The translations under genes were made by a program, and so were the position numbers. This document shows, piece by piece, positions 1-64,000 of a stretch of DNA of 64,000 nucleotides (positions within the stretch are counted from its first letter, which is position 1; each line of letters begins with the position of its first letter). Source of the DNA: an uncultured bacterium (GTDB lineage Bacteria; Bacillota_I; Bacilli_A; RFN20; CAG-826); assembly GCA_949291375.1 (NCBI GenBank), contig CASEVI010000001.1, positions 194,980 through 258,979 of the forward strand, read 5' to 3'. The notes below the pieces were generated by a model. That model had not been told where the DNA came from. It searched no databases and saw nothing but the letters and a program-made list of their open reading frames with translations.

Positions 1-57
1 AAAAACAAAATGTTTGTTTTTGACATTAATACTGAGGAACGTATTTATATTGATTAA
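1..57 (+). CDS. C-terminal end of a sugar ABC transporter ATPase (partial)
   Basis: Reading frame 1 is open from the window edge and ends in TAA at 55-57, giving 18 residues, NKMFVFDINTEERIYI plus flanks. MsmX/UgpC/MalK-type ATPases end in a comparable stretch (a hydrophobic-FD-x-E-T segment closing the TOBE domain). Two CUT1 permeases follow after 20 bases, which is the expected neighbourhood for the energising subunit. Only the tail is visible, so the family call rests on this short match and on context. Confidence 0.55.
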   Translation, partial: KNKMFVFDINTEERIYID

Positions 58-77
58 TTTACGTAAAGGTTAAGAAT

Positions 78-1133
78 ATGACAGAAAATGAAGCAAGAAC
101 AACATTACTAAATGAAAATATTCTTGATAACTCAGTTACTTTTGCCCCTCGTTATAATGAAAGTGACGATGTTATCGTTCATTTTGTATCGCATAAAAAG
201 ATTAATAACAAATTTAAAGTTGGCGGTGTTTTGGATAACGAACAAAAAAATAACTGGAAAGCTTGGCTTTATTTAGCACCAGTTTTAGTATTGATTGCAA
301 TTTTCTTAATTTATCCATTAATTAATACGATTGCAATCTCATTCATGAGCAATTATAACTACGTTACTGGAAGTTATGATGGATTTACTTTAGATAATTT
401 TGGTGCGATTTTAGGGTTAAGCGAAATAAATGGCGTTAGAGATAATCGTTTATTAGATTATGGTTTTGCTAATACATTTATAATTACTTTTGTAACTGTT
501 CCATTATCATTAATTATCGCTTTATTGATAAGCGTTTTACTTAATTCATTGAAGTGGTTACAAAAAGTTTATCAAATTGTTTTCTTCCTTCCATATGTTA
601 CTAACACAATTGCTATCGGTATGGTTTTCTCAGTTTTATTCGATAGACAAGGCGTTATTAACTATATTTTTGGAAGTGATATTACTTGGATTTATGGCGC
701 AGATAGATGGGTGGCTATGGTTCCACTTTGCTTATACATTATTTGGGGTAGTTTACCATTTAAGATTTTAATTCTTTTAAGTGGTTTACAAGGTGTTGAT
801 AAACAATATTATCAAGCAGCAAAAATTGATTCTACACCAAAATGGAGAGTTTTGTTGAGAATTACAGTTCCTGCATTATCACCTCAAATTCTTTATTTAA
901 TGGTTACAAGTTTTATTGGGGCTTTTAAAGAATATTCATCGATTGTTGGTTTATTCAATGGCCCAGGAACTTCGACTGGTAGCTATAATATGTATACTAT
1001 CGTTTATTATATTTATGATAATTTAAATACAAATACTTCATTAGCGGCTGCTGCAGCTGTTGTATTATTCGTTATTATTCTTCTTTTTACCTTCTTACAA
1101 CTTTGGATTTCAAAGAAGAGAGTTTATTATTAA
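78..1133 (+). CDS. ABC sugar transporter permease, MalF/UgpA type
   Basis: Membrane permease of a CUT1-type importer, 351 aa. A first membrane helix lies at about residues 63-88, five more follow, and the cytoplasmic EAA coupling loop is at about 240-268 (YYQAAKIDSTPKWRVLLRI), the surface that docks on the ATPase. The start ATG is preceded by AAAGG. The hydrophilic N-terminus of about 60 residues before the first helix is longer than the usual 10-30. The next gene (MalG type) starts 13 bases downstream. The substrate cannot be read from the permease alone; the neighbouring secreted nuclease and nucleotidase suggest something other than a plain sugar. Confidence 0.9.
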   Translation: MTENEARTTLLNENILDNSVTFAPRYNESDDVIVHFVSHKKINNKFKVGGVLDNEQKNNWKAWLYLAPVLVLIAIFLIYPLINTIAISFMSNYNYVTGSYDGFTLDNFGAILGLSEINGVRDNRLLDYGFANTFIITFVTVPLSLIIALLISVLLNSLKWLQKVYQIVFFLPYVTNTIAIGMVFSVLFDRQGVINYIFGSDITWIYGADRWVAMVPLCLYIIWGSLPFKILILLSGLQGVDKQYYQAAKIDSTPKWRVLLRITVPALSPQILYLMVTSFIGAFKEYSSIVGLFNGPGTSTGSYNMYTIVYYIYDNLNTNTSLAAAAAVVLFVIILLFTFLQLWISKKRVYY

Positions 1134-1146
1134 TGGAGGGTTATCT

Positions 1147-2130
1147 ATGGCAAGTAAAGATTTAAATTTAAAACAATATATAGATTTCTCTCAAGATAAT
1201 GAATTTGATACTGATATTGCAATAGTTATCAAAGAAGGAAATAGAAGTGTTGATTCAATTAAACACAGAGAAAAAATTACACGTATTATATTTACTATTA
1301 TTCTTTATATTGTAGTTACATTCTTAGCATTCTTAATGGTTTTTCCATTTTATTGGATGATTATTACTTCTTTAAAGAATAATAGTGAAATTATTAGTGC
1401 TCAACAAACTTTCTTCCCAACGATTGTTATGTGGAGCAACTATGTTTATGTTTTTAATCACTTCAAATTTGTTACATATATGACAAATACTATTGTTGTT
1501 GCTGTTTTCTCAACAATCGGTACATTAATTACAACTGTGTTTGGAGCTTTTGCCTTTGCTAGATTAAATTTCAAAGGAAGAGAAGCTTTATTTATGGTTT
1601 TTTTAATGACAATGATGATTCCTGGCGAGATGATGGTTATTTCTAACTATATTACTGTCGCTGCATTCGGATGGATTGGAGAAAATGCAACTTTAACCGA
1701 TGCTTATTTAGCAATGATTGTTCCTTTCTGGGTAAGTGTCTTTTATATTTACTTGCTTAGACAAAATTTTAAGCAGGTCCCAAATGAACTATATTTAGCT
1801 GCTAAGGTTGATGGAAAGAGTGACTGGTCATTCTTATGGAAGGTAATGGTCCCTCTTGCAGCACCTACGCTAATTTCTATAACCATTTTAAAATTCATGG
1901 GTACATGGAACTCTTATGTTTGGCCAAATTTAGTTGCTAACAAAGATGAATTCCGTCTAATTTCTAATGGTTTAAGAGGAAGTAGTTTCGTTGATCCAGA
2001 ATCTGGCAGAGTTGAATATGGTTACCAAATGGCTGCGACTGTTTTAGTCACTGTTCCATTGTTCTTATTATTTGTTTTCTTTAGAAAATACATAATGAGA
2101 GGCGTTGGCCGTGCCGGTATTAAAGGCTAA
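1147..2130 (+). CDS. ABC sugar transporter permease, MalG/UgpE type
   Basis: Second permease half of the CUT1 importer, 327 aa. I place the start at 1147 because a strong GGAGG lies just upstream; an ATG at 1060 in the same frame would overlap the preceding permease by 74 bases and has no ribosome site. The first helix is at about residues 46-70, again after an unusually long polar N-terminus. The EAA loop is at about 213-243 (LYLAAKVDGKSDWSFLWKV). The C-terminus has the usual basic end. It forms a heterodimer with the product of the preceding gene, by family knowledge. Confidence 0.92.
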   Translation: MASKDLNLKQYIDFSQDNEFDTDIAIVIKEGNRSVDSIKHREKITRIIFTIILYIVVTFLAFLMVFPFYWMIITSLKNNSEIISAQQTFFPTIVMWSNYVYVFNHFKFVTYMTNTIVVAVFSTIGTLITTVFGAFAFARLNFKGREALFMVFLMTMMIPGEMMVISNYITVAAFGWIGENATLTDAYLAMIVPFWVSVFYIYLLRQNFKQVPNELYLAAKVDGKSDWSFLWKVMVPLAAPTLISITILKFMGTWNSYVWPNLVANKDEFRLISNGLRGSSFVDPESGRVEYGYQMAATVLVTVPLFLLFVFFRKYIMRGVGRAGIKG

Positions 2131-2155
2131 AATTTCGGAGGAAAGAAAACTTTAT

Positions 2156-3628
2156 ATGAAAAAGAAATTATTATTAGGATTAGCATTATCAGTGCTTTCA
2201 CTTGGCGCTCTTGCTGGTTGTACAAACGATGATCAAGGTGGTGAGAAACCTGGTCCAGGTACAGAAACACCAGTTGTTGAAGATTATTTTATTCAAGATC
2301 CTACAACTATTTATTTCTGGTCAACTATCGGTGATAATAACCAAGCTCAAGTTAATCGTTATATTGAATCATTTAAGGAAGTAGAACCAAATGTTACTGT
2401 TGTAAATGTTAAACAAAATGGTTCCTATAATGATTTAGAAAATATGGTTATTACTGGTTTTACAGCAAATAACTATCCTGACATTGTTCAAGCATATCCA
2501 GATCACGTTGCTGATTATATTGATTATGGTAAAGCAGTTAAATTAGATGAATATATGGACAATCCTGATTATGGTTGGACAGCTGAAGAAAAAGCAGATG
2601 TTGTTCAAGCTTATTTAACAGAAGGCCAAGAATATACAATCGAAGGTACATATTCATTGCCATTCTCAAAATCAACAGAAGCTATGTTCTATAACGAAGA
2701 TATCTTACATGGTCTTGATTTAAGCGATATTGATCCAACAATTAATGGAGGAAACCCATTAAATGCAAGTTATCTTAATAGCTTAACATGGGAAGAATTC
2801 TTTGGAAAATTAGCTCCAGCTTTAACTACATATAATGAAACAGTCGAACAAATTATCACTCCATCTGATGGTGTTAGTGCAATTATGGGTTACGACTCAG
2901 ATGATAACTTATTCATTACATTATGTGAACAATATGGTTATCCATATTCAAGCGTTGTTAATGGAAAAGGTAGCGTTGATTTTAATACTCAAGAAATGCA
3001 AGATTTATTAACAGAATGGCATGGTTATGTTGAAAAAGGATACTTCATTACTAAAGGCATTAATGAAGGAAACTATGTTAATGAATTATTTAATGATGGT
3101 GCTTGCTTATTCTCAATCGGTTCAACGGGTGGTGTTAAATATCAATTCAGTGAAACAAATCCATCTAATGTCGGTGTTGCTATGATTCCTCAAGCTGAAA
3201 ATGGAACACCTGCAACAATTAACCAAGGTCCATCTGTTGCAATTTTAGATCATAATGATGAAAACAGAAGATTAGCTTCATGGTTATTCTATAAACATAT
3301 GACTAATGAAGAAAACAGTTTAGACTGGGCATTAAACAGTGGTTACTGTGCAATTAGACAATCTAATTATTCAGATCCAGCCTATCTTGAAGCTAATGAT
3401 GTTGATGCAACTCAACCAAAATCTCTCGAAAGATTAATGGCAAAAGCTAATAATTATATTGGAACTATGACATCAACATTATTCGTTTCTCCAGCATTCA
3501 AAGGAAGTTCAACAATCCGTACTCAAGTTGGTGGTTTATTAACTCAATGTTTACTCCCAACAACAGATGTTTCAACTATTCCTGCATTATTTGATGAAGC
3601 AGAAGCTCAATCAAAATTAGCTCTCTAG
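2156..3628 (+). CDS. ABC transporter solute-binding lipoprotein (SBP_bac_1/8 type), copy 1
   Basis: Surface-anchored binding protein of the importer, 490 aa. The start at 2156 follows GGAGGAAAG; an in-frame ATG at 2105 lies inside the permease gene and is rejected. The signal peptide ends in the lipobox LAGC with Cys22 as lipidation site, followed by a Gly/Pro-rich linker. The mature part has the family 1/8 features YSLPFSKSTEAMFYNED and FSIGSTGG. It is paralogous to the next gene (shared HVADY, YSLP, YNED and IGSTGG blocks), so the transporter appears to have two receptors. Confidence 0.9.
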   Translation: MKKKLLLGLALSVLSLGALAGCTNDDQGGEKPGPGTETPVVEDYFIQDPTTIYFWSTIGDNNQAQVNRYIESFKEVEPNVTVVNVKQNGSYNDLENMVITGFTANNYPDIVQAYPDHVADYIDYGKAVKLDEYMDNPDYGWTAEEKADVVQAYLTEGQEYTIEGTYSLPFSKSTEAMFYNEDILHGLDLSDIDPTINGGNPLNASYLNSLTWEEFFGKLAPALTTYNETVEQIITPSDGVSAIMGYDSDDNLFITLCEQYGYPYSSVVNGKGSVDFNTQEMQDLLTEWHGYVEKGYFITKGINEGNYVNELFNDGACLFSIGSTGGVKYQFSETNPSNVGVAMIPQAENGTPATINQGPSVAILDHNDENRRLASWLFYKHMTNEENSLDWALNSGYCAIRQSNYSDPAYLEANDVDATQPKSLERLMAKANNYIGTMTSTLFVSPAFKGSSTIRTQVGGLLTQCLLPTTDVSTIPALFDEAEAQSKLAL

Positions 3629-3696
3629 TTTTTAAAAAATGAATTTAAAATTTTAAAACAATATAAAAACTAATTAATTTAAGAGGAGGTTATACA

Positions 3697-5145
3697 ATGA
3701 AAAAAAGAAATTTAGTTAAAAACATATTTCTTTCTATTCTTTTGTCTACCTCCTCTTTTTTAAGTGCATGTTCTTCAAAAGAAGTAGATGATTCCTCACT
3801 TAAAAATACAATTGTTTTTTGGCATACATTTGGTCAAGATATTCAAGTTATAATGGAAAACAAAATTAGTGAGTTTGAAGAGTTATATGAAGAAAATACC
3901 GGTGAAGATATTGAAATAAAATTTGAATATCAAGGTGGATATGATGAAATTAAAGACAAAATAAGTCGAGGCTTAGCTGTTGGAAATGTTCCTACTTTAG
4001 CAGTTGCATATCCAGATCATGTTGCTGATTATTTAGCTGAAGAAACTTCTTCTTTAAAATGGGTTTATAATTTAGAAGAATTTTTTAATGATCCAGAAAT
4101 CGGATTTGGAGCACAAGAATATTTGAACCCTGGTTTAAAAGGAGTAGAAGATTTTGTACCTTCCTTTTTAGGCGAGGGCTCACATTATATTAAAAAAGGT
4201 TATTATTCACTTCCTTTAATGAAATCTAGTGAAATTCTTTTATATAACGAGGATTTGTTAAGACTTGTACTTACTGATTATGATTCTTCCATATCGAATA
4301 TGGAAGAATATATGAATAATATTTCTTGGGATGAGTTTATTGATCTTTTAAGGTTTATTAATAAAGATTTAAATAAATACGGTGATGGATTAATAACACC
4401 ACTTGTTTATGATAGTGATGCCAATTTTTACATTGGTCAATCATTCCAAAGAAATATCCCTTATGTTTCAATGAATAATGGTGTTGGTTCAATTGATTTT
4501 AATAATGAAGAAGCTAAAGAAATGGTAAGAGAAATAAAAGGATATTATGATGAAGGATTATTATTAACAAAAGGAACGAATAATAATGAATATGGTTCAG
4601 ATTCATTTACAAATATGGAATGTATTTTTACAATCGGATCAACCGGAGGGACAGGCTATAATGATCCAGGACAAGCCGGGTTTAATGTTGGAGTAGCAAA
4701 AATTCCTTCTGTAAGTGAAGATCCTGCACTTAAAAAATATGTTTCTCAAGGAGTTACTTTAACAATTATTAAAAATAATAGTTATAGTGACGAAGTTAAT
4801 GATGCTAGAGCAAGAATCGCATGGCAATTAATGAAATTTTTGACTAACGAACAAAATAATATCGATATCTGTTTAGCATCTAACGGATATGCTCCTGTTA
4901 GAGAAAGTTGCTATACAAATGAAGAATATGCTACTTATTTAGAAGAATCTGATTTTATGCCTAGAGTTGCTAATGTTGTTGCTAATGAAATAAATGGAGA
5001 GTATTTTAATTACCCTGTATTTAGAGGAACTGCTACTGCTAGAGACCAGGTTGGTGGAATTATCACCCAAGTGTTACTTGGGCAAAAAGATATTGATAAA
5101 GCATTTAAAGATGCTGAAGATATTACAAAAATTTCTATGATTTAG
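3697..5145 (+). CDS. ABC transporter solute-binding lipoprotein, diverged copy 2
   Basis: 482 aa, preceded by AGAGGAGGT. Signal peptide with the lipobox LSAC, Cys25. It aligns along its length with the previous lipoprotein (FWHTFG/FWSTIG near the start, YPDHVADY, YYSLPLMKSSEILLYNEDLL, FTIGSTGGTG, ARDQVGG near the end) but the two differ strongly elsewhere. This fits an old tandem duplication with altered ligand range. The downstream nuclease gene begins 6 bases after the stop, so the receptor and nuclease are almost certainly on one mRNA. Confidence 0.88.
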   Translation: MKKRNLVKNIFLSILLSTSSFLSACSSKEVDDSSLKNTIVFWHTFGQDIQVIMENKISEFEELYEENTGEDIEIKFEYQGGYDEIKDKISRGLAVGNVPTLAVAYPDHVADYLAEETSSLKWVYNLEEFFNDPEIGFGAQEYLNPGLKGVEDFVPSFLGEGSHYIKKGYYSLPLMKSSEILLYNEDLLRLVLTDYDSSISNMEEYMNNISWDEFIDLLRFINKDLNKYGDGLITPLVYDSDANFYIGQSFQRNIPYVSMNNGVGSIDFNNEEAKEMVREIKGYYDEGLLLTKGTNNNEYGSDSFTNMECIFTIGSTGGTGYNDPGQAGFNVGVAKIPSVSEDPALKKYVSQGVTLTIIKNNSYSDEVNDARARIAWQLMKFLTNEQNNIDICLASNGYAPVRESCYTNEEYATYLEESDFMPRVANVVANEINGEYFNYPVFRGTATARDQVGGIITQVLLGQKDIDKAFKDAEDITKISMI

Positions 5146-5151
5146 GTAAAA

Positions 5152-6609
5152 ATGATGAAAATTAAAAATAAATTATTAAAAATAAGCTATTTAGCTATCT
5201 TATTAAGCGGAGTTATTGGATTAAGTGGATGTGTGAATCAAAATAATCCTAATCCAGATGGAGGAGACACACAAAAAGAGTGGGTCGATTTTGTTAACTC
5301 CGATGAAGTTAAATTAACTTTAGAATATAGTGGTCATAACTTTTTTGACGATGGAATTTCCGAAGTAAAATTAAAGACTGCAATTGATGGAGATACAGCG
5401 CATTTTCTTTTAGCAGATGGAAGTAGTGATGAATTAATAAAAATAAGATTTTATGGAATCGATACACCTGAATCAACTGGAAAAATTCAAGAGTATGGTA
5501 AAGCAGCTTCAAATTTTACTAAAGAGAAATTAACAAAAGCTAATGAAAACGGAACGATTGTTATTTCTTCACCTTATTTTGAATATAAAGCACCTGAGAC
5601 AGATTCTACTGGCGGAAGGTATTTAGGTTTAGTTTGGATAAACGAAACTAAGAAAAATGCTTCGATTGATGAATTAAGATTATTAAATTTAGAGATAGTT
5701 CAAAATGGTTATAGTTGGGTTAAAAATCTAGAGGAAATCCCAGAATTTGTTGAAACTTTTACTGCAGCTGAACAACAAGCACGTGATTTTAAACTTAATT
5801 TATTTTCTGGAGAAAAAGACCCATTATTTAATTATGGCGATTATATTGATGTTTCACTTTTAGAATTAAAAAAAGAAGTTGAAGCTTCTTTAAAAGATCC
5901 AAATCATGTAAATAAGTTTGATGGAGAAAATGTTCGTATTCAAGGGACTGTTGCTGGCTATGCTGATAATATTCTTTATTTACAAGGGTATTTTGATGAA
6001 GAAACAGGGAGTAATGTTGAAGGCGGTGAATATGGTGGTATTAATATTTTTACTGGAATGGGGTCAATTCCTACAAAATTCATAACTGTTAATAACTATA
6101 TTCAACTTTGTGGAGTTGCCCAAGATAGTGAGAATTTTGGTTTCCAAATTAGTGGTGTTTATTCATTCCCTAGAACAAATCCTAAAGATGAGAGAGATGG
6201 TCAAGTTATTTTTACCAGTGATGAAATAGAAGATGAATTAAAAGTTCATGTTTTTGAATATAAAGCTGAAGATTTAGTTGATGGAACATTTGAATGTCTT
6301 TTTTCACCTGTAACAATTTCTGATAATGTCGTTGTTAGTGGCGGTTATAATGGAGATGATTCTATTACTTTATATGTTGAAAATATGGATGGAACAAAAT
6401 TAGATTTTGATGTATATATTCCATTTATTTATCGTCCAGAGATAGATAATCCAATATTGTCTTATAGAAGTTATGAAGACTTCGTTGGGAAAACGTTTAA
6501 AATAAGCAATTCAATTTATAGTTACCATAAAACAACAAGTGGTAATATCAATTATCAATTAATTCCTATCAATTCTGAAGGGTTTAGTTTGGTAGAAGAA
6601 AGTGAATAG
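5152..6609 (+). CDS. Secreted staphylococcal-nuclease-like (SNase/OB) lipoprotein
   Basis: Predicted surface-anchored Ca2+-dependent DNA/RNA endonuclease, 485 aa. Lipobox LSGC, Cys27. The SNase domain spans about residues 70-215. All residues known as catalytic in S. aureus nuclease have counterparts at matching spacing: Asp81 (in IDGDT), Arg99, Asp104, Thr105, Glu107 (RFYGIDTPE) and Arg156 (GGRYLG). A second beta-rich region at about 230-335 resembles an OB-fold nucleic-acid-binding module (inference from VRIQGTVAG and YIQLCGVAQ). Start: two consecutive ATGs at 5152 and 5155; either could be used. It sits between a transporter receptor gene and a zinc-ribbon gene, which suggests that the degradation products are imported. 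Confidence 0.85.
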   Translation: MMKIKNKLLKISYLAILLSGVIGLSGCVNQNNPNPDGGDTQKEWVDFVNSDEVKLTLEYSGHNFFDDGISEVKLKTAIDGDTAHFLLADGSSDELIKIRFYGIDTPESTGKIQEYGKAASNFTKEKLTKANENGTIVISSPYFEYKAPETDSTGGRYLGLVWINETKKNASIDELRLLNLEIVQNGYSWVKNLEEIPEFVETFTAAEQQARDFKLNLFSGEKDPLFNYGDYIDVSLLELKKEVEASLKDPNHVNKFDGENVRIQGTVAGYADNILYLQGYFDEETGSNVEGGEYGGINIFTGMGSIPTKFITVNNYIQLCGVAQDSENFGFQISGVYSFPRTNPKDERDGQVIFTSDEIEDELKVHVFEYKAEDLVDGTFECLFSPVTISDNVVVSGGYNGDDSITLYVENMDGTKLDFDVYIPFIYRPEIDNPILSYRSYEDFVGKTFKISNSIYSYHKTTSGNINYQLIPINSEGFSLVEESE

Positions 6610-6621
6610 CGGAGGTAAATT

Positions 6622-7314
6622 ATGTATTGTTCTCATTGTGGATATAAATTAAAAAATGAAAAAATATATAAAACAATCGAAAGAGATCAGAAAAATGCAA
6701 ACAACATTAAGTATTTAGCCAAATTATTTCTTTCTTCTTTGTCTAGAAAATTAAAGATTGATATTTATTTATTAAAAGAACAAGGATTAAGTAAAAATGA
6801 GTTTAATTCTAAAGTTGCTCTTTTAAAAAAAGAGAACGATAAGATTAAACTTGAAGCAAATGAAAAATTACGTGCAAATGATCTCAATTATTTTAAAAAT
6901 AAATTAAATTACAATGACGAAAGAAAAGTTACAACTTTAGATTCTTTTGCATGTCCTAGATGTGGAAGCGTTATTAAGCATAACTTAGAAGAAAATGGTA
7001 TAAAAGCTTTAGCAAGAGCAGCACACTCAGAAATTCATAGAGGAAGAAATAACATTTCTTCAGGAATGTGTGGATTAATGATAGGTATTATCCTTGCTTG
7101 TATAGGTTTTATGTTTTTGGCTCTTTCATTTAAAGCAACTAATGGGGGCCAACTAGATCCTCAATGTGTTGAATTTTATGTATTTATCGCCTTAGTTTTA
7201 TTTGGCTTTATATTAATCGTATATGCTTTTATCAATTTATTTAGAGGTAAAAGTAAAATTAAACACTATGAAGAGCTCTTAAGAGAAATTAATAATGGAG
7301 CTTTTCATCAATAG
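6622..7314 (+). CDS. Membrane protein with a split zinc ribbon
   Basis: 230 aa, start supported by CGGAGG. The N-terminus has Cys3-x2-Cys6 (YCSHCGYKL) and the matching second pair Cys111-x2-Cys114 (CPRCGS) lies over 100 residues later, with a Lys/Glu-rich helical stretch in between. This suggests one zinc ribbon with a long helical insertion. Two membrane helices follow at about 148-170 and 186-208 with a basic C-terminal tail. No enzymatic motif is visible. The gene is 12 bases after the nuclease gene and probably cotranscribed. Function unknown. Confidence 0.75.
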   Translation: MYCSHCGYKLKNEKIYKTIERDQKNANNIKYLAKLFLSSLSRKLKIDIYLLKEQGLSKNEFNSKVALLKKENDKIKLEANEKLRANDLNYFKNKLNYNDERKVTTLDSFACPRCGSVIKHNLEENGIKALARAAHSEIHRGRNNISSGMCGLMIGIILACIGFMFLALSFKATNGGQLDPQCVEFYVFIALVLFGFILIVYAFINLFRGKSKIKHYEELLREINNGAFHQ

Positions 7315-7421
7315 ACTAGTTATTTATATTCTTTTTATATTTTATTTGTATTAAAAAAATATAAAAATGAATTTAAATATATAAAAAATTAGAGATAAAT
7401 AAAAATATTTAGGAGGAATTT

Positions 7422-8663
7422 ATGTCTAAAAGAAAAATTAGAGGTTCAATCCTTGCTGTAAGTTTATTAGCGTTTGGTGCTATGAGTGCTGTAACATTAG
7501 CAAGCTGTGATCAACCAGCAGTTGTTCAAGAATTAACACTTACCGGCGAAACAAGTGTACAAGTTGGAAATACTATTACTTTAACTTGTAATGAAACAGA
7601 TGTAACATGGACAAGTTCAAATACTTCTGTTGCTACTGTTGCTAATGGTGTTGTTACTCCAAAAAGAGCAGGACACGTTACAATTACAGTTTCAAAAGAT
7701 GGTTGGAAAAATGCTACTTTAGAAGTCACTATTGTTGCTGCTCCAGAAGAAAATGCAACTATTGCAGGAGCTACAGGTGTTGCAATTACAAATAAAGAAG
7801 CTTTAACTGCTGCTTGGTCTTCCACTGATAGCAATAGAAGAATCGAATTATCAATCGAAGGTGTTGATGATGTTAATTTACAATCTGCTATTATGGATGG
7901 CTCAATTGAAATTACTCCATCAAACTCATCTATCATTGTTAATGGTTTATATATTTCTTCGGCTAGTTATAACGGAGGTGAAGCAACTGTTACTGTTACT
8001 GTACATGGCGACAAAGGAGATTTTACAGATACTATTGATATTAAAATCGATGGTATTATGGAACCAATGACATTAGAAGAAGTTTATAATTCTGAAATTG
8101 GTTCAACGGTTGCTTTTGAAGGTATAGTTACTGCAGATTATAGCGCTGACGAAGTCTATGGTTTATTTATCGGAAATGGTGAATATTCAGCATTTGTTTA
8201 TAAAGGTGAATTACCAGTTGGAGTAGAAGTTGGTGATAAAGTTTATGTAAATGGTAAAACTAGTGTTTACAATGGCTTATATCAAATTGGTACAGCCTTA
8301 ATTCTTTCTATGGAAGATGCTGATGTTGCTGAACCAGTTGGATTAGGAGCAATTACTTCTTTAGATGGTATCGATGGATATGATACTGGTAAATCTGTTG
8401 AATTAAACGGTACTATTTCACACAAAGGTATTGATAGTTATGGAAACGTTACATTTAATGTTGAAATAGCTGAAGGTGTAAATGTTCCTGTTAAGGCTGA
8501 TAGCCGTTATGTTGCTGAAGATCCTTTAGCTGCATTAGCTGCATTAGAAGATGGTGATACTGCTAAAATTGGTGGTTACGTTACTTTTAATAAGAGTGGA
8601 GAATCCGGTTTAGTAACAAATGCAGATAGTATACTTATTCTTAACCCATGGGTTATTGAATAA
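7422..8663 (+). CDS. Lipoprotein with BIG2 Ig-like domain and OB-fold-like domains
   Basis: 413 aa, preceded by AGGAGGAATTT. Lipobox TLASC, Cys29. Residues about 35-110 form a bacterial Ig-like group 2 domain (VTWTSSNTSVATVANGVVTP, then AGHVTITV). The region from about 215 contains two beta-rich repeats that resemble OB folds of the nucleic-acid-binding kind (STVAFEGIVTADY, VGDKVYVNGKTSVYNGLYQI; then KSVELNGTISHKG). No catalytic residues are evident. A strong terminator follows. Its position between the nuclease and the 5'-nucleotidase suggests a surface nucleic-acid-binding role (inference). Confidence 0.75.
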   Translation: MSKRKIRGSILAVSLLAFGAMSAVTLASCDQPAVVQELTLTGETSVQVGNTITLTCNETDVTWTSSNTSVATVANGVVTPKRAGHVTITVSKDGWKNATLEVTIVAAPEENATIAGATGVAITNKEALTAAWSSTDSNRRIELSIEGVDDVNLQSAIMDGSIEITPSNSSIIVNGLYISSASYNGGEATVTVTVHGDKGDFTDTIDIKIDGIMEPMTLEEVYNSEIGSTVAFEGIVTADYSADEVYGLFIGNGEYSAFVYKGELPVGVEVGDKVYVNGKTSVYNGLYQIGTALILSMEDADVAEPVGLGAITSLDGIDGYDTGKSVELNGTISHKGIDSYGNVTFNVEIAEGVNVPVKADSRYVAEDPLAALAALEDGDTAKIGGYVTFNKSGESGLVTNADSILILNPWVIE

Positions 8664-8685
8664 TTATTAAATTTTATTACTTTAT

Positions 8686-8713
8686 AAGAGCCCATTATTT
8701 ATGGGCTCTTTTT
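8686..8713 (+). terminator. Rho-independent terminator after the BIG2/OB lipoprotein
   Basis: A perfect 10-bp stem AAGAGCCCAT / ATGGGCTCTT with a 5-base loop is followed by a T run. It closes the transcription unit that began left of the window. Confidence 0.9.
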
Positions 8714-8714
8714 A

Positions 8715-8723
8715 TGTTAAAAT
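8715..8723 (+). promoter_or_regulatory. Extended -10 promoter giving a leaderless or near-leaderless mRNA
   Basis: TG-T-TAAAAT (extended -10) ends 9 bases before the ATG at 8733. No Shine-Dalgarno site is present. A start site 6-8 bases after the -10 would fall at or within a few bases of the A of the start codon. Confidence 0.55.
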
Positions 8724-8732
8724 GTCTACATT

Positions 8733-10160
8733 ATGAAAAACTTATTTAAATATTTTGGAATATTATTTTTATCACTTTTATCAATTTCTTCATGTGGGAA
8801 AAATGAAGAAGATTTAGGAATTAAAGTGGAAAGTAGAACACTAAATTTTTATGCTTTAAATGATTTTCATGGAGCATATCTTTATGATGAAGATTATAAT
8901 CAAATCGGTCTTTCTAGAATTGGAAATTATTTAATTGAGCAAAAAGAAAAAGATCCAGAAAATACATTTATTATTGCTAGCGGAGATATGTTTCAAGGCG
9001 GAGCAGAAAGTAATATTACTTATGGAAAAGTTGTAATTGAGGCGATGAATACAATAGGTTTTGATGCTATGAGTATAGGGAATCATGAATTTGATTGGGA
9101 TGAAGACATTTTAAAAGAAATGGAAAGTCAGATGAATTTTCCACTTTTAGGAATAAATGTATTTTATGAAGAAGATAATAATAACGATATATCTTCTTTA
9201 AATAGGCCTTCTTATTTACTTCCTAGTACTGTAATTAAAAAAGAAGGAATAAAGGTCGGAATAATTGGCTCAATTATGCCAAATATTGATAGTTCAATAA
9301 TAGCTAGTGTTGCTGATAAATTTTATTTTGCAGATTCTTTAAAATTAATAGAAGATGAAATAGATAAATTAAGAAATAAAGAAAACTGCGATATAGTCAT
9401 TTTATCGACTCATGATGGTAATTATTCTTATTATGAAGATATATCTTCTTCCTTAGATGCAATCTTTTTAGGGCATGAGCATGAAAGAATAGAAGGAAAA
9501 TATAAAGAAAGTAATGTTCCTTATGTTGAAGGACAAAATTATGGAAGTTATTTATCTCACATTTCTTTAGATTTAAAATTAAATAAAGATAATCATTATG
9601 AAGTTATAGATAGTAGAGTAAACAATATAGAAACATTCTCTAATCCTTTATTTAATAAAGAAAATGAAGAAATAAATAAAACTTATTTAGTTTATAAAGA
9701 AGAAATAGAAAAAATTAGAGATGAAGTATTATTTACTTTTAAAGAAGATATATCAAAATCAAAATTTTCAAGGTTTGTTGCATATTCATTAAAGGAATAT
9801 GCAACAAACATTTCCCCTAGATTAGCTATTGATAGTGCTTTTATAAATAATGGTGGTATAAGAGATAATATTAGTAAGGGTGAATTTACTTATGGTGATT
9901 TAATTAGAATATATCCATTTGAAAATAAATTAGCTATATTAGAATTTGATGATTATCGACTCTATGAAGCTTATATAAGTAGTAAAAGTAATGTAGTTAG
10001 AAATGAAACAATAGTTAGTGTAGATAATAAATTTTATTGTGCGACTATTGATTATGTAGCCTTAAGTGCTTATGGATATTCTAATATGATTTTGCTTGAT
10101 GATTTTGCTAGAGATATAGTAGCTTCTATATTAAAAGATGAAGGTTTTATTGAATTATAG
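8733..10160 (+). CDS. 5'-nucleotidase/UshA-like metallophosphatase lipoprotein
   Basis: Predicted surface enzyme that removes phosphate from extracellular nucleotides, 475 aa. Lipobox SISSC, Cys21. Dinuclear-metal motifs are in the right order: Asp44/His46 (NDFHG), Asp85 (SGDMFQGG), Asn117/His118 (GNHEFDWD), then STHDGNY and GHEHE. The C-terminal substrate-binding 5_nucleotid_C domain is recognisable (NNGGIRDNISKGEFTYGDL, then YPFENKL). The length is near the minimum for the family. Nucleotides released by the nearby nuclease would be natural substrates. Transcription starts anew after the terminator, apparently without a leader. Confidence 0.88.
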   Translation: MKNLFKYFGILFLSLLSISSCGKNEEDLGIKVESRTLNFYALNDFHGAYLYDEDYNQIGLSRIGNYLIEQKEKDPENTFIIASGDMFQGGAESNITYGKVVIEAMNTIGFDAMSIGNHEFDWDEDILKEMESQMNFPLLGINVFYEEDNNNDISSLNRPSYLLPSTVIKKEGIKVGIIGSIMPNIDSSIIASVADKFYFADSLKLIEDEIDKLRNKENCDIVILSTHDGNYSYYEDISSSLDAIFLGHEHERIEGKYKESNVPYVEGQNYGSYLSHISLDLKLNKDNHYEVIDSRVNNIETFSNPLFNKENEEINKTYLVYKEEIEKIRDEVLFTFKEDISKSKFSRFVAYSLKEYATNISPRLAIDSAFINNGGIRDNISKGEFTYGDLIRIYPFENKLAILEFDDYRLYEAYISSKSNVVRNETIVSVDNKFYCATIDYVALSAYGYSNMILLDDFARDIVASILKDEGFIEL

Positions 10161-10186
10161 AATATAAAGTTATAAAAGTATAAAAT

Positions 10187-10714
10187 ATGAAAAAATTGTT
10201 AGTAGTAGTAGATTTTCAAAATGATTTTGTAATTGGATCACTTAAAAATGAAAACGCTTTAAAGATTTATCCTTATTTATTATCGTTAATACATAAATAT
10301 CAATCTTCTAATGATGATATTATTTTTACGCTAGATACTCATGATAATGATACATATTTAGACACGATTGAAGGTAAAAATTTACCAATTAAACATTGTA
10401 TTAAAGGAAGTGAAGGTCATAAACTCTATAAAGATTTAGATGATATATCAAAAAAATATATCACAATAGAAAAAGAAACATTTCCAGGAATTGAGTTAAT
10501 AAATTATTTGAAAAATAATAATAAAATCTATCAAGAAATAACACTTATTGGAGTTATTACTAATATATGCGTTATTTCAAATGCGATTTTATTAAAATCT
10601 TTATATCCAAATACACCAATAATTATTGATTCTAAAGCTTGTGCTTCAAATGATGAAAAATTAGAACAAGAAAGTTACGATATTATGAAAAATTTACATT
10701 TTATTATTAAGTAA
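10187..10714 (+). CDS. Nicotinamidase/isochorismatase-family cysteine hydrolase
   Basis: 175 aa cytoplasmic hydrolase. The catalytic triad of the family is visible as Asp9 (VVDFQNDF), Lys96 (EKETF) and Cys128 (GVITNICV). The metal-site residues typical of nicotinamidases are Asp50 and His52 (TLDTH) and His70 (KHCIKG). This favours nicotinamide to nicotinate conversion for NAD salvage over isochorismate hydrolysis. It lies 26 bases after the nucleotidase gene without its own clear promoter, so NAD-derived material from the surface enzymes may feed it (inference). Confidence 0.82.
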   Translation: MKKLLVVVDFQNDFVIGSLKNENALKIYPYLLSLIHKYQSSNDDIIFTLDTHDNDTYLDTIEGKNLPIKHCIKGSEGHKLYKDLDDISKKYITIEKETFPGIELINYLKNNNKIYQEITLIGVITNICVISNAILLKSLYPNTPIIIDSKACASNDEKLEQESYDIMKNLHFIIK

Positions 10715-10811
10715 TATGTAATGTAAACATTGCACAAAATTAAATATCTAAGATAATTGTCAATGAATTAACAACTGAAACAAATTTTATTTTTTTAAGA
10801 AAAACTAGATT

Positions 10812-10828
10812 TGTCGGAAATTCCGACA
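10812..10828. promoter_or_regulatory. Perfect palindrome, candidate operator
   Basis: TGTCGGAA-A-TTCCGACA is an 8+1+8 perfect inverted repeat and is notably GC-rich for this DNA. It lies 98 bases after the nicotinamidase stop. No T run follows, so it is not a terminator; a repressor site or recombination site is possible. Confidence 0.4.
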
Positions 10829-10880
10829 TAAGTTTTAAAAAGAGATATTATAGATAATATAAAATTAATCTTTTATTAAT

Positions 10881-11066
10881 TTAGCTCCTGATTCTATTTA
10901 CTTCTTCATTGTTTTCTTTTTTTGTTAACACCATTAGAATAACTTTTAAATATTCATTTTGTGCTCTTTCTAAAGCTTTAAATCAATGTAACGATTTATA
11001 GGATTTAATATTATTTCGAAATTATTTTCACCTATTTTAATAAAATTTCATAAATATCTTCTTTTT
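10881..11066 (-). pseudogene. Possible decayed gene fragment (frameshifted)
   Basis: On the minus strand a continuous protein-like sequence can be read only by changing frame twice: ...EDIYEILLK / IGENNFEIILNPINRYIDLK / ALERAQNEYLKVILMVLTKK..., ending in TAA at 10881-10883. The composition is protein-like but I do not recognise the family. In AT-rich DNA such readings can arise by chance, so this is tentative. Confidence 0.22.
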
Positions 11067-11139
11067 TTCTTTTCGTTTATTAGTTATTAAAAAAACAACA
11101 AATAATAAACAATTTGAAATAACTTATTAAATAATGATT

Positions 11140-11183
11140 TATATTTTAAACTTATGGCAAGTTGCCCCTAAGTTTAAAATATA
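11140..11183. repeat. Strong two-tier inverted repeat (hairpin/cruciform)
   Basis: A perfect 15-bp stem TATATTTTAAACTTA / TAAGTTTAAAATATA encloses a second 5-bp stem GGCAA / TTGCC with almost no loop. No T run follows and the nearest upstream gene ends over 400 bases away, so it does not look like an ordinary terminator. Possibly a structured RNA, a protein-binding cruciform or a mobile-element end. Confidence 0.6.
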
Positions 11184-11344
11184 TCTCTCCATTAAATAAT
11201 TTTGTTTTATGTGTTATTTCTATGAACAATGAATTTTTATTAAATGAAAATTCTCTTGAACAATAAGTTTTTAATAATTATTTTCAATATTAAAAATACT
11301 ATATAATTTTATTAATCTAAAAAATAAAAGGAGATAAGCTAAAA

Positions 11345-11971
11345 ATGGCCACATATTATGAAGTAAATTTATTTTTCTTAGAAGAACCAACAAGATTTTA
11401 TCGCCGTTTTTTAATTAGAAAAGATGTAAATATTGAAGAATTAGGATGCGTAATAACTACATTTTTAAATACTGCAGCATATCATCTTTTTTCAATAGAA
11501 AATAATAAATATGTCTATGAAAATAGATTTACTGAACTTTATGATTTTAATAATAAACGTAAACAAGTTTATCAAAAAGATTATAAAATAGATCATTTAT
11601 TTAAATATCGTTATAAAAATAAAGATTCAAATATTGATGAATCTTTATTTTTATATACTTATGATTTTGGTGATGATTATATGTTTGTTGGATATATTGA
11701 ATATGAAAATCCTATAGATAAAAAAGGTTTATCAAAAATTGCTTACCTTTTAGAAGCAAAAGGAGGAGCAATTTTTGAAGATTCTAAATCTTTATTAATA
11801 GATTATCTTAAAGGAAGAAGTATAACTTCAATTAGAAAAGAGGTTAAAGAGTGGTTACCAATTAATTTTGGGTTTGATAATGAAATTGATATAGAAAAAG
11901 AAAATAAAGAATTTACTTATAAATATCGTAGAGTTCATAAAGCTTATAAAGGTAATGACAATTACTTTTAA
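11345..11971 (+). CDS. pRiA4b ORF-3-like protein
   Basis: 208 aa. The pattern matches the plasmid pRiA4b ORF-3 family (PF07929): a beta-rich N-terminus YYEVNLFFLEEPTRFYRRFL, a helix following DVNIEELGCVI, HLFSI, then the hallmark YTYDFGDDYMF. Members occur widely in mobile and accessory DNA; their biochemical role is not established. A TATAAT and an AAGGAG site precede it. It is convergent with the DUF4143 ATPase gene, 11 bases apart, in a repeat-rich region. Confidence 0.75.
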   Translation: MATYYEVNLFFLEEPTRFYRRFLIRKDVNIEELGCVITTFLNTAAYHLFSIENNKYVYENRFTELYDFNNKRKQVYQKDYKIDHLFKYRYKNKDSNIDESLFLYTYDFGDDYMFVGYIEYENPIDKKGLSKIAYLLEAKGGAIFEDSKSLLIDYLKGRSITSIRKEVKEWLPINFGFDNEIDIEKENKEFTYKYRRVHKAYKGNDNYF

Positions 11972-11982
11972 AAATATAATCT

Positions 11983-13248
11983 TTAATTTTTTAATGATGT
12001 AATAGGTATAACAAATACTCCATCATCTCTTTTATAAGCGGCATTACTTAAACCAGAAATTATTAAAAGTAAACTTGCTTCTTTTCCACCCTCTTTTTTA
12101 ATAGTGCTATTAATTTTAATAAGATTATTTGCTGCATCATCAATTTGATGGGCTCCTAATTTAATTTCAATAGCAACAAAAGATGAGTCTTCAAGTTCAA
12201 GGATTAAATCTATTTCATTACCTTTATAGTCTTGATAATGAAATACTTTTGCATTAAATGATTCAGCATAAGTTAAAATATCTCTAATTACTAAAGATTC
12301 AAAAAGAAAACCAAGAAGTTCTAAATCATTTAATAACTTTTCTTTTGTTAAATTTAATATTGCAGAAGGTAAAGATGGATCAACAAAATGCCTTTTATAT
12401 GCTTGTTTTACTCTTAAAGAAGATCTGATTTTAGGTGAAAATGGAGGTATATTTTCACTTATATATAAAGAATTAAAGATATTTAAATATTTTGAAATAG
12501 TCTCGCTATTTATATCATCTAAATCTATTTCATTAATATCTCTTTTTAAAGTATTGTTTGAAGCTGTAGTTGATTCATTTCTTGCCAAAGATTTCAATAA
12601 CAATTCAATTTTATGAGCATCTCGATTAACAAAATCAATTTTATAAATGTCTTCTTGAATTATTGATTTAATGTATTCTTTAGCAATAATTAAACTTTCA
12701 GCAGTAGAAACTTCTAATGAGGCAGGCCAACCACCCTTTAAAATTAAATCAATAATAGTAGTTAAAGAAATATCTCCTGTAAAAATATTCTCACTTTCTT
12801 TATTAATGCATAAATCTTTTAATGATATTTTTCCATTACTAGCTCCAGATTCATATAAACTCATTGGTCTCATTTTTAATCTAGATATTCTTCCTGTTCC
12901 TGAATGTATATAACTATCTTTATGAACGGTAGTGGATCCAGTTAATATAAATCTACCTTTTAGATTATCCTCGTCTATTTTATATCTAACCGCATCCCAA
13001 ATAGATGGAACTTCTTGCCATTCATCAACAAGGTGAGGATAAGAACCTTCTAGAGCAATATTTGGATCTAATAAAGCTAGCTTTTTGTTATTTAGATTTC
13101 CTACTAAAAATTGGCTATTGCAATGATAACGACTTGTCCAAGTTTTTCCACACCATTTTGGACCTTCAATTAGTATAGCACCAAAAATTTTTAAATATTT
13201 TTCAATTGTAGCATCGATTATTCTCTTTTTATAATTTGTTATTTCCAT
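11983..13248 (-). CDS. AAA-family ATPase with C-terminal DUF4143
   Basis: 421 aa. Walker A at residues 29-36 (GPKWCGKT), Walker B HLVDEW, then sensor LTGSTT. A DUF4143 region covers the second half, with a PD-(D/E)xK-like pattern (GNEIDLILE, then VAIEIKLG) near the C-terminus. This common family (AAA_14 plus DUF4143) has no firmly known function and is frequent in accessory regions; nuclease activity is conceivable but unproven. It has its own near-consensus promoter embedded in direct repeats. A decayed relative lies at 44385-45729. Confidence 0.85.
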   Translation of the reverse strand: MEITNYKKRIIDATIEKYLKIFGAILIEGPKWCGKTWTSRYHCNSQFLVGNLNNKKLALLDPNIALEGSYPHLVDEWQEVPSIWDAVRYKIDEDNLKGRFILTGSTTVHKDSYIHSGTGRISRLKMRPMSLYESGASNGKISLKDLCINKESENIFTGDISLTTIIDLILKGGWPASLEVSTAESLIIAKEYIKSIIQEDIYKIDFVNRDAHKIELLLKSLARNESTTASNNTLKRDINEIDLDDINSETISKYLNIFNSLYISENIPPFSPKIRSSLRVKQAYKRHFVDPSLPSAILNLTKEKLLNDLELLGFLFESLVIRDILTYAESFNAKVFHYQDYKGNEIDLILELEDSSFVAIEIKLGAHQIDDAANNLIKINSTIKKEGGKEASLLLIISGLSNAAYKRDDGVFVIPITSLKN

Positions 13249-13272
13249 AATATAAAGCTTAGATTTGCTATA

Positions 13273-13301
13273 ATTATACTCAAACCGTATGAATTCGTCA
13301 A
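13273..13301 (-). promoter_or_regulatory. Sigma-70-type promoter of the DUF4143 ATPase gene
   Basis: On the minus strand TTGACG (13296-13301) and TATAAT (13273-13278) are 17 bases apart. The -10 lies 24 bases before the ATG at 13248. The -35 is inside the first copy of a 29-base direct repeat. Confidence 0.7.
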
Positions 13302-13357
13302 TTTTAACCGTACAAATTTTTAAATTATAACCGTATGAATTCTCAAATTTTAACCGT
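13283..13357. repeat. Two 29-base direct repeats, candidate operator
   Basis: Copies at 13283-13311 and 13329-13357 both begin AACCGTATGAATTC and end TTTTAACCGT, with only small differences in the middle; the period is 46 bases. The first covers the -35 box of the ATPase promoter, which suggests binding of a regulator. Confidence 0.6.
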
Positions 13358-13587
13358 TTATTTTTTAAAAATGAACTTTAAGTGAATTTAGAAACATTCT
13401 TTTATCATTTTGAAATTCGATAAACTTTTAACAATTCTTTTGGTGATTGCAGTTTTAGCACAACCGTTAGGACGAGAAATTAAAACAATAGTAAAAGTTT
13501 AAGTTTTTAATAATTTATCACTGATTTTCACTTAATATTTCATTTTGCTAATAGAAAAATATTTATCTTTCACTATCAATAACTTTT

Positions 13588-13610
13588 AGACACTTTTGTG
13601 GTGTTTTATA
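13588..13610 (+). repeat. Single copy of the 23-base AGACACTTTTGTG element
   Basis: Begins AGACACTTTTGTG and ends TTTTATAA. It matches the three tandem units at 14320-14388 and lies just upstream of the candidate sigma-factor promoter at 13617. Confidence 0.6.
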
Positions 13611-13616
13611 AACTCT

Positions 13617-13649
13617 TTGCACCAAAATTAGTATTTAATCATCTTAATA
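13617..13649 (+). promoter_or_regulatory. Candidate ECF-type promoter of the small lipoprotein gene
   Basis: TTGCACCAAAATT (13617-13629), 12 bases, TCTTAATA (13642-13649). The identical arrangement precedes the sigma factor gene and a near copy precedes the serpin gene. The ATG at 13669 lies 19 bases after the second box. Confidence 0.5.
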
Positions 13650-13668
13650 GTTAGTTGGAGGAAGCTTT

Positions 13669-14142
13669 ATGAATATAAAAAAGACAATAATATTATTTCT
13701 AACACCACTTTTCTTATTAACAAGTTGTGGACCTAATCCCGAACATTATGATAAAGTTATTTTATCTGGTAAAATCCCTGGTATAGGTGAATTAAATGAA
13801 ATTACATTAGGTAAAGAACTTCAAAATAGAGTTGAAAAACTGTATCGCGATTGTAGAAGAAATATTCATAAGAAAAATATTTCTTTATATGCTGGCAATT
13901 TAACGCAATATTTTTTCGTATCTTTAAAGTCTGAAATTATCGATAATAGTATTTCTATTGGAATTGATAAAGAATTAAAAGTAGATATAATTAGGTGGAG
14001 TGTCTGTCCGAATAAATTATCATTTGGAACACCATATCAATTAAGTGGAGATATTCCGAAAGATATTTTTGCTCAAGCTGTTTATTTAGTTGATGCTTTT
14101 TTAAGTTTATATAATTTAACAATCGATGATTTATCATTTTGA
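13669..14142 (+). CDS. Small lipoprotein of unknown function
   Basis: 157 aa, preceded by GGAGGAAG. Lipobox LLTSC, Cys20. The mature part mixes charged and hydrophobic residues with several Cys and ends in a hydrophobic helix-like stretch (AVYLVDAFLSLYNL). I do not recognise a family. It ends in TGA, which supports the standard code. Its upstream region shares the signature of the sigma factor gene, so it may be part of that regulon. Confidence 0.7.
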   Translation: MNIKKTIILFLTPLFLLTSCGPNPEHYDKVILSGKIPGIGELNEITLGKELQNRVEKLYRDCRRNIHKKNISLYAGNLTQYFFVSLKSEIIDNSISIGIDKELKVDIIRWSVCPNKLSFGTPYQLSGDIPKDIFAQAVYLVDAFLSLYNLTIDDLSF

Positions 14143-14262
14143 GAACAAATAATTGAGATTTTATTTATAATAATGGAATTAAATTAATAAAAATCATTGA
14201 TTCAAGAAAAGTTGTTAAAGAAATTTAATTAATTCGCTACATTTTTTCTTACTAAAAATTAA

Positions 14263-14289
14263 AAAATACGATAACAGTCGTATTTTTTT
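14263..14289 (+). terminator. Rho-independent terminator
   Basis: Stem AAAATACGA / TCGTATTTT with loop TAACAG and a run of T. It can end the lipoprotein transcript 120 bases after its stop. Confidence 0.75.
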
Positions 14290-14319
14290 GTTTTTTGATG
14301 TAAAACATAATTTATTTTT

Positions 14320-14388
14320 AGACACTTTTGTGCTATTTTTCTAGACGCTTTTGTAGTAATTTATTAAACACTTTTGTGATATTTTATA
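14320..14388 (+). repeat. Three tandem copies of a 23-base element
   Basis: Units start at 14320, 14343 and 14366, exactly 23 bases apart: AGACACTTTTGTGCTATTTT, AGACGCTTTTGTAGTAATTT and AAACACTTTTGTGATATTTT, each plus 3 bases. On the opposite strand each unit carries (A/C/T)CACAAAAGTG or a close variant, similar to the CACCAAAA part of the nearby promoter signature. This suggests repeated regulator binding upstream of the sigma factor gene. Confidence 0.7.
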
Positions 14389-14491
14389 AAACTACCGAAG
14401 TAATAAAACGATATTAATCAAATTAATAATCATAAATCACATCATAGTCCATTTTATTTTTTATATAAATTAGATAAATTAAATAAAATAA

Positions 14492-14524
14492 TTGCACCAA
14501 AATTTCTTTTTTCTTCTCTTAATA
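14492..14524 (+). promoter_or_regulatory. Candidate autoregulatory ECF-type promoter of the sigma factor gene
   Basis: TTGCACCAAAATT (14492-14504), 12 bases, TCTTAATA (14517-14524); the ATG at 14542 is 17 bases on. The match to the copy at 13617 is exact in both boxes and in spacing, while the sequence between them differs. Confidence 0.5.
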
Positions 14525-14541
14525 AGTGTAAAAATATTTTT

Positions 14542-15111
14542 ATGGAATTAGAAAAAAGAGTTGAGCTAGCACTCGTTTCTAAAAATGAAACTTTGATATC
14601 TTCTTTATTTAATGAAATTTATGAGAAATATTACCGATTAGTTTTATTTATTGTTTCGAATGAATTAAAAAGTAAAGATGATATATTCGATATTACTCAA
14701 GATAGTTTTATCATTCTTTTTAACGAACTTTTAAAAGAAAATAAGAAAATTAATAATCTTAAATACTATTTATTAACTATTGTTAAAAATAAAATTATCG
14801 AATTTAAAAAAGAAGAAAATAAAAGAGTTGATATTGAAGATGTTATTTCTTTAAAAGAAATAAATGAAAAAGAAAAAGATGATTATTCTAAAAATGAATA
14901 TAAAATGGATGAATATTTGTCTATTTTAAATGAAACTGAATTAGATATTATTATTAAACATATCTATTTAGATCAAACATTTAAAGAAATAGTAATAAAT
15001 TCTAACAATAAATATTCTTCGATAAATACTATTAAAAGTATTTATCGAAGAAGTTTAGAAAAGTTAAAAAAAGAAATTAACAAAAAAAGGAAACAAAAAG
15101 GAAGTATATGA
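14542..15111 (+). CDS. Sigma-70 family (ECF-like) RNA polymerase sigma factor
   Basis: 189 aa. Region 2 is visible at about residues 25-75 (IFDITQDSFIILFNELL, the counterpart of the DxxQexFl helix) and a region 4 helix-turn-helix at about 130-180 (TFKEIVI... then NTIKSIYRRSLEKLKKEI). Small size and absence of regions 1 and 3 fit the ECF group. The stop overlaps the next gene in ATGA, so translation of a membrane partner is coupled. No Shine-Dalgarno site is evident. Shared upstream sequences suggest it controls itself, the preceding lipoprotein and the serpin (inference). Confidence 0.75.
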   Translation: MELEKRVELALVSKNETLISSLFNEIYEKYYRLVLFIVSNELKSKDDIFDITQDSFIILFNELLKENKKINNLKYYLLTIVKNKIIEFKKEENKRVDIEDVISLKEINEKEKDDYSKNEYKMDEYLSILNETELDIIIKHIYLDQTFKEIVINSNNKYSSINTIKSIYRRSLEKLKKEINKKRKQKGSI

Positions 15112-15959
15112 AAATGATAAATAAAAAAATTGAAAAAGAATTAGAAACAAGCATAAATAACACTATTTCTAATAATAGCAACTTTTTTAACGAAGAAAAA
15201 TTAAATGAAATGAAAACTAATGTTTTTTCTTCACTTGATTTTTCTACTTTAAAAGAAAAAGAAAAATCAAAAAAGAAAAAACATGTCTTTATTTTTAATA
15301 AAAAATTATTTTTACAAATTAGTGTTACTTCCTTAGTTTGCTTAATTTTTATTGGTATTTTATCTTTACCTTTTGCTTTAAATGTTAGTGCTGGAAATAA
15401 TACTCCAGGAGATAAAAACCCTTCTGGAGAAGATGGAAGTCAAGGAATTGATGGAGAAGTAAGCGAAAGTATAAAAATATTTAATAATGAAGAAACATTT
15501 AAAAAAGAATTAGATATAGAAAAAGAAAAATATGATTTTTTATCTAATTATTATGTTTTTGATATACCTTCTTCATTATTAGATAAAAACAATTTAAATA
15601 TTACAAATTATTATATTATTTCTAATGATAGAATAAATGAAGGAATGATCTTTATTAAATTTAATATAGATAATAATGATAATTTAGAATTTATTTTACT
15701 TTTTGAAGAATATTCTTCAAAAAGTAGTAGTTTAACTAATTTAATATATGAAGATAATAAAAATAATTATTTTTATGATGTAAGTAGATTATTTAATGAT
15801 GAATATAATACTCTTTTATATTCTAGTTTAATTGATAAAGAAAATAATAATGAAAAATATACATTTATATATGATTCTTCTTTAATAAATGATGAATCAT
15901 TACTTTCTTTTAAAGAAGAATTAAAAGAATACTTCTATAATTTAGAAAATAATGATTAA
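15108..15959 (+). CDS. Single-pass membrane protein, candidate anti-sigma factor
   Basis: 283 aa. It overlaps the sigma gene by 4 bases (ATGA); a second ATG at 15114 is an alternative start. The N-terminal 67 residues are charged and cytoplasmic, one helix lies at about 68-92, then a Gly/Asp/Pro linker (GDKNPSGEDGSQGIDGE) and an external domain of about 165 residues rich in Asn, Ser and Tyr. No canonical zinc anti-sigma motif is visible. The topology plus coupling to a sigma factor gene is the basis for the call; the outer domain would be the sensor. Confidence 0.6.
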   Translation: MKMINKKIEKELETSINNTISNNSNFFNEEKLNEMKTNVFSSLDFSTLKEKEKSKKKKHVFIFNKKLFLQISVTSLVCLIFIGILSLPFALNVSAGNNTPGDKNPSGEDGSQGIDGEVSESIKIFNNEETFKKELDIEKEKYDFLSNYYVFDIPSSLLDKNNLNITNYYIISNDRINEGMIFIKFNIDNNDNLEFILLFEEYSSKSSSLTNLIYEDNKNNYFYDVSRLFNDEYNTLLYSSLIDKENNNEKYTFIYDSSLINDESLLSFKEELKEYFYNLENND

Positions 15960-15974
15960 AACCTAATATTTTTA

Positions 15975-15988
15975 TTTTCACGTGGAAA
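15975..15988. promoter_or_regulatory. CACGTG-centred palindromic element
   Basis: TTTTCACGTGGAAA lies 16 bases after the anti-sigma candidate and upstream of the serpin. A near-identical element with similar flanks is at 48551-48564. Confidence 0.4.
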
Positions 15989-16000
15989 TAATTTATATAT

Positions 16001-16034
16001 TTTCACCAAAAAATAATTAAACATAATCTTATTT
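16001..16034 (+). promoter_or_regulatory. Candidate ECF-type promoter of the serpin gene
   Basis: TTTCACCAAAAAA (16001-16013), 13 bases, TCTTATTT (16027-16034). It resembles the two exact copies at 13617 and 14492 but is weaker: the spacer is one base longer and the second box diverges. Confidence 0.3.
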
Positions 16035-16079
16035 AATATAAATAAAAAAACTTTTTAATAAAGAACGGAGAAAACTAGT

Positions 16080-17309
16080 ATGAAAAAACTTTTTAAATTA
16101 ATGAGTTTAACTTTATTAACCGCTTTGATTTCTTCTTGTAACCTTTTTAAACCATATGAAGTAATTTATGAAACAAAAATGAGAAATTATAAAAGTAATG
16201 AAATAAATTATGATGATTTTATTTCCCTTTCTTTAATTAATTTTTCTTCTTTACTTTATGAAGATTCGTCTATTGCTTTAAAAGGTAAAGAAAGTAAAGA
16301 AAAAAATATTTTATTTTCGCCTTTTTCTTCATTTTTAAATTTTTTAACTATAGAAGTTACTTCAAGCGATGAAATTTTAAAATCTTATAATATTAATAAA
16401 GAAAATGGTGAAGAGATGTTTAAAAATCTTAATAAATTTAAAAATGTTAATTTTTCAAATAATGAAAATAGTGTTTTTAAATTTACAAACCTAATTGCAG
16501 GATTAAATATCGGCTTTGATAAAAATTCTTTAAAAAAATATAGTAAAGATTTTTCTTTTTCTTCATATTTTGCTAAAGATAAAGAAAGTTTAGAAGAAGC
16601 TATAAGTGATAAATTAAGCACTGATTTAGAAACTAAAATAAATTATGAATATAAACTTAATTATGATTCTTCTTTAAATTATGTTTCCGGATTAAAAATT
16701 AAAGAAAAGAGAGAGTTTTCTACTACAAGACATGTTTTTAAAGATATAAATGGAAATGGAAATGAAACAAGATTTGGTGTTATTCCTACAAAATATCATA
16801 TTGATAAAGTAAATGAAGTTTTAAGTTTTAAAGGTGAAACAACTAATTTTGATATGATTTTTGTTATAAATTCAAATGAAGATAAAACAATCGATGATCT
16901 TCCTTTAGAAGAATATTTTTCTAATTATCGAAGAACATATTCTCTTTATACTGATGAAAATGGAAATTCTAAAAATATCAATATTGCTTTCCCATTTTTT
17001 ACCTACACTTCATCAAATTCAATTTCTAATTATGAAGAAGTAGCAAAATCAAGAGAAATATATGGAAGCTATGTAGGAAATAAAGTAACTGAAGGATCAA
17101 TTTCTTATACTCTTGAAGGATTTTTACAAGATAATTATTTTGAAATAAATGAAGATGGTTTTGAAGGAGTAAGCATTTCAACTGGTGGAGCTCCTGGTGC
17201 AGGAGCTCCAGATTTACCTGATATTTATTTAGATAAACCATTTTATTTATTTATAACTTTAAAAAATGATATTCCTATTTTTGCAATGAGAGTAAATACA
17301 TTAAATTAA
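16080..17309 (+). CDS. Serpin-family lipoprotein
   Basis: 409 aa surface lipoprotein (ISSC, Cys20), start preceded by CGGAG. Serpin landmarks occur in order: NILFSPFSSFLNFLTI (helix B, SPxS), FPFFTYTSSNSISNYEEV (the PxFx...L segment), the hinge NEDGFEGVSIS, and the closing strand DKPFYLFITLKNDIPIFAMRV. Glu358 to Pro387 (start of PF) is 29 residues, against 27 in alpha-1-antitrypsin, so the reactive loop is full length. The loop is Gly/Ala/Pro-rich (TGGAPGAGAPDLPD). The hinge residue P14 is Phe361 where inhibitory serpins have a small residue, and the Ala-rich P12-P9 stretch is absent, so inhibition is uncertain. It follows the sigma/anti-sigma pair in the same direction. Confidence 0.82.
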   Translation: MKKLFKLMSLTLLTALISSCNLFKPYEVIYETKMRNYKSNEINYDDFISLSLINFSSLLYEDSSIALKGKESKEKNILFSPFSSFLNFLTIEVTSSDEILKSYNINKENGEEMFKNLNKFKNVNFSNNENSVFKFTNLIAGLNIGFDKNSLKKYSKDFSFSSYFAKDKESLEEAISDKLSTDLETKINYEYKLNYDSSLNYVSGLKIKEKREFSTTRHVFKDINGNGNETRFGVIPTKYHIDKVNEVLSFKGETTNFDMIFVINSNEDKTIDDLPLEEYFSNYRRTYSLYTDENGNSKNINIAFPFFTYTSSNSISNYEEVAKSREIYGSYVGNKVTEGSISYTLEGFLQDNYFEINEDGFEGVSISTGGAPGAGAPDLPDIYLDKPFYLFITLKNDIPIFAMRVNTLN

Positions 17310-17327
17310 TTTAGTGATTTATTTTAG

Positions 17328-18599
17328 TTATCTTCTATGTCCGCCAATTTGATTATGTCTTTCTTTAATAGTAGAGTCTTCTTTTTTACTATCTAGTTTT
17401 AATAATTTATTTTTACCATATTTTTCTTGAATTAAATCGATATAATCATAAAGTCTTTCATCTTTATCTAGCTCATTATAATCTTTAAATAGGTCTAGTT
17501 GATCAAAAGAAGGAGAAGAAAGATGAGAAAAAGATATTCCGAGTCTTCTAATTGGTTTATCTAAAGTATATTTATTAAATAAATATTTAATTCCTTCATA
17601 AATTTCTTTGTTGTTATTAGTTGGATAAGAAAGCGATAATTCATGAGAATAACCTACATCGTCGCTAGTTAAAGAATAGCCAACAGCTAAATGAATAACG
17701 CTAGTTTTTTTACCTATTTCTCTAAGACGAAAACATAAATCATCATTCATCTCTTTTAAAACAAGTAATGCTCCTTTTTTAGTATAATCTTTCATTAAAA
17801 CTTGGCCATTAGAAATAGCTTTATTAACTGGAATATATTTTTCTCTTATATTAGTTTCATCAATTCCATTTGCGTGATTATATAATTCTTCACCTAAAAC
17901 TCCAAAAAGTTTTATTAATTTTTCTTTTGGATATGTTGCTAAATCTTTAACTGAATAAATTCCAATTCTATTTAATCTTGTTAAATAACCATTTGAAATA
18001 CCCCAAATCTTATTTAAAGGTTTTATAGGCCATAATTTTTCTTTTATTTCACTACTATAAATTTGTCCTATAAAATTAGGGTCTTTTTTACCATAAATAT
18101 CATCAGCTACTTTAGCTAAAAACATATTTGAACCAAGTCCACAAGTAGCAGTTAATCCAGTTTGATCTTTAATTCTTTTTAATATTCTTCTAGCAAGTTC
18201 ATAAGGAGAACATTTATATAATTTTAAATATGGAGTTAAATCTAAAAAAGATTCGTCTATTGAATAAGTATGAACATCATCTAAACCAACAAAATCTAAA
18301 AATATAGAGACTATTTCTGCACTTTTTTTAACATATAATTCCATTCTTGGAGTTGCATAAATCATATTTTTTATATCTTTAGGTAAATCTTTTCTTCGAC
18401 AAACACTTGGAACACCTAAACTTTTTAAATATGGAGTTACTGAAAGAACGATACTAGCTTCTTTTCTAGATAAATCTGTTACTGCAAGAGGAGTAAAAAA
18501 TGGATCTAATCCTCTTTCAACGCATTCAACAGAAGAATAAAAAGACTTCATATCGATTACAGCAATTACTTTATTTTTTAAAGTTAAATTTTCTTCCAT
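17328..18599 (-). CDS. Y-family DNA polymerase (UvrX/UmuC-like)
   Basis: 423 aa translesion polymerase. Palm motifs: Asp16 in VIDMKSFYSSVEC (metal ligand, with Phe20-Tyr21 at the steric gate) and TYSIDESFLDL. A helix-hairpin-helix thumb (NRIGIYSVKDLATY) and little-finger domain follow. IDMKSFYSSVE resembles the B. subtilis UvrX/YqjW group more than DinB. It is transcribed divergently from the two-component genes across a 237-bp region that holds a large inverted repeat. A TATAAT lies 10 bases before the ATG with no ribosome site. Confidence 0.88.
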   Translation of the reverse strand: MEENLTLKNKVIAVIDMKSFYSSVECVERGLDPFFTPLAVTDLSRKEASIVLSVTPYLKSLGVPSVCRRKDLPKDIKNMIYATPRMELYVKKSAEIVSIFLDFVGLDDVHTYSIDESFLDLTPYLKLYKCSPYELARRILKRIKDQTGLTATCGLGSNMFLAKVADDIYGKKDPNFIGQIYSSEIKEKLWPIKPLNKIWGISNGYLTRLNRIGIYSVKDLATYPKEKLIKLFGVLGEELYNHANGIDETNIREKYIPVNKAISNGQVLMKDYTKKGALLVLKEMNDDLCFRLREIGKKTSVIHLAVGYSLTSDDVGYSHELSLSYPTNNNKEIYEGIKYLFNKYTLDKPIRRLGISFSHLSSPSFDQLDLFKDYNELDKDERLYDYIDLIQEKYGKNKLLKLDSKKEDSTIKERHNQIGGHRR

Positions 18600-18609
18600 A
18601 GGTAAGAAA

Positions 18610-18615
18610 ATTATA
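18610..18615 (-). promoter_or_regulatory. -10 box of the Y-family polymerase gene
   Basis: TATAAT on the minus strand, separated from the ATG (18599) by 10 bases with no Shine-Dalgarno sequence, so the mRNA should have almost no leader. No convincing -35 was found at the usual distance. Confidence 0.5.
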
Positions 18616-18644
18616 TCTATTTATATAATAGATAAGAAGGAAAA

Positions 18645-18713
18645 TTTATTGCGTATTTTTAAATTTTAAAAATGCAATTTTTGCATATTAAGATTTCAAA
18701 AATACGCAATAAA
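18645..18713. repeat. Nested inverted repeat in a divergent promoter region
   Basis: A perfect 16-bp outer stem TTTATTGCGTATTTTT (18645-18660) / AAAAATACGCAATAAA (18698-18713) encloses an inner hairpin ATGCAA-TTT-TTGCAT (18672-18686). It lies between divergent genes, so termination is not its job. Operator or cruciform is more likely. Confidence 0.6.
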
Positions 18714-18836
18714 AAATCAAACTTTTAATAAAGGACAAAAATAATTTATTAAAATTTATAAATTAGAAGATTAAAATTTTAAATAATTACAATTTTTGTT
18801 TAAAAATATGTAAAATTAAATACAAGGTAATAATTT

Positions 18837-19508
18837 ATGGATGATTATTTAATTTATTCAGTAGAAGATGATAAAGAAATTTCAGATTTAATTAATATTG
18901 CATTAACTAAATCTGGCTTTAATGTTAAATCATTTGAAACTGGGGAACTTTTTTTAGAAGAGTTTAGTAAAACTAAACCTAATTTAGTTTTACTTGATTT
19001 AATGCTTCCACATATTCAAGGTGATGAAGTTTTAAAAGAAATTAGAAAATTTTCTTCTTCAATTCCAGTAATTATAATAAGTGCTAAATCATTGATTGAA
19101 GATAAAGTTAATGGATTAAATAATGGAGCGGACGATTATATTGTTAAACCTTTTAATATTAAAGAATTAATTTCAAGAGTAAATGTTAACTACCGTAAAT
19201 ATTTAGAAACCAAATTTATTATTAAAATTGATCATTATTCTTTAGATGAAAAAAATGAAACTTTATATAATTTTGATGAAAAAGTAGATTTAACTAAAAA
19301 TGAATATAAAATAATTGAATATTTATTTAAAAATCGAGGAAAAATAGTTTCTAGAGAAGAATTATTTAAAGTTATTTGGAAAAAAGAAGATAAAAATAAT
19401 TTTTCTAGAACAATTGATATGCATATTAAATCAATAAGAGAAAAAATAAATGATACTGATAAAAATTTTATTGTTTCTATTTATGGAAATGGATATAAAA
19501 TAGAATAA
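18837..19508 (+). CDS. OmpR/PhoB-family response regulator
   Basis: 223 aa. Receiver domain with acidic pair Glu10/Asp11, phosphoacceptor Asp54 (LVLLDLMLP), the conserved Ser in IIISAKS and Lys in YIVKPF. The C-terminal winged helix (about 125-223) has LTKNEYKIIEYL and the recognition region RTIDMHIKSIREKI, ending in GNGYKIE. AAGG lies 9 bases before the ATG. Its stop overlaps the kinase start (TAATG), so the pair is translationally coupled. Confidence 0.92.
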   Translation: MDDYLIYSVEDDKEISDLINIALTKSGFNVKSFETGELFLEEFSKTKPNLVLLDLMLPHIQGDEVLKEIRKFSSSIPVIIISAKSLIEDKVNGLNNGADDYIVKPFNIKELISRVNVNYRKYLETKFIIKIDHYSLDEKNETLYNFDEKVDLTKNEYKIIEYLFKNRGKIVSREELFKVIWKKEDKNNFSRTIDMHIKSIREKINDTDKNFIVSIYGNGYKIE

Positions 19509-21175
19509 TGATTAAATTTAAAAGAATTGTTTTACCTCTTTTAATAGGATTATTAATAACTATCACTTCTTTAGTTAGTTTATTAATACCTTTTTATTAT
19601 GAAGAAAATAGATTAAAAGCTAGTGCTTTTAATCTAAATGAAAATATATCTTTAAATATAAATGAAGATAATTATTCTTCTTATATTTCTTTTATAACAA
19701 ATAATTTTAAAAACTATGAATTAATGGTATTTTCTTTAAATGATAATACTTTTTCTACATCTTTAAAAAATGAATATAGCAAAGAAGATTTGTTATCATT
19801 TTCATTTAAAGAAAATAAAATAATTACTATTTATGATTCAAATATATTAAATTATGAAGGTTTTGGTTATATTTCTTTAAATAAGAATACTAATTTATAT
19901 TTACTAACTATTGTAAGTATATCTGATACTTATTTAATTTTAAAAACACTAGTAATACTTATTCCTGTCTTTATTTTGATTATTACTTTAACTTCATGGA
20001 TATTAATTTATAAAAAATATAAAAAAGAAACATTATACTTAAAACATCAAGTTAGAAAACTTAGACAAATCGCTAAAATTGATACAATGGTTGAATATGA
20101 TAATGATGTTGAAAATTTAGCAAACATTTTAAAAGATACTAGAAGAAAGCTTGATATTGAACTTCAAAATAATTATTTAAGTGAGAAAAAGTTAGATTTT
20201 TTGCTTGATTCAATTGATCAAGGGATTTTAGTTATTAATATGTTTAATGAAATTATTTTATCAAATCAAAAAGCGCGTGATATTTTAAATTTTGATAAAG
20301 GTTTACATCGATTTTCAGAAAATGATTTACCTAAAGAATTATATTTAAATATAAAGATTTCTTTATCAACCAACAGAAAAATGGTTTTAAATAAAGAAAT
20401 AAATGGAAGAGTTTATGAATTTAATACAAATTCAATTAATTCATCTTTTGAAGAAAATCAAAATAATAAATCAGTATCTATTTTAATTATTGATATTACT
20501 GATAAATATAATTCTGAAAAAATGAAAAGAGATTTCTTTGCTAATGCTGCTCATGAATTAAAATCACCTTTAACATCAATTTTAGGATTCCAAGAATTAA
20601 TTAAAGATGGTCTTTTATCTAGTAAAGAAGAAATTGCAAATGCTAATGAAAGAACAATTAAAGAAGGAGAAAGAATGAATAAGCTTATTGTTGAAATGCT
20701 TGAACTTTCTTCTTTAGAAAATAACAATTTAAGACCTATAGAAAAAATTGATGTATGTGAAGAGATTAATAAAATTCTTTCAATGCTGGATAATCAAATT
20801 AAAGAAAAAGAAATTACAATAGTTAAACATTATGAAAAATGTATTATAAAAATGAATCCAGATGATTTTTATAATCTTTTTAAAAACTTAATTGAAAATA
20901 GTATTCGTTATAATTTACCACGTGGAAAGATTTTTATTACTATTAATAATAAAAATCATCTTATTTCTGTTAAAGATAGCGGCATTGGAATATCTAAAGA
21001 AAATCAACAAAGAATATTTGAAAGATTTTTTAGAGTTGATAAAGCTAGAAGTAGACAAAATGGTGGCACTGGTTTAGGTTTATCTATTGTTAAATATATC
21101 TGCTCTTATTATGATTTTGAAATTAAAGTTAATTCTGAACTTGGAAAGGGTGCAGAATTTATAATAAAATTCTAA
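19508..21175 (+). CDS. Sensor histidine kinase, PhoR/WalK-like
   Basis: 555 aa. Membrane helices at about 7-29 and 143-166 flank an external sensor domain of about 110 residues. A linker helix and a PAS-like segment (about 225-325) precede the HisKA domain with phosphoacceptor His349 (ANAAHELKSPLTSI). The ATPase domain has the N box NLIENSIRYN, G1 DSGIGI, F box RFFRVD and G2 GTGLGLSIV. Layout and partner resemble PhoP-PhoR. The signal is unknown; no phosphate genes are adjacent in the window. Confidence 0.92.
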   Translation: MIKFKRIVLPLLIGLLITITSLVSLLIPFYYEENRLKASAFNLNENISLNINEDNYSSYISFITNNFKNYELMVFSLNDNTFSTSLKNEYSKEDLLSFSFKENKIITIYDSNILNYEGFGYISLNKNTNLYLLTIVSISDTYLILKTLVILIPVFILIITLTSWILIYKKYKKETLYLKHQVRKLRQIAKIDTMVEYDNDVENLANILKDTRRKLDIELQNNYLSEKKLDFLLDSIDQGILVINMFNEIILSNQKARDILNFDKGLHRFSENDLPKELYLNIKISLSTNRKMVLNKEINGRVYEFNTNSINSSFEENQNNKSVSILIIDITDKYNSEKMKRDFFANAAHELKSPLTSILGFQELIKDGLLSSKEEIANANERTIKEGERMNKLIVEMLELSSLENNNLRPIEKIDVCEEINKILSMLDNQIKEKEITIVKHYEKCIIKMNPDDFYNLFKNLIENSIRYNLPRGKIFITINNKNHLISVKDSGIGISKENQQRIFERFFRVDKARSRQNGGTGLGLSIVKYICSYYDFEIKVNSELGKGAEFIIKF

Positions 21176-21188
21176 TTTTTCTTTACAA

Positions 21189-21263
21189 TTTACAATTATA
21201 AATTTTATTGATATTTATCGAATTTTTATTCATTTTTAAAAATTGAAAATTTATAATTGTAAA
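21189..21263. repeat. 18-bp perfect inverted repeat upstream of the importer promoter
   Basis: TTTACAATTATAAATTTT (21189-21206) and its exact reverse complement (21246-21263) are separated by 39 bases. It begins 14 bases after the kinase stop and ends 10 bases before a -35 box. It may act as a weak bidirectional terminator, operator pair or DNA-bending element; all stems are AT only. Confidence 0.55.
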
Positions 21264-21272
21264 AATTTAGTC

Positions 21273-21300
21273 TTGAAATGTAAGCGCTTCCATTTATAAT
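21273..21300 (+). promoter_or_regulatory. Promoter with cre/LacI operator in the spacer
   Basis: TTGAAA (21273-21278), 16-base spacer, TATAAT (21295-21300). The spacer begins with TGTAAGCGCTTCCA (21279-21292), which fits the catabolite-responsive element consensus TGWAANCGNTNWCA closely. A protein bound there would block RNA polymerase. It drives the binding-protein gene at 21341. Confidence 0.85.
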
Positions 21301-21340
21301 TAAGGTATCAAAAAATTTCTATCAGGAGGAATAATTTATA

Positions 21341-22702
21341 ATGAAAAAAGTTAGAAATTTGTTTACTGTTAGTGCTGCTTTACTCTGTGCATGTGCTATG
21401 ACAGGTTGTGGCAATACCGGTACTTCAGAAATTAAAGAAACCAATCAAAACATAATTCAAGAAGCTCAAAATATGAGCAGAGATGAATTAATGAAAAAAG
21501 CTGCAGAAGAAATCGGTGGGGGAACATTAAAATTCATCGGTACATCTTCAAGATTTAAAAATGCTATCGATGCATTCAAAGCTGAATTATCCAAATATAA
21601 TTCTGCATGTTCAAATATGACAATTACAACTGATACAGCAGTTGATGGTGAAATTTATTTAACACTTTGTGGAGAAATTGAAGCAGGTGTTACCGATGGA
21701 TATGATGCTGCATTAGTCCAAGATGGTTATCAATTACAAAATTTAGGTATTAACACTGGTTATTTCTTAAATTATGTTCCAAAAGAATGGAATGATGACC
21801 CTGAAACTAATAAATCATTAAACGCTAATCCATTCTCATTACAATACAATATGAAAACATGGATGGTTAATAATGGTGGAAGTGGTGCTGATGTTGTTTT
21901 AGATAACGTTTGGGATGTTACAGTTGATGGAGCAAGAATTCACACAATGTCTCCAGATAATGAAAACGTTAATAGAGACTGGTTAATTATGTTAACTGGA
22001 GAAGAATGGTGCTCAGTTTTAGAAGAAGCATTTAATGATTCAACTAACGATAATAAAGATTTAGATTTAACTCCATATGAAAAATATGGCGACCAAAAAT
22101 ATGCTTATGCATTTATTGAAGGATTCCTTAAAAATGCAATTTTCTATGCTGATGATGGTGCTGCTAGAGATGCCTTTATGAAAGATCAAGGCGGATTTGG
22201 GTGGATCGTCTATTCAAAAATCGCTTCAATTCAAGAAACAGCAGCTATTACAAAGAAAGACATTACTATCGCAGCTTTAGGTAAAGATGCTAGTGATGGA
22301 GCAACTCAAGGCGCTTCACTTGTTAAAGGATTTGGTGGATTTATGTATAAACATTATCTCCAAATTATGCCTTATGCAGCTCATCCTTGGACAGCATGTG
22401 CATTTATTAACTTCTTAAGTACAACAAAAGAAGGTTATAGTGCTTGGGCAGTTGATATTGGTGATTATCCTTCAATGCCTTCAATTAATGTTGATAGAAC
22501 TAAATATGGACATGGAACACTTGCTGATGATTACACTTGGACACAAGATGATAATGGTGAAAATGTCTTCTCATGTTTAAATGACCCTGCATCAAGTTGG
22601 TGGGAAGATGAAGCAAATGTTGTTATTGAAGATCCAGCATTTATTGTTACTGAATATAATGATGTTAACAATTTCATTAAAAACGTTATTGCTAATAAAT
22701 AA
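21341..22702 (+). CDS. ABC importer solute-binding lipoprotein (Fe3+/hexose-phosphate AfuA-like class)
   Basis: 453 aa, AGGAGG before the start. Lipobox MTGC, Cys23. The mature protein has the periplasmic-binding type 2 appearance, and the partner is a fused double permease of the FbpB/AfuB kind, which defines the class. That class includes iron, spermidine and, for Actinobacillus AfuABC, hexose-phosphate importers. The cre-controlled promoter and the downstream phosphoglucomutase and mannose-6-phosphate isomerase argue for a carbohydrate or sugar phosphate rather than iron (inference). Confidence 0.75.
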   Translation: MKKVRNLFTVSAALLCACAMTGCGNTGTSEIKETNQNIIQEAQNMSRDELMKKAAEEIGGGTLKFIGTSSRFKNAIDAFKAELSKYNSACSNMTITTDTAVDGEIYLTLCGEIEAGVTDGYDAALVQDGYQLQNLGINTGYFLNYVPKEWNDDPETNKSLNANPFSLQYNMKTWMVNNGGSGADVVLDNVWDVTVDGARIHTMSPDNENVNRDWLIMLTGEEWCSVLEEAFNDSTNDNKDLDLTPYEKYGDQKYAYAFIEGFLKNAIFYADDGAARDAFMKDQGGFGWIVYSKIASIQETAAITKKDITIAALGKDASDGATQGASLVKGFGGFMYKHYLQIMPYAAHPWTACAFINFLSTTKEGYSAWAVDIGDYPSMPSINVDRTKYGHGTLADDYTWTQDDNGENVFSCLNDPASSWWEDEANVVIEDPAFIVTEYNDVNNFIKNVIANK

Positions 22703-22722
22703 TTAATAATTTCGTTTATTTA

Positions 22723-22758
22723 ATATCTAGTTAGGCCAATATTGGCCTAACTAGATAT
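22723..22758. repeat. 36-base perfect palindrome between binding protein and permease genes
   Basis: ATATCTAGTTAGGCCAAT is followed directly by its exact reverse complement. The transcript would fold into a strong stem with GGCC core 20 bases after the binding-protein stop. There is no T run, so partial termination or 3'-end protection of the receptor mRNA is likelier than full termination. Confidence 0.75.
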
Positions 22759-22778
22759 ATTTATTAAGGAGCAACAAA

Positions 22779-24605
22779 ATGGAAAATACACTTAATCTAA
22801 ACTCCTTCAAATTAAAAGTTAAAAAAGATGTTAATAAAGGATTAACTTTCTTTGGTGTACCAGCTAATTCTATATTAGTAATCTTTGGAATTATGTTACT
22901 TATTCTTAACCTAATTCCAATGATTTATGTTTTAATAGATGCTTTTACAATTCATTTAATGGAAGTTGGAGCTAGTGGTCTTCCTTTAGGAAGTTTCACT
23001 TTTTATCATTGGAAAGAACTTTTTGCATCTGAAACTAGTTTAGGATATTTTTATAAACCATTAGGAAATTCATTACTTGTTTCAGTTTTAGCATGTGTTT
23101 TCGCTGTTCTTTTTGGTGGAGTAGTTGCATTTTTAGTTACTAGAACTAATATGCCTTTTAAAAAATTTATTTCTAATGTTTTTATTTTCCCATATATCAT
23201 GCCTCAATGGACTTTAGCACTTTTCTGGAAAAACTTCTTTATTTCCACAAATTGTACTGCTGGATATGTGGGAGAACTTCAAGCTTTAACTGGTTTTGCC
23301 TCTCCCGAATGGCTAGTTTATGGTCCTTTTTCTATTTCATTAGTTTTAGGATTACATTACGCACCATTTGCTTATATTTTAATTGGTGGAATTTTAAGAA
23401 ATATGGATGCAAACCTAGAAGAAGCTGCAACAATTTTAAATATTCCACGTTACAAAATTTTTACTAGAATTACAGTACCGATTGTAAAACCAGCTATTTT
23501 ATCGACTATTTTATTAGTTTTTTCTTCAGCAATGTCTTCTTATCCAGTTGCAGTTACATTAGGTAAACCAATTAATTTTGAAGTTTTAGCTACTGAATTA
23601 CAAGTCATGCTACAAGCTGGAAAATTCTCTTCTCAAGCTGGTATGGGCGCAATTATTTCAATAATTCTTATTGTAATTGGTGTTCTTATTTTAATGATTA
23701 ATCAATTCTCAACAGGAAGTAGAAAACAATATACAACAGTTAGTGGAAAATCTGGACAAGTTACTAAAAATAATCTTGGAAAGGTTGGAAAATGGGTCGT
23801 TGCAATAATTCTTTCAATCTTAGTTTTATTCTTCTGTATTGGCCCAATGGTTTCATTTATTTTTGAATCGTTATTACCAAATAGCGGTGATTATTCTATT
23901 GGATTTACTACTAAGTGGTGGACTTCTAAGGAAGTTTTAAGAAACGGATATAAAGGTATTTTCTATACTCCTCAAATTTGGGAAGCTTTAGGAGGATCAA
24001 TTGTTCTTTCATTAGTTTGTTCTTTATTAGCTGGAACTTTTGGATTGTTGATTGGTTATGCTGTATCTAAAAAGAGAAAATCAAAGATGGCTCAAGGAGT
24101 TAATGCTTTAGCATTCTTACCTTATTTATTACCATCAATTTCAATTTCAGCTATCTTCTTTATGGTTTCTTTAAATATTTCATGGCTATATGCAACTCCA
24201 TTCTTACTTTGTGTAATTGTCGGAGCTTATAAATATATTCCATTTGCTAGTAGAAGTAGTTTAAATGCAATGCTTCAACTTAGTGGAGAAATCGAAGAAG
24301 CCGCAATGATTCAAAATATTCCTTGGTGGAAACGTATGGTTAGAATTGTATTCCCAATTCAAAAATCAAGTTTCTTAAGTGGATATTTATTACCATTTAT
24401 TAGTTGCATGAGAGAACTTTCATTGTTCGTATTTATCGCTCCTACTGGAATGATTCTTACAACATTAATGTTCCAACTCGAAGAAACTGGTCTTCCAGCA
24501 TTAGAAAATGGTGCAAACTTAATTCTTGTTATTGTTATCTTACTCTTTAACTGGCTTATTAATAAAGTTACTGGAGCAAGTTTAGATAAAGGTATAGGAG
24601 GTTAA
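22779..24605 (+). CDS. Fused double-domain ABC permease (AfuB/FbpB type)
   Basis: 608 aa with about 12 membrane helices in two homologous halves. Each half has its own EAA loop: EEAATILNIPRYKIFTRI (about 210-227) and EEAAMIQNIPWWKRMVRI (about 507-524). One polypeptide therefore supplies both membrane halves of the importer. Start preceded by AAGGAG. The ATPase gene begins 2 bases after the stop. Confidence 0.88.
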   Translation: MENTLNLNSFKLKVKKDVNKGLTFFGVPANSILVIFGIMLLILNLIPMIYVLIDAFTIHLMEVGASGLPLGSFTFYHWKELFASETSLGYFYKPLGNSLLVSVLACVFAVLFGGVVAFLVTRTNMPFKKFISNVFIFPYIMPQWTLALFWKNFFISTNCTAGYVGELQALTGFASPEWLVYGPFSISLVLGLHYAPFAYILIGGILRNMDANLEEAATILNIPRYKIFTRITVPIVKPAILSTILLVFSSAMSSYPVAVTLGKPINFEVLATELQVMLQAGKFSSQAGMGAIISIILIVIGVLILMINQFSTGSRKQYTTVSGKSGQVTKNNLGKVGKWVVAIILSILVLFFCIGPMVSFIFESLLPNSGDYSIGFTTKWWTSKEVLRNGYKGIFYTPQIWEALGGSIVLSLVCSLLAGTFGLLIGYAVSKKRKSKMAQGVNALAFLPYLLPSISISAIFFMVSLNISWLYATPFLLCVIVGAYKYIPFASRSSLNAMLQLSGEIEEAAMIQNIPWWKRMVRIVFPIQKSSFLSGYLLPFISCMRELSLFVFIAPTGMILTTLMFQLEETGLPALENGANLILVIVILLFNWLINKVTGASLDKGIGG

Positions 24606-24607
24606 TT

Positions 24608-26620
24608 ATGCCAACAATTGATTTAATTAATGTTACAAAAAGATGGGGAGATTTCTATGCCGTTGATAATTTAAATCTCCATATAGATGATTATTCATTC
24701 ATTACATTACTTGGCCCATCAGGATGTGGAAAAACTACCACACTCCGTATGATTGCCGGTCTTGAAACTCCAACTAGTGGTAAAATTTTGATTAATGGTA
24801 TTCCAGTATTTGATAGTGATTTAGGAATTAATGTTCCTGCAAGTAAAAGACATGTTGGCTTCCTTTTCCAAAACTATGCTCTTTGGCCACACATGACAGT
24901 ACAAAAAAATATTGAATTTGGTTTACAAAATTTAAAAGAATATTTACCTGTTGTCGATTCAAATTTTACAAAAATTAAAAACGATATTTTAGTTTTAAAA
25001 AATCCGCAAAAGGTTGTTGAATTAGTAAAACAAAATGTCGATAAAAATGGAAAAGTAGACAAAAGAAGAACTTTAATTGCTATTATTGATCAATTTAAAG
25101 TTTCTAATTTTACTGCAAAATATATTTTTGATTTACATTTAGAAGAAAAAGACGATTTATCTTCAATTTGTGCTAAAGAAATTGAAAATAAACAAAAGGA
25201 ATTAGAATCAATAACTCATAAATACGAAGAAAAAGGTATTGATTTAAATAGTGAAGGTTATGTTTTAAGCGAACCTGAACTCGCAGAAGATTATATTGCT
25301 TTAAATTTGAGCTATGAAGCAATTAAAGATTATAAGACGCTTCTTTCATATTTTGATTATGCAGTTAATGAAAATGAAAAACCTTTAAAAGTTATCATGA
25401 GAAAAACAAACGTTTCATTAAAAACTGCTAAAAAATTATATGAATTCGCTTTATCAATTAAAGATAAGAATGAAGAAGAACAAAAGAGTTTAGTAGAAAA
25501 TGAACTTAAAGAATATGAAACCCAATTAGCTAGAATAAGAAGTGATTATTTAAATAATAATTTCCATCTTAATAATAAGGGTGAAAAAATTCCTTCGATT
25601 GATTTTGATAATAAATCTTGGGATGGAAAAAAAGTACACTTAATGAAATATAGAAAATTAAGTGCTGAAGAAATCGATTTAAAAGTAAGACATGTTTCTA
25701 GAGTAGTTAAAATTGGCGAATTCATGGAAAGATATCCTAGTGAACTTTCTGGAGGCCAACAACAAAGAGTTGCTATTGCTAGAACTTTAGCTCCTGGACC
25801 AAAAGTCTTATTCATGGATGAACCTCTTTCTAATCTAGATGCTAAGTTAAGACTAGAAATGAGAGGAGAACTTAAACGTTTGCATCTTGAAACTGGTTCA
25901 ACATTTGTTTACGTTACACATGATCAACTTGAAGCTATGACATTAGCTACAAAAATTTGTTTAATTAATAATGGTGTTTTACAACAATATGATGCCCCAT
26001 TAGATGTTTATAAAAAACCAAATAATATTTTTGTTGCTGATTTCGTTGGTTCTCCTGCCATTAACTTTGTTGAAGCAATCGCTTCTCAAGATGAAAGTGA
26101 AAAAATTACTCTTTCACTTTTTGATGGATTAAAATTTGAATATCTTCCTACAACATCTTTAAATTTAACAAAAGAAAGAGAAGAAAGAGATAATGAAGTT
26201 AAAGAAAAAGAAAAAGAAGTTGAATCTTTGAAAAAAGATAAAAAATTCGTTGAAAAAGGTAATAAAGATCAAGAATTTAAATTCTCTATTCAAAAAGTTA
26301 CGGAAACAGTCGATTCAACTGAAGAAAGAGTAATTGATGAAAATGAATATGTTATTGGTATTCGTCCAGAATTTATTTCTCTTAATGATGATGGATTAAT
26401 TAATGGAGAAATTTATAATGCTCTTCCTAGTGGAATGGAAACAACAGTTAAAATTAGATTAGGTGAATTTATTCTTACTGGTGTTATATTTGGTGGAGTA
26501 GATTATAAAGTTGGATCAAACTGTAAACTTAATTTCATTGGTAAAGAAATATTACTTTTTGATAGAAAGAGTGGAAAACTTCTTTCTCAAGGTAGTTTAA
26601 AATATTTAAATAATGAATAA
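24608..26620 (+). CDS. ABC importer ATPase with a ~240-residue insertion
   Basis: 670 aa, against about 340-380 usual for PotA/FbpC/MalK-type subunits. Walker A GPSGCGKTT at 36-44 and Q-loop Gln88 are standard. The signature LSGGQ begins at Leu380, whereas it normally lies about 50 residues after the Q-loop, so about 240 extra, mostly helical, charged residues sit in the helical subdomain. Walker B FMDEP and the H-loop VTHD follow normally. A second charged insert (KEREERDNEVKEKEKEVES region) splits the TOBE domain near the C-terminus. The reading frame is intact throughout. The insert faces the permease contact surface and may regulate transport (inference). Confidence 0.88.
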   Translation: MPTIDLINVTKRWGDFYAVDNLNLHIDDYSFITLLGPSGCGKTTTLRMIAGLETPTSGKILINGIPVFDSDLGINVPASKRHVGFLFQNYALWPHMTVQKNIEFGLQNLKEYLPVVDSNFTKIKNDILVLKNPQKVVELVKQNVDKNGKVDKRRTLIAIIDQFKVSNFTAKYIFDLHLEEKDDLSSICAKEIENKQKELESITHKYEEKGIDLNSEGYVLSEPELAEDYIALNLSYEAIKDYKTLLSYFDYAVNENEKPLKVIMRKTNVSLKTAKKLYEFALSIKDKNEEEQKSLVENELKEYETQLARIRSDYLNNNFHLNNKGEKIPSIDFDNKSWDGKKVHLMKYRKLSAEEIDLKVRHVSRVVKIGEFMERYPSELSGGQQQRVAIARTLAPGPKVLFMDEPLSNLDAKLRLEMRGELKRLHLETGSTFVYVTHDQLEAMTLATKICLINNGVLQQYDAPLDVYKKPNNIFVADFVGSPAINFVEAIASQDESEKITLSLFDGLKFEYLPTTSLNLTKEREERDNEVKEKEKEVESLKKDKKFVEKGNKDQEFKFSIQKVTETVDSTEERVIDENEYVIGIRPEFISLNDDGLINGEIYNALPSGMETTVKIRLGEFILTGVIFGGVDYKVGSNCKLNFIGKEILLFDRKSGKLLSQGSLKYLNNE

Positions 26621-26621
26621 A

Positions 26622-26653
26622 AAATAAGGGCATCAGTTTTGATGCCCTTATTT
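26622..26653 (+). terminator. Strong Rho-independent terminator after the importer operon
   Basis: A 14-bp stem AAATAAGGGCATCA / TGATGCCCTTATTT with loop GTTT directly after the ATPase gene. Confidence 0.9.
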
Positions 26654-26718
26654 AAAAAAAGAAATTAAATTAAGTTAAATTAAATAATATTTAAATATAT
26701 ATAAATTAGGGATAATAA

Positions 26719-26769
26719 ATGGCTTATTTATGGAAAAAGAAACACTATCTAGATATGAATATTGGTTAG
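26719..26769 (+). other. 16-codon ORF overlapping the phosphoglucomutase start
   Basis: ATG at 26719 is 7 bases after AGGG and opens a 16-residue frame (MAYLWKKKHYLDMNIG) that ends inside the next gene, in a different frame. The phosphoglucomutase ATG itself (26730) has no ribosome site at normal distance. A similar arrangement precedes the isomerase gene. Confidence 0.3.
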
Positions 26770-28496
26770 ATTCTTTAAAAAATATTGATATAAATCATTA
26801 TAAAGAGTTAAAAAGTATAAAGAGTGAAGAAATAATTAATGATCTATTTTATAAAGATTTAAGTTTTGGAACTGGAGGACTTAGAGGAATAATGTCTTTA
26901 GGTTCTTCTAAACTTAATAAATATAATATATATAAAGCAACTGAAGGATTTGCTTTATATTTAAAAGAAAAATATAAAGAAAAAATAATAAATAATGAAG
27001 AAATAAGTGTAGTTATTGGCTATGATTCTCGTTTTAATTCAAAAGAATTTGCTTATCTTTCTTCCCTTGTTTTAGCATCTAATAAAATAAAAGTATATTT
27101 ATTTAAGGAACTTACTCCTACTCCAGTAGTTTCTTTTGCAATTAGAAAATTAAAAGCTAATGGAGGAATAATTATAACAGCATCTCATAATCCAAAAGAA
27201 TATAATGGTTATAAAGTTTATAATGAAAATGCTTATCAAATTACTTTAAATGAGGCTAATGAAATATTAACTAAAATAAATAGTGTTGATACTTTTAAAG
27301 ATTTTAAATTACATACTGATGAAAAAAATATCGATAAATCAAATATAAATTATATAAACGATGATATTTTTAATGAATTTATATTATCTACTTTATCCTC
27401 ATCATTATTAAAAAATAGAAATAAAAAAGGAAATTTTAAAATCGTTTATACTCCTTTAAATGGAACAGGATTAAGATATATAAAAGAAACATTAACTAAA
27501 GATGGTTTTACTGATTTAATAATTGTAAAAGAACAAGAAAAACCTGATCCTTCTTTTTTAACGTGTCCTAAACCAAATCCCGAATTAAAAGAAACATTAT
27601 CTTTAGGTGTTAAATATTTAAAAAATACTTCTAGTGATATTTTACTTGCAAATGATCCAGATGCTGATAGAGTAGCCTTAGTAATAAATGATAAAATAAA
27701 AAATGAAATTTATTATCCTTCAGGTAATGAAATTGCTATTTTATTACTTGATTTTATTATTAACTACAACATTAATATTAATAAATTAGATAAATCTTAT
27801 TTTAATAATAAAGAAGTAGTTAGAAGTATTGTATCTACTTCTTTAGTAGATAAAATAGCTAAAAAATATAATATAAATTTAAAAACAGTTTTAACTGGTT
27901 TTAAATTTATAGGAGAAGAAATAGACTCTTTAGAAAAAGAAAATAAATTAAATAACTTTTTATTAGGATTTGAAGAGAGCTATGGATATTTAACTAATAC
28001 CGATATAAGAGATAAAGATAGTATAAATGCTTCTCTTTTAATTAGTGAAATGTGTTATTTTTATAAAATAAATAACATTTCACTAATTGATAAACTAGAT
28101 TCTATATATAAAGAATATGGTTATTATAAAAATATTTTATTAACACATAATTTTGATGGTGAAAATGGAATGAAAAAAATGAAAGAAATTATGGAAAAAA
28201 TAAGAAAATTATCTTTAATAGAGTTATCTAATATATTAAAAGAAGAAGTAATAATAAAAGAAGATTATTTAAATAAAGAAAGTATTGATATAAATAATAA
28301 TAAAAGGAAGATAAATTTACCTAAGAGTGATGTTTTAATTTTAATATTTAAAAATGAAACTCGTTTTATGATTCGTCCTAGTGGAACTGAACCAAAATTA
28401 AAATGTTATATTGAAGTTAACTCTATAAATAAAGAAAAGAGTGAAGAATTAAATAATAAATATCAAGATTTGTTCGAAGTTTTAATGAATTTATAA
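26730..28496 (+). CDS. Phosphoglucomutase/phosphomannomutase (PgcA-like)
   Basis: 588 aa, typical length for the Firmicute alpha-phosphohexomutases. Active-site Ser152 in TASHNPKEYNG, the metal loop DPDADRVAL, the sugar-binding loop GFEESYGYL and the phosphate-binding loop RPSGTEPKLKCY are all present. It interconverts hexose 1- and 6-phosphates. The next gene encodes mannose-6-phosphate isomerase, so the pair handles mannose/glucose phosphates after the importer operon. Confidence 0.92.
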   Translation: MEKETLSRYEYWLDSLKNIDINHYKELKSIKSEEIINDLFYKDLSFGTGGLRGIMSLGSSKLNKYNIYKATEGFALYLKEKYKEKIINNEEISVVIGYDSRFNSKEFAYLSSLVLASNKIKVYLFKELTPTPVVSFAIRKLKANGGIIITASHNPKEYNGYKVYNENAYQITLNEANEILTKINSVDTFKDFKLHTDEKNIDKSNINYINDDIFNEFILSTLSSSLLKNRNKKGNFKIVYTPLNGTGLRYIKETLTKDGFTDLIIVKEQEKPDPSFLTCPKPNPELKETLSLGVKYLKNTSSDILLANDPDADRVALVINDKIKNEIYYPSGNEIAILLLDFIINYNININKLDKSYFNNKEVVRSIVSTSLVDKIAKKYNINLKTVLTGFKFIGEEIDSLEKENKLNNFLLGFEESYGYLTNTDIRDKDSINASLLISEMCYFYKINNISLIDKLDSIYKEYGYYKNILLTHNFDGENGMKKMKEIMEKIRKLSLIELSNILKEEVIIKEDYLNKESIDINNNKRKINLPKSDVLILIFKNETRFMIRPSGTEPKLKCYIEVNSINKEKSEELNNKYQDLFEVLMNL

Positions 28497-28507
28497 AGGT
28501 AAAAATA

Positions 28508-28549
28508 ATGAAAATATGGAAGACATTGTTGAACTTATTCCTTCTTTAA
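28508..28549 (+). other. 13-codon ORF overlapping the mannose-6-phosphate isomerase start
   Basis: ATG at 28508 is 8 bases after AAAGG and opens MKIWKTLLNLFLL, which stops inside the isomerase gene in another frame. The isomerase ATG (28516) is 16 bases from that site, beyond the optimal range. Confidence 0.3.
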
Positions 28550-29466
28550 AAGAATATCTTTGGGGTGGAACAAAATTAAAAAAATATAAAGATAAAAATA
28601 ATAAATATGAAAAAATAAGTGAATCACGGGAATTATCTTTTTTAGATGAAGGACCTTCTTTATTTATTGATAAAGATGATAATAATAAATTAAAAGAAGT
28701 AAGGAAAGAAGTAGATTATAATAAAGATTTAGGAAGTAATGTTTCTTCTTTTACTTTTAATAATAAGTTATTTTTTCCAACATTAATTAAATTAATTGAT
28801 TCAAGTGATTCATTATCTATTCAAGTTCATCCTAGTGATGAATATGCTTTAAATCATGAAAATAGTTTAGGTAAAGAAGAAATGCGGATAATCTTAGATT
28901 CTTTACCATCATCTTATTTATTTTTAGGATTAAATAAAGATTTAACAAAAAATGATTTTGTTAAATCTATTAATGATAATAATTTATTATCATTATTAAA
29001 TAAGGTGATGGTAAAAAAAGGAGATATCTTTTTAATTAAACCAGGTACAATTCACGCAATAGGAAAAGGAATAACTCTTTTAGAAATACAAGAATCATCT
29101 TTTTTAACATATCGATTATATGATTATGACCGTATTGATAAAAAAAGTGGTCAAAAAAGGGAATTACATATTAATAAGGCTTTAGATGTAGTTAATCTTA
29201 AAAAGTTAGATCTTCCTACAATTACTTTAACTAATGAAAAAGAAATAAAAAGAAAATATTTTACTTGTTTTTTAGAAAAATTAAAGAAAAACAAAACAAA
29301 AGAATACTTATTTAACGATTCTTTTTCATGTTTAACGGTTATAGAAGGAGAAGGTTTTATTAATAATAAAAAAGTAAGTAAATATAAATCATATTTTATA
29401 AAATCAAATACAAAATTTTTAATTAAAGCTGGCACAAATATTAAATATGTCTTAACTAAAGTTTAA
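28516..29466 (+). CDS. manA: Mannose-6-phosphate isomerase, class I
   Basis: 316 aa zinc enzyme interconverting mannose 6-phosphate and fructose 6-phosphate. Landmarks: N-terminal PSLKEYLWGGTKLKKY, the metal-site region SIQVHPSDEYAL, KPGTIHAIGKGITLLEIQE and the active-site YRLYDYDR. The second cupin half is shorter, as in Firmicute short-form ManA. It follows the phosphoglucomutase by 19 bases. Confidence 0.92.
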   Translation: MEDIVELIPSLKEYLWGGTKLKKYKDKNNKYEKISESRELSFLDEGPSLFIDKDDNNKLKEVRKEVDYNKDLGSNVSSFTFNNKLFFPTLIKLIDSSDSLSIQVHPSDEYALNHENSLGKEEMRIILDSLPSSYLFLGLNKDLTKNDFVKSINDNNLLSLLNKVMVKKGDIFLIKPGTIHAIGKGITLLEIQESSFLTYRLYDYDRIDKKSGQKRELHINKALDVVNLKKLDLPTITLTNEKEIKRKYFTCFLEKLKKNKTKEYLFNDSFSCLTVIEGEGFINNKKVSKYKSYFIKSNTKFLIKAGTNIKYVLTKV

Positions 29467-29486
29467 TTAATTTTTGTTTTTAACAT

Positions 29487-29495
29487 TGTTATAAT
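29487..29495 (+). promoter_or_regulatory. Consensus extended -10 promoter of the LacI-family gene, leaderless
   Basis: TG-T-TATAAT is a perfect extended -10. It ends 10 bases before the ATG at 29506 and there is no Shine-Dalgarno site. Confidence 0.7.
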
Positions 29496-29505
29496 AGTTT
29501 TTGTT

Positions 29506-30465
29506 ATGTTAAAAACAAAAAAAGTTGGATTAAAAGATATTGCTAAAAACTTAAATTTATCAATAAATACTGTTTCTCACGCTTTAAGAGATTTAAGTGA
29601 TATTAGCGAAGAAACTAAAGAAATTGTTAGAAAAGAAGCCTTAAGAGTAGGTTATCAAGCTAAAGGCTATACTTTTAAATTTTCTAAAATTTATACTATT
29701 GCTTTAGTTTTTGATTCTTTTCATAATCCTTATTTTGCTTTAATGGGACAACTTATAGTTGATAAAATTGAAAACGAAAAGTTTGATCTTTTAGTTATTA
29801 ATACTAATGAATTTAAAAAGATTGATGAAGAAATCATCAAAAAATGTTTATATCGAAAAGTAGATGCAATTATTTCTTTTAATGAACTTGAAGAAAAAGC
29901 AATTGAGCTTGCAAAAATTAATAATATTTATCTTCAACTTATTGGTAGAGTTAGTGAAAACCAATACGTTGATTCTTTATATACTGATGATATTAAGGGC
30001 GGAGAGATTGCAACAACTTATTTAATAAATAAAAACGCTAAAAAATTAATTTATGTTTATGAAAAAGCTAGTGAAGCTTCTAAAAGAAGATTAATTGGGT
30101 TTTTAAACATTGTAAAAAAATGTAATAAAGAATATAAACTTGTAACAATAGAAGAAGGATTAAAATCATTTTCTAATTTAATAAAAAATGAAAATTATGA
30201 TGGAATATTCTTTTATAATGACCGTATTTTATTAGATGCTTTAATGTATAAAAAAGAATATTATGAATTACTTAAGAAAATAAATGTTATTGGGTTTGAT
30301 AATGATATAAAAAGATTAGGATTTTATTATAAATTTCCTTCAATTGATTTTGATTATGATAAAATCTCATCAAAATCAATTGAATTACTTAAAGATCATT
30401 TAATTTATAAGAAAAAACAAAATGCTATAAAGATAAAATATGATGTTTATTTAAACGAAAATTAA
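29506..30465 (+). CDS. LacI-family transcriptional regulator
   Basis: 319 aa. N-terminal helix-turn-helix and hinge: GLKDIAKNLNLSINTVSHAL, with the YQAKGY hinge near residue 50. The rest is a periplasmic-binding-like effector domain (VDAIISFNELEEK, DSLYTDDIKGGEIATTYL, DGIFFYNDRILLDAL, VIGFDND). The C-terminal part is shorter than in CcpA. It lies between two operons whose promoters carry LacI/CcpA-type operators, so it is a candidate for binding them, though a CcpA encoded elsewhere is equally possible. Confidence 0.88.
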   Translation: MLKTKKVGLKDIAKNLNLSINTVSHALRDLSDISEETKEIVRKEALRVGYQAKGYTFKFSKIYTIALVFDSFHNPYFALMGQLIVDKIENEKFDLLVINTNEFKKIDEEIIKKCLYRKVDAIISFNELEEKAIELAKINNIYLQLIGRVSENQYVDSLYTDDIKGGEIATTYLINKNAKKLIYVYEKASEASKRRLIGFLNIVKKCNKEYKLVTIEEGLKSFSNLIKNENYDGIFFYNDRILLDALMYKKEYYELLKKINVIGFDNDIKRLGFYYKFPSIDFDYDKISSKSIELLKDHLIYKKKQNAIKIKYDVYLNEN

Positions 30466-30488
30466 ACTATAACAATTTTAGATATATT

Positions 30489-31142
30489 ATGAATAAAACA
30501 ATTAAAAATTTCTGGAAATGTAATTTAATTATTTTTGCGTTAGTAATAAATTCTTCTTGTTCTAAAAATTATGAAAAACAAGATTTTAATTTTTATTTTG
30601 CTGAGTTAAATGGCTTTGAATCTTTCATATCTAATTATGTAAATTTAGATAAAACAAAATTAGTTACATCTTATATAAATTTTGAGAATAGAGATTCTAT
30701 ATCTTTTTTTGGTTTAAAATCAATTAAATTTAATATTAAATCAGCTAATAAAGGGAATTTAGACGACATTTTATTAGTTAAATTAACTCATATCGATAAA
30801 ATTTCTTTATATTATAAAATAGAAAAGCATTCTTATTTAGAAATAAATTTAAATGTGTATTTACCTATTCAATATGAAAATAATATTAAAAATCTTTTCT
30901 TTAAAAGTGAAAATGATGTAAATATTTCTTATTTTGTTTCGGATTTAGAAACAACTCTAATTGATTATAAATATTCATATTTTTTGGGCGGTTTGCAAAA
31001 TGAATATTATAGATTTGCTGATTACATTTATTATTCATACTTTGAAGCTAGTTCATCAAAATTGAATGAATTGAAATACGAATTAAATTTAGCAAATGCC
31101 ATATATAACGTTTATCTTTCTGATTTTTTCTTACTTTTTTAA
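30489..31142 (+). CDS. Putative lipoprotein of unknown function
   Basis: 217 aa. The N-terminus has a basic region, a hydrophobic stretch and INSSC (Cys24), consistent with a lipobox. The mature part is rich in Tyr, Asn and Lys with no recognised motif. It starts 23 bases after the LacI gene without a clear ribosome site; a TATAAC lies at 30468. It could be part of the regulator's transcript. Confidence 0.6.
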   Translation: MNKTIKNFWKCNLIIFALVINSSCSKNYEKQDFNFYFAELNGFESFISNYVNLDKTKLVTSYINFENRDSISFFGLKSIKFNIKSANKGNLDDILLVKLTHIDKISLYYKIEKHSYLEINLNVYLPIQYENNIKNLFFKSENDVNISYFVSDLETTLIDYKYSYFLGGLQNEYYRFADYIYYSYFEASSSKLNELKYELNLANAIYNVYLSDFFLLF

Positions 31143-31248
31143 TTATTTTCACACTTTTTCATCATTAAATAGTCTAATTAGATTCTTTTGTCAATCGAAA
31201 AAATAAAAAAATTTTTAGTAAAAATTTCGGTAAAATGCACATTAATCA

Positions 31249-31264
31249 ACATTAATATTAATGT
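31249..31264. promoter_or_regulatory. Perfect 16-base palindrome upstream of the mgl-type promoter
   Basis: ACATTAATATTAATGT is fully palindromic and ends 14 bases before the -35 box. The half CATTAAT also occurs once more at 31239. Possible second operator. Confidence 0.4.
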
Positions 31265-31278
31265 AAATTGAAAAAAAG

Positions 31279-31307
31279 TTGATATGAAAGCGCTTTCAAA
31301 TTATAAT
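31279..31307 (+). promoter_or_regulatory. Promoter with a perfectly palindromic cre in the spacer
   Basis: TTGATA (31279-31284), 17-base spacer, TATAAT (31302-31307). The spacer starts with TGAAAGCGCTTTCA (31285-31298), a perfect 14-base palindrome matching the ideal CcpA/cre site. The layout copies the promoter at 21273. Confidence 0.88.
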
Positions 31308-31398
31308 AAAGAAGACTAAAAGATAAATAAAATTCTTATCGAAATTACTTTATCTTGGTTAATTTAAACGGAATTATTAGGAGGAAAAATTAAATAAT

Positions 31399-32523
31399 AT
31401 GAAAAGAAGATTAATTCCTGGAATTGCTGCTGTCGCTTTAATGGCTGCTGGTTTAGCATCTTGTGGTGGTGATTCAGCTGCTACAGAATGGACATTAGAA
31501 AATGCTCTTTCTGATGGCGAATTAGGTTACATCATCTTAGTTGGTGAAGATGGAAACCCAGAAGCTGAAGATAGAACACAAGGTTGTATCGACGCATTAA
31601 ATGAAATCGCTAAAGAAGGTGGATTTACTGCTAAAGAACTTACAAGAAAAACTTGTATTGATACAAATGGCAACTCTTGGTCAGACCAAGCTGCTAAAGA
31701 ATTCGTTGAAACATGTATTACTCAATATGGTTCAAGCTTAGACTTCATCGTTTCCAATAACGATGGTATGGCTGTTGCTGCAGCAGGTTGTTCAAACTTA
31801 TTAAAAGGAACTCCAATTGTTGGTTTCGATGCTTTATCTTCTGCATGTGATATGATTATAGAAGGTACTTTAGCTGGTTCTGTTTCACAAAATGGTGATG
31901 ATCAAGCTTTAGCTACTGCAGTTACATTAGGTAACCTTCTTAAAGGTGAAACACCTGTTATCGATGATACATATGGCGGAAAAGCTGCTTTAAATCTCGC
32001 TCAATTAGATGAACATATTATTCAAACAGAATTCGCAGCTGTCACAGCTTCAAATGCTGAATCATTAAAACCTGGTGCATATGTTGATGTTGCTGCTGAT
32101 TCTGCATTAAGTGGCAAAAAGATGTTAGTTGCTACATATTCAAACAACGATAACTTCATTAAAGAAACATATAGACAAGCATTACCACATTATGCCGAAG
32201 CATTAGGCTTTGAAGTCGAAGTCGTCGAAGGTGATGGTTCAAACGATGCTGCTTTACAAGATTTAATTAGAACAGCTGTTGCTGAAGATACATATGATTG
32301 TTTCGCATTAAATATTATTACTCATGCTAACTATGAAGATTATCTTAATATTGTCGGTGATAAACCAGTAGTATTCTTCAACAGACAACCAAAAACTTCT
32401 GACAACTCAACTGTTGCTGATCTCTCAGGATTAGACAATGTTTACTTCGTTGGTTCTGGTTCAGAAGGTCAAGGTGTTGCTCAAGGACAAATTATTAAAG
32501 ATTGGTATCACGCATTAGCTTAA
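31399..32523 (+). CDS. Sugar-binding lipoprotein of an Mgl/Rbs-type importer
   Basis: 374 aa, GGAGG before the start. Lipobox GLASC, Cys22. The mature domain is a type-1 periplasmic-binding fold (LGYIILVGEDGNPEA, DFIVSNNDGMAVAAAG, IVGFDAL, MLVATYSNNDNFIKETY). Genes for an MglA-type ATPase and MglC-type permease follow. Galactose, glucose or ribose are the usual ligands; the sequence alone does not decide. Codon use is richer in C and G than in neighbours, as expected of a highly expressed receptor. Confidence 0.85.
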   Translation: MKRRLIPGIAAVALMAAGLASCGGDSAATEWTLENALSDGELGYIILVGEDGNPEAEDRTQGCIDALNEIAKEGGFTAKELTRKTCIDTNGNSWSDQAAKEFVETCITQYGSSLDFIVSNNDGMAVAAAGCSNLLKGTPIVGFDALSSACDMIIEGTLAGSVSQNGDDQALATAVTLGNLLKGETPVIDDTYGGKAALNLAQLDEHIIQTEFAAVTASNAESLKPGAYVDVAADSALSGKKMLVATYSNNDNFIKETYRQALPHYAEALGFEVEVVEGDGSNDAALQDLIRTAVAEDTYDCFALNIITHANYEDYLNIVGDKPVVFFNRQPKTSDNSTVADLSGLDNVYFVGSGSEGQGVAQGQIIKDWYHALA

Positions 32524-32543
32524 TCAATTTTTAAAAAAAACTA

Positions 32544-32578
32544 GCGCCCCATTGACTACCTTTGGGGTGCTTTATTTT
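32544..32578 (+). terminator. Stem-loop after the sugar-binding gene, attenuator or terminator
   Basis: GCGCCCCA / TGGGGTGC (one G-U pair) with an 11-base loop, then TTTATTTT. It sits between the receptor and ATPase genes, so it probably lowers expression of the downstream genes relative to the receptor. Confidence 0.75.
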
Positions 32579-32640
32579 AATATATGTTTTCTTTTCTAAA
32601 AAATATATTAAAGTAAATAAATTATAGTGAGGTAATAAAT

Positions 32641-34137
32641 ATGGAAAATGAAAATATCCTCGAAATTGAAGGACTTTCAAAATCTTTTGGTAAGAACCAT
32701 GTTTTAAAAGATATTAACCTCAAAGTTAAAAGAGGAACAGTTATGGGACTTATGGGCGAAAATGGCGCTGGTAAGTCAACCATGATGAAGTGTTTATTTG
32801 GTATTTATAATCGTGATGATGGATCAATTATCGTTGATGGAAGACCTGTAAATTTTAGCGGTCCAAAAGAGGCATTAGAAAACGGAGTCGCGATGGTTCA
32901 CCAAGAATTAAATCAATGTCTTGATAGAACTGTTTTAGACAATATGTGGTTGGGAAGATACCCAACAAAATTCGGCATTGTTGATGAAAGATATATGTTC
33001 AATGAAACAAAAAATCTTTTTGCAAAATTAAAAATGCAAGTTAATCCAAAACAATTAATTCGTACAATGTCGGTTTCTCAAAGACAAATGTGTGAAATTG
33101 CAAAAGCAGTTTCCTATGATGCAAAAATAATCGTATTAGATGAACCTACATCCTCTTTAACTGAAAGGGAAGTAAAGAAGTTATTCTCAATTGTCGATGA
33201 TTTAAGAAAACAAGGTATTAGTTTCGTTTATATTTCTCATAAAATGGATGAAGTTTTTGAGATTTGTGATGAAGTTTCTGTTTTAAGAGATGGCGAAATG
33301 ATTATGACTAAGCCAACTGGTGAAACAAATATGAATGAAATTATTTCTGCGATGGTTGGGCGTTCTCTTGATCAAAGATTCCCTCCAGTTGATAATGTTC
33401 CTGGCGATGATGTTTTAAAAATTGAAAACTTATCAACTCAATATGCTCCACATTTAAAAGATATAAGTTTTTCAGTAAAAGAAGGCGAAATATTTGGTAT
33501 TTATGGACTTGTTGGCGCAGGCAGAAGTGAACTCTTAGAAACACTCTTTGGGTTAAGAACAATTAAGCAAGGCAAAATTTACTATAAAGGTAAAGACGTT
33601 AGATTTAAAAATGCTAAAGAAGCAATGGATTATAACTTTGCTTTTGTTACTGAAGAGAGAAAAGCAAATGGAATGTTCGCTAAAGGTGATTTAATTTTTA
33701 ATACCACTATTACAGCATTAGATAAATATATGACTGGTCCAGCTCTCGACAATAGAAAAATGAAGGAAGCTGCGATTAGGGAAATTCATACAATGCATAC
33801 AAAATGTATGGGCCCAACTGATTCGATTTCTTCACTTTCTGGTGGCAACCAACAAAAAGTTATTATTGGTAAGTGGCTTGAAAGAGATCCAGAGTTATTC
33901 TTACTTGATGAACCAACAAGAGGAATTGACGTTGGTGCTAAATATGAAATTTATGAATTAATTATCAGAATGGCTAAACAAGGTAAAACTTGTATAGTTG
34001 TTTCTAGCGAAATGCCTGAAATTTTAGGTATTACCAATAGAATTGCAGTTATGAGTAACTATCGTCTTGCTGGTATAGTTAATACAAAAGAAACTAACCA
34101 AGAAGAGTTATTACGTCTCAGTGCAAAATACTTATAA
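32641..34137 (+). CDS. Sugar ABC transporter ATPase, MglA/RbsA type
   Basis: 498 aa with two fused nucleotide-binding domains. First: Walker A GENGAGKST (39-47), signature MSVSQRQM, Walker B VLDEPTSSL. Second: degenerate Walker A GLVGAGRSE, intact signature SLSGGNQQKV, Walker B LLDEPTRGIDVGAKYEIY. This asymmetry is normal for the family. GTGAGGTAAT precedes the start. Confidence 0.94.
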   Translation: MENENILEIEGLSKSFGKNHVLKDINLKVKRGTVMGLMGENGAGKSTMMKCLFGIYNRDDGSIIVDGRPVNFSGPKEALENGVAMVHQELNQCLDRTVLDNMWLGRYPTKFGIVDERYMFNETKNLFAKLKMQVNPKQLIRTMSVSQRQMCEIAKAVSYDAKIIVLDEPTSSLTEREVKKLFSIVDDLRKQGISFVYISHKMDEVFEICDEVSVLRDGEMIMTKPTGETNMNEIISAMVGRSLDQRFPPVDNVPGDDVLKIENLSTQYAPHLKDISFSVKEGEIFGIYGLVGAGRSELLETLFGLRTIKQGKIYYKGKDVRFKNAKEAMDYNFAFVTEERKANGMFAKGDLIFNTTITALDKYMTGPALDNRKMKEAAIREIHTMHTKCMGPTDSISSLSGGNQQKVIIGKWLERDPELFLLDEPTRGIDVGAKYEIYELIIRMAKQGKTCIVVSSEMPEILGITNRIAVMSNYRLAGIVNTKETNQEELLRLSAKYL

Positions 34138-34159
34138 AATTAGATAGAGGATTTAAATT

Positions 34160-35818
34160 ATGGAAAATAATGTAAATGTTTCTACTATGAACTTATTTGA
34201 TCAAGAAGTCGCTAAAAGACAAAGCGAATTAGATGAATTGCGTTTAAATGGCGTTACAAAAATTGAGAATTTACGTAACGAAATTACAAACGTTAAGAAA
34301 AATAAGCAATTAGATAAAGAGACTAAAAAACAAATTATCGCTAAATGTAAAGAAGATATCGCTGTTGCAAAACAAGACAATAAAGATAATAAAGATACAA
34401 TTAAAGAAAAATTGACTGATTTTATCAATTATATTAAAGTTACAACAAATGATGTCATAAAAGAAAAGAAAGAATCTAATAAAGCTTCTATTGCTGAATT
34501 AAAAGCTAAATATAAAGCAGATATAGCTAATGAAAATGAACGTTATTCTCAAGCTTTGGATGAATTAAAACAAACCAAAGATGAAAATTATGTTCATGAT
34601 TTGAAAGATTTAAAAGTTGCTCATAAGCAAATTTTAGCTGATTTAAAAGTTAATTATGAAGATAGCGTAACTAAATTAAAAGATGAATTACATGAAATCT
34701 ATTTAAGTAGATTTAACGCTATTGAAAATGCTAACAACAAGAAGATGCCTATGGTTGATAGCGTTTCTCAAAGAGCTGAAAATTATAAATATAACTTCAA
34801 ATTAAGCAAATTTATTCTTAATAATGGATTATATTTAGCTATCATTGTCTTACTTATATTCGCTATTATTCTTTATGCAGTACAAAATAATGGTAGATTC
34901 CTTTTAAGTTTAGATACAATTCTTCTTATCTTAACTCAAACGTCTCCAAAGATGTTCCTTGCGCTAGGTGTTGCTGGATTAATTGTTCTTGCAGGTACTG
35001 ACCTTTCTGTTGGCAGATTAGTAGGTTTAGCCTCAGTTTTAACAGGTATGCTTGTTACTACTAGTGGTAAGACTGATATGACTTTCTTCGGTTATAAACC
35101 TGATTTCTCAGCACTTCCTTTAGGCTTAAGAGTTGTTTTCGCATTCTTGCTTTCAATAATTGCTTGTGTTGCTGTAACTTCACTTGCAGGTTATTTCTCA
35201 GCAAAATTTAAAATGCACCCATTCATTTCAACTCTTGCAACTCAATTATTTGTTTTTGGTTTCTTAGCTGGTATTACAGGAAATAACTTCACTGGTTCAC
35301 CAGATAGCGCCGTTAAAACTTATGTTAGTGGAAATATTCCAGGAACTTCATTCTCATATATGATATTCTATGCAATAATCGGAATTATAATAATGTGGTT
35401 TATCTGGAACAAGACTAAATTTGGTAAAAATATGTTCGCAGTAGGTGGAAACCCAGAAGCAGCTAGTGTTTCAGGTATTTCCGTTTTCTGGGTAACAATT
35501 GGTGTTTTTGCTCTTGCTGGTATTTATTATGGTATCGGTGGTTCTATGTATGGTATTTATACAGGTAACGTTAGAGCTCAAACTGGTCAAGGTATGGAAA
35601 CAGATGCTATCGCAGCTTGTGTTGTTGGTGGTGTTTCATTTACTGGTGGTGTTGGTAAAATTAGAGGTGTTGTCATTGGCGCTTTACTTTTCCAAATGAT
35701 TACAGTCATTCTCCTTTACTTAGGTATCAATGATGCTAACTATCAACTTGCTATTAAAGGTGTTATCGTCTTAGCTGCTGTTGCACTTGACTGTGCTAAA
35801 TATTTAAAGAAAAAATAA
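34160..35818 (+). CDS. MglC/RbsC-type permease with a long N-terminal coiled coil
   Basis: 552 aa; the family is normally about 320-350. Residues from about 218 onward are a standard permease (GVAGLIVLAGTDLSVGRLVG, GKNMFAVGGNPEAASVSGI, FTGGVGKIRG). The preceding ~215 residues are highly charged and helical with repeated KxDIAxxxx-like segments, predicted as coiled coil on the cytoplasmic side. The frame is continuous and the ATG at 34160 has GAGG upstream; there is no separate start near 34790 with a ribosome site. The extension is unusual and may organise or regulate the transporter. Confidence 0.88.
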   Translation: MENNVNVSTMNLFDQEVAKRQSELDELRLNGVTKIENLRNEITNVKKNKQLDKETKKQIIAKCKEDIAVAKQDNKDNKDTIKEKLTDFINYIKVTTNDVIKEKKESNKASIAELKAKYKADIANENERYSQALDELKQTKDENYVHDLKDLKVAHKQILADLKVNYEDSVTKLKDELHEIYLSRFNAIENANNKKMPMVDSVSQRAENYKYNFKLSKFILNNGLYLAIIVLLIFAIILYAVQNNGRFLLSLDTILLILTQTSPKMFLALGVAGLIVLAGTDLSVGRLVGLASVLTGMLVTTSGKTDMTFFGYKPDFSALPLGLRVVFAFLLSIIACVAVTSLAGYFSAKFKMHPFISTLATQLFVFGFLAGITGNNFTGSPDSAVKTYVSGNIPGTSFSYMIFYAIIGIIIMWFIWNKTKFGKNMFAVGGNPEAASVSGISVFWVTIGVFALAGIYYGIGGSMYGIYTGNVRAQTGQGMETDAIAACVVGGVSFTGGVGKIRGVVIGALLFQMITVILLYLGINDANYQLAIKGVIVLAAVALDCAKYLKKK

Positions 35819-35842
35819 TATTTAAGTATTATTTAAGTTATA

Positions 35843-35872
35843 ATAAAAGAGCTATGAAAATAGCTCTTTTAT
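35843..35872 (+). terminator. Rho-independent terminator with GAAA loop
   Basis: A 13-bp stem ATAAAAGAGCTAT / ATAGCTCTTTTAT closed by GAAA, directly after the permease gene. Confidence 0.85.
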
Positions 35873-35891
35873 TTATATTAGGTTTCAAATT

Positions 35892-36260
35892 ATGAGTATT
35901 TATACATTTTTTTCTCTTTTAGTTATTTGTTTATTAGGAACATACTTATTAAGTATTCAATATTTAAGATATTTAAGAAAAGAAAGAAAAAGAGAAATTA
36001 GAGATATTGATTGTATATTAACTTCAATTCTTTTTGGTGCGCCTGTTTTATTAGTTATGGAATTAGCTTTTTATGAAATTAGATATGAAGATGCCACTCA
36101 TAAATATCGAATGTTAATTTCTTCAATAATACTAACTATTATTCAAATAACTGCTATCGTTTTACTATTTTATTTTGGTGTAATTAAATTAGATAGTGGT
36201 GAAGTTAGTGGTGAAGAAGTAGAAAATTTAATTAGCTTATTAATGTTATTTATAAAATAG
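35892..36260 (+). CDS. Small membrane protein of unknown function
   Basis: 122 aa with three predicted helices (about 3-25, 43-62, 73-97) and a basic cytoplasmic loop after the first (RYLRKERKREIRD). No recognised family. Its last 11 bases overlap the 3' end of the convergent PlsX-like gene. No good ribosome site is visible. Confidence 0.5.
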   Translation: MSIYTFFSLLVICLLGTYLLSIQYLRYLRKERKREIRDIDCILTSILFGAPVLLVMELAFYEIRYEDATHKYRMLISSIILTIIQITAIVLLFYFGVIKLDSGEVSGEEVENLISLLMLFIK

Positions 36261-37137
36261 AAGATACTTTATCAAAGATTGTAAAAAATGAATTAGCATT
36301 ACAAAAATCTCTTAAATAAAAAGTATATTTATTATTTTTATCTATTTTAATTATATAAAAAGAAAATAATGAGTCAGTATTAATCTCTTCAATTGGAGAT
36401 TTCTCTCTTTTTAAAAAATCTAATACACTTTTTTTCTTCTTTTTTTCACTATTTTCATCTTTGTCTTTTTTATTATCATCAGATAAAGAATTCAAGAGTG
36501 AATAAAAATAAAAAGAAGAAGTATTATCTAAAATTAAAATATCAAACGAAGTAGATAAAACTTCATTTATTGGTAAAATGCCTTCATATTCACTGAAAAA
36601 TTTTAATTTTTCATCAAGAGTTTTATCGTTATTGTGAGAAGAAGAAAGGTAAATCTTTAAACGACGGTCATTTTTAAGTTTTAAATTATATAACTTTATA
36701 ATATCTTTTAAATCATCAACTAATTTCTCATAATTAACATTTTTATTAAGCTCGACAACATAAGAATGGTCTTTTTTGTCTTTATTATATGGACGAATAA
36801 TAATATCTTCGTCATGGATAAAAAAAGATGAAAAATCTTTAGAAGTAATGGTTAAATCATTTTGATTTATTAACTTTTCTTTTAATTCTTTGTTATAATC
36901 AATTTTTTCTTCATCTTTCATCATTTCTTTTTGTTCATCGCTTAAATTTTGAAGATTAACCGGTGTTAAATCTTCAATTAAGTTGATGTTTTTATAATCC
37001 ATTATTGTGATAAAATCATTTTTTCTTCCTAAAATATTAAATGTAAGATCATGTCTATTAAGAAGATAAATTCTTAAAGCTTGAGAAATTTCTTGTGTAT
37101 ATTTAAAACTTGTTGCATCAATAAAAACGTTTTTCAT
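36250..37137 (-). CDS. Diverged PlsX-like protein, copy B
   Basis: 295 aa, AAAGGAGA before the start. Family assignment rests on pattern: VFIDATSFKYTQEISQALR with DLTFNILG corresponds to the N-terminal strand-helix of the phosphate acyltransferase PlsX (IAVDAMGGD..., DLHITLVGD), and RLKIYLSSS... LKFFSEYEGILPINEVLSTS FDILILDN corresponds to the later NVG...INFIGNVEARDLL...VVVTDGFTGN block. The conserved GGD, SAGNTGA and DGFTGN signatures are lost, so PlsX catalysis is unlikely. A Lys/Glu-rich insert is near residues 225-260. It lies 23 bases after copy A. Confidence 0.5.
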   Translation of the reverse strand: MKNVFIDATSFKYTQEISQALRIYLLNRHDLTFNILGRKNDFITIMDYKNINLIEDLTPVNLQNLSDEQKEMMKDEEKIDYNKELKEKLINQNDLTITSKDFSSFFIHDEDIIIRPYNKDKKDHSYVVELNKNVNYEKLVDDLKDIIKLYNLKLKNDRRLKIYLSSSHNNDKTLDEKLKFFSEYEGILPINEVLSTSFDILILDNTSSFYFYSLLNSLSDDNKKDKDENSEKKKKKSVLDFLKREKSPIEEINTDSLFSFYIIKIDKNNKYTFYLRDFCNANSFFTIFDKVSSIL

Positions 37138-37160
37138 AAATATTTCTTCTCCTTTGAAAT

Positions 37161-38069
37161 TTAAAATAAGTCTTTTATAAGTTTAAAAATTTTTGTATAT
37201 TCGTTAGTTTTTAAATTGGTTGGTAAAATAAATAAAAGATATGTGAAATTAAAAACTAATTTTATTTTTAATAATAAATAATTGATATCTTCTACATTCA
37301 TTTTTTGATAAGAAAAAATGAGCTTAGAAAAATATTCTCCTATTAAAGATTTATTGCTTCTATTTTCTTTATTAACTCGGTCGAGTTCATTAATTCCTTC
37401 CATAATTTCAATAAAAATTGAAAGTGATAACGAATCTGTTAAACAAAAAGAAGAAGTTGTTAAAAATAAATCTTTAAAAGATATTTCACCTTTATATTCA
37501 TTACTTTTAGATAATATATCTATGATATTTTTATCTTTATAATCACCAATTTTTAAATAATTTATTTCAATTCTTTTATTTTCTTTTTTATTGCTATCAG
37601 TCAATGTTTTCATTCTTTTTAAAATATTAAAAGATGAAACGAAGGTATCTTCAATTTCAGAAATTTCTTTATAATCTTTATTAAAATCAGAGATTAATAA
37701 ATAATCATTTTTATTTTTAAAAAATAAACCTCTTTTTATAGTTTCATCTTTGTTATTCATCTCATTATTTTCTTTTATTAAATTATTAATAAAAGAAATA
37801 TCATCAAATGAAATAACAAAATCCATTCCTTCTTTAATTAAATCTTTATATAAAGAATATGTATTTAATTGGTTAGCCCTATTAATGATGATATTTTTGT
37901 TGTTTTTATCAATTAGTGAAATATATTTTGTTGGAAAATTATATAAATAAAAATATAAATCTTTATTTGCAATGATAAATATTCTTAAAGCTGAAATAAG
38001 TTCATTAATATTAACTTTTTCATTTATTTTAATTGCAATTTTTTTAGTGTTTTCAATACTTTTAACCAT
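37161..38069 (-). CDS. Diverged PlsX-like protein, copy A
   Basis: 302 aa. Segments follow PlsX in order: KIAIKI at the start, ALRIFIIANKDLYFYLYN, LYKDLIKEGMDFVISFDDI (the place of VKEG-DA-VSAGNTG), INYLKIGDYKDKNIIDILSK (LLNVG...KGNEL), GEISFKDLFLTTSSFCLTDS (INFIGNVEARDLL..VVVTDG), FIEIMEG (LKTLEG). Catalytic signatures are again replaced. With copy B it may form a heteromeric non-catalytic or altered enzyme. The mRNA seems leaderless (TATAAT 7 bases before the ATG). Confidence 0.5.
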   Translation of the reverse strand: MVKSIENTKKIAIKINEKVNINELISALRIFIIANKDLYFYLYNFPTKYISLIDKNNKNIIINRANQLNTYSLYKDLIKEGMDFVISFDDISFINNLIKENNEMNNKDETIKRGLFFKNKNDYLLISDFNKDYKEISEIEDTFVSSFNILKRMKTLTDSNKKENKRIEINYLKIGDYKDKNIIDILSKSNEYKGEISFKDLFLTTSSFCLTDSLSLSIFIEIMEGINELDRVNKENRSNKSLIGEYFSKLIFSYQKMNVEDINYLLLKIKLVFNFTYLLFILPTNLKTNEYTKIFKLIKDLF

Positions 38070-38076
38070 GTTTTAT

Positions 38077-38082
38077 ATTATA
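38077..38082 (-). promoter_or_regulatory. -10 box of the PlsX-like operon
   Basis: TATAAT on the minus strand, only 7 bases before the ATG at 38069, with no ribosome site. The mRNA should begin at or very near the start codon. Confidence 0.55.
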
Positions 38083-38172
38083 AAATGAATTAAACTAGAT
38101 ATCTAATAAATATCATACTAAAAATAGTAGATATATACATTTTATAAACTTTTTATCTTATTATTTTTAAGT

Positions 38173-38178
38173 TATAAT
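38173..38178 (+). promoter_or_regulatory. -10 box of the tRNA-Leu gene
   Basis: TATAAT 11 bases before the first base of the tRNA. No strong -35 recognised. Confidence 0.5.
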
Positions 38179-38189
38179 ATTAATCACTT

Positions 38190-38275
38190 GCGGGCTTGAT
38201 GGAATTGGTAGACATGCAAGACTTAGAATCTTGTGCCTTATAAGCGTAGGGATTCGACTTCCCTAGCCCGCACCA
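38190..38275 (+). tRNA. tRNA-Leu (anticodon UAG)
   Basis: 86 bases including an encoded CCA. Acceptor stem GCGGGCT / AGCCCGC, anticodon stem CAAGA / TCTTG with loop CTTAGAA (anticodon TAG at 38224-38226), long variable arm as expected for class II Leu tRNA, T arm AGGGA-TTCGACT-TCCCT. It reads CUA and, by wobble, other CUN Leu codons. Confidence 0.95.
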
Positions 38276-38293
38276 TTATATTTGAAATTACCC

Positions 38294-38327
38294 CCAAAAT
38301 ATAAAGTTTTATATTTTAGGTTTTTTT
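38294..38327 (+). terminator. Terminator of the tRNA-Leu gene
   Basis: AAAATATAAA-GT-TTTATATTTT with flanking CC/GG, followed by seven T. The AT-rich stem is nearly perfect. Confidence 0.7.
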
Positions 38328-38335
38328 ATTCTTAA

Positions 38336-38713
38336 AGAGGCTTTGAAAAAATAGTTGAAGAGTATAAAAGCCAAGATGAAAGACATAAACCTTTTATATT
38401 TTCGAAAAATAATCAATTTAGTATTGTTTTACCTGACATAACTTTTGAAGATGGTTTAGATATTGAAGAAGAAACCATATTATTAACTAAAGCCTTAATA
38501 AATAAATCTAAGTATGATTTACGTATTCTTTCATTTTGTTATGATAAAGCAAAATCAGTTAATGAAATAACAAACCATTTAAATATTTCTAACTCCACCT
38601 ATTTTAGAAACGCAATTGTAAAAAATCTTGTTGATAACGATCTTTTATTAACCCAACAAAATGGTAATACAAAATTTTATTTAATAAATAAAGAATTTGT
38701 TAAACTTAAATAA
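38336..38713 (+). pseudogene. 5'-truncated fragment of an AlbA_2/ATP-binding regulator-like gene
   Basis: An open frame of 125 codons starts right after TAA at 38333 and lacks any start codon near its beginning. It reads RGFEKIVEEYKSQDERHKPF, then FSIVLPDITF, and a C-terminal winged-helix-like part (ISNSTYFRNAIVKNLVDNDL). This matches the end of the AlbA_2 (DUF4325-linked) transcriptional-regulator family, in which the GHKL-like ATPase segment GxxxI...C is followed by a winged helix. The front of the gene is missing and the remnant abuts a tRNA terminator, which suggests deletion or insertion at the tRNA. Confidence 0.6.
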
Positions 38714-38766
38714 TATAGTTTTATAATGTTAAAATATAAAAAACTTAATTTAAAGTATATATTTTT

Positions 38767-40140
38767 TTAATTAAACTTTATACTATCTACTTTAATAAAT
38801 TCTTCATATATATTTTTAGAATTTAATAAATATCTATTTATTAAATTCATTATTAATATAACTATAATCATTAAATAAAATGAAAAAGAAGAAAAGATTA
38901 TAGTTATATTTTCTATTTTAAAGGAAGAGGATATAAATAATGTTTCAATAAATAAAGTAAGCGATGTAAAAGGAGCGTTATTAATTAAAGAAAAAAATAA
39001 AATCATTCCAAAAAGAATTAATATTTCTTCATTTTCATTACTAATTAATAATAAATTATTATTAATATTATTATTAAAAAGAAGAATACTTATTTTAGCT
39101 ATTATTCCTCCTATACACATAAGAGGAATAACAATCCCACCACTAACCTTCCCATTTCCTAAAATAGCCAATAATAAACCTCTTAATACTAAAATTCCTA
39201 TTAAAAAATAAATATTATTAAAAATAAAAGTATATTCATTTTTAATACTACTTAAATAATAATCATCAGATAAAAATGTTATAATATTTTTCCCATTACC
39301 TAATAAATTAAAAATAAAATAACCTAATATAAAGAATAGTATAAAGAATATAAATGAACGAAATTTAATAAATAAGTTTGAACTATATTTATTAAATTTC
39401 ATTCTTATAAATAACATAAACTTTTTAAAATAATAACTAATTAATAATGTTAATAATGCAATAATAAATATTACTAATACTTGATTTATTGATATAAAAG
39501 AGATGGAAGAAACACTAATTAAATGAATATTATTAATTAAAAAACACGTAAAAAAAGAAGAAAAAGAGATAAGAACTCCAAATATTAATGATTTAAAAGA
39601 AAATTTATGTAACCCTTCTTCATAAGAATAAACTATTCCTGAAAGAGGAGAAAGAAAAGCACACCCAAATCCCGCTCCACTACTTAAACCAATATTAACT
39701 AAATCATCGTTCTCTTTAAAAAGTTTATTAACACTTTTTCCAATTCTAGCTCCTATTGAAATAGAAGGACCTTCACTTCCTAAAGTGAATAAAGAATAGG
39801 TTGATATATAACTATTAATGATTGTTAAAGGAACATCAATTAATTTTAATTTTTCTTTATCTTCTTTTCTTTCAATAACTTTTTCTACCAATGGAATCGA
39901 GCTTCCATCAATACTTTTAAATTTTAAAATTAAAATATTGTTAACAAATGATAATGTTATAAAAATTATTAAATTCACAACTATTAAATACCAATTTTTA
40001 TTGCTAAACATTATTGAAGAAAAAGAAAAAACATATTGTAGTCCTTTTTGATAAATTCCTACAGTTAAACCAACTAAAATTCCTGAAAGAAGTGCAAGTA
40101 AAATGTGTTTAAAAAAATTAAAAGTTGATCTTTTATTCAT
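38767..40140 (-). CDS. ClC-family chloride channel/antiporter
   Basis: 457 aa, about 10-12 membrane helices. Selectivity-filter motifs: GSEGPSISIGARIGK (the GxEGP motif with its gating Glu), GAGFGCAFLSPLSGIVYSYEE (GxxxAF with the internal Glu) and GKVSGGIVIPLMCIGG (the GxFxP region, here GIVIP). Start: I use ATG 40140; the upstream in-frame TTG at 40149 would extend it by only three residues and the promoter leaves no room for a leader. Role probably anion/proton exchange or acid/fluoride tolerance. Confidence 0.85.
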   Translation of the reverse strand: MNKRSTFNFFKHILLALLSGILVGLTVGIYQKGLQYVFSFSSIMFSNKNWYLIVVNLIIFITLSFVNNILILKFKSIDGSSIPLVEKVIERKEDKEKLKLIDVPLTIINSYISTYSLFTLGSEGPSISIGARIGKSVNKLFKENDDLVNIGLSSGAGFGCAFLSPLSGIVYSYEEGLHKFSFKSLIFGVLISFSSFFTCFLINNIHLISVSSISFISINQVLVIFIIALLTLLISYYFKKFMLFIRMKFNKYSSNLFIKFRSFIFFILFFILGYFIFNLLGNGKNIITFLSDDYYLSSIKNEYTFIFNNIYFLIGILVLRGLLLAILGNGKVSGGIVIPLMCIGGIIAKISILLFNNNINNNLLLISNENEEILILFGMILFFSLINNAPFTSLTLFIETLFISSSFKIENITIIFSSFSFYLMIIVILIMNLINRYLLNSKNIYEEFIKVDSIKFN

Positions 40141-40151
40141 AAACGTCAATT

Positions 40152-40180
40152 ATTCTAGTCTTTTTAAATAAATCTATCAA
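40152..40180 (-). promoter_or_regulatory. Promoter of the ClC gene
   Basis: Minus strand TTGATA (40175-40180), 17 bases, TAGAAT (40152-40157). The ATG is 11 bases after the -10, so the leader is a few bases at most. Confidence 0.65.
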
Positions 40181-40429
40181 TTAATCATTATAAAATCTTA
40201 GTTTAAGTCTAAATAACAATGGGTAAGGTGTTATTTTTAATTTTAAGTATAATTTCAAAATTGATTTATTGAATTTAATTAAAATGCTTTTAATAAATAT
40301 TTTTTATTAATATAGTTAAAATAATCAAAATCTTAAAAAAATATTTTAATTAATTTTATCAAAAAAGTTTCAATTATAATTATTTGGAAAAAGACAAAAT
40401 ATCTAGAATTTTTTATTAAAAATTTATTC

Positions 40430-40456
40430 GGTTTTATCCGACTTGGTTTAATCCGA
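40430..40456. repeat. Tandem 12-base repeats, candidate operator
   Basis: GGTTTTATCCGA (40430-40441) and GGTTTAATCCGA (40445-40456), three bases apart, so in phase at 15 bases. They lie about 115 bases before the oxidoreductase start. The GC-containing core stands out from very AT-rich DNA. Confidence 0.4.
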
Positions 40457-40570
40457 GTAAAATTTCTGTTTTAAAGATGTAATACTCTTGAAGATTTATA
40501 TAGAAAATAAAATAATATTGAAATGAAATTATATTAATTCAAAGTTAAGGAAGGTAAAAAAATAAATATT

Positions 40571-41554
40571 ATGATTAAAGTTGGATTTTTAGGGGCTGGA
40601 AATATTGCACATACACTTGCAGAAACATTTTTATTTTTAAAAGATAAATTTGAACTTTATGGTGTAGCTAGTAAAGAATTAAAAAGAAGTGAAGAATTTA
40701 AAAATAAATATGGTTTTAAAAAAGCATATAAAGATTATGAAGAAATGCTAAATGATAAAAACATTGATTTAATTTATATTTCTACCACAATTGCTGAACA
40801 TTATAAACATATCAAAATGTCTTTAGAACACAATAAAAATGTTTTAAGCGAAAAAGCTTTTTGTGCGTCTTATTATGAAGCAAAAGAAGTAGTAACTTTA
40901 GCTAGAAAAAAGAATTTATTTTTAGCAGAAGCAATTTGGACACGCTATATGCCTTCTAGAGGAATTATTACTTCTTTAATTTTAAGTGGAGTGATAGGTG
41001 ATCCATATTATTTAGAGGCTAATTTAGGATATCGAATTTATGATAAAGAAAGAATATATTCTCCGTCTTTAGGCGGAGGAGCTTTACTTGATGTAGGTGT
41101 TTATCCTCTTAATTTTATCGACATGTTTGTTGTCGATAAAATTAAAGATATTAATGTAATGGCTAAATTATTAAATACTGGTGTAGATGAAACGCTTATT
41201 GGTAATATTACTTTTTCTAATGGAATTTTAGCTCAATTTTTTACTTCGATTAACGATGCTACTTCTAGAGAAGGTTATATTTATGGTAAAGATGGGTTTT
41301 TAAAAATAATTAATATTAATAATCCAGAAAAGGTTGAAATATATAAAAAGAAAGAAGATAGTAATTATCCAATTTTAGTTTCAACAATTAACTTTAAAGA
41401 GGATTTTAATGGTTATGAATATGAACTTGTTGAAACTTATAATAGTTTAATTAATGGTAAAAAAGAAAATCCATCAATGAGTTTAGATGATACTTTAAAG
41501 ATGATGAAAATTTATGAAGATATTTTAGTTAAATCTAAAGTTAAGAGAAAATAA
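40571..41554 (+). CDS. Gfo/Idh/MocA-family NAD(P)-dependent oxidoreductase
   Basis: 327 aa. Rossmann fold VGFLGAGNIAHTLAETF at the N-terminus, the DLIYISTTIAEHYKH strand, then EKAFCASYYEAKE where most members have EKP (Pro replaced by Ala). AEAIWTRYMPS and GGGALLDVGVYPLNFI fit the dehydrogenase C-terminal domain (trans-dihydrodiol dehydrogenase-like group). Substrate unknown, probably a sugar or inositol derivative. Confidence 0.88.
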   Translation: MIKVGFLGAGNIAHTLAETFLFLKDKFELYGVASKELKRSEEFKNKYGFKKAYKDYEEMLNDKNIDLIYISTTIAEHYKHIKMSLEHNKNVLSEKAFCASYYEAKEVVTLARKKNLFLAEAIWTRYMPSRGIITSLILSGVIGDPYYLEANLGYRIYDKERIYSPSLGGGALLDVGVYPLNFIDMFVVDKIKDINVMAKLLNTGVDETLIGNITFSNGILAQFFTSINDATSREGYIYGKDGFLKIININNPEKVEIYKKKEDSNYPILVSTINFKEDFNGYEYELVETYNSLINGKKENPSMSLDDTLKMMKIYEDILVKSKVKRK

Positions 41555-41662
41555 TAAATCTACTATAAATAAATTGAAAAAAAGTTAAACCTTTTTAAAA
41601 CTTTTAACTGAAATTTTAGTTATTACTTTTATTAAATATAAAGTTAAATGGAGGTAAACGCA

Positions 41663-44338
41663 ATGCTAGAACTTAGAAATATTAAAAAAGATTACAAAGT
41701 TGGCGATAACGTTGTTCATGCTTTAAAAGGCATTAATATTTCTTTTAGAAGTAAAGATTTCGTCTCAATTTTAGGTCCTTCTGGATGTGGTAAAACTACT
41801 TTATTAAATATTATTGGTGGATTAGATCATTATACTGAAGGTGATTTAATAATCGATAATGTTTCGACAACAAAATTTAAAGATAGAGATTGGGATACTT
41901 ATCGTAATCATCGTATTGGTTTTGTTTTTCAATCATATAATTTAATTCCACATCAAACAATTTTAGAAAATGTTGAACTTGCTTTAACAATTGGCGGATT
42001 AAAAAAAGAAGAAAGAATTAAAAAAGCAAAAGCAGCATTAGATGAAGTTGGCTTAAAAGATTTGTATTCAAAAAAAGGAAACCAACTTTCTGGAGGCCAA
42101 TGCCAAAGAGTTGCAATTGCTAGAGCTTTAGTAAATGAACCTGATATTTTGCTTGCTGATGAGCCTACTGGTGCTTTAGATAGTGTTACTTCAGTTCAAA
42201 TTATGGATTTGATGAAGAAAATTTCTGAAAATAAACTCGTAATTATGGTTACCCATAACCCAGAATTAGCTTATAAATATTCAACAAGAATCATTAACTT
42301 AAAAGATGGCTTAGTTGAAAATGATTCTAATCCATTAAGCGAAGAAGAATATAATAAGGAAAAAGAAATTAAAAATGTAAAAGAAATTTCTAAAAAAGCA
42401 AAACTTAATTATTGGCAAACATTTAGACTTTCATGGAGAAATTTACTTACTAAATTTAAAAGAACTGCCTTGGTTGCTTTTGCTGGAAGTATAGGAATAA
42501 TAGGTGTTTCAACAGTTTTAGCAGTTTCTACTGGAATTCAAAATTACATTCATTCAATGGAAGACGATATGCTTTCAGGAAATCCAATCAAAATTTCTTC
42601 AGAAGCGTATGATTTATCGTCATTAATGAATTCTTTAACTTTAACTGAACAACATGATTTAATTGAAAATGCTACTGAAAACGGAATAATTAATGTTAAT
42701 TATTTGTTAGAACAATTAATTCAAACAAGCGGAACGATGTCTGATGTAATGATTAGTAATAACATTACAATGGATTATGTTAACTATGTTAAAAATCTTG
42801 ATTCAACTTTATATTCGGACATCACTTTAGATTATGGAATTAATTTCTTAAATAATATTTATACAACCGCAGATTTTGAAAATAAGGAAGAGTCAACCTA
42901 TTCTATTAGCAGCATCATTCAAATGTATACAACAATGCTTCAACAAACTCCATTTGGTGAATATTCTGCGTTTATTTCCACTTTAGCACAGCCTTTAGAT
43001 CAATCTTTAAATAACGAAGGATATATATTAGAACAATATGATATTGTTTCTGATCCAAAAACATCTTATCTACCAAAAGAAGAAAATGAAATTATGATCG
43101 TTTTATCAAGCGATGAAGCTTTAACTGATCTTGTTTTAGGGGAACTAGGTTATTATACTCAAGAAGAATTCTTTAATATTGTTTATAGAGCAATGGATGA
43201 TGATAGATATAATCCTTCTTTAGATAAAAATCATTTTGATTTTGATGAATTGTTAAATAAAACATTTACTTATTATCCAAATGATTCAATTTATTCTCCT
43301 TCTTCAGCAAGTATTATTCCTACTATTAATACTATTTTTGATTATAACTATGAAGAAACCAAAGAAATGAAGGATAGTAATGAAGGTATGCCTTTAAAAA
43401 TTACTGCAATTTTAAAACCTAAAGAAGGTGTAAATTATGGTTCTTTATCTTCCGGATTTTATTATACTCCAGCTTTAGCATCTAAAATGATTGATGATTC
43501 TAAAAACAGTGAAATTGTTCAATATTTTAATGAAAAAAATATTGAACAATTAACTACAACAGTTATTTTAGAAGAAGGAATGATGCCTATTATTAGAGAT
43601 GCAATTATGTATACTTTCCCTTATACATATGATGGAAATAATGCAACCGGTTACGGATTTGTTGGTAATTTGTCAATGATGTCTTCTTCAACAACTTCTG
43701 CAGTTTATACTTTAAGTTTAAATGAAATTGGTGGCTCAACCATACCAACCTCAATTTCTATATATCCTGAAGACTTCAATTTAAAAGAAGAAATAATAGA
43801 TTATTTAAATAAATGGAACGATGAAGGCGATATTATTATTGGTGATAAAATAATTCCATTTAATGAAAGAAGCGAAGTAATTTACACTGATAATCTTCAA
43901 CTTATTATTAATTTAGTTAACAATATGATAAATATTGTTACTTATGCTTTAATTGCATTTACCGCACTTTCTTTAGTAGTTTCAACAGTTATGATTGCAA
44001 TCATTACTTATGTAAGTGTTGTTGAAAGAGTAAAAGAGATTGGCGTTATTAGAGCACTTGGTGGAAGAAAAAAAGATGTTTCAAGATTATTTTATAGTGA
44101 AACAATGATTGAAGGCTTATCAAGCGGTCTTTTAGGAATTGCCGTTACTTATTTATTATCTTTTATTTTAAATATGATTGTTGGAAGTTTAACTGGCGTA
44201 TATACAATTGCCGCTTTAACACCTATTCAAGCAATAATTATGATTTTAGTTTCTATTATTTTGACTTCAATTTCTGGAATTATTCCGGCAAATTTAGCAG
44301 CTAAAAAAGACCCTGCTGACGCATTAAGAACAGAATAA
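41663..44338 (+). CDS. MacB-like ABC transporter, ATPase fused to FtsX-type permease
   Basis: 891 aa. I choose ATG 41663 because GGAGGT lies 8 bases before it; the in-frame ATG at 41648 overlaps that ribosome site. The N-terminal ATPase has GPSGCGKTT, LSGGQCQRVAIARAL and ADEPTGALD. A helix at about 270-290 (AGSIGIIGVSTVLAVSTGI) precedes an external domain of about 430 residues, then three helices with the FtsX hallmark VERVKEIGVIRALGG. Members export peptides or lipoproteins or act as mechanotransmission pumps. A membrane-fusion partner is not adjacent. Confidence 0.9.
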   Translation: MLELRNIKKDYKVGDNVVHALKGINISFRSKDFVSILGPSGCGKTTLLNIIGGLDHYTEGDLIIDNVSTTKFKDRDWDTYRNHRIGFVFQSYNLIPHQTILENVELALTIGGLKKEERIKKAKAALDEVGLKDLYSKKGNQLSGGQCQRVAIARALVNEPDILLADEPTGALDSVTSVQIMDLMKKISENKLVIMVTHNPELAYKYSTRIINLKDGLVENDSNPLSEEEYNKEKEIKNVKEISKKAKLNYWQTFRLSWRNLLTKFKRTALVAFAGSIGIIGVSTVLAVSTGIQNYIHSMEDDMLSGNPIKISSEAYDLSSLMNSLTLTEQHDLIENATENGIINVNYLLEQLIQTSGTMSDVMISNNITMDYVNYVKNLDSTLYSDITLDYGINFLNNIYTTADFENKEESTYSISSIIQMYTTMLQQTPFGEYSAFISTLAQPLDQSLNNEGYILEQYDIVSDPKTSYLPKEENEIMIVLSSDEALTDLVLGELGYYTQEEFFNIVYRAMDDDRYNPSLDKNHFDFDELLNKTFTYYPNDSIYSPSSASIIPTINTIFDYNYEETKEMKDSNEGMPLKITAILKPKEGVNYGSLSSGFYYTPALASKMIDDSKNSEIVQYFNEKNIEQLTTTVILEEGMMPIIRDAIMYTFPYTYDGNNATGYGFVGNLSMMSSSTTSAVYTLSLNEIGGSTIPTSISIYPEDFNLKEEIIDYLNKWNDEGDIIIGDKIIPFNERSEVIYTDNLQLIINLVNNMINIVTYALIAFTALSLVVSTVMIAIITYVSVVERVKEIGVIRALGGRKKDVSRLFYSETMIEGLSSGLLGIAVTYLLSFILNMIVGSLTGVYTIAALTPIQAIIMILVSIILTSISGIIPANLAAKKDPADALRTE

Positions 44339-44384
44339 TTTTAATTAGTAATAAAAATTCATAAATTAAACTTGATTCGAGATT

Positions 44385-45729
44385 TTAAAACATGAGATCA
44401 TCTATTTCACGCGTGTTTTGAATGAACGTAACATAGTAAATTGGTAAATAGACTATATTATTTTTTATCGATACAATTCTTTCGTTAGATAATACATAAC
44501 CATTTTTAATGTTGTATTCTTTTGATGAAAGAAAGTTGTTAAGGGCGCTATGTGTTGTATAATTTTTCCCTGATTTAACTTTAATAGGTAAAACAGAGAT
44601 TTTTTATAATCGTCTATTAAAAAATCTACTTTGCCTTTTTTTCGATTGTCGTAATAATATAGTTCATAATTATGAGCAATTAGTTCACTTGCAACTACAT
44701 TCTCATAAACGGAGCCAAGATTAATGCTGTCGATGCTGTCTAAAATTGGCTTATTATTGTATTTATATAAAATATTACTTAGAAGACCAACATCGTTTAA
44801 ATATAATTTTAGTAAATTTTTTGTTTCAAAGGCTTTTAGTGGATAAATTGGATTTGAAATTGCTTTAACTTCTAAAGAAATTCTAGAATTTACTAGATAA
44901 TCGAATTCATCAATATAAGAGCTGAATCTAGTGTGATCTTTATTTTCTATTTCTTTTACTGTTAAGCGCTTTTTCTTTTTTTTAAATTTGATGGAATTAA
45001 TTCATAGATACATTTAATCTTTAATTTATGTTCATTATCATACTTGCTCGTATCGTCGATATAATATTCATGTATTTCTGGTTGGGCTTCTCTAATTTTT
45101 TGAATATTGTGAGTTTCTAAATACAAATTGACTATATCTGGAAAACTACCAACTATGAGGGATTTGCAGAATAAATCTATCATTTTATTATGAGGAATTT
45201 CATCAAGCGATTCTAAATGCCTAAATTTTTCATTTAAAGAATTAATTGAGTATTCATTAAAGCTGTTAGCAATTAAAAATTCTTCGAAATTTAATGGGAA
45301 CATCCTTATCTTTTTTATGCTTCCAATAGGTATCGATGTTGTTTTTGTTAAAGCAACGCCAAGTAGAACTACTGGCTATAAAAGTAAATTTATTATCTTG
45401 TTCTAAAAACTTTAATAATGTGAGCAATTCAAGATATTGTTGTATTTCATCAAGGAAAATTAAAGTATTTTATTTGCAATCCATTTTATTCCCTGCAATC
45501 ATACTTGTTTTTAAATAAAAATCTTTAACGCTTGTAATCGAAGAAAAAGTTTGTCACCTTTAAAATCTTCAATCATGTTTATCTCTATAAAATTAGAAAA
45601 AAGTTTTTTCCAACATGTCTAATAATATAAGTTTTGCCAACTTGTCGAGCTCCATCAATTAAAAGTATTTTATTAGACTTAGATTAAAAAATGTTCCTCT
45701 ATTGTTTGTTCAATCTTCCTGAATAACAT
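44385..45729 (-). pseudogene. Frameshifted AAA ATPase/DUF4143 gene
   Basis: On the minus strand the protein can be followed only across several frame changes: MLFRKIEQTIEEHF, NKILLIDGARQVGKTYIIRH (Walker A), LIFLDEIQQYLELL (Walker B), MFPLNFEEFLIAN, an intact 113-codon piece (44962-45303), KGKVDFLIDDYKK near the C-terminal nuclease-like motif, LPIYYVTFIQN, and a stop at 44385-44387. At least four frameshifts rule out a full-length product. It belongs to the same broad family as the intact gene at 11983-13248 but a different branch. Confidence 0.85.
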
Positions 45730-46118
45730 CTTTATATCATCCTTTTTAATAATATAACACTTTTCCAAAATGAGTTTAAATCGACACTTGTTACAAATAA
45801 ATAGACATTCAAAAATAAAACTAGATAAAATTTAGTCGCATAATTTTAAGTGTCGTTTTTTCTTAGGCATCAAATTTACATTAATTTTATTATGCGACAT
45901 TCTTTAATACTTGAAATTATATATATAAATGGGATTAAATTTCATTATTTCCCACCCAACCCACGTCGACGTTTACTAGACAAGAATGGTTTTTTTAATA
46001 AATATTATTCATTTTTTTATCATTTTTTATGGAAAAATAATTTATTTTAAGATTCTTAACAAAATCTGTCATTATTTATTAAAGTGATTATTTCTAATAT
46101 TTGATAAAATAATAAAGT
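45730..46118. other. 390-bp non-coding region with inverted repeats
   Basis: A 10-bp inverted repeat GTCGCATAAT / ATTATGCGAC (near 45835 and 45887) and an 8-bp pair CGACACTT / AAGTGTCG (near 45782 and 45850) overlap each other. A 66-codon open frame here has no ribosome site and biased composition, so I do not call it. The right end holds the P-type ATPase promoter. Confidence 0.5.
46102..46110 (+). promoter_or_regulatory. Extended -10 promoter of the P-type ATPase gene, leaderless
   Basis: TG-A-TAAAAT ends 8 bases before the ATG at 46119, and no Shine-Dalgarno sequence is present. Confidence 0.6.
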
Positions 46119-48542
46119 ATGGAAAAATTAAAAGGATTAACTTTTGATGAAGTTGAAAAGTTAAAGAAAGAAGGAAAAACTAATAATTCTAAGAAAGTCG
46201 TTTATAAATCACATTTAATAATTATTTATGAATCATTTTTTTCTTTTTTTAATATTATTTTGTATGCGGTTGCTTTAATCTTTTTATTATTACAAATATT
46301 TTATAAAAACGGTTTAACTGAAATTCCTTTAACAAAATATGGATTTTTACTAATTGTTCTTTTTAATGGGCTAATCTCTTTAATAAGTGAAGAAAAATCA
46401 AAGCATTTTATAGAAAAAATGGAACTTACTAATGATGACAAGGTTAAAGTTATTAGAGAAGGAAAAATTATCGAAATAAGTTGTAAAGAAATTGTTGAAG
46501 GTGATTATTTTTTAATTTATAAAAATGACTCTATTAATGTTGATGGAATATTAATATTTGGGGAAGGTTATTTTAATGAATCGATAATCACTGGAGAATC
46601 TGATAATGTATTCCATAAAATTAATGAAAAAGTTACTTCAGGTTCCTTTTTAGTTTCTACAAAAGAGGATTATCTAGTTATGAAAGTAACTAACGTTGGT
46701 GATAATACTTTTATAAAACGATTAGAAAACGATGTAAAAAAGATTAAAAAAGATAAATCAAAATTAAATAAAGATATAAATAAAATAATTTTAATCATGA
46801 TTTTAGTAATGATTCCATCATTTCTTATAGTTTTATTAAAAGAATTGTATATTCATGATTTTAATTTTGATTTAAGTATAGTTAGTGCTTCATCAACAAT
46901 TATAGTTGGAATGATTCCTATTGGGCTTGTTTTACTTTCCTCCGTTACTTTAGCTAATTCTATTTATAAATTAGCTAAAGAAAAAGTATTAACAAAAGAG
47001 TTATATGCTATAGAAAGATTAGCAAGAATTGATGTTTTAGCATTAGATAAAACAGGAACAATTACTACACAAAATCTTATTTTTAAGGGGAAAGAACTTT
47101 TTAATGATATAAAAGAAGAGGAGTTTAAAGACTTATTGTCTTTTTATTTATCAAAAATGGATGATAATTTAACTTCAGTAGCATTAAAAAAAGAATTTAA
47201 TATATCAATTTTTGATATTGAAAAATTTAAAAATATTATTAAAGAAAACGATTTTAATTCATCCATAAAATATAGTTCTTTAATAATAAATAATGATAAT
47301 TATAAGCTTGGAGCATTCGATATTTTAATTAATGAGAAGGTTAAAAATCATAAAGATATATTAAAAATTGCTTATAAACACGCTAAAAATGGAGAAAGAG
47401 TATTGGCATTTGTTAAAAACAATAAAGAAGTTGTTTCCTTACTTTTTATAGAAAATGAATTAAGAAAAAATATTAAAAATATTATCTCTTATTTCGAAAA
47501 AATGAATATAAGAATAAAGGTTATTAGTGGTGATAATCTTTATACAGTTTCTTCTATTGCAAAAAAAGCTAATATTAAAGGTTATGATAAAATCATTTCT
47601 TTAGAAAATGTTCCACTAGAAAAAATAAAAGATATCGCCTTAAAATATGATTGTTTTGCTAGAGCAACACCTAAACAAAAAGAAGAAATAATTAGAGTTT
47701 TAGAAGAAAATAATCAAAAAGTAGGTTATGTAGGAGATGGTATAAACGATATTGCTTCTTTAAGAAGAGCAAGTTGCTCCATTGCTTTAGCAAGCGGAGT
47801 AAAATCTTCAAAACTAATATCTGATTTTACACTTTTGGATGATGATTTTATTCATTTAGCTAGAGTTATAGAAGAAGGAAGAAGGGTTGTTAATAATATT
47901 AAAAGGAGCTGTACATTATTTATTTCTAAAGATATTGTTATTGCTTTATTTGCTTTTTATTCTTTATTTTCTAATAGCGGAATGCTTATAGAAATCGAAT
48001 CAATATATATTTTTGAATTTATAATTGTTGCTTTATGTGGGTTTTTACTTTCTATTGAAAATAATTATCCGAAAAGTATCGATTCTTCAATTATTAAAGA
48101 ATCTATGATTAAAGGTATTGAAAATGGGCTTTTACTATCTTTAAGTGGAGTTTATTTATTAATTGTTAATGCTTTTTATCCCTTAAAAGATCTTGATATA
48201 TTAATTTCTTTAACTATTTCTTTATCTGGGCCATTTGTTTTATTTATTTCAATCAATAAATTTAGTAAATATTCAAAAATAATTTTAAGCCTTGGAATAA
48301 GTTTAACGATTATTTGTTTATTAGTTGAGCCAAATATATTTTTAGATGTTGGGTATTTGACAAATGCAGATTCTTTTAAAGAACAGATAGATTTAATTAT
48401 TGATGGTTTATTTAATTTAAGTTTATTTAAAAATATAAATTCTTATGAATACATAATTGTTTTTACTTATTTATTATTCATTCCTACCTTATTTGTTTTA
48501 GTTTCTAGGAAAATCAATAAGAGATTGAAGATGAATAAGTAG
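46119..48542 (+). CDS. Cation-transporting P-type ATPase (CtpE/Ca2+-like)
   Basis: 807 aa. Actuator ITGESDN, phosphorylation Asp310 in LALDKTGTIT, hinge GDGINDIASLRRA. About ten membrane helices. The fourth-helix motif reads IVGMIPIGLVLLSSVTLA, where CtpE-like and Ca2+ pumps have MIPEGL; the ion-coordinating Glu is replaced by Ile. The sequence after it (YAIERLARIDVL) is typical of the CtpE group. The ion is uncertain because of that substitution. Confidence 0.9.
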   Translation: MEKLKGLTFDEVEKLKKEGKTNNSKKVVYKSHLIIIYESFFSFFNIILYAVALIFLLLQIFYKNGLTEIPLTKYGFLLIVLFNGLISLISEEKSKHFIEKMELTNDDKVKVIREGKIIEISCKEIVEGDYFLIYKNDSINVDGILIFGEGYFNESIITGESDNVFHKINEKVTSGSFLVSTKEDYLVMKVTNVGDNTFIKRLENDVKKIKKDKSKLNKDINKIILIMILVMIPSFLIVLLKELYIHDFNFDLSIVSASSTIIVGMIPIGLVLLSSVTLANSIYKLAKEKVLTKELYAIERLARIDVLALDKTGTITTQNLIFKGKELFNDIKEEEFKDLLSFYLSKMDDNLTSVALKKEFNISIFDIEKFKNIIKENDFNSSIKYSSLIINNDNYKLGAFDILINEKVKNHKDILKIAYKHAKNGERVLAFVKNNKEVVSLLFIENELRKNIKNIISYFEKMNIRIKVISGDNLYTVSSIAKKANIKGYDKIISLENVPLEKIKDIALKYDCFARATPKQKEEIIRVLEENNQKVGYVGDGINDIASLRRASCSIALASGVKSSKLISDFTLLDDDFIHLARVIEEGRRVVNNIKRSCTLFISKDIVIALFAFYSLFSNSGMLIEIESIYIFEFIIVALCGFLLSIENNYPKSIDSSIIKESMIKGIENGLLLSLSGVYLLIVNAFYPLKDLDILISLTISLSGPFVLFISINKFSKYSKIILSLGISLTIICLLVEPNIFLDVGYLTNADSFKEQIDLIIDGLFNLSLFKNINSYEYIIVFTYLLFIPTLFVLVSRKINKRLKMNK

Positions 48543-48550
48543 TTTATTTA

Positions 48551-48564
48551 TTTTCACGTGAAAA
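48551..48564. promoter_or_regulatory. Perfect CACGTG-centred palindrome
   Basis: TTTTCACGTGAAAA lies 9 bases after the P-type ATPase stop and upstream of the galactoside operon. It shares core and flanking TTAT...TATATATTTT sequences with 15975-15988. Confidence 0.45.
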
Positions 48565-48648
48565 GATTATATATTTTTAATGTATTCAAATTGTCTTTTG
48601 TAATATAATTATTTTATATAAATAAAATAATTTAAGGGGGATAATCAT

Positions 48649-50178
48649 ATGTTCCATTTAGGAAATAAAACATTTTCTGGGGACGTTCCTAAACTTACGA
48701 AATGGCTTTATACGACTTCAGGAATGTTTAGAGACGCTTCATATCAATTTATTTCTTTGTTTTTATTATCTTTTGTTCAATTTTTTGCATTAGGAAATGT
48801 ATCTATTGATGAATACATCCAAATGTATACTGCAATTACAATAATTATCATAATTTTAAGAATATGGGATGGATTGAACGATCCAATTATGGGTTTTATT
48901 ATTGAAAAATGTCATTTTAAATGGGGGAAATATCGCCCTTGGATTTTTATTGGTGCCCTAAGTAATTCAATAGTTACTATTTTAATGTTTTGGATTACTC
49001 CTACTGGTTGGGCTTTTGTTGCTTTTTTTGCTGTGTTTTATTTTTTGCGGGATTTTACTTATACGATGAATGATATTGCCTTCTGGGCAGTTTTACCTTC
49101 TTTATCACAAAAAGAAGAAGTTAGAGCAAATTTAACCACTCTTTTATCGATATTTGTTTCTATAGGTGCATTTGCTGTTGGAGGAATCGTTCCAATTTTA
49201 GCAAGTGGAAATCAGGGACCAACTTATAGATGGGTTGCATTAGTTACTTCTCTCCTTTTCATCATTTCTCAAACTATCCTAGTTATTTTTATGAAAGAAA
49301 GAAAGATAGATGTAAATGTTGAAAAAAATGATGAAAAGATAAAATTTAGAGAAATATTTACAGTTATTATAAAAAATAACCAATTAAGATATACAATTAT
49401 TGCAATTTTACTTTATTATACTGGCTCTTCAATTTTGGTCGGTGCAGGTTTAAATTATTTCTACTTTAACTTTGGTTATGAAAATGGTGGTACATATCAA
49501 ACCCTTTTTACAGTTGTTTATGCTGTCGCTACTTTATTAGGACAATGTTTATATCCACTATTTGTAAACAAATTAAAACTTTCAAAGATGAAATTATTTA
49601 CAATTTGTTCATTTACAACATTAGCTGCATATATTTTATTATTTTCATATGTTTTTTATACAAGTGAAACCACTTTTGCTTTAGTTTGTGTATATGGTTT
49701 TATTGCTTTTTTTGGCCAAACAATTATGAGTTTAATTTTATATATTATGATTCAAGATTCAATCGATTATAACGAATATAAATTTAACGAAAGAAGAGAA
49801 TCATCTACCTTTGCTTTAAGAGCTTTTACCGCAAAAATTGGAAGTAGTTTACAACAACTTGCTTTATATGCATTCCTTTTTATGGCTGGTCTTTTTACTA
49901 TTTCTAATGGGATTGCTACTGCCGAAAGAGAATTTATGGGTGATAAAGAATTAATTATTTCTGAAGTTAACTCTTTAATGAGCGGGGTTACACAAAATCA
50001 ATTAATTATTTTCCATATTGGATTTACAATTCTACCTTTTGTTTTATTTTTGGCTACATTTTTAATCATAAGATTAAAATATAAAATTACCGAAGAATCA
50101 CATAAAGAGATGATTGAAGAGATTGAAAGAAGAAAAGCAGAAAATGCTATCAATAATGAAGAGAAAAAGGATTTTTAA
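48649..50178 (+). CDS. GPH-family sugar:cation symporter (MelB-like)
   Basis: 509 aa with 12 predicted helices. The early loop NDPIMGFIIEKCHFKWGKYRPW is characteristic of the glycoside-pentoside-hexuronide family (DP-G-xx-D and G-RP-x motifs; the usual second Asp is Glu here). AAGGGGG precedes the start. The three glycosidase genes that follow indicate raffinose, melibiose or related galacto-oligosaccharides as cargo (inference from context). Confidence 0.88.
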   Translation: MFHLGNKTFSGDVPKLTKWLYTTSGMFRDASYQFISLFLLSFVQFFALGNVSIDEYIQMYTAITIIIIILRIWDGLNDPIMGFIIEKCHFKWGKYRPWIFIGALSNSIVTILMFWITPTGWAFVAFFAVFYFLRDFTYTMNDIAFWAVLPSLSQKEEVRANLTTLLSIFVSIGAFAVGGIVPILASGNQGPTYRWVALVTSLLFIISQTILVIFMKERKIDVNVEKNDEKIKFREIFTVIIKNNQLRYTIIAILLYYTGSSILVGAGLNYFYFNFGYENGGTYQTLFTVVYAVATLLGQCLYPLFVNKLKLSKMKLFTICSFTTLAAYILLFSYVFYTSETTFALVCVYGFIAFFGQTIMSLILYIMIQDSIDYNEYKFNERRESSTFALRAFTAKIGSSLQQLALYAFLFMAGLFTISNGIATAEREFMGDKELIISEVNSLMSGVTQNQLIIFHIGFTILPFVLFLATFLIIRLKYKITEESHKEMIEEIERRKAENAINNEEKKDF

Positions 50179-51819
50179 ATGGAAAAGAGAGCTTATAAAG
50201 AAAGAATAATTTATCAAATTTACCCTCTATCATTTAAAGATTCCAATAATGATGGATATGGTGATTTAAAAGGAATTATTGAAAAGCTAGATTATTTAAA
50301 AGATTTAGGAATTGGAATGATTTGGCTTTCGCCGATTTATGCATCTCCTTTAAAAGATAATGGCTATGATATAAGTGATTATTATAAAATTAATCCTCTT
50401 TTTGGAACGATGGATGATTTTGATACTTTAATTAAAGAAGCTAAAAAAAGAGATATAAAAATTGTAATGGATTTAGTTATTAATCATACTTCTGATCAAC
50501 ATCTTTGGTTTCAAGAGGCTTTAAAAAATAAAGATTCTAAATATAGAAATTATTATTATTTTAGAAAAGGAAATGGCAAAAAACCTCCAAACAATTGGAA
50601 TAGTGCTTTTTCTGGGTCTTGCTGGGAAAGAGTTCCAAATGAAGAAAATATGTATTATCTTCATCTTTTTACCAAAGAACAACCTGATTTAAATTACCAT
50701 AATGAAGAAGTTATTAAAGAAGTAGAAAATATTTTAAAATTTTATTTAGATAAAGGTGTAGCGGGTTTTAGATGTGACGTCATTAACCAAATTTATAAAA
50801 CTAGTCTAGATAATGGGAAATTCTCTCTTTTTTCTAGAGGAAGAGAACATTATGAAAATCAAGAAGGTAATTTTAAAATTTTAGAAAGATTTAGAAAAGA
50901 TGTTTTAGATAATTATGACGATGTATTTTTGGTTGGAGAAACGAGCGCCTTAACTCCTAAAATTGGTCAAGAATATATTGATAGAAGAGCATTAGACATG
51001 TTTTTTGAATTTGATCATGCTTTTTGTAAATCTTTTAAATTAATCCCTATTTTTAAAAAACCTTTTTATAAACCAAAAGATTTATTTAAGCCTATATTTA
51101 AATGGCAGAAAGAAGTTTCTTGGATTGGCGCTTATTTAGAAAATCACGATCAATTAAGATCTGTTTCTAGATTTGGTAATGAAAATAAATTTTATAAGGA
51201 AAGTGCAAAAGCATTATCTCTTTTCCTTCTTTCTTTAAAAGGAACAATTTTTCTTTATGAAGGCGAAGAAATTGGAACTTTAAATTATAAAAATCTAACC
51301 TATGAAGAAACCAATGATTGTATGGCAAAAAATGCAGTCGATAGTGCAATGAAAATATTACATGTTTCTAAAAACAGAGCTTTTAAATGGGTAAATAACA
51401 CAGTTAATAGAGATCATGCTCGAGCTCCTTTTGAGTGGGATGATAGTATAAATGGAGGATTTAACGATGGTCATAAACCATGGCTAAAAATCAATGAGCA
51501 TTATAAAGAAATTAATGTAAAGAATGAAGAAAATGATGCGAACTCGATATTAAATTTTTATAAACAAATGATTAAGTTTAGAAATAATAGCGAAACTTTA
51601 AAATATGGTAACTTTAAAGAAGTAAGTTCAAATAACTATGTCGCTAAATTTTTAAGAAAAACCGATAAAGAAAGTTTACTAATTGTTGTTAATTTATCTA
51701 AAAAGTTTTTTAAAGATAAAAAGCTTGATGAATCAAAAGAAATTCTTATTTCTAATTATAATAATCATGAAAAAAATTTATTAAAACCATTTGAGGCAAT
51801 TATTTATAAAATTAAATGA
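50179..51819 (+). CDS. GH13 alpha-glucosidase (oligo-1,6-glucosidase/sucrase-like)
   Basis: 546 aa cytoplasmic glycosidase. Catalytic residues: nucleophile Asp200 (GFRCDVINQ), acid/base Glu254 (LVGETSA), transition-state Asp324 (LENHDQLRS). The N-terminus IYQIYPLSFKDSNNDGYGDL with WLSPIY and VINHTSDQHLWF is typical of subfamily 31 (MalL, TreA, DexB). The ATG follows the symporter stop directly. It could split the glucose-fructose bond of sucrose after alpha-galactosidase action, or isomalto-oligosaccharides. Ends in TGA. Confidence 0.92.
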   Translation: MEKRAYKERIIYQIYPLSFKDSNNDGYGDLKGIIEKLDYLKDLGIGMIWLSPIYASPLKDNGYDISDYYKINPLFGTMDDFDTLIKEAKKRDIKIVMDLVINHTSDQHLWFQEALKNKDSKYRNYYYFRKGNGKKPPNNWNSAFSGSCWERVPNEENMYYLHLFTKEQPDLNYHNEEVIKEVENILKFYLDKGVAGFRCDVINQIYKTSLDNGKFSLFSRGREHYENQEGNFKILERFRKDVLDNYDDVFLVGETSALTPKIGQEYIDRRALDMFFEFDHAFCKSFKLIPIFKKPFYKPKDLFKPIFKWQKEVSWIGAYLENHDQLRSVSRFGNENKFYKESAKALSLFLLSLKGTIFLYEGEEIGTLNYKNLTYEETNDCMAKNAVDSAMKILHVSKNRAFKWVNNTVNRDHARAPFEWDDSINGGFNDGHKPWLKINEHYKEINVKNEENDANSILNFYKQMIKFRNNSETLKYGNFKEVSSNNYVAKFLRKTDKESLLIVVNLSKKFFKDKKLDESKEILISNYNNHEKNLLKPFEAIIYKIK

Positions 51820-51835
51820 TTTTTAAGGAGAATCT

Positions 51836-54088
51836 ATGGGAGTTAGTTTCGAAAAGAAAAGAAAAATTTTTCATTTATTTACAAAACATTTTTCTTATTA
51901 TATTCACGTAAATAAGTATAATTATTTAATTCATTTATATAGTGGAAAATATCTAAATGATATCTCTAAAGAGCGTGTCTCAGAAAGATATATGGAAAGA
52001 TATGCTTTTTTAAATGATGAGAAAACTGAAACAATGGACGAAGACTATTATTTTTCTTTTGTAGCTTCCCAATTTGAAGTTGCTCCATTTGGAAAGGGAG
52101 ATAAAAGAAATTCTCCATTTATAATTGAAGGGGAAGATAATGTACCAATTACAAATTTTCTTTTTTATTCTTATAAAATTATTAAAGGCCCTTATGATAA
52201 AAAAAGATACCCTCTACCTTATGTAAAATTTTTAGATAATGATGTAACGACTTTGGTTATTACCTTAAAAGAAGAATATAAGGATGTTTATCTTGAATTA
52301 TATTATGAAATAAGCGAAAAGTTTGATTGTTTAGTCAGATATTCAAAAATTGTTAATAAATCTTCAAGTGATATTAGGGTTAAAAAACTTTCTTCACTTG
52401 AATTAGATTTCCCTTCTTCAAATTATAAAATCCTAGCCTTAAAAGGTACTTGGGGGAATGATACAGAGGTAGAAATTATTCCCTTAAATCATTCGCTTAC
52501 TAAAATTAGTGATAATCATGGGGGCAGAGGTTTTTATTATAATCCAGCTATCGCTTTAGTTTCTAATGATGCTAATTTAGATACTGGTGAGGTTTATGGA
52601 TTTTCATCTTTATATTCAGGTGATTTTTCTTATGAATTTAAAGTCGATGAAATTGATCAAACAAGACTTATTTGTGGATTTAACGATGAAACTTTTGAAT
52701 ATTTTTTAAAGGAAAATGAAGAAATTTATTCTTTTGAGACTGTTCTAACTTATTCAAATAAAGGCATTAATGGAATGACCCATATAATGCATAATTTAAT
52801 TAGGAAAAGAATTTTACCACCTACTAAAAATCTCCAAAAGAATTATATTCTAATTAATTCTTGGGAAGGTTTTTATTTTGATTTTGATACAGAAAAAATC
52901 ATTTCATTAATTGATGAAGCAAAAAAATGCGATATAAATTTAGTTGTTATCGACGACGGATGGTTTAAAAATAGAAATAGTGATACAACTTCATTAGGAG
53001 ATTGGGAAGTTGATGATACTAAAATAGATTTAAAAAAGGTAATTGAACATGCGAAATCTTTAAATATGGAAATTGGGCTTTGGGTAGAACCTGAAATGAT
53101 TTCTCCAATTTCGGATTTATTTAAAAATCATCCAGATTTTGCTTTAATTCCTGAAAATTATAAACACCCAACTTTATTTAGACATCAGTTGGTTTTAGAT
53201 TTAACAAATCCTAATGTTGTTGATTATGTATTTAAAAAAATCAGCAAAGTTTTTGATGATTTTGATATTTCATATGTTAAATGGGATTTTAACCGTTATT
53301 TAACTGAAAGTTATTCCTCTTTTTTACCAAAAGAAAGAAAAAAGGAAACAAATTATCGTTTTATTTTAGGAACTTATGATTTATTAAAGAGATTTAATGA
53401 AAAATATCCAAATATTTTACTCGAGACTTGCTCAGCTGGTGGAGGGAGATTCGATTTAGGAATGCTTTTTTATTCACCACAAATTTGGGGAAGTGATGAA
53501 ACGGATATCGCTTTAAGAGCTTCAATTCAATACTCTAAGAATATTTTTTATCCACTAAGAAGTATTGGTGCACATGTTTCTAATAGAAAAATTGGAAGTG
53601 TTCAAGATAAGGCTTGTTTGGCTTTTTTTGGAACTTTTGGATATGAACTCGATATTACTAAGTTAAATGAACAAGATAAAAAGCAAATTAAATTTTTTAA
53701 TTCATTATTTAAAGATTTTCATCACGTTGTTGAAGATGGGGATTATTATTCGATTTTTTCTCCTTTTGAGAGCAATTATGCTGCATGGGATATTGTTAGC
53801 AAGAATAAAAAAGAATGTTTAGTTTATTTTATGAATTATAAAAAAGAACAAACTAAATCTAGATTTTTAAAAATTAAAGGGCTAGTTCCTAATAAATATT
53901 ATTTTAATTCTTTAACTAACGATATTTATAAGGGTAGTTTTTATATGAATGTTGGCCTTAATTTATCGTGCCCGATGGATCCATATTTTAGCGCTTTATT
54001 TGTATTAAAAGAAATCGATGATATAAGAGCAACAATTTTTAGAAAAACTAAGCAAGTCGATGGAGGAAAAAGAGATAAATTAATGTAA
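51836..54088 (+). CDS. GH36 alpha-galactosidase
   Basis: 750 aa, AAGGAG before the start. Nucleophile Asp484 in YVKWDFNR and acid/base Asp554 in WGSDETD; other hallmarks are VIDDGWF, GLWVEPEMI and ETCSAGGGRFDLGML. Length and order fit the bacterial AgaA/RafA type. It releases galactose from raffinose, melibiose or stachyose. No signal peptide, so it acts on imported sugar. Confidence 0.95.
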   Translation: MGVSFEKKRKIFHLFTKHFSYYIHVNKYNYLIHLYSGKYLNDISKERVSERYMERYAFLNDEKTETMDEDYYFSFVASQFEVAPFGKGDKRNSPFIIEGEDNVPITNFLFYSYKIIKGPYDKKRYPLPYVKFLDNDVTTLVITLKEEYKDVYLELYYEISEKFDCLVRYSKIVNKSSSDIRVKKLSSLELDFPSSNYKILALKGTWGNDTEVEIIPLNHSLTKISDNHGGRGFYYNPAIALVSNDANLDTGEVYGFSSLYSGDFSYEFKVDEIDQTRLICGFNDETFEYFLKENEEIYSFETVLTYSNKGINGMTHIMHNLIRKRILPPTKNLQKNYILINSWEGFYFDFDTEKIISLIDEAKKCDINLVVIDDGWFKNRNSDTTSLGDWEVDDTKIDLKKVIEHAKSLNMEIGLWVEPEMISPISDLFKNHPDFALIPENYKHPTLFRHQLVLDLTNPNVVDYVFKKISKVFDDFDISYVKWDFNRYLTESYSSFLPKERKKETNYRFILGTYDLLKRFNEKYPNILLETCSAGGGRFDLGMLFYSPQIWGSDETDIALRASIQYSKNIFYPLRSIGAHVSNRKIGSVQDKACLAFFGTFGYELDITKLNEQDKKQIKFFNSLFKDFHHVVEDGDYYSIFSPFESNYAAWDIVSKNKKECLVYFMNYKKEQTKSRFLKIKGLVPNKYYFNSLTNDIYKGSFYMNVGLNLSCPMDPYFSALFVLKEIDDIRATIFRKTKQVDGGKRDKLM

Positions 54089-54091
54089 GTT

Positions 54092-57000
54092 ATGGAAAAT
54101 ATTGATTTAGAATTATTAAAAAAACCTATATATGGTTTAAATTTAGAAGATTATTCGGCATATTTTATTTCAACTATTAATAAAGAAAATACAAGAATTT
54201 CCTTAGATGGAGAATGGAAATTCCTTTATTTAGATAAAATAACTGATGAAAATATTTTAAAAAGCGATTATGAAATTAAGGATTTAAAGAATATTTTAGT
54301 TCCTTCACATATTGAATTAAGCGGTTATTCAAAACCTCAATATTTAAACATCATGTACCCTTGGGAAGGATATGAATCTTTAAGTTATGATGAAATCCCT
54401 TCAAAAAACCCGGTTGGAGTTTATTTTAAAGATATTGAAATTAACGATTTAAATTTTGATTATTATATTGAATTTAATGGTTTTGAAAGTGGTTTATATT
54501 TATATATTAATTCTAAATTTGTTGGATATTCATCATTTAATTTCGAAGTATCTAAATTTAAAATTAATGATTTTTTAGTTAAAGGAAAAAATCGTATAAC
54601 AATTTTAGTATTTAAATATTCTTTTGCTTCTTGGTTTAAAGATCAAGATATGTGGAGAATGAGTGGAATTTTTAGAGATGTTAATTTAATAAAAGTTAAC
54701 AAAACTCATTTTAAAGATATTAGCAATAAATCATCATTAAAAGATTTAAGAACTGGTTTATTGGATGTTGATTTTGAAATAGATAATTATAAAAAAGATT
54801 TAACTATTTCTTTATCTTTTTTATACGATAATAAGCAAATATTTTCTACAAATATTCCTTTAAATAATTCTAAAACATGTTTTAAAAAAGAAATTGATAA
54901 GGTAAAACTTCGGAGTGACGAGGAACCCTTTTTATATGTTTTAAAAATTAAATTAAAAGAAAAAGAGAAAATATTAGAAGAAGTTGAACTAAATGTTGGT
55001 TTTAGGAAAATTGAAATTAAAGATGGTGTTCTATTTTTAAATGAAAAACCTTTATTTATAAAAGGAGTTAATAGACATGAATTTGATACTTTTTCTGGAA
55101 GAGTTATTTCTAAAGAAACTACCGAAGAAGATATAAAATTATTAAAAAGAAATAATTTTAATGCTATAAGAACTTCTCATTATCCAGATAATCCGTTTTT
55201 CTATGATTTATGCGATAAATATGGAATTTTAGTTTGCGATGAATGCGCTATAGAAACACATGGAACGTGGAATGGACAAGATTTTAAAAATATTGATTTA
55301 AATAAAGTTTTACCTGGAAACGATGAAAAATATCTTTCATATACATTAAAAAAAGGCGAAGCCTTATTTGAAAGAGATAAAAATCATCCATCTGTTATTA
55401 TGTGGAGCCTAGGAAATGAGTCATGGGTCGGAGAAAATTTTAGAAAATTATATAAATATTTTAAAGAAAAAGATCTTTCTAGACCAATTCACTATGAAGG
55501 AAATTTTGCTTCTAATGCCTATTATGATTTAAGTGATTTTATTTCAAGGATGTATTCAACACCTCAAGAAGTAGGAAAAATTATTGAAAAAGATAATAAA
55601 AAGCCATTTATTTTATGTGAATTTGCTCATTCTATGGGTAATTCTACAGGCAATTTTGATGAATACATGGCTTTAAAAAATAAATATAAAACATTTTCGG
55701 GTGGTTTTATTTGGGATTTTGTTGATCAAGGAATTACCATAAATAACAAAGTTTATTATGGTGGAGATTTTAATGATTATCCAAACGATTCAAATTTCTG
55801 TGCTGATGGACTTTTATTATCTAATCGAAAAGAAACAAATAAATTAAAAGTTGTTAAATACGCTTATCAGCCATTTGATTTTGAAATCAATGAAAAAGGA
55901 GTTAAATTATTAAATAAATATAATTTTAAAAGTACAAATAAATTGAAATTTTATTATTTTTTATTTAAAAATTATGAAGCTATTTTTTCTAAGTCATTTG
56001 AAGTCAATATTTTAGCAGGCGAAGAAAAATATATTCCGCTTGATGTTTCTTCTTATTTAAAAGAAGATGCTTCCTATTTAGTAAGGATTGAAGTTAAATC
56101 TAAGGAAGATAATCTTTTCTTAAAAAAGGGAGAGGAAATTGGATTTGTTGAAAAATATTTAAAAGGAAATATTAATGAATCAATTTATAAAGAAGAAACA
56201 ATTAAAAGTGGTGGCTTGAAATTATTTAAATCTTTAGAGCATATTACAGTTTATAAAGATGATTTTAAAGTTATTTTTAATGGAATAAATATTGATAATG
56301 GTGGATTAGAAGCAATTATTTATGAAAATGATGAACCTTTAATTCATTATCCAGTTTTGCCAACATTATTTAGACCAACAACTGATAATGATGAAAAGAT
56401 CGAAAAATATTTTAATTCTTTCTATTTCGGCGCCTCTTTTTATCCATTATATAATCCATTTAAAAAACCTTTAAAAATAATAAAGAATAGTGAAGATGAA
56501 GTAATAATTGAATTTAACTATTCTATGTTAACATCACTTTTTGGTACCACGTTTAAAGTTATTTATCATGTTTATTCTTCAAAAACGATTAAAGTAGAGA
56601 TGGAATATATACCTTCAAAAATATTACCTCCTCCACCTTTAATTGGGTTAAGATTTATTTTTGATAAAAATATAAATGAATTTTCTTATGAAGGGATTGG
56701 TGAAGGAGATTCTTATTCTGATCGCTATAAAGGATTAAAGCATGGAATATTTGAAAGTGATGTAAATAATGAATATATTCCTTATTCTAAACCTCAAGAA
56801 TGTGGAAATCATATCTTTACGAATAAGGTAAATATTCGTTTCCCTCATTATAATTTATCTTTTATCGCCTTAAATAAAACTTTTGAATTTAAATTTTTAC
56901 CTTATAATGAATTTGAGTTAGAGGTTGCAAAAAGAAATGACGAACTTGTTTCTAAAAAAAATTATTTAACAATCATAGCTATTAACAAAGGAGTAGGTGG

Positions 57001-57094
57001 AGATAATTCTTGGGGTGCAAAAGTTCATGATGATTATTTAGTTAAAAAGAAGAAACAGTATTTATCATTTTTAATTAAAAAAGAAGAATTATAG
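54092..57094 (+). CDS. GH2 beta-galactosidase (LacZ-like)
   Basis: 1,000 aa, close to E. coli LacZ (1,023). Acid/base Glu443 in MWSLGNES and nucleophile Glu510 in ILCEFAHSMGNSTGN; also KGVNRHEFD and RTSHYPDNPFFYDLCDKYG. The C-terminal Bgal_small_N domain (GLEAIIYENDEPLI, RPTTDND) is present. It starts 3 bases after the alpha-galactosidase stop without a separate ribosome site, so translation is coupled. It allows lactose-type beta-galactosides to be used through the same operon. Confidence 0.95.
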   Translation: MENIDLELLKKPIYGLNLEDYSAYFISTINKENTRISLDGEWKFLYLDKITDENILKSDYEIKDLKNILVPSHIELSGYSKPQYLNIMYPWEGYESLSYDEIPSKNPVGVYFKDIEINDLNFDYYIEFNGFESGLYLYINSKFVGYSSFNFEVSKFKINDFLVKGKNRITILVFKYSFASWFKDQDMWRMSGIFRDVNLIKVNKTHFKDISNKSSLKDLRTGLLDVDFEIDNYKKDLTISLSFLYDNKQIFSTNIPLNNSKTCFKKEIDKVKLRSDEEPFLYVLKIKLKEKEKILEEVELNVGFRKIEIKDGVLFLNEKPLFIKGVNRHEFDTFSGRVISKETTEEDIKLLKRNNFNAIRTSHYPDNPFFYDLCDKYGILVCDECAIETHGTWNGQDFKNIDLNKVLPGNDEKYLSYTLKKGEALFERDKNHPSVIMWSLGNESWVGENFRKLYKYFKEKDLSRPIHYEGNFASNAYYDLSDFISRMYSTPQEVGKIIEKDNKKPFILCEFAHSMGNSTGNFDEYMALKNKYKTFSGGFIWDFVDQGITINNKVYYGGDFNDYPNDSNFCADGLLLSNRKETNKLKVVKYAYQPFDFEINEKGVKLLNKYNFKSTNKLKFYYFLFKNYEAIFSKSFEVNILAGEEKYIPLDVSSYLKEDASYLVRIEVKSKEDNLFLKKGEEIGFVEKYLKGNINESIYKEETIKSGGLKLFKSLEHITVYKDDFKVIFNGINIDNGGLEAIIYENDEPLIHYPVLPTLFRPTTDNDEKIEKYFNSFYFGASFYPLYNPFKKPLKIIKNSEDEVIIEFNYSMLTSLFGTTFKVIYHVYSSKTIKVEMEYIPSKILPPPPLIGLRFIFDKNINEFSYEGIGEGDSYSDRYKGLKHGIFESDVNNEYIPYSKPQECGNHIFTNKVNIRFPHYNLSFIALNKTFEFKFLPYNEFELEVAKRNDELVSKKNYLTIIAINKGVGGDNSWGAKVHDDYLVKKKKQYLSFLIKKEEL

Positions 57095-57133
57095 ATTAAA
57101 AAATTTAAAAATATAGAAAGAAAAGTAATAAAA

Positions 57134-60100
57134 ATGGAAGAAACAAAAAAATATCAAACACCAATTAATATTTTTGTTGAAGGTAAGAGTGTATTTTCTT
57201 ATCTCCATTTTTATGAATCTTATAATTTGATTGAAAAAGTAAAAGTAGTTAATTCTTATTTCCTTCCTTTTTCTTCATTAACCTTAAAAATTTATACTTT
57301 GAATAATGAATATTTAAAAGTTGATGATATTTTTATTCCATTATTAAAAGAAAAAGAGGAAATAAGTTTAACTTCTTTTAATATTAAATTCGATAAAGAA
57401 AAATTAAAAAATATTGTTTTAGCAAAAGATATTAGATTATATTTTGAAATAATTAATGAAAATAATGAGATATTAGTTAGTTCATTCTTTAATATTAAAC
57501 TTATTTCACCATTTTTATTTTCTTTATCTTTTTTTGATTATCCTTCTCTTTCTTCTTTTATTACTCCCAATAATAAATATATTAAAAATTTAGCATATAA
57601 TTCTAAAATAAAGTTAAAAGAATTATATAATTTTGATAATTTTTTTAATTATCAAAATTATGATTTAGAAGATATCTATAACGAATTAGAAATTTTATAT
57701 AATGAATTTAAAAAATTAGATGTTTCGCTTGTTAATTTACCTATTAATTATTTAATAAATGGTATAAAAATAAGAAGAGATGAAGAGATATATTTTTCTA
57801 AAAGAGGGACAGAGTTAGATTTAGCACTCTTTTTTAGTGGATTAATCGAATATTTTTTGTATTCTCCTTTACTTATTTTTTCTAAAAATAATGTAATGAT
57901 AGGAATATGGACTACTTCAAATATTTCTTATTCCCCTTTATTAACTTCTAAAGATGATATTTCTTTATATTTATCAATAAATAAAATAATACCTCTTTCA
58001 ATAACTTCTATTTTTAATAAAAAAGCTAAATTTAAAGAAAATATTTTAGAAACTAAAAAATATCTTTTAAATGAAGAAGACATTTTATTATTAGATATAA
58101 AAGCTTGTCGAAAAAATCATTATTATCCTTTAGAAGAGGATATTTTAAATAAAGAAGATATTGATAAAATAGCTTTTAATAAAGAAAGTTTATCTTTAAA
58201 AGATGTTAATTTAAAATCTAGCGAAATTAAAAATGAATTTTATAAAAATAAGGATCGTTTTTCTTATTGGGAAAGAAAATTATTAGATCTATCGAAAAAT
58301 AATAAACTGATTAATATGAAAATTGGAACTAATAACTTCCAAGTTTTAACTTCATCTATTTATGATCTATCTTATATATTGATGTCTAATTTAGATAATC
58401 GCTTCACATTACTTTTTAAAAATGATGAAAATATACCATCATCATCTAAAAAACATATTTATGAAATAAAAAATGATTTAAAAATAAAAAATAGATGCGA
58501 TGAGTTTATTTTAAAAAATAAGCTTGAAGTTTTATTAAACGAAAAAGAATATTTTACTTCACTCCCATCTTTATATCGTAAAGTTTATAGCGAAGAAGAA
58601 GAAACTGGCTCAAATACATTATTTATTGCATTTGGAGTTGTCACGTGGAAAGAAAACTTTGCCTCTAAATCAACTTTTAATGCCCCAATATTACTTTTAC
58701 CTATTGAAATTAAGAAAAATAAATCAAAACTTTTTGAAATTAAAGCGCTAGATCAAGAACCATTTTTAAATACTTCCTTTTTAGCTTATTTAAAAGATGA
58801 ATTCGCTTTAGATTTACAATTTTCTAATGATTTACCTAGAAAAAGTGATAATGTTGACGTTATTGATTTAAATAAAATAATTTCAGAATTTAAAAAGAAT
58901 TTATTATCCTTTAAAGGATTTAAAATTAGTGAGACAGCATTTATTGGTCGTTTTTCTTTTTCAAAATATATTATGTGGAATGATATTAGAAATAGAAAAA
59001 ATGAAATGTTAAAAAATCCAATTATTAAATCATTTTTAAATGGTAAAAAAGAACGGGAAAGTCCAAAAAAATTTGATGCTTCTGATATAGATAATTTTTT
59101 GAATTTAAAAAATGTTGCTATACCATTAAGTTCAGATTCAAGTCAAATAGAGGCTATAATTAACTCATCAAACGGACAGTCTTTTGTAATGATAGGGCCT
59201 CCAGGAACTGGAAAATCTCAAACGATTACAAATATTATAGTTAATGCTTTATATAATAATAAGAAAGTTCTTTTCTGTAGTGAGAAAAAAGCAGCTTTGG
59301 ATGTTGTATATTCTCGTTTAAAAGAAGTTAAAGTTGATCCATTTTGTTTAGAACTTCATTCAAATAAACAAGATAAAAAAAATGTCTTATCATCTTTAGA
59401 AAAAGTTTTGGAATTAGGTGAAATCGCAAAAAAGAAGGAATTTTCATCCTTAATAGACAATATAAATTATTTGAAAAATGATTTTAAAGAAATAATTAAG
59501 AAAGTTCATTTTAAAAACGCTTATCCTCTTTCTTTATATGATGCTATTTTAAAATTTGAAAAATATAAAGATGAAAAGGGTGAAGAATTTTTTATAAGTG
59601 ATCAATTTATTGATAATTTTACGAAAACAAAAGAAGAAAATATCGATAACTTATTTATTAAAGGTCAAACTTATCAAAAAGCTTTTAATGAGTTTAAAGA
59701 AAACAATCCGTTTTTTATTGTTGAACTTCGTGATTATTCATTACAAGTGAAAAATGATTTAAAAAGCTCATTACAATTAACAATCGATGAATTTGAAAAA
59801 TTTATAATTAATTATAAAAAATTAAATAAATCCTTAAAAATTGAAAATTTAGATGACAAGATAATTTCTCAAATTTACAACCTTTTCGATTATTTAAAAG
59901 TCGAGGAAGTTTATTTTAATTTGCTAAATGAGGATAGTTATCTTTTAAAATTAAAAAAACTTAAAGACATGATTCTTTTAGAAAATGATTTTGTTAACGA
60001 GCGGTCTTCTTTAAGAAGAGTTTTTGATGAATCTATTGAGAAAAATGATTTTAAGCAACTTTATTTATCGTATGAAAATTCAAAAAATTCAAATTTTTTA

Positions 60101-62917
60101 AAAAAATTCTTTACTCAAACAAAAATTTTAAGAGAGTTAAAGAAAAAATCATTTAATCCTAAAGAAATAAACAAAAATAATTTAGAAAAATATTTAGTAT
60201 TGTTAAAAAAACACAATTTGAATAAACCTATTATTAATAAAAATTCGATTTTGATTGAATCGCTTATTCCTTCTGATTACTTTAGGAATGATAAAAATGA
60301 TTATAATAAAATTCTCAACAAAATTGGTGCAACAATTGATTTTTCAAAAATTATCGAAAAGATTTCATATGGAAAGCTTGATAATAAGTTATTTATAAAA
60401 TATATATACGAATTATATGAAGAAAAGGCTTCCAAAGAAACGATAGAAAATTATCAATCAGGGTATGAAATTATTAAAGATAACTTATTTAAACTTTCAT
60501 CAATTTTTAAATTTAATTTTAATAAATTTAAAAACTGTGAAAGCATTACAAATCTTTTTGAAAACCTTAAAGAAATATACAACCACATTGATTTATTACA
60601 AGATTGGTGTGAACTTTTGAATATTTTTGATTGTTTTGATAATTACTCTTTGAAAAATATTAAAGACGAATATTTAAAATGCCTTGATTTTAATTCGATA
60701 AGCAAAAGATTTTATAAAGCTTTATATAAAAGAATAATAGAGAAATTGATAAATAAAAATCATTTAGAAAAATTTAATGGAGAAAATTTAAATTTAGAAA
60801 GAATCAGTTATCAAAAATTAGATAATACCTATAAAAAAGATGTAATAAATGAAGTTGTAGCTAAATTAAGTTCATCTTTACCAATTTCTTATAAAAATAG
60901 TGTTAACTCATCCGAAGTTGGAATATTAAAAAAAGCTATAAAAAGTAATGGTAGAGGGATGAGCCTAAGAAAAATATTATCTTTAATTAGTGAAACGCTT
61001 TTAAATATTACACCTTGTATTCTTGTTTCACCTTTAAGCTGCGCAAAATATTTAGATCCAGAGCTATATCATTTTGATTTAATCATTTTTGATGAAGCTT
61101 CACAAATTCCTACTTCGAGTGCAATAGGAGTTATCTCAAGAGGCGATTCTTTGCTTATAGCAGGAGATGATAAGCAACTTCCTCCAACATCTTTTTTTGA
61201 TAAACAAGCAAATGATGATGAAGATGAATTATTTATTTCTGATTTAGAGTCAATTTTAGATGATGCGATTGCAGCTTCTTTCCCAATAAAAAAACTTTTA
61301 TATCATTATAGAAGTAAAAATGAATCTTTAATCGCATTTTCCAATAATAAATTTTATAATAACGAACTTTATACTTTCCCTTCAATCGACGATGTTTATT
61401 CAAAAGTTCATTTTAAATTCGTTAATGGTACTTATGATTTGGGGAGAAGTGCTACAAACATTGAAGAAGCTAAGGCGATTATTAATGATTTAATTTTTAG
61501 AATTAAAAACGATAATTTTAACCATAGTTTTGGCGTTATTACTTTTTCTATTCACCAAATGGAATTAATTCAAAAAATGTTAGAAGAAAATATTGAAAAA
61601 GATAAAGAACTTTTTGAAAAAGTCTCATCATTAAATGAGCCAATTTTTGTTAAAAATTTGGAAAATGTTCAAGGAGATGAAAGAGACATTATTTATTTAT
61701 CCATTTGTTATGGTAGAGATAAAAACGGAAGATTTGTTCAAAATTTTGGGCCTATTAATAATTTAGGCGGATATAGAAGATTAAATGTTGCGATAACAAG
61801 AAGCCGTGAAGAAATGTATGTTTATTCTTCCATTACTTATAATGAGATAAATTTAAGTAAAACAAATTCTCAAGGTGTTAAATATCTAAAAGAATTTTTA
61901 GAATATGCACAATATGGAATCAAAACACTTACATCTTCAAGTTCTTCTTATTTAATAAAAGAAGGAGTTGAAAATTATTTAGCAGCCGATTTAAAAATAA
62001 AAGGATACGAAGTTGTTACTCATTTAGGAACTTCTAAATTTAAAATTGACATTGCTATTGTTAATCCGAATAACAAAAATAAATATCTTTTAGCAATAAT
62101 TATGGATTCATATTCATATATTTCTACTCCAACAGTTGAAGATAGAAATATTATTCAATTTAATAAACTGTCCTCTTTGGGGTGGAAAGTATTAATGGTT
62201 TGGACGCTTGATTATTTTAATAACCGAACAAAAGTATTAAAAGTAATTGATGATGAAATAAAAAAAGCACTTGATGAAAACGCTAGTAGTAATACTTATT
62301 TAGATACTGATTTTTCTTCACTTTCTTTTAAAAAGGTTGAAAAGAAAGAAGAAAGTGCTTTAAAACCTTATTTAATTTTTACTTTAAAAAATTTATACAA
62401 CGAAAAACAATTTTTAAATCCTAAAAATAGAAAAAAAATTTATAAAATAATTAAAAACATAATTGATGTAGAATATCCAATTTCTAAATCAATATTAATT
62501 AAAAAAATCTATTATTTATTCCAAATTAAAAGGAAAAATCGAGAAAATAGTGAGTTAACTAATTATTTTATTGCCAAGTTAAATAATCCAAATAATTATT
62601 CTTATTATGTCGATAATATTTTTTATTTTAAAGATGGGATGGATGATTTTAAGATTGATTTTTATCGAAAAGCTGATGATCGAAATATTGAAGATATTCC
62701 CAAAGAAGAAATAGAAGTATTAATAATAGAGCTTTTAAAAAGAGATATTTCAATTGAAAAAGAGTCTTTAAAAAAAGAAATTGTTAAAAAATTTGGTTTT
62801 AAATCAAAAACTAAAAAGATTGATGATTGCTTAGAGTTTGTAATTAATTACATGATAAAAGATAAAAATGAAATAAAATTAAATAAAAATAATTATTTAG
62901 AATTAACAATAAAATAA
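57134..62917 (+). CDS. Giant DUF4011-type SF1 helicase with C-terminal REase-like domain
   Basis: 1,927 aa. The N-terminus (about 1-370) is beta-rich. DUF4011-like motif WERKLLDLSKNNKLINMK follows. Helicase motifs: Walker A GPPGTGKS at 688-695, motif II Asp1320-Glu1321 (FDEASQIP), GDDKQLPPTSF, LENVQGDERDII and VAITRSREEMYVY. A Lys/Asn-rich helical region (about 790-1,200) splits the core. The C-terminal MTES_1575/Vsr-like nuclease fold is recognisable (KFKIDIAIV Asp1639, IIMDSYSY Asp1658, LGWKVLMVW), but the usual Glu two residues before Asp1658 is Ile1656, so cleavage activity is doubtful. A final ~200-residue DUF3320-like helical tail follows. Such proteins are frequent in defence and accessory regions. 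Confidence 0.85.
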   Translation: MEETKKYQTPINIFVEGKSVFSYLHFYESYNLIEKVKVVNSYFLPFSSLTLKIYTLNNEYLKVDDIFIPLLKEKEEISLTSFNIKFDKEKLKNIVLAKDIRLYFEIINENNEILVSSFFNIKLISPFLFSLSFFDYPSLSSFITPNNKYIKNLAYNSKIKLKELYNFDNFFNYQNYDLEDIYNELEILYNEFKKLDVSLVNLPINYLINGIKIRRDEEIYFSKRGTELDLALFFSGLIEYFLYSPLLIFSKNNVMIGIWTTSNISYSPLLTSKDDISLYLSINKIIPLSITSIFNKKAKFKENILETKKYLLNEEDILLLDIKACRKNHYYPLEEDILNKEDIDKIAFNKESLSLKDVNLKSSEIKNEFYKNKDRFSYWERKLLDLSKNNKLINMKIGTNNFQVLTSSIYDLSYILMSNLDNRFTLLFKNDENIPSSSKKHIYEIKNDLKIKNRCDEFILKNKLEVLLNEKEYFTSLPSLYRKVYSEEEETGSNTLFIAFGVVTWKENFASKSTFNAPILLLPIEIKKNKSKLFEIKALDQEPFLNTSFLAYLKDEFALDLQFSNDLPRKSDNVDVIDLNKIISEFKKNLLSFKGFKISETAFIGRFSFSKYIMWNDIRNRKNEMLKNPIIKSFLNGKKERESPKKFDASDIDNFLNLKNVAIPLSSDSSQIEAIINSSNGQSFVMIGPPGTGKSQTITNIIVNALYNNKKVLFCSEKKAALDVVYSRLKEVKVDPFCLELHSNKQDKKNVLSSLEKVLELGEIAKKKEFSSLIDNINYLKNDFKEIIKKVHFKNAYPLSLYDAILKFEKYKDEKGEEFFISDQFIDNFTKTKEENIDNLFIKGQTYQKAFNEFKENNPFFIVELRDYSLQVKNDLKSSLQLTIDEFEKFIINYKKLNKSLKIENLDDKIISQIYNLFDYLKVEEVYFNLLNEDSYLLKLKKLKDMILLENDFVNERSSLRRVFDESIEKNDFKQLYLSYENSKNSNFLKKFFTQTKILRELKKKSFNPKEINKNNLEKYLVLLKKHNLNKPIINKNSILIESLIPSDYFRNDKNDYNKILNKIGATIDFSKIIEKISYGKLDNKLFIKYIYELYEEKASKETIENYQSGYEIIKDNLFKLSSIFKFNFNKFKNCESITNLFENLKEIYNHIDLLQDWCELLNIFDCFDNYSLKNIKDEYLKCLDFNSISKRFYKALYKRIIEKLINKNHLEKFNGENLNLERISYQKLDNTYKKDVINEVVAKLSSSLPISYKNSVNSSEVGILKKAIKSNGRGMSLRKILSLISETLLNITPCILVSPLSCAKYLDPELYHFDLIIFDEASQIPTSSAIGVISRGDSLLIAGDDKQLPPTSFFDKQANDDEDELFISDLESILDDAIAASFPIKKLLYHYRSKNESLIAFSNNKFYNNELYTFPSIDDVYSKVHFKFVNGTYDLGRSATNIEEAKAIINDLIFRIKNDNFNHSFGVITFSIHQMELIQKMLEENIEKDKELFEKVSSLNEPIFVKNLENVQGDERDIIYLSICYGRDKNGRFVQNFGPINNLGGYRRLNVAITRSREEMYVYSSITYNEINLSKTNSQGVKYLKEFLEYAQYGIKTLTSSSSSYLIKEGVENYLAADLKIKGYEVVTHLGTSKFKIDIAIVNPNNKNKYLLAIIMDSYSYISTPTVEDRNIIQFNKLSSLGWKVLMVWTLDYFNNRTKVLKVIDDEIKKALDENASSNTYLDTDFSSLSFKKVEKKEESALKPYLIFTLKNLYNEKQFLNPKNRKKIYKIIKNIIDVEYPISKSILIKKIYYLFQIKRKNRENSELTNYFIAKLNNPNNYSYYVDNIFYFKDGMDDFKIDFYRKADDRNIEDIPKEEIEVLIIELLKRDISIEKESLKKEIVKKFGFKSKTKKIDDCLEFVINYMIKDKNEIKLNKNNYLELTIK

Positions 62918-62947
62918 AAACTGTTAGAAAGATTTCTAGCAGTTTTT
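62916..62947. terminator. Bidirectional terminator between convergent genes
   Basis: AAAAACTGTTAGAA / TTCTAGCAGTTTTT (one G-U pair) with flanking A and T runs, usable from both strands. It lies between the helicase and the convergent lipoprotein gene. Confidence 0.75.
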
Positions 62948-62972
62948 ATTTATATAATGTTTAAATATTTAA

Positions 62973-64000
62973 TTACCAAGAATAGACTTCTTCAAATCTT
63001 GTGCTTCCATTTGAATCAACGACTTTTCTAAATACTAATAATGCTTCAGCTTCTACCCATCCACTTTCATTTTCGTATTCAACGACATAATATTTTTCGC
63101 CGTTTCTTTCGATAATCTCCATTTCATATTCAGTTTCATTTACTTCATAAGAAACAGATTTTCTATTCCATTCATTTTCAATTGAAATTGAATAATTGTC
63201 GACTCTTCTACCATTTTCTACGATTGTATATTCAAATTCGTTTTCAGTTTCATTCCATTCACTTTCACTTTCTTGTTGCACGAGGATATAAGAATTTGCT
63301 CCGGTTTGAATTCTAAAGTTTCTTTCTTCTTCAATTTCACCTCTATCATTTTCATGATGTGTCAAAGATGAGAATGAATAATGAGTTGAGTCATTATTTA
63401 ATAACGCAACTCCTTCAAGAGATTGCATGAAGTTTTCCCCTCTATTCCATGAATTTGTGATATTAAAATAAAGAGTGATATTTGAATTTGTCATCGTGTT
63501 ATCTTTATAACCAATGACTTCTTTAAATTGATATGTTTGATTATTAATAACTTCATTAACTTCGCTTATTGTAGATGTGAATGCTTGATCTTCCATCATT
63601 AATAAATCTAAAGTTGGAAGCATATCGATAATTTCTTGTTTTTCTGCCTCAGTAATTGGTCGATTTCTATCTCTGGTTTTAATTGCATTTAAAGTTAATG
63701 CTGATGAGGTATGGTTAAAATTTAATAAATTCATTACTGTAACAGCTTGTAAATTTGATAATGAATCGTTATTAATTTCATTAACTTCATCAATAACTTC
63801 ATCTCCATTTGGTTTTGATGGATCTTCTTGTGGAGTGTTTGGATTTGAAGGTTCACTAGGATTTGATGGATCTTTTGAAGGTTCATTTCCTTCAGTTGTT
63901 GGTGGGACAGGGCTAATAGTTTCTTTAGCGCAGGAAGTAATTAATAATGATCCTCCGAGTGCAATAGCTGGTAATAAGACAAATAATTTATTTTTTTTCA
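62973..64000 (-). CDS. Lipoprotein with Pro/Ser-rich linker (start just outside window)
   Basis: The frame stays open from the internal ATG at 63734 to the window edge: the edge bases read TG AAA AAA, so the ATG's first base is at 64001. The full product would be 342 aa with signal MKKNKLFVLLPAIALGGSLL, lipobox LITSC (Cys24), a Pro/Ser/Asn linker (EPSKDPSNPSEPSNPNTPQE) and a beta-rich mature domain in which Glu, Asn and Trp are frequent. Repeating ...E-NEWN-like and EYE patterns suggest a beta-barrel or sandwich. No family recognised; starting at 63734 would remove the signal peptide. Confidence 0.75.
   Translation of the reverse strand, partial: KKNKLFVLLPAIALGGSLLITSCAKETISPVPPTTEGNEPSKDPSNPSEPSNPNTPQEDPSKPNGDEVIDEVNEINNDSLSNLQAVTVMNLLNFNHTSSALTLNAIKTRDRNRPITEAEKQEIIDMLPTLDLLMMEDQAFTSTISEVNEVINNQTYQFKEVIGYKDNTMTNSNITLYFNITNSWNRGENFMQSLEGVALLNNDSTHYSFSSLTHHENDRGEIEEERNFRIQTGANSYILVQQESESEWNETENEFEYTIVENGRRVDNYSISIENEWNRKSVSYEVNETEYEMEIIERNGEKYYVVEYENESGWVEAEALLVFRKVVDSNGSTRFEEVYSW

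Follow-up and report, generated by a model that had tools for sequence, protein, structure and literature searches.

The SigV/RsiV system of Bacillus subtilis and its relatives (PMC4183432, PMC5014341) pairs an ECF sigma factor under an autoregulatory promoter with a one-TM anti-sigma factor, and the single protein RsiV combines the role of anti-sigma factor with those of lysozyme receptor and lysozyme inhibitor (PMC5014341). The RsgI-type anti-sigma factors of cellulolytic Clostridia are encoded beside their sigma gene and combine one TM helix and a short cytoplasmic part with an exchangeable extracellular sensor, which may be a CBM, GH, Fn3 or other module (PMC12484212, PMC3413522). The serpin fold is that of a one-shot inhibitor. 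Among secreted bacterial proteins it is known from the gut siropins (PMC5127057), miropin and tengpin (structures 5ncs and 2pee), and the serpin of Bifidobacterium breve is reported to be induced by protease via an adjacent two-component system (PMC8012564).

Here we analyze a locus of a gut bacterium, contained in a stretch of 64,000 nucleotides (the window), that varies the known ECF sigma/anti-sigma theme. We consider it likely, in the absence of expression or protein data, that the locus consists of an autoregulated ECF sigma factor, a membrane anti-sigma factor and a surface serpin working together as a protease-triggered cycle. The most surprising part of the analysis is the serpin-bearing fusions that we find in relatives. 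As in SigV/RsiV, the ECF sigma gene of the window has an autoregulatory promoter and is followed by a one-TM anti-sigma candidate, and in the fused form the sensor and the inhibitor of the attacking enzyme would again be one protein. Unlike in SigV/RsiV, the candidate ligand is a protease, the sensor of the fused form is a serpin, the window serpins are separate lipoproteins, and no RsiV-type domain was found: the RsiV lysozyme-binding domain has no Pfam match in the putative anti-sigma factor of the window or its orthologs. The exchangeable sensor recalls the RsgI type, but RsgI proteins serve the SigI family rather than this ECF group and their sensors bind carbohydrates. RsgI_N matches neither the putative anti-sigma factor of the window and its orthologs nor the serpin fusions, and the passages of PMC12484212 and PMC3413522 consulted name no serpin among the sensor modules. 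The B. breve system shares with our proposal an extracellular protease as cue and a serpin as response, but it works through a histidine kinase and response regulator, not sigma/anti-sigma, and no fused sensor-inhibitor has been described for it. The siropins, miropin and tengpin are stand-alone inhibitors, for which the sources we found describe no sigma-factor control. Every step of the mechanism proposed below has precedents: RsiV both senses and inhibits lysozyme, and the B. breve serpin answers to protease.

The sigma factor and its membrane partner

The 189-residue product of positions 14542..15111 (+ strand) has the build of an ECF (sigma-70 family group 4) sigma factor, with regions 2 and 4 in fewer than about 200 residues. 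It matches Pfam Sigma70_r2 at 31.8 bits (cut-off 24), and its best NCBIfam matches are all sigma-70/ECF models, which fall below their cut-offs; the ECF models match over the whole length (TIGR02937 at 37.9 bits, slightly short of its cut-off of 42.9), and region 4 by itself gives a weak match. Both this protein and its partner were also examined in alignments of five orthologs.

The adjoining gene (15108..15959, + strand) begins inside the end of the sigma gene, with an overlap of 4 bases, and is syntenic with it in five genomes. Its 283-residue product has, judging from hydropathy and the basic N-terminal part, a cytoplasmic portion of about 65 residues, one TM helix (about residues 67-91; 15306-15380), a Gly/Pro-rich stalk (about residues 95-122; 15390-15473) and an extracellular domain without recognizable fold. 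An adjoining gene, a single TM helix and a cytoplasmic N-terminus are what is expected of a membrane anti-sigma factor, and we designate the protein a putative anti-sigma factor, its function being inferred from position and topology only. No Pfam family exceeds its cut-off in this protein; DUF4179 gives a weak match (E=0.009) in one ortholog (L085), and Sigma_reg_N reaches E=0.011, below cut-off, in one of the serpin fusions described below. Profiles of the window-type and fused-type partners are similar only in 17 N-terminal residues. The window's genome encodes an M50 site-2 protease, which carries little evidential weight because site-2 proteases are near universal.

The paired boxes and their genome-wide family

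The paired boxes TTGCACCAAAATT-N12-TCTTAATA occur exactly at two places in the window, 13617..13649 and 14492..14524 (both + strand), and there is no third exact copy across the 1.29-Mb genome (12 contigs). With up to three mismatches allowed, the window still holds just these two copies, where 0.04 are expected by chance, and no shuffle of the sequence gave two. The copies lie 875 bases apart, differ in their spacer letters and end 19 and 17 bases 5' of two ATG start codons, the first at 13669 belonging to a 157-residue lipoprotein gene (13669..14142, + strand; lipobox LTSC, unknown family, no Pfam match) and the second at 14542 to the sigma gene. A weaker copy, with a spacer one base longer, precedes the serpin gene at 16001..16034 (+ strand) and reads TTTCACCAAAAAA (10/13), N13, TCTTATTT (6/8). 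The first-pass annotation had reported all three copies from the letters of this stretch and had taken the differing spacers to speak against simple duplication, and this held; its distance of about 50 bases to the start codon is right if counted from the start of the -35 box. The comparison of related genomes that it had proposed shows that the sigma promoter is kept and that the serpin copy varies: at the matching position G021 has TTGCACCAAA, an equally long spacer and TCTTATTT, with the -35 box intact, and in G003 the site is decayed (TTGTACC and TCTAATT). The intergenic regions that hold the exact copies also contain further short direct repeats.

A scan of the whole genome with up to three mismatches, likewise suggested at first pass, added four sites of the common form TTGCACCAAAA...TCTTATTA (reversed control, 0), and in an alignment of 20 sites CACCAAA and TCTT..T are invariant. 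The relaxed consensus is TGCACCAAAA-N14/15-TCTTATTW, and its geometry comprises a -35 element with an A-tract, about 18 bases, an AT-rich -10 element and a short leader. By this geometry we infer, from sequence alone and without data on binding of the motif by the sigma factor, an ECF-type promoter. The copy before the 157-residue lipoprotein, for example, would consist of a -35 TTGCACC with A-tract, N12 and a -10 TCTTAATA. The copy before the sigma gene is kept before its orthologs in G021 (99% protein identity), G003 (94%), G002 and G023 (54% each) and G015 (47%), that is, in all genomes of the genus in which an ortholog was found. An autoregulatory promoter common to the sigma gene and its targets, as claimed at first pass, is supported to this extent by comparative sequence only; transcription from it is inferred.

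The serpin of the window

The gene at 16080..17309 (+ strand) encodes a divergent serpin lipoprotein of 409 residues with the lipobox ISSC. Profile comparison and alignment support a full-length serpin fold with a reactive-centre loop near the C-terminus. The match to Pfam Serpin (E=2.4e-4, 20.9 bits) is below the curated cut-off of 27 and spans positions 16-367 of the 370-position profile; in hhalign, the divergent group to which the protein belongs (window, G003, G002, G023) shares 382 aligned columns with full serpins (E=5e-14), and its comparisons to the fused serpins give E=7e-10 and 2e-8. Within a small set of 20 serpins, the best profile match of this group is the ectodomain of a fused protein. 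A structure model is uninformative here, the AlphaFold prediction from a thin alignment of distant fusions reaching only pLDDT 34.

The reactive-centre-loop region occupies about residues 358-385 (17151-17234), with the hinge EDGFEGVSIS and the bait GGAPGAGAPDLP. Inhibitory serpins have the hinge consensus ExGTEAAAA at P17-P9 (PMC8233489), which is met neither by the window serpin (NEDGFEGVSIS) nor by the second serpin of its genome (NKKGIEGAAVT), nor by the fusions (mostly DEDGTTIKSIS). The P15 glycine is retained, and P14 is F or I rather than T in the window and second serpins and T in most fusions. Because the hinges depart from the inhibitory consensus at P14, inhibition is not assured, and we treat it as an inference. 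The bait loops are longer than that of alpha-1-antitrypsin. Likeness between stalk and bait was considered as a sign of a common protease and set aside, since only two of six pairs were similar (p=0.015) and the others reflected mere composition; it is a lead at most.

Probable regulon members and placement of the motif across genomes

In the window's genome and two close relatives (G003, G021) the motif stands before the sigma/anti-sigma operon, the adjoining serpin and a 189-residue lipoprotein. A paralog of the latter, also under the motif, is intact in G003, but its copy in the window's genome is interrupted by an in-frame stop. The 157-residue lipoprotein is a further gene under the motif, and contig C4 of G021 has one intact and one decayed copy of it. 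A 36-residue membrane peptide behind EF-Tu is under the motif as well, with its -10 box off consensus in the window's genome. That genome also has a second full serpin lipoprotein under the motif (439 residues, G000:C1:305321, minus strand, L070; Pfam Serpin 118 bits). The first-pass annotation had placed a surface serpin in the regulon; this holds, and it extends both to the second serpin here and to serpins in further species of the genus. In G002 and G023 the sigma gene has no adjoining serpin, and a divergent serpin lipoprotein gene at another locus has the motif in front of it; G015 has the motif before two serpin genes in tandem (140 and 136 bits), which lie on a different contig. Because these serpins carry the motif away from the sigma gene, the link between sigma factor and serpins is kept without synteny. 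We infer that this is stronger evidence than a promoter shared within one genome. Of the product types under the motif, only serpins recur in each lineage that has this sigma factor. The regulon proposed at first pass is thus well supported by sequence, though without expression data, and is likely a small set of surface lipoproteins that includes at least two serpins.

The pattern CACCAAA-N13..17-TCTTAWT was searched in 26 genomes of the genus. The six with a sigma ortholog hold 27 sites and the 20 without one hold 12, and at the rate of the latter the six genomes should hold 3.6 (Poisson p about 3e-15, a value that takes the sites as independent, yet three of the six are close kin). Random or intragenic placement would have refuted the reading made at first pass and was not found: 26 of the 27 sites in sigma-bearing genomes are intergenic, the sole exception lying antisense in a gene of G002 (L123), against 10 of 12 sites inside genes in the ortholog-free genomes. 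In the window, 91% of the sequence is covered by open reading frames. Of the ortholog-free genomes' two intergenic sites, one is in G005, 21 bases 5' of a gene resembling the serpin-like lipoproteins of G002 and G023; that genome is 74% complete, and it is possible that its sigma gene sits in the missing part.

Sigma genes followed by membrane-anchored serpin fusions

Matches to the sigma factor and to serpins in 96 relatives were cross-compared and the loci examined. About 20 related genomes, including some from another order, have directly 3' of an ECF sigma gene a gene that encodes a short cytoplasmic segment, a TM helix and a serpin in one protein. The reading frame starts at most 37 bases from the sigma stop or overlaps it. 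The cytoplasmic segment is about 45 residues long and mostly basic; it is followed by the single TM helix (hydropathy 2.0-3.1, starting at residue 36-57) and the serpin, which in the main type is a complete Pfam serpin (110-168 bits) and in a divergent type scores 35-49 bits. Among the loci examined, every serpin with an internal TM helix lies behind a sigma gene (24/24), as against none with a lipoprotein signal or other N-terminus (0/53). Two of the 24 are one gene seen from two loci; a few of the loci compared came via the sigma search, but those from the serpin search only give the same split. An AlphaFold model of one fusion (pTM 0.71, mean pLDDT 65) shows a TM helix at 41-63, a serpin body and a disordered reactive loop, and its best Foldseek matches are native serpins, including bacterial tengpin and miropin.

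The fusions extend over the window's family and other families of its order, and within the class a second order has them in one family (L180, L181, L183). In a draw of 392 genomes from the phylum at E<=1e-20 none was found outside the class, all listed matches coming from it. The window comes from an uncultured lineage, and a genome of its family, G030, has one protein that is 100% identical to a protein of a public MAG, Erysipelotrichales bacterium HAN092. We interpret the fusions as serpin-bearing anti-sigma factors, with both the anti-sigma function and the protease signal inferred. No description of a link between a serpin and an anti-sigma or ECF sigma factor was found in the open-access literature searched, which leaves out most subscription journals and all preprints.

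A fused-type sigma gene of G079, whose protein is 41% identical to the window's sigma factor, has the promoter TTGCACCAAAA...TCTTATA, nearly the same as the window's, and in other fused-type sigma genes this position is taken by variant boxes such as CGACRAAA...GTCTTATT. In G064 a serpin lipoprotein gene that stands apart has the same -10 stretch, TTGTATTATTAA, as the fused-type sigma gene. G063, which belongs to another family of the order, repeats the window's gene order: the sigma gene comes first, then the gene for a one-TM protein whose stalk is Gly-rich, then a serpin lipoprotein gene. On the sigma phylogeny, in which row L024 duplicates locus L138 and carries a wrong no-serpin label, the fused label must have changed four times or more on supported branches, which suggests that ectodomains were exchanged repeatedly; the tree does not settle whether the split or the fused form came first.

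Alternative explanations

The alternative that survives best, although we consider it unlikely, is that the regulon is real and its signal is not a protease but another envelope stress, such as a cell-wall antibiotic, lysozyme or an antimicrobial peptide, with the serpins as one of several general protection products. In its favour, the rest of the regulon, small lipoproteins whose function is unknown and a membrane peptide, is not protease-related; the ectodomain of the window's anti-sigma candidate is not a serpin; and in sibling ECF systems of the order (L009, L013, L017, L018) the gene after the sigma gene encodes ectodomains of other, unrelated kinds. Against it stand the presence of serpins under the motif in each lineage with this sigma factor and the partner protein that in other genomes is itself a serpin.

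It is very unlikely that the motif is the site of another regulator, be it repressor or activator, or a sigma-A promoter with an unusual -35 box, and that the sigma gene is a mere target. This view can draw on the lack of sigma-motif binding data and on the AT-rich, somewhat sigma-A-like -10 TCTTATTW. However, the motif goes with the presence of the sigma ortholog (12 sites in the 20 genomes lacking it, 27 in the six that have it) and is retained even where the ortholog is only 47% identical; fused-type sigma genes have variants of the boxes at this position; and the sites have promoter geometry, start codons close by and no obvious dyad symmetry. That an AT-rich stretch was duplicated locally or that the copies resemble each other by chance, to which the 875-base distance and the short direct repeats might point, is all but excluded by near-zero chance controls and the motif's occurrence at unlinked loci in six genomes, and duplication as the origin of the pair is ruled out by these unlinked sites together with the unlike spacers.

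Proposed mechanism and significance

In the protease-triggered cycle that we favour, the anti-sigma factor would at rest keep the sigma factor at the membrane. An extracellular protease, whether a digestive or inflammatory enzyme of the host or one from competitors, would attack the outer part of the anti-sigma factor, most easily at the Gly/Pro-rich stalk, and the remnant would next be cut by the cell's M50 site-2 protease; both the site-1 and the site-2 cleavage are inferred, as is the protease signal, so that the envelope-stress or protease trigger suggested at first pass retains the standing of an inference. The released sigma factor would transcribe its own operon and the lipoprotein serpins from TGCACCAAAA-N14/15-TCTTATTW promoters, and the surface serpins may then trap the protease and end the signal. 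In the fused form, sensor and inhibitor would be one protein, and a protease taking the serpin bait could itself be the trigger.

A bolder reading, which we find as easy to doubt as to accept, is that the fusions represent a class of anti-sigma factors with a serpin as extracellular sensor, in which cleavage of the bait or trapping of the protease would drive the stressed-to-relaxed change, releasing the sigma factor and bringing more serpins to the surface; the three-gene locus of the window would be the split form. As serpins are here tied to a defined regulator and promoter, the question is directly testable. If this reading is true, the fused form would mean that the serpin fold, a one-shot inhibitor, is also a one-shot receptor that reports a caught protease, and it would supply reporter strains with a protease sensor that is ready to use and can be exchanged. 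For the gut bacterium itself, the locus points to a membrane-linked switch that apparently controls several surface serpins, and a serpin as the sensor half of such a switch, which we infer for related bacteria and by which a cell might sense attacking proteases, is not described in the literature searched.

A candidate small RNA under the motif

One copy of the ECF-type promoter motif is kept in two same-genus genomes, G002 (locus L082, positions 740-860) and G023 (locus L086, positions 951-1080), and no ORF was found downstream of it in either. The stretch of ~100 nt that follows contains a hairpin with CUCCU (anti-Shine-Dalgarno) in its loop region as well as a strong terminator-like hairpin, with fold z-scores of -5.9 and -9.3. 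The stretch has no Rfam match, and the element was not found in 24 other genomes of the genus. We infer from the sequence alone that this ORF-less element may be a small RNA of the regulon.

Lipoprotein genes and their surroundings

The intergenic regions flanking the 157-aa lipoprotein gene carry two families of degenerate direct repeats with 23-base spacing. The family beginning ACCGTATGAATTC is present in three copies (window 13274-13365), and that beginning TTAGACACTTTTGTG in one copy before the lipoprotein gene (window 13586-13612) and three before the sigma gene (window 14318-14390). Both could conceivably be operators, or relics of a mobile element. The related genome G003 lacks the lipoprotein at the corresponding locus, and G021 has it elsewhere. 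Also in G021, intact and decayed copies of this lipoprotein flank a 325-aa secreted protein (L080, positions 1134-2111), which by eye resembles a papain/C39-like cysteine peptidase. A motif-preceded lipoprotein gene of the window's genome (G000:C1:288459-291491; L069, positions 960-1570) is interrupted by an in-frame TAA; its G003 counterpart (L120) is intact.

Other ECF sigma loci and partner ectodomains

Shortly past the window's right end lies a second ECF sigma gene (G000:C1:260360-260797, locus L124), whose relatives are common across the genus and whose partner is a 384-aa one-TM protein in which no serpin was seen. Relatives of the window's sigma factor in G086 (L009) and G089 (L018) are followed by one-TM proteins with different extracellular domains, judged by eye as von Willebrand A-like and beta-propeller-like, respectively. 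These varied ectodomains suggest that the sigma relatives and their partners may form a modular sensor family.
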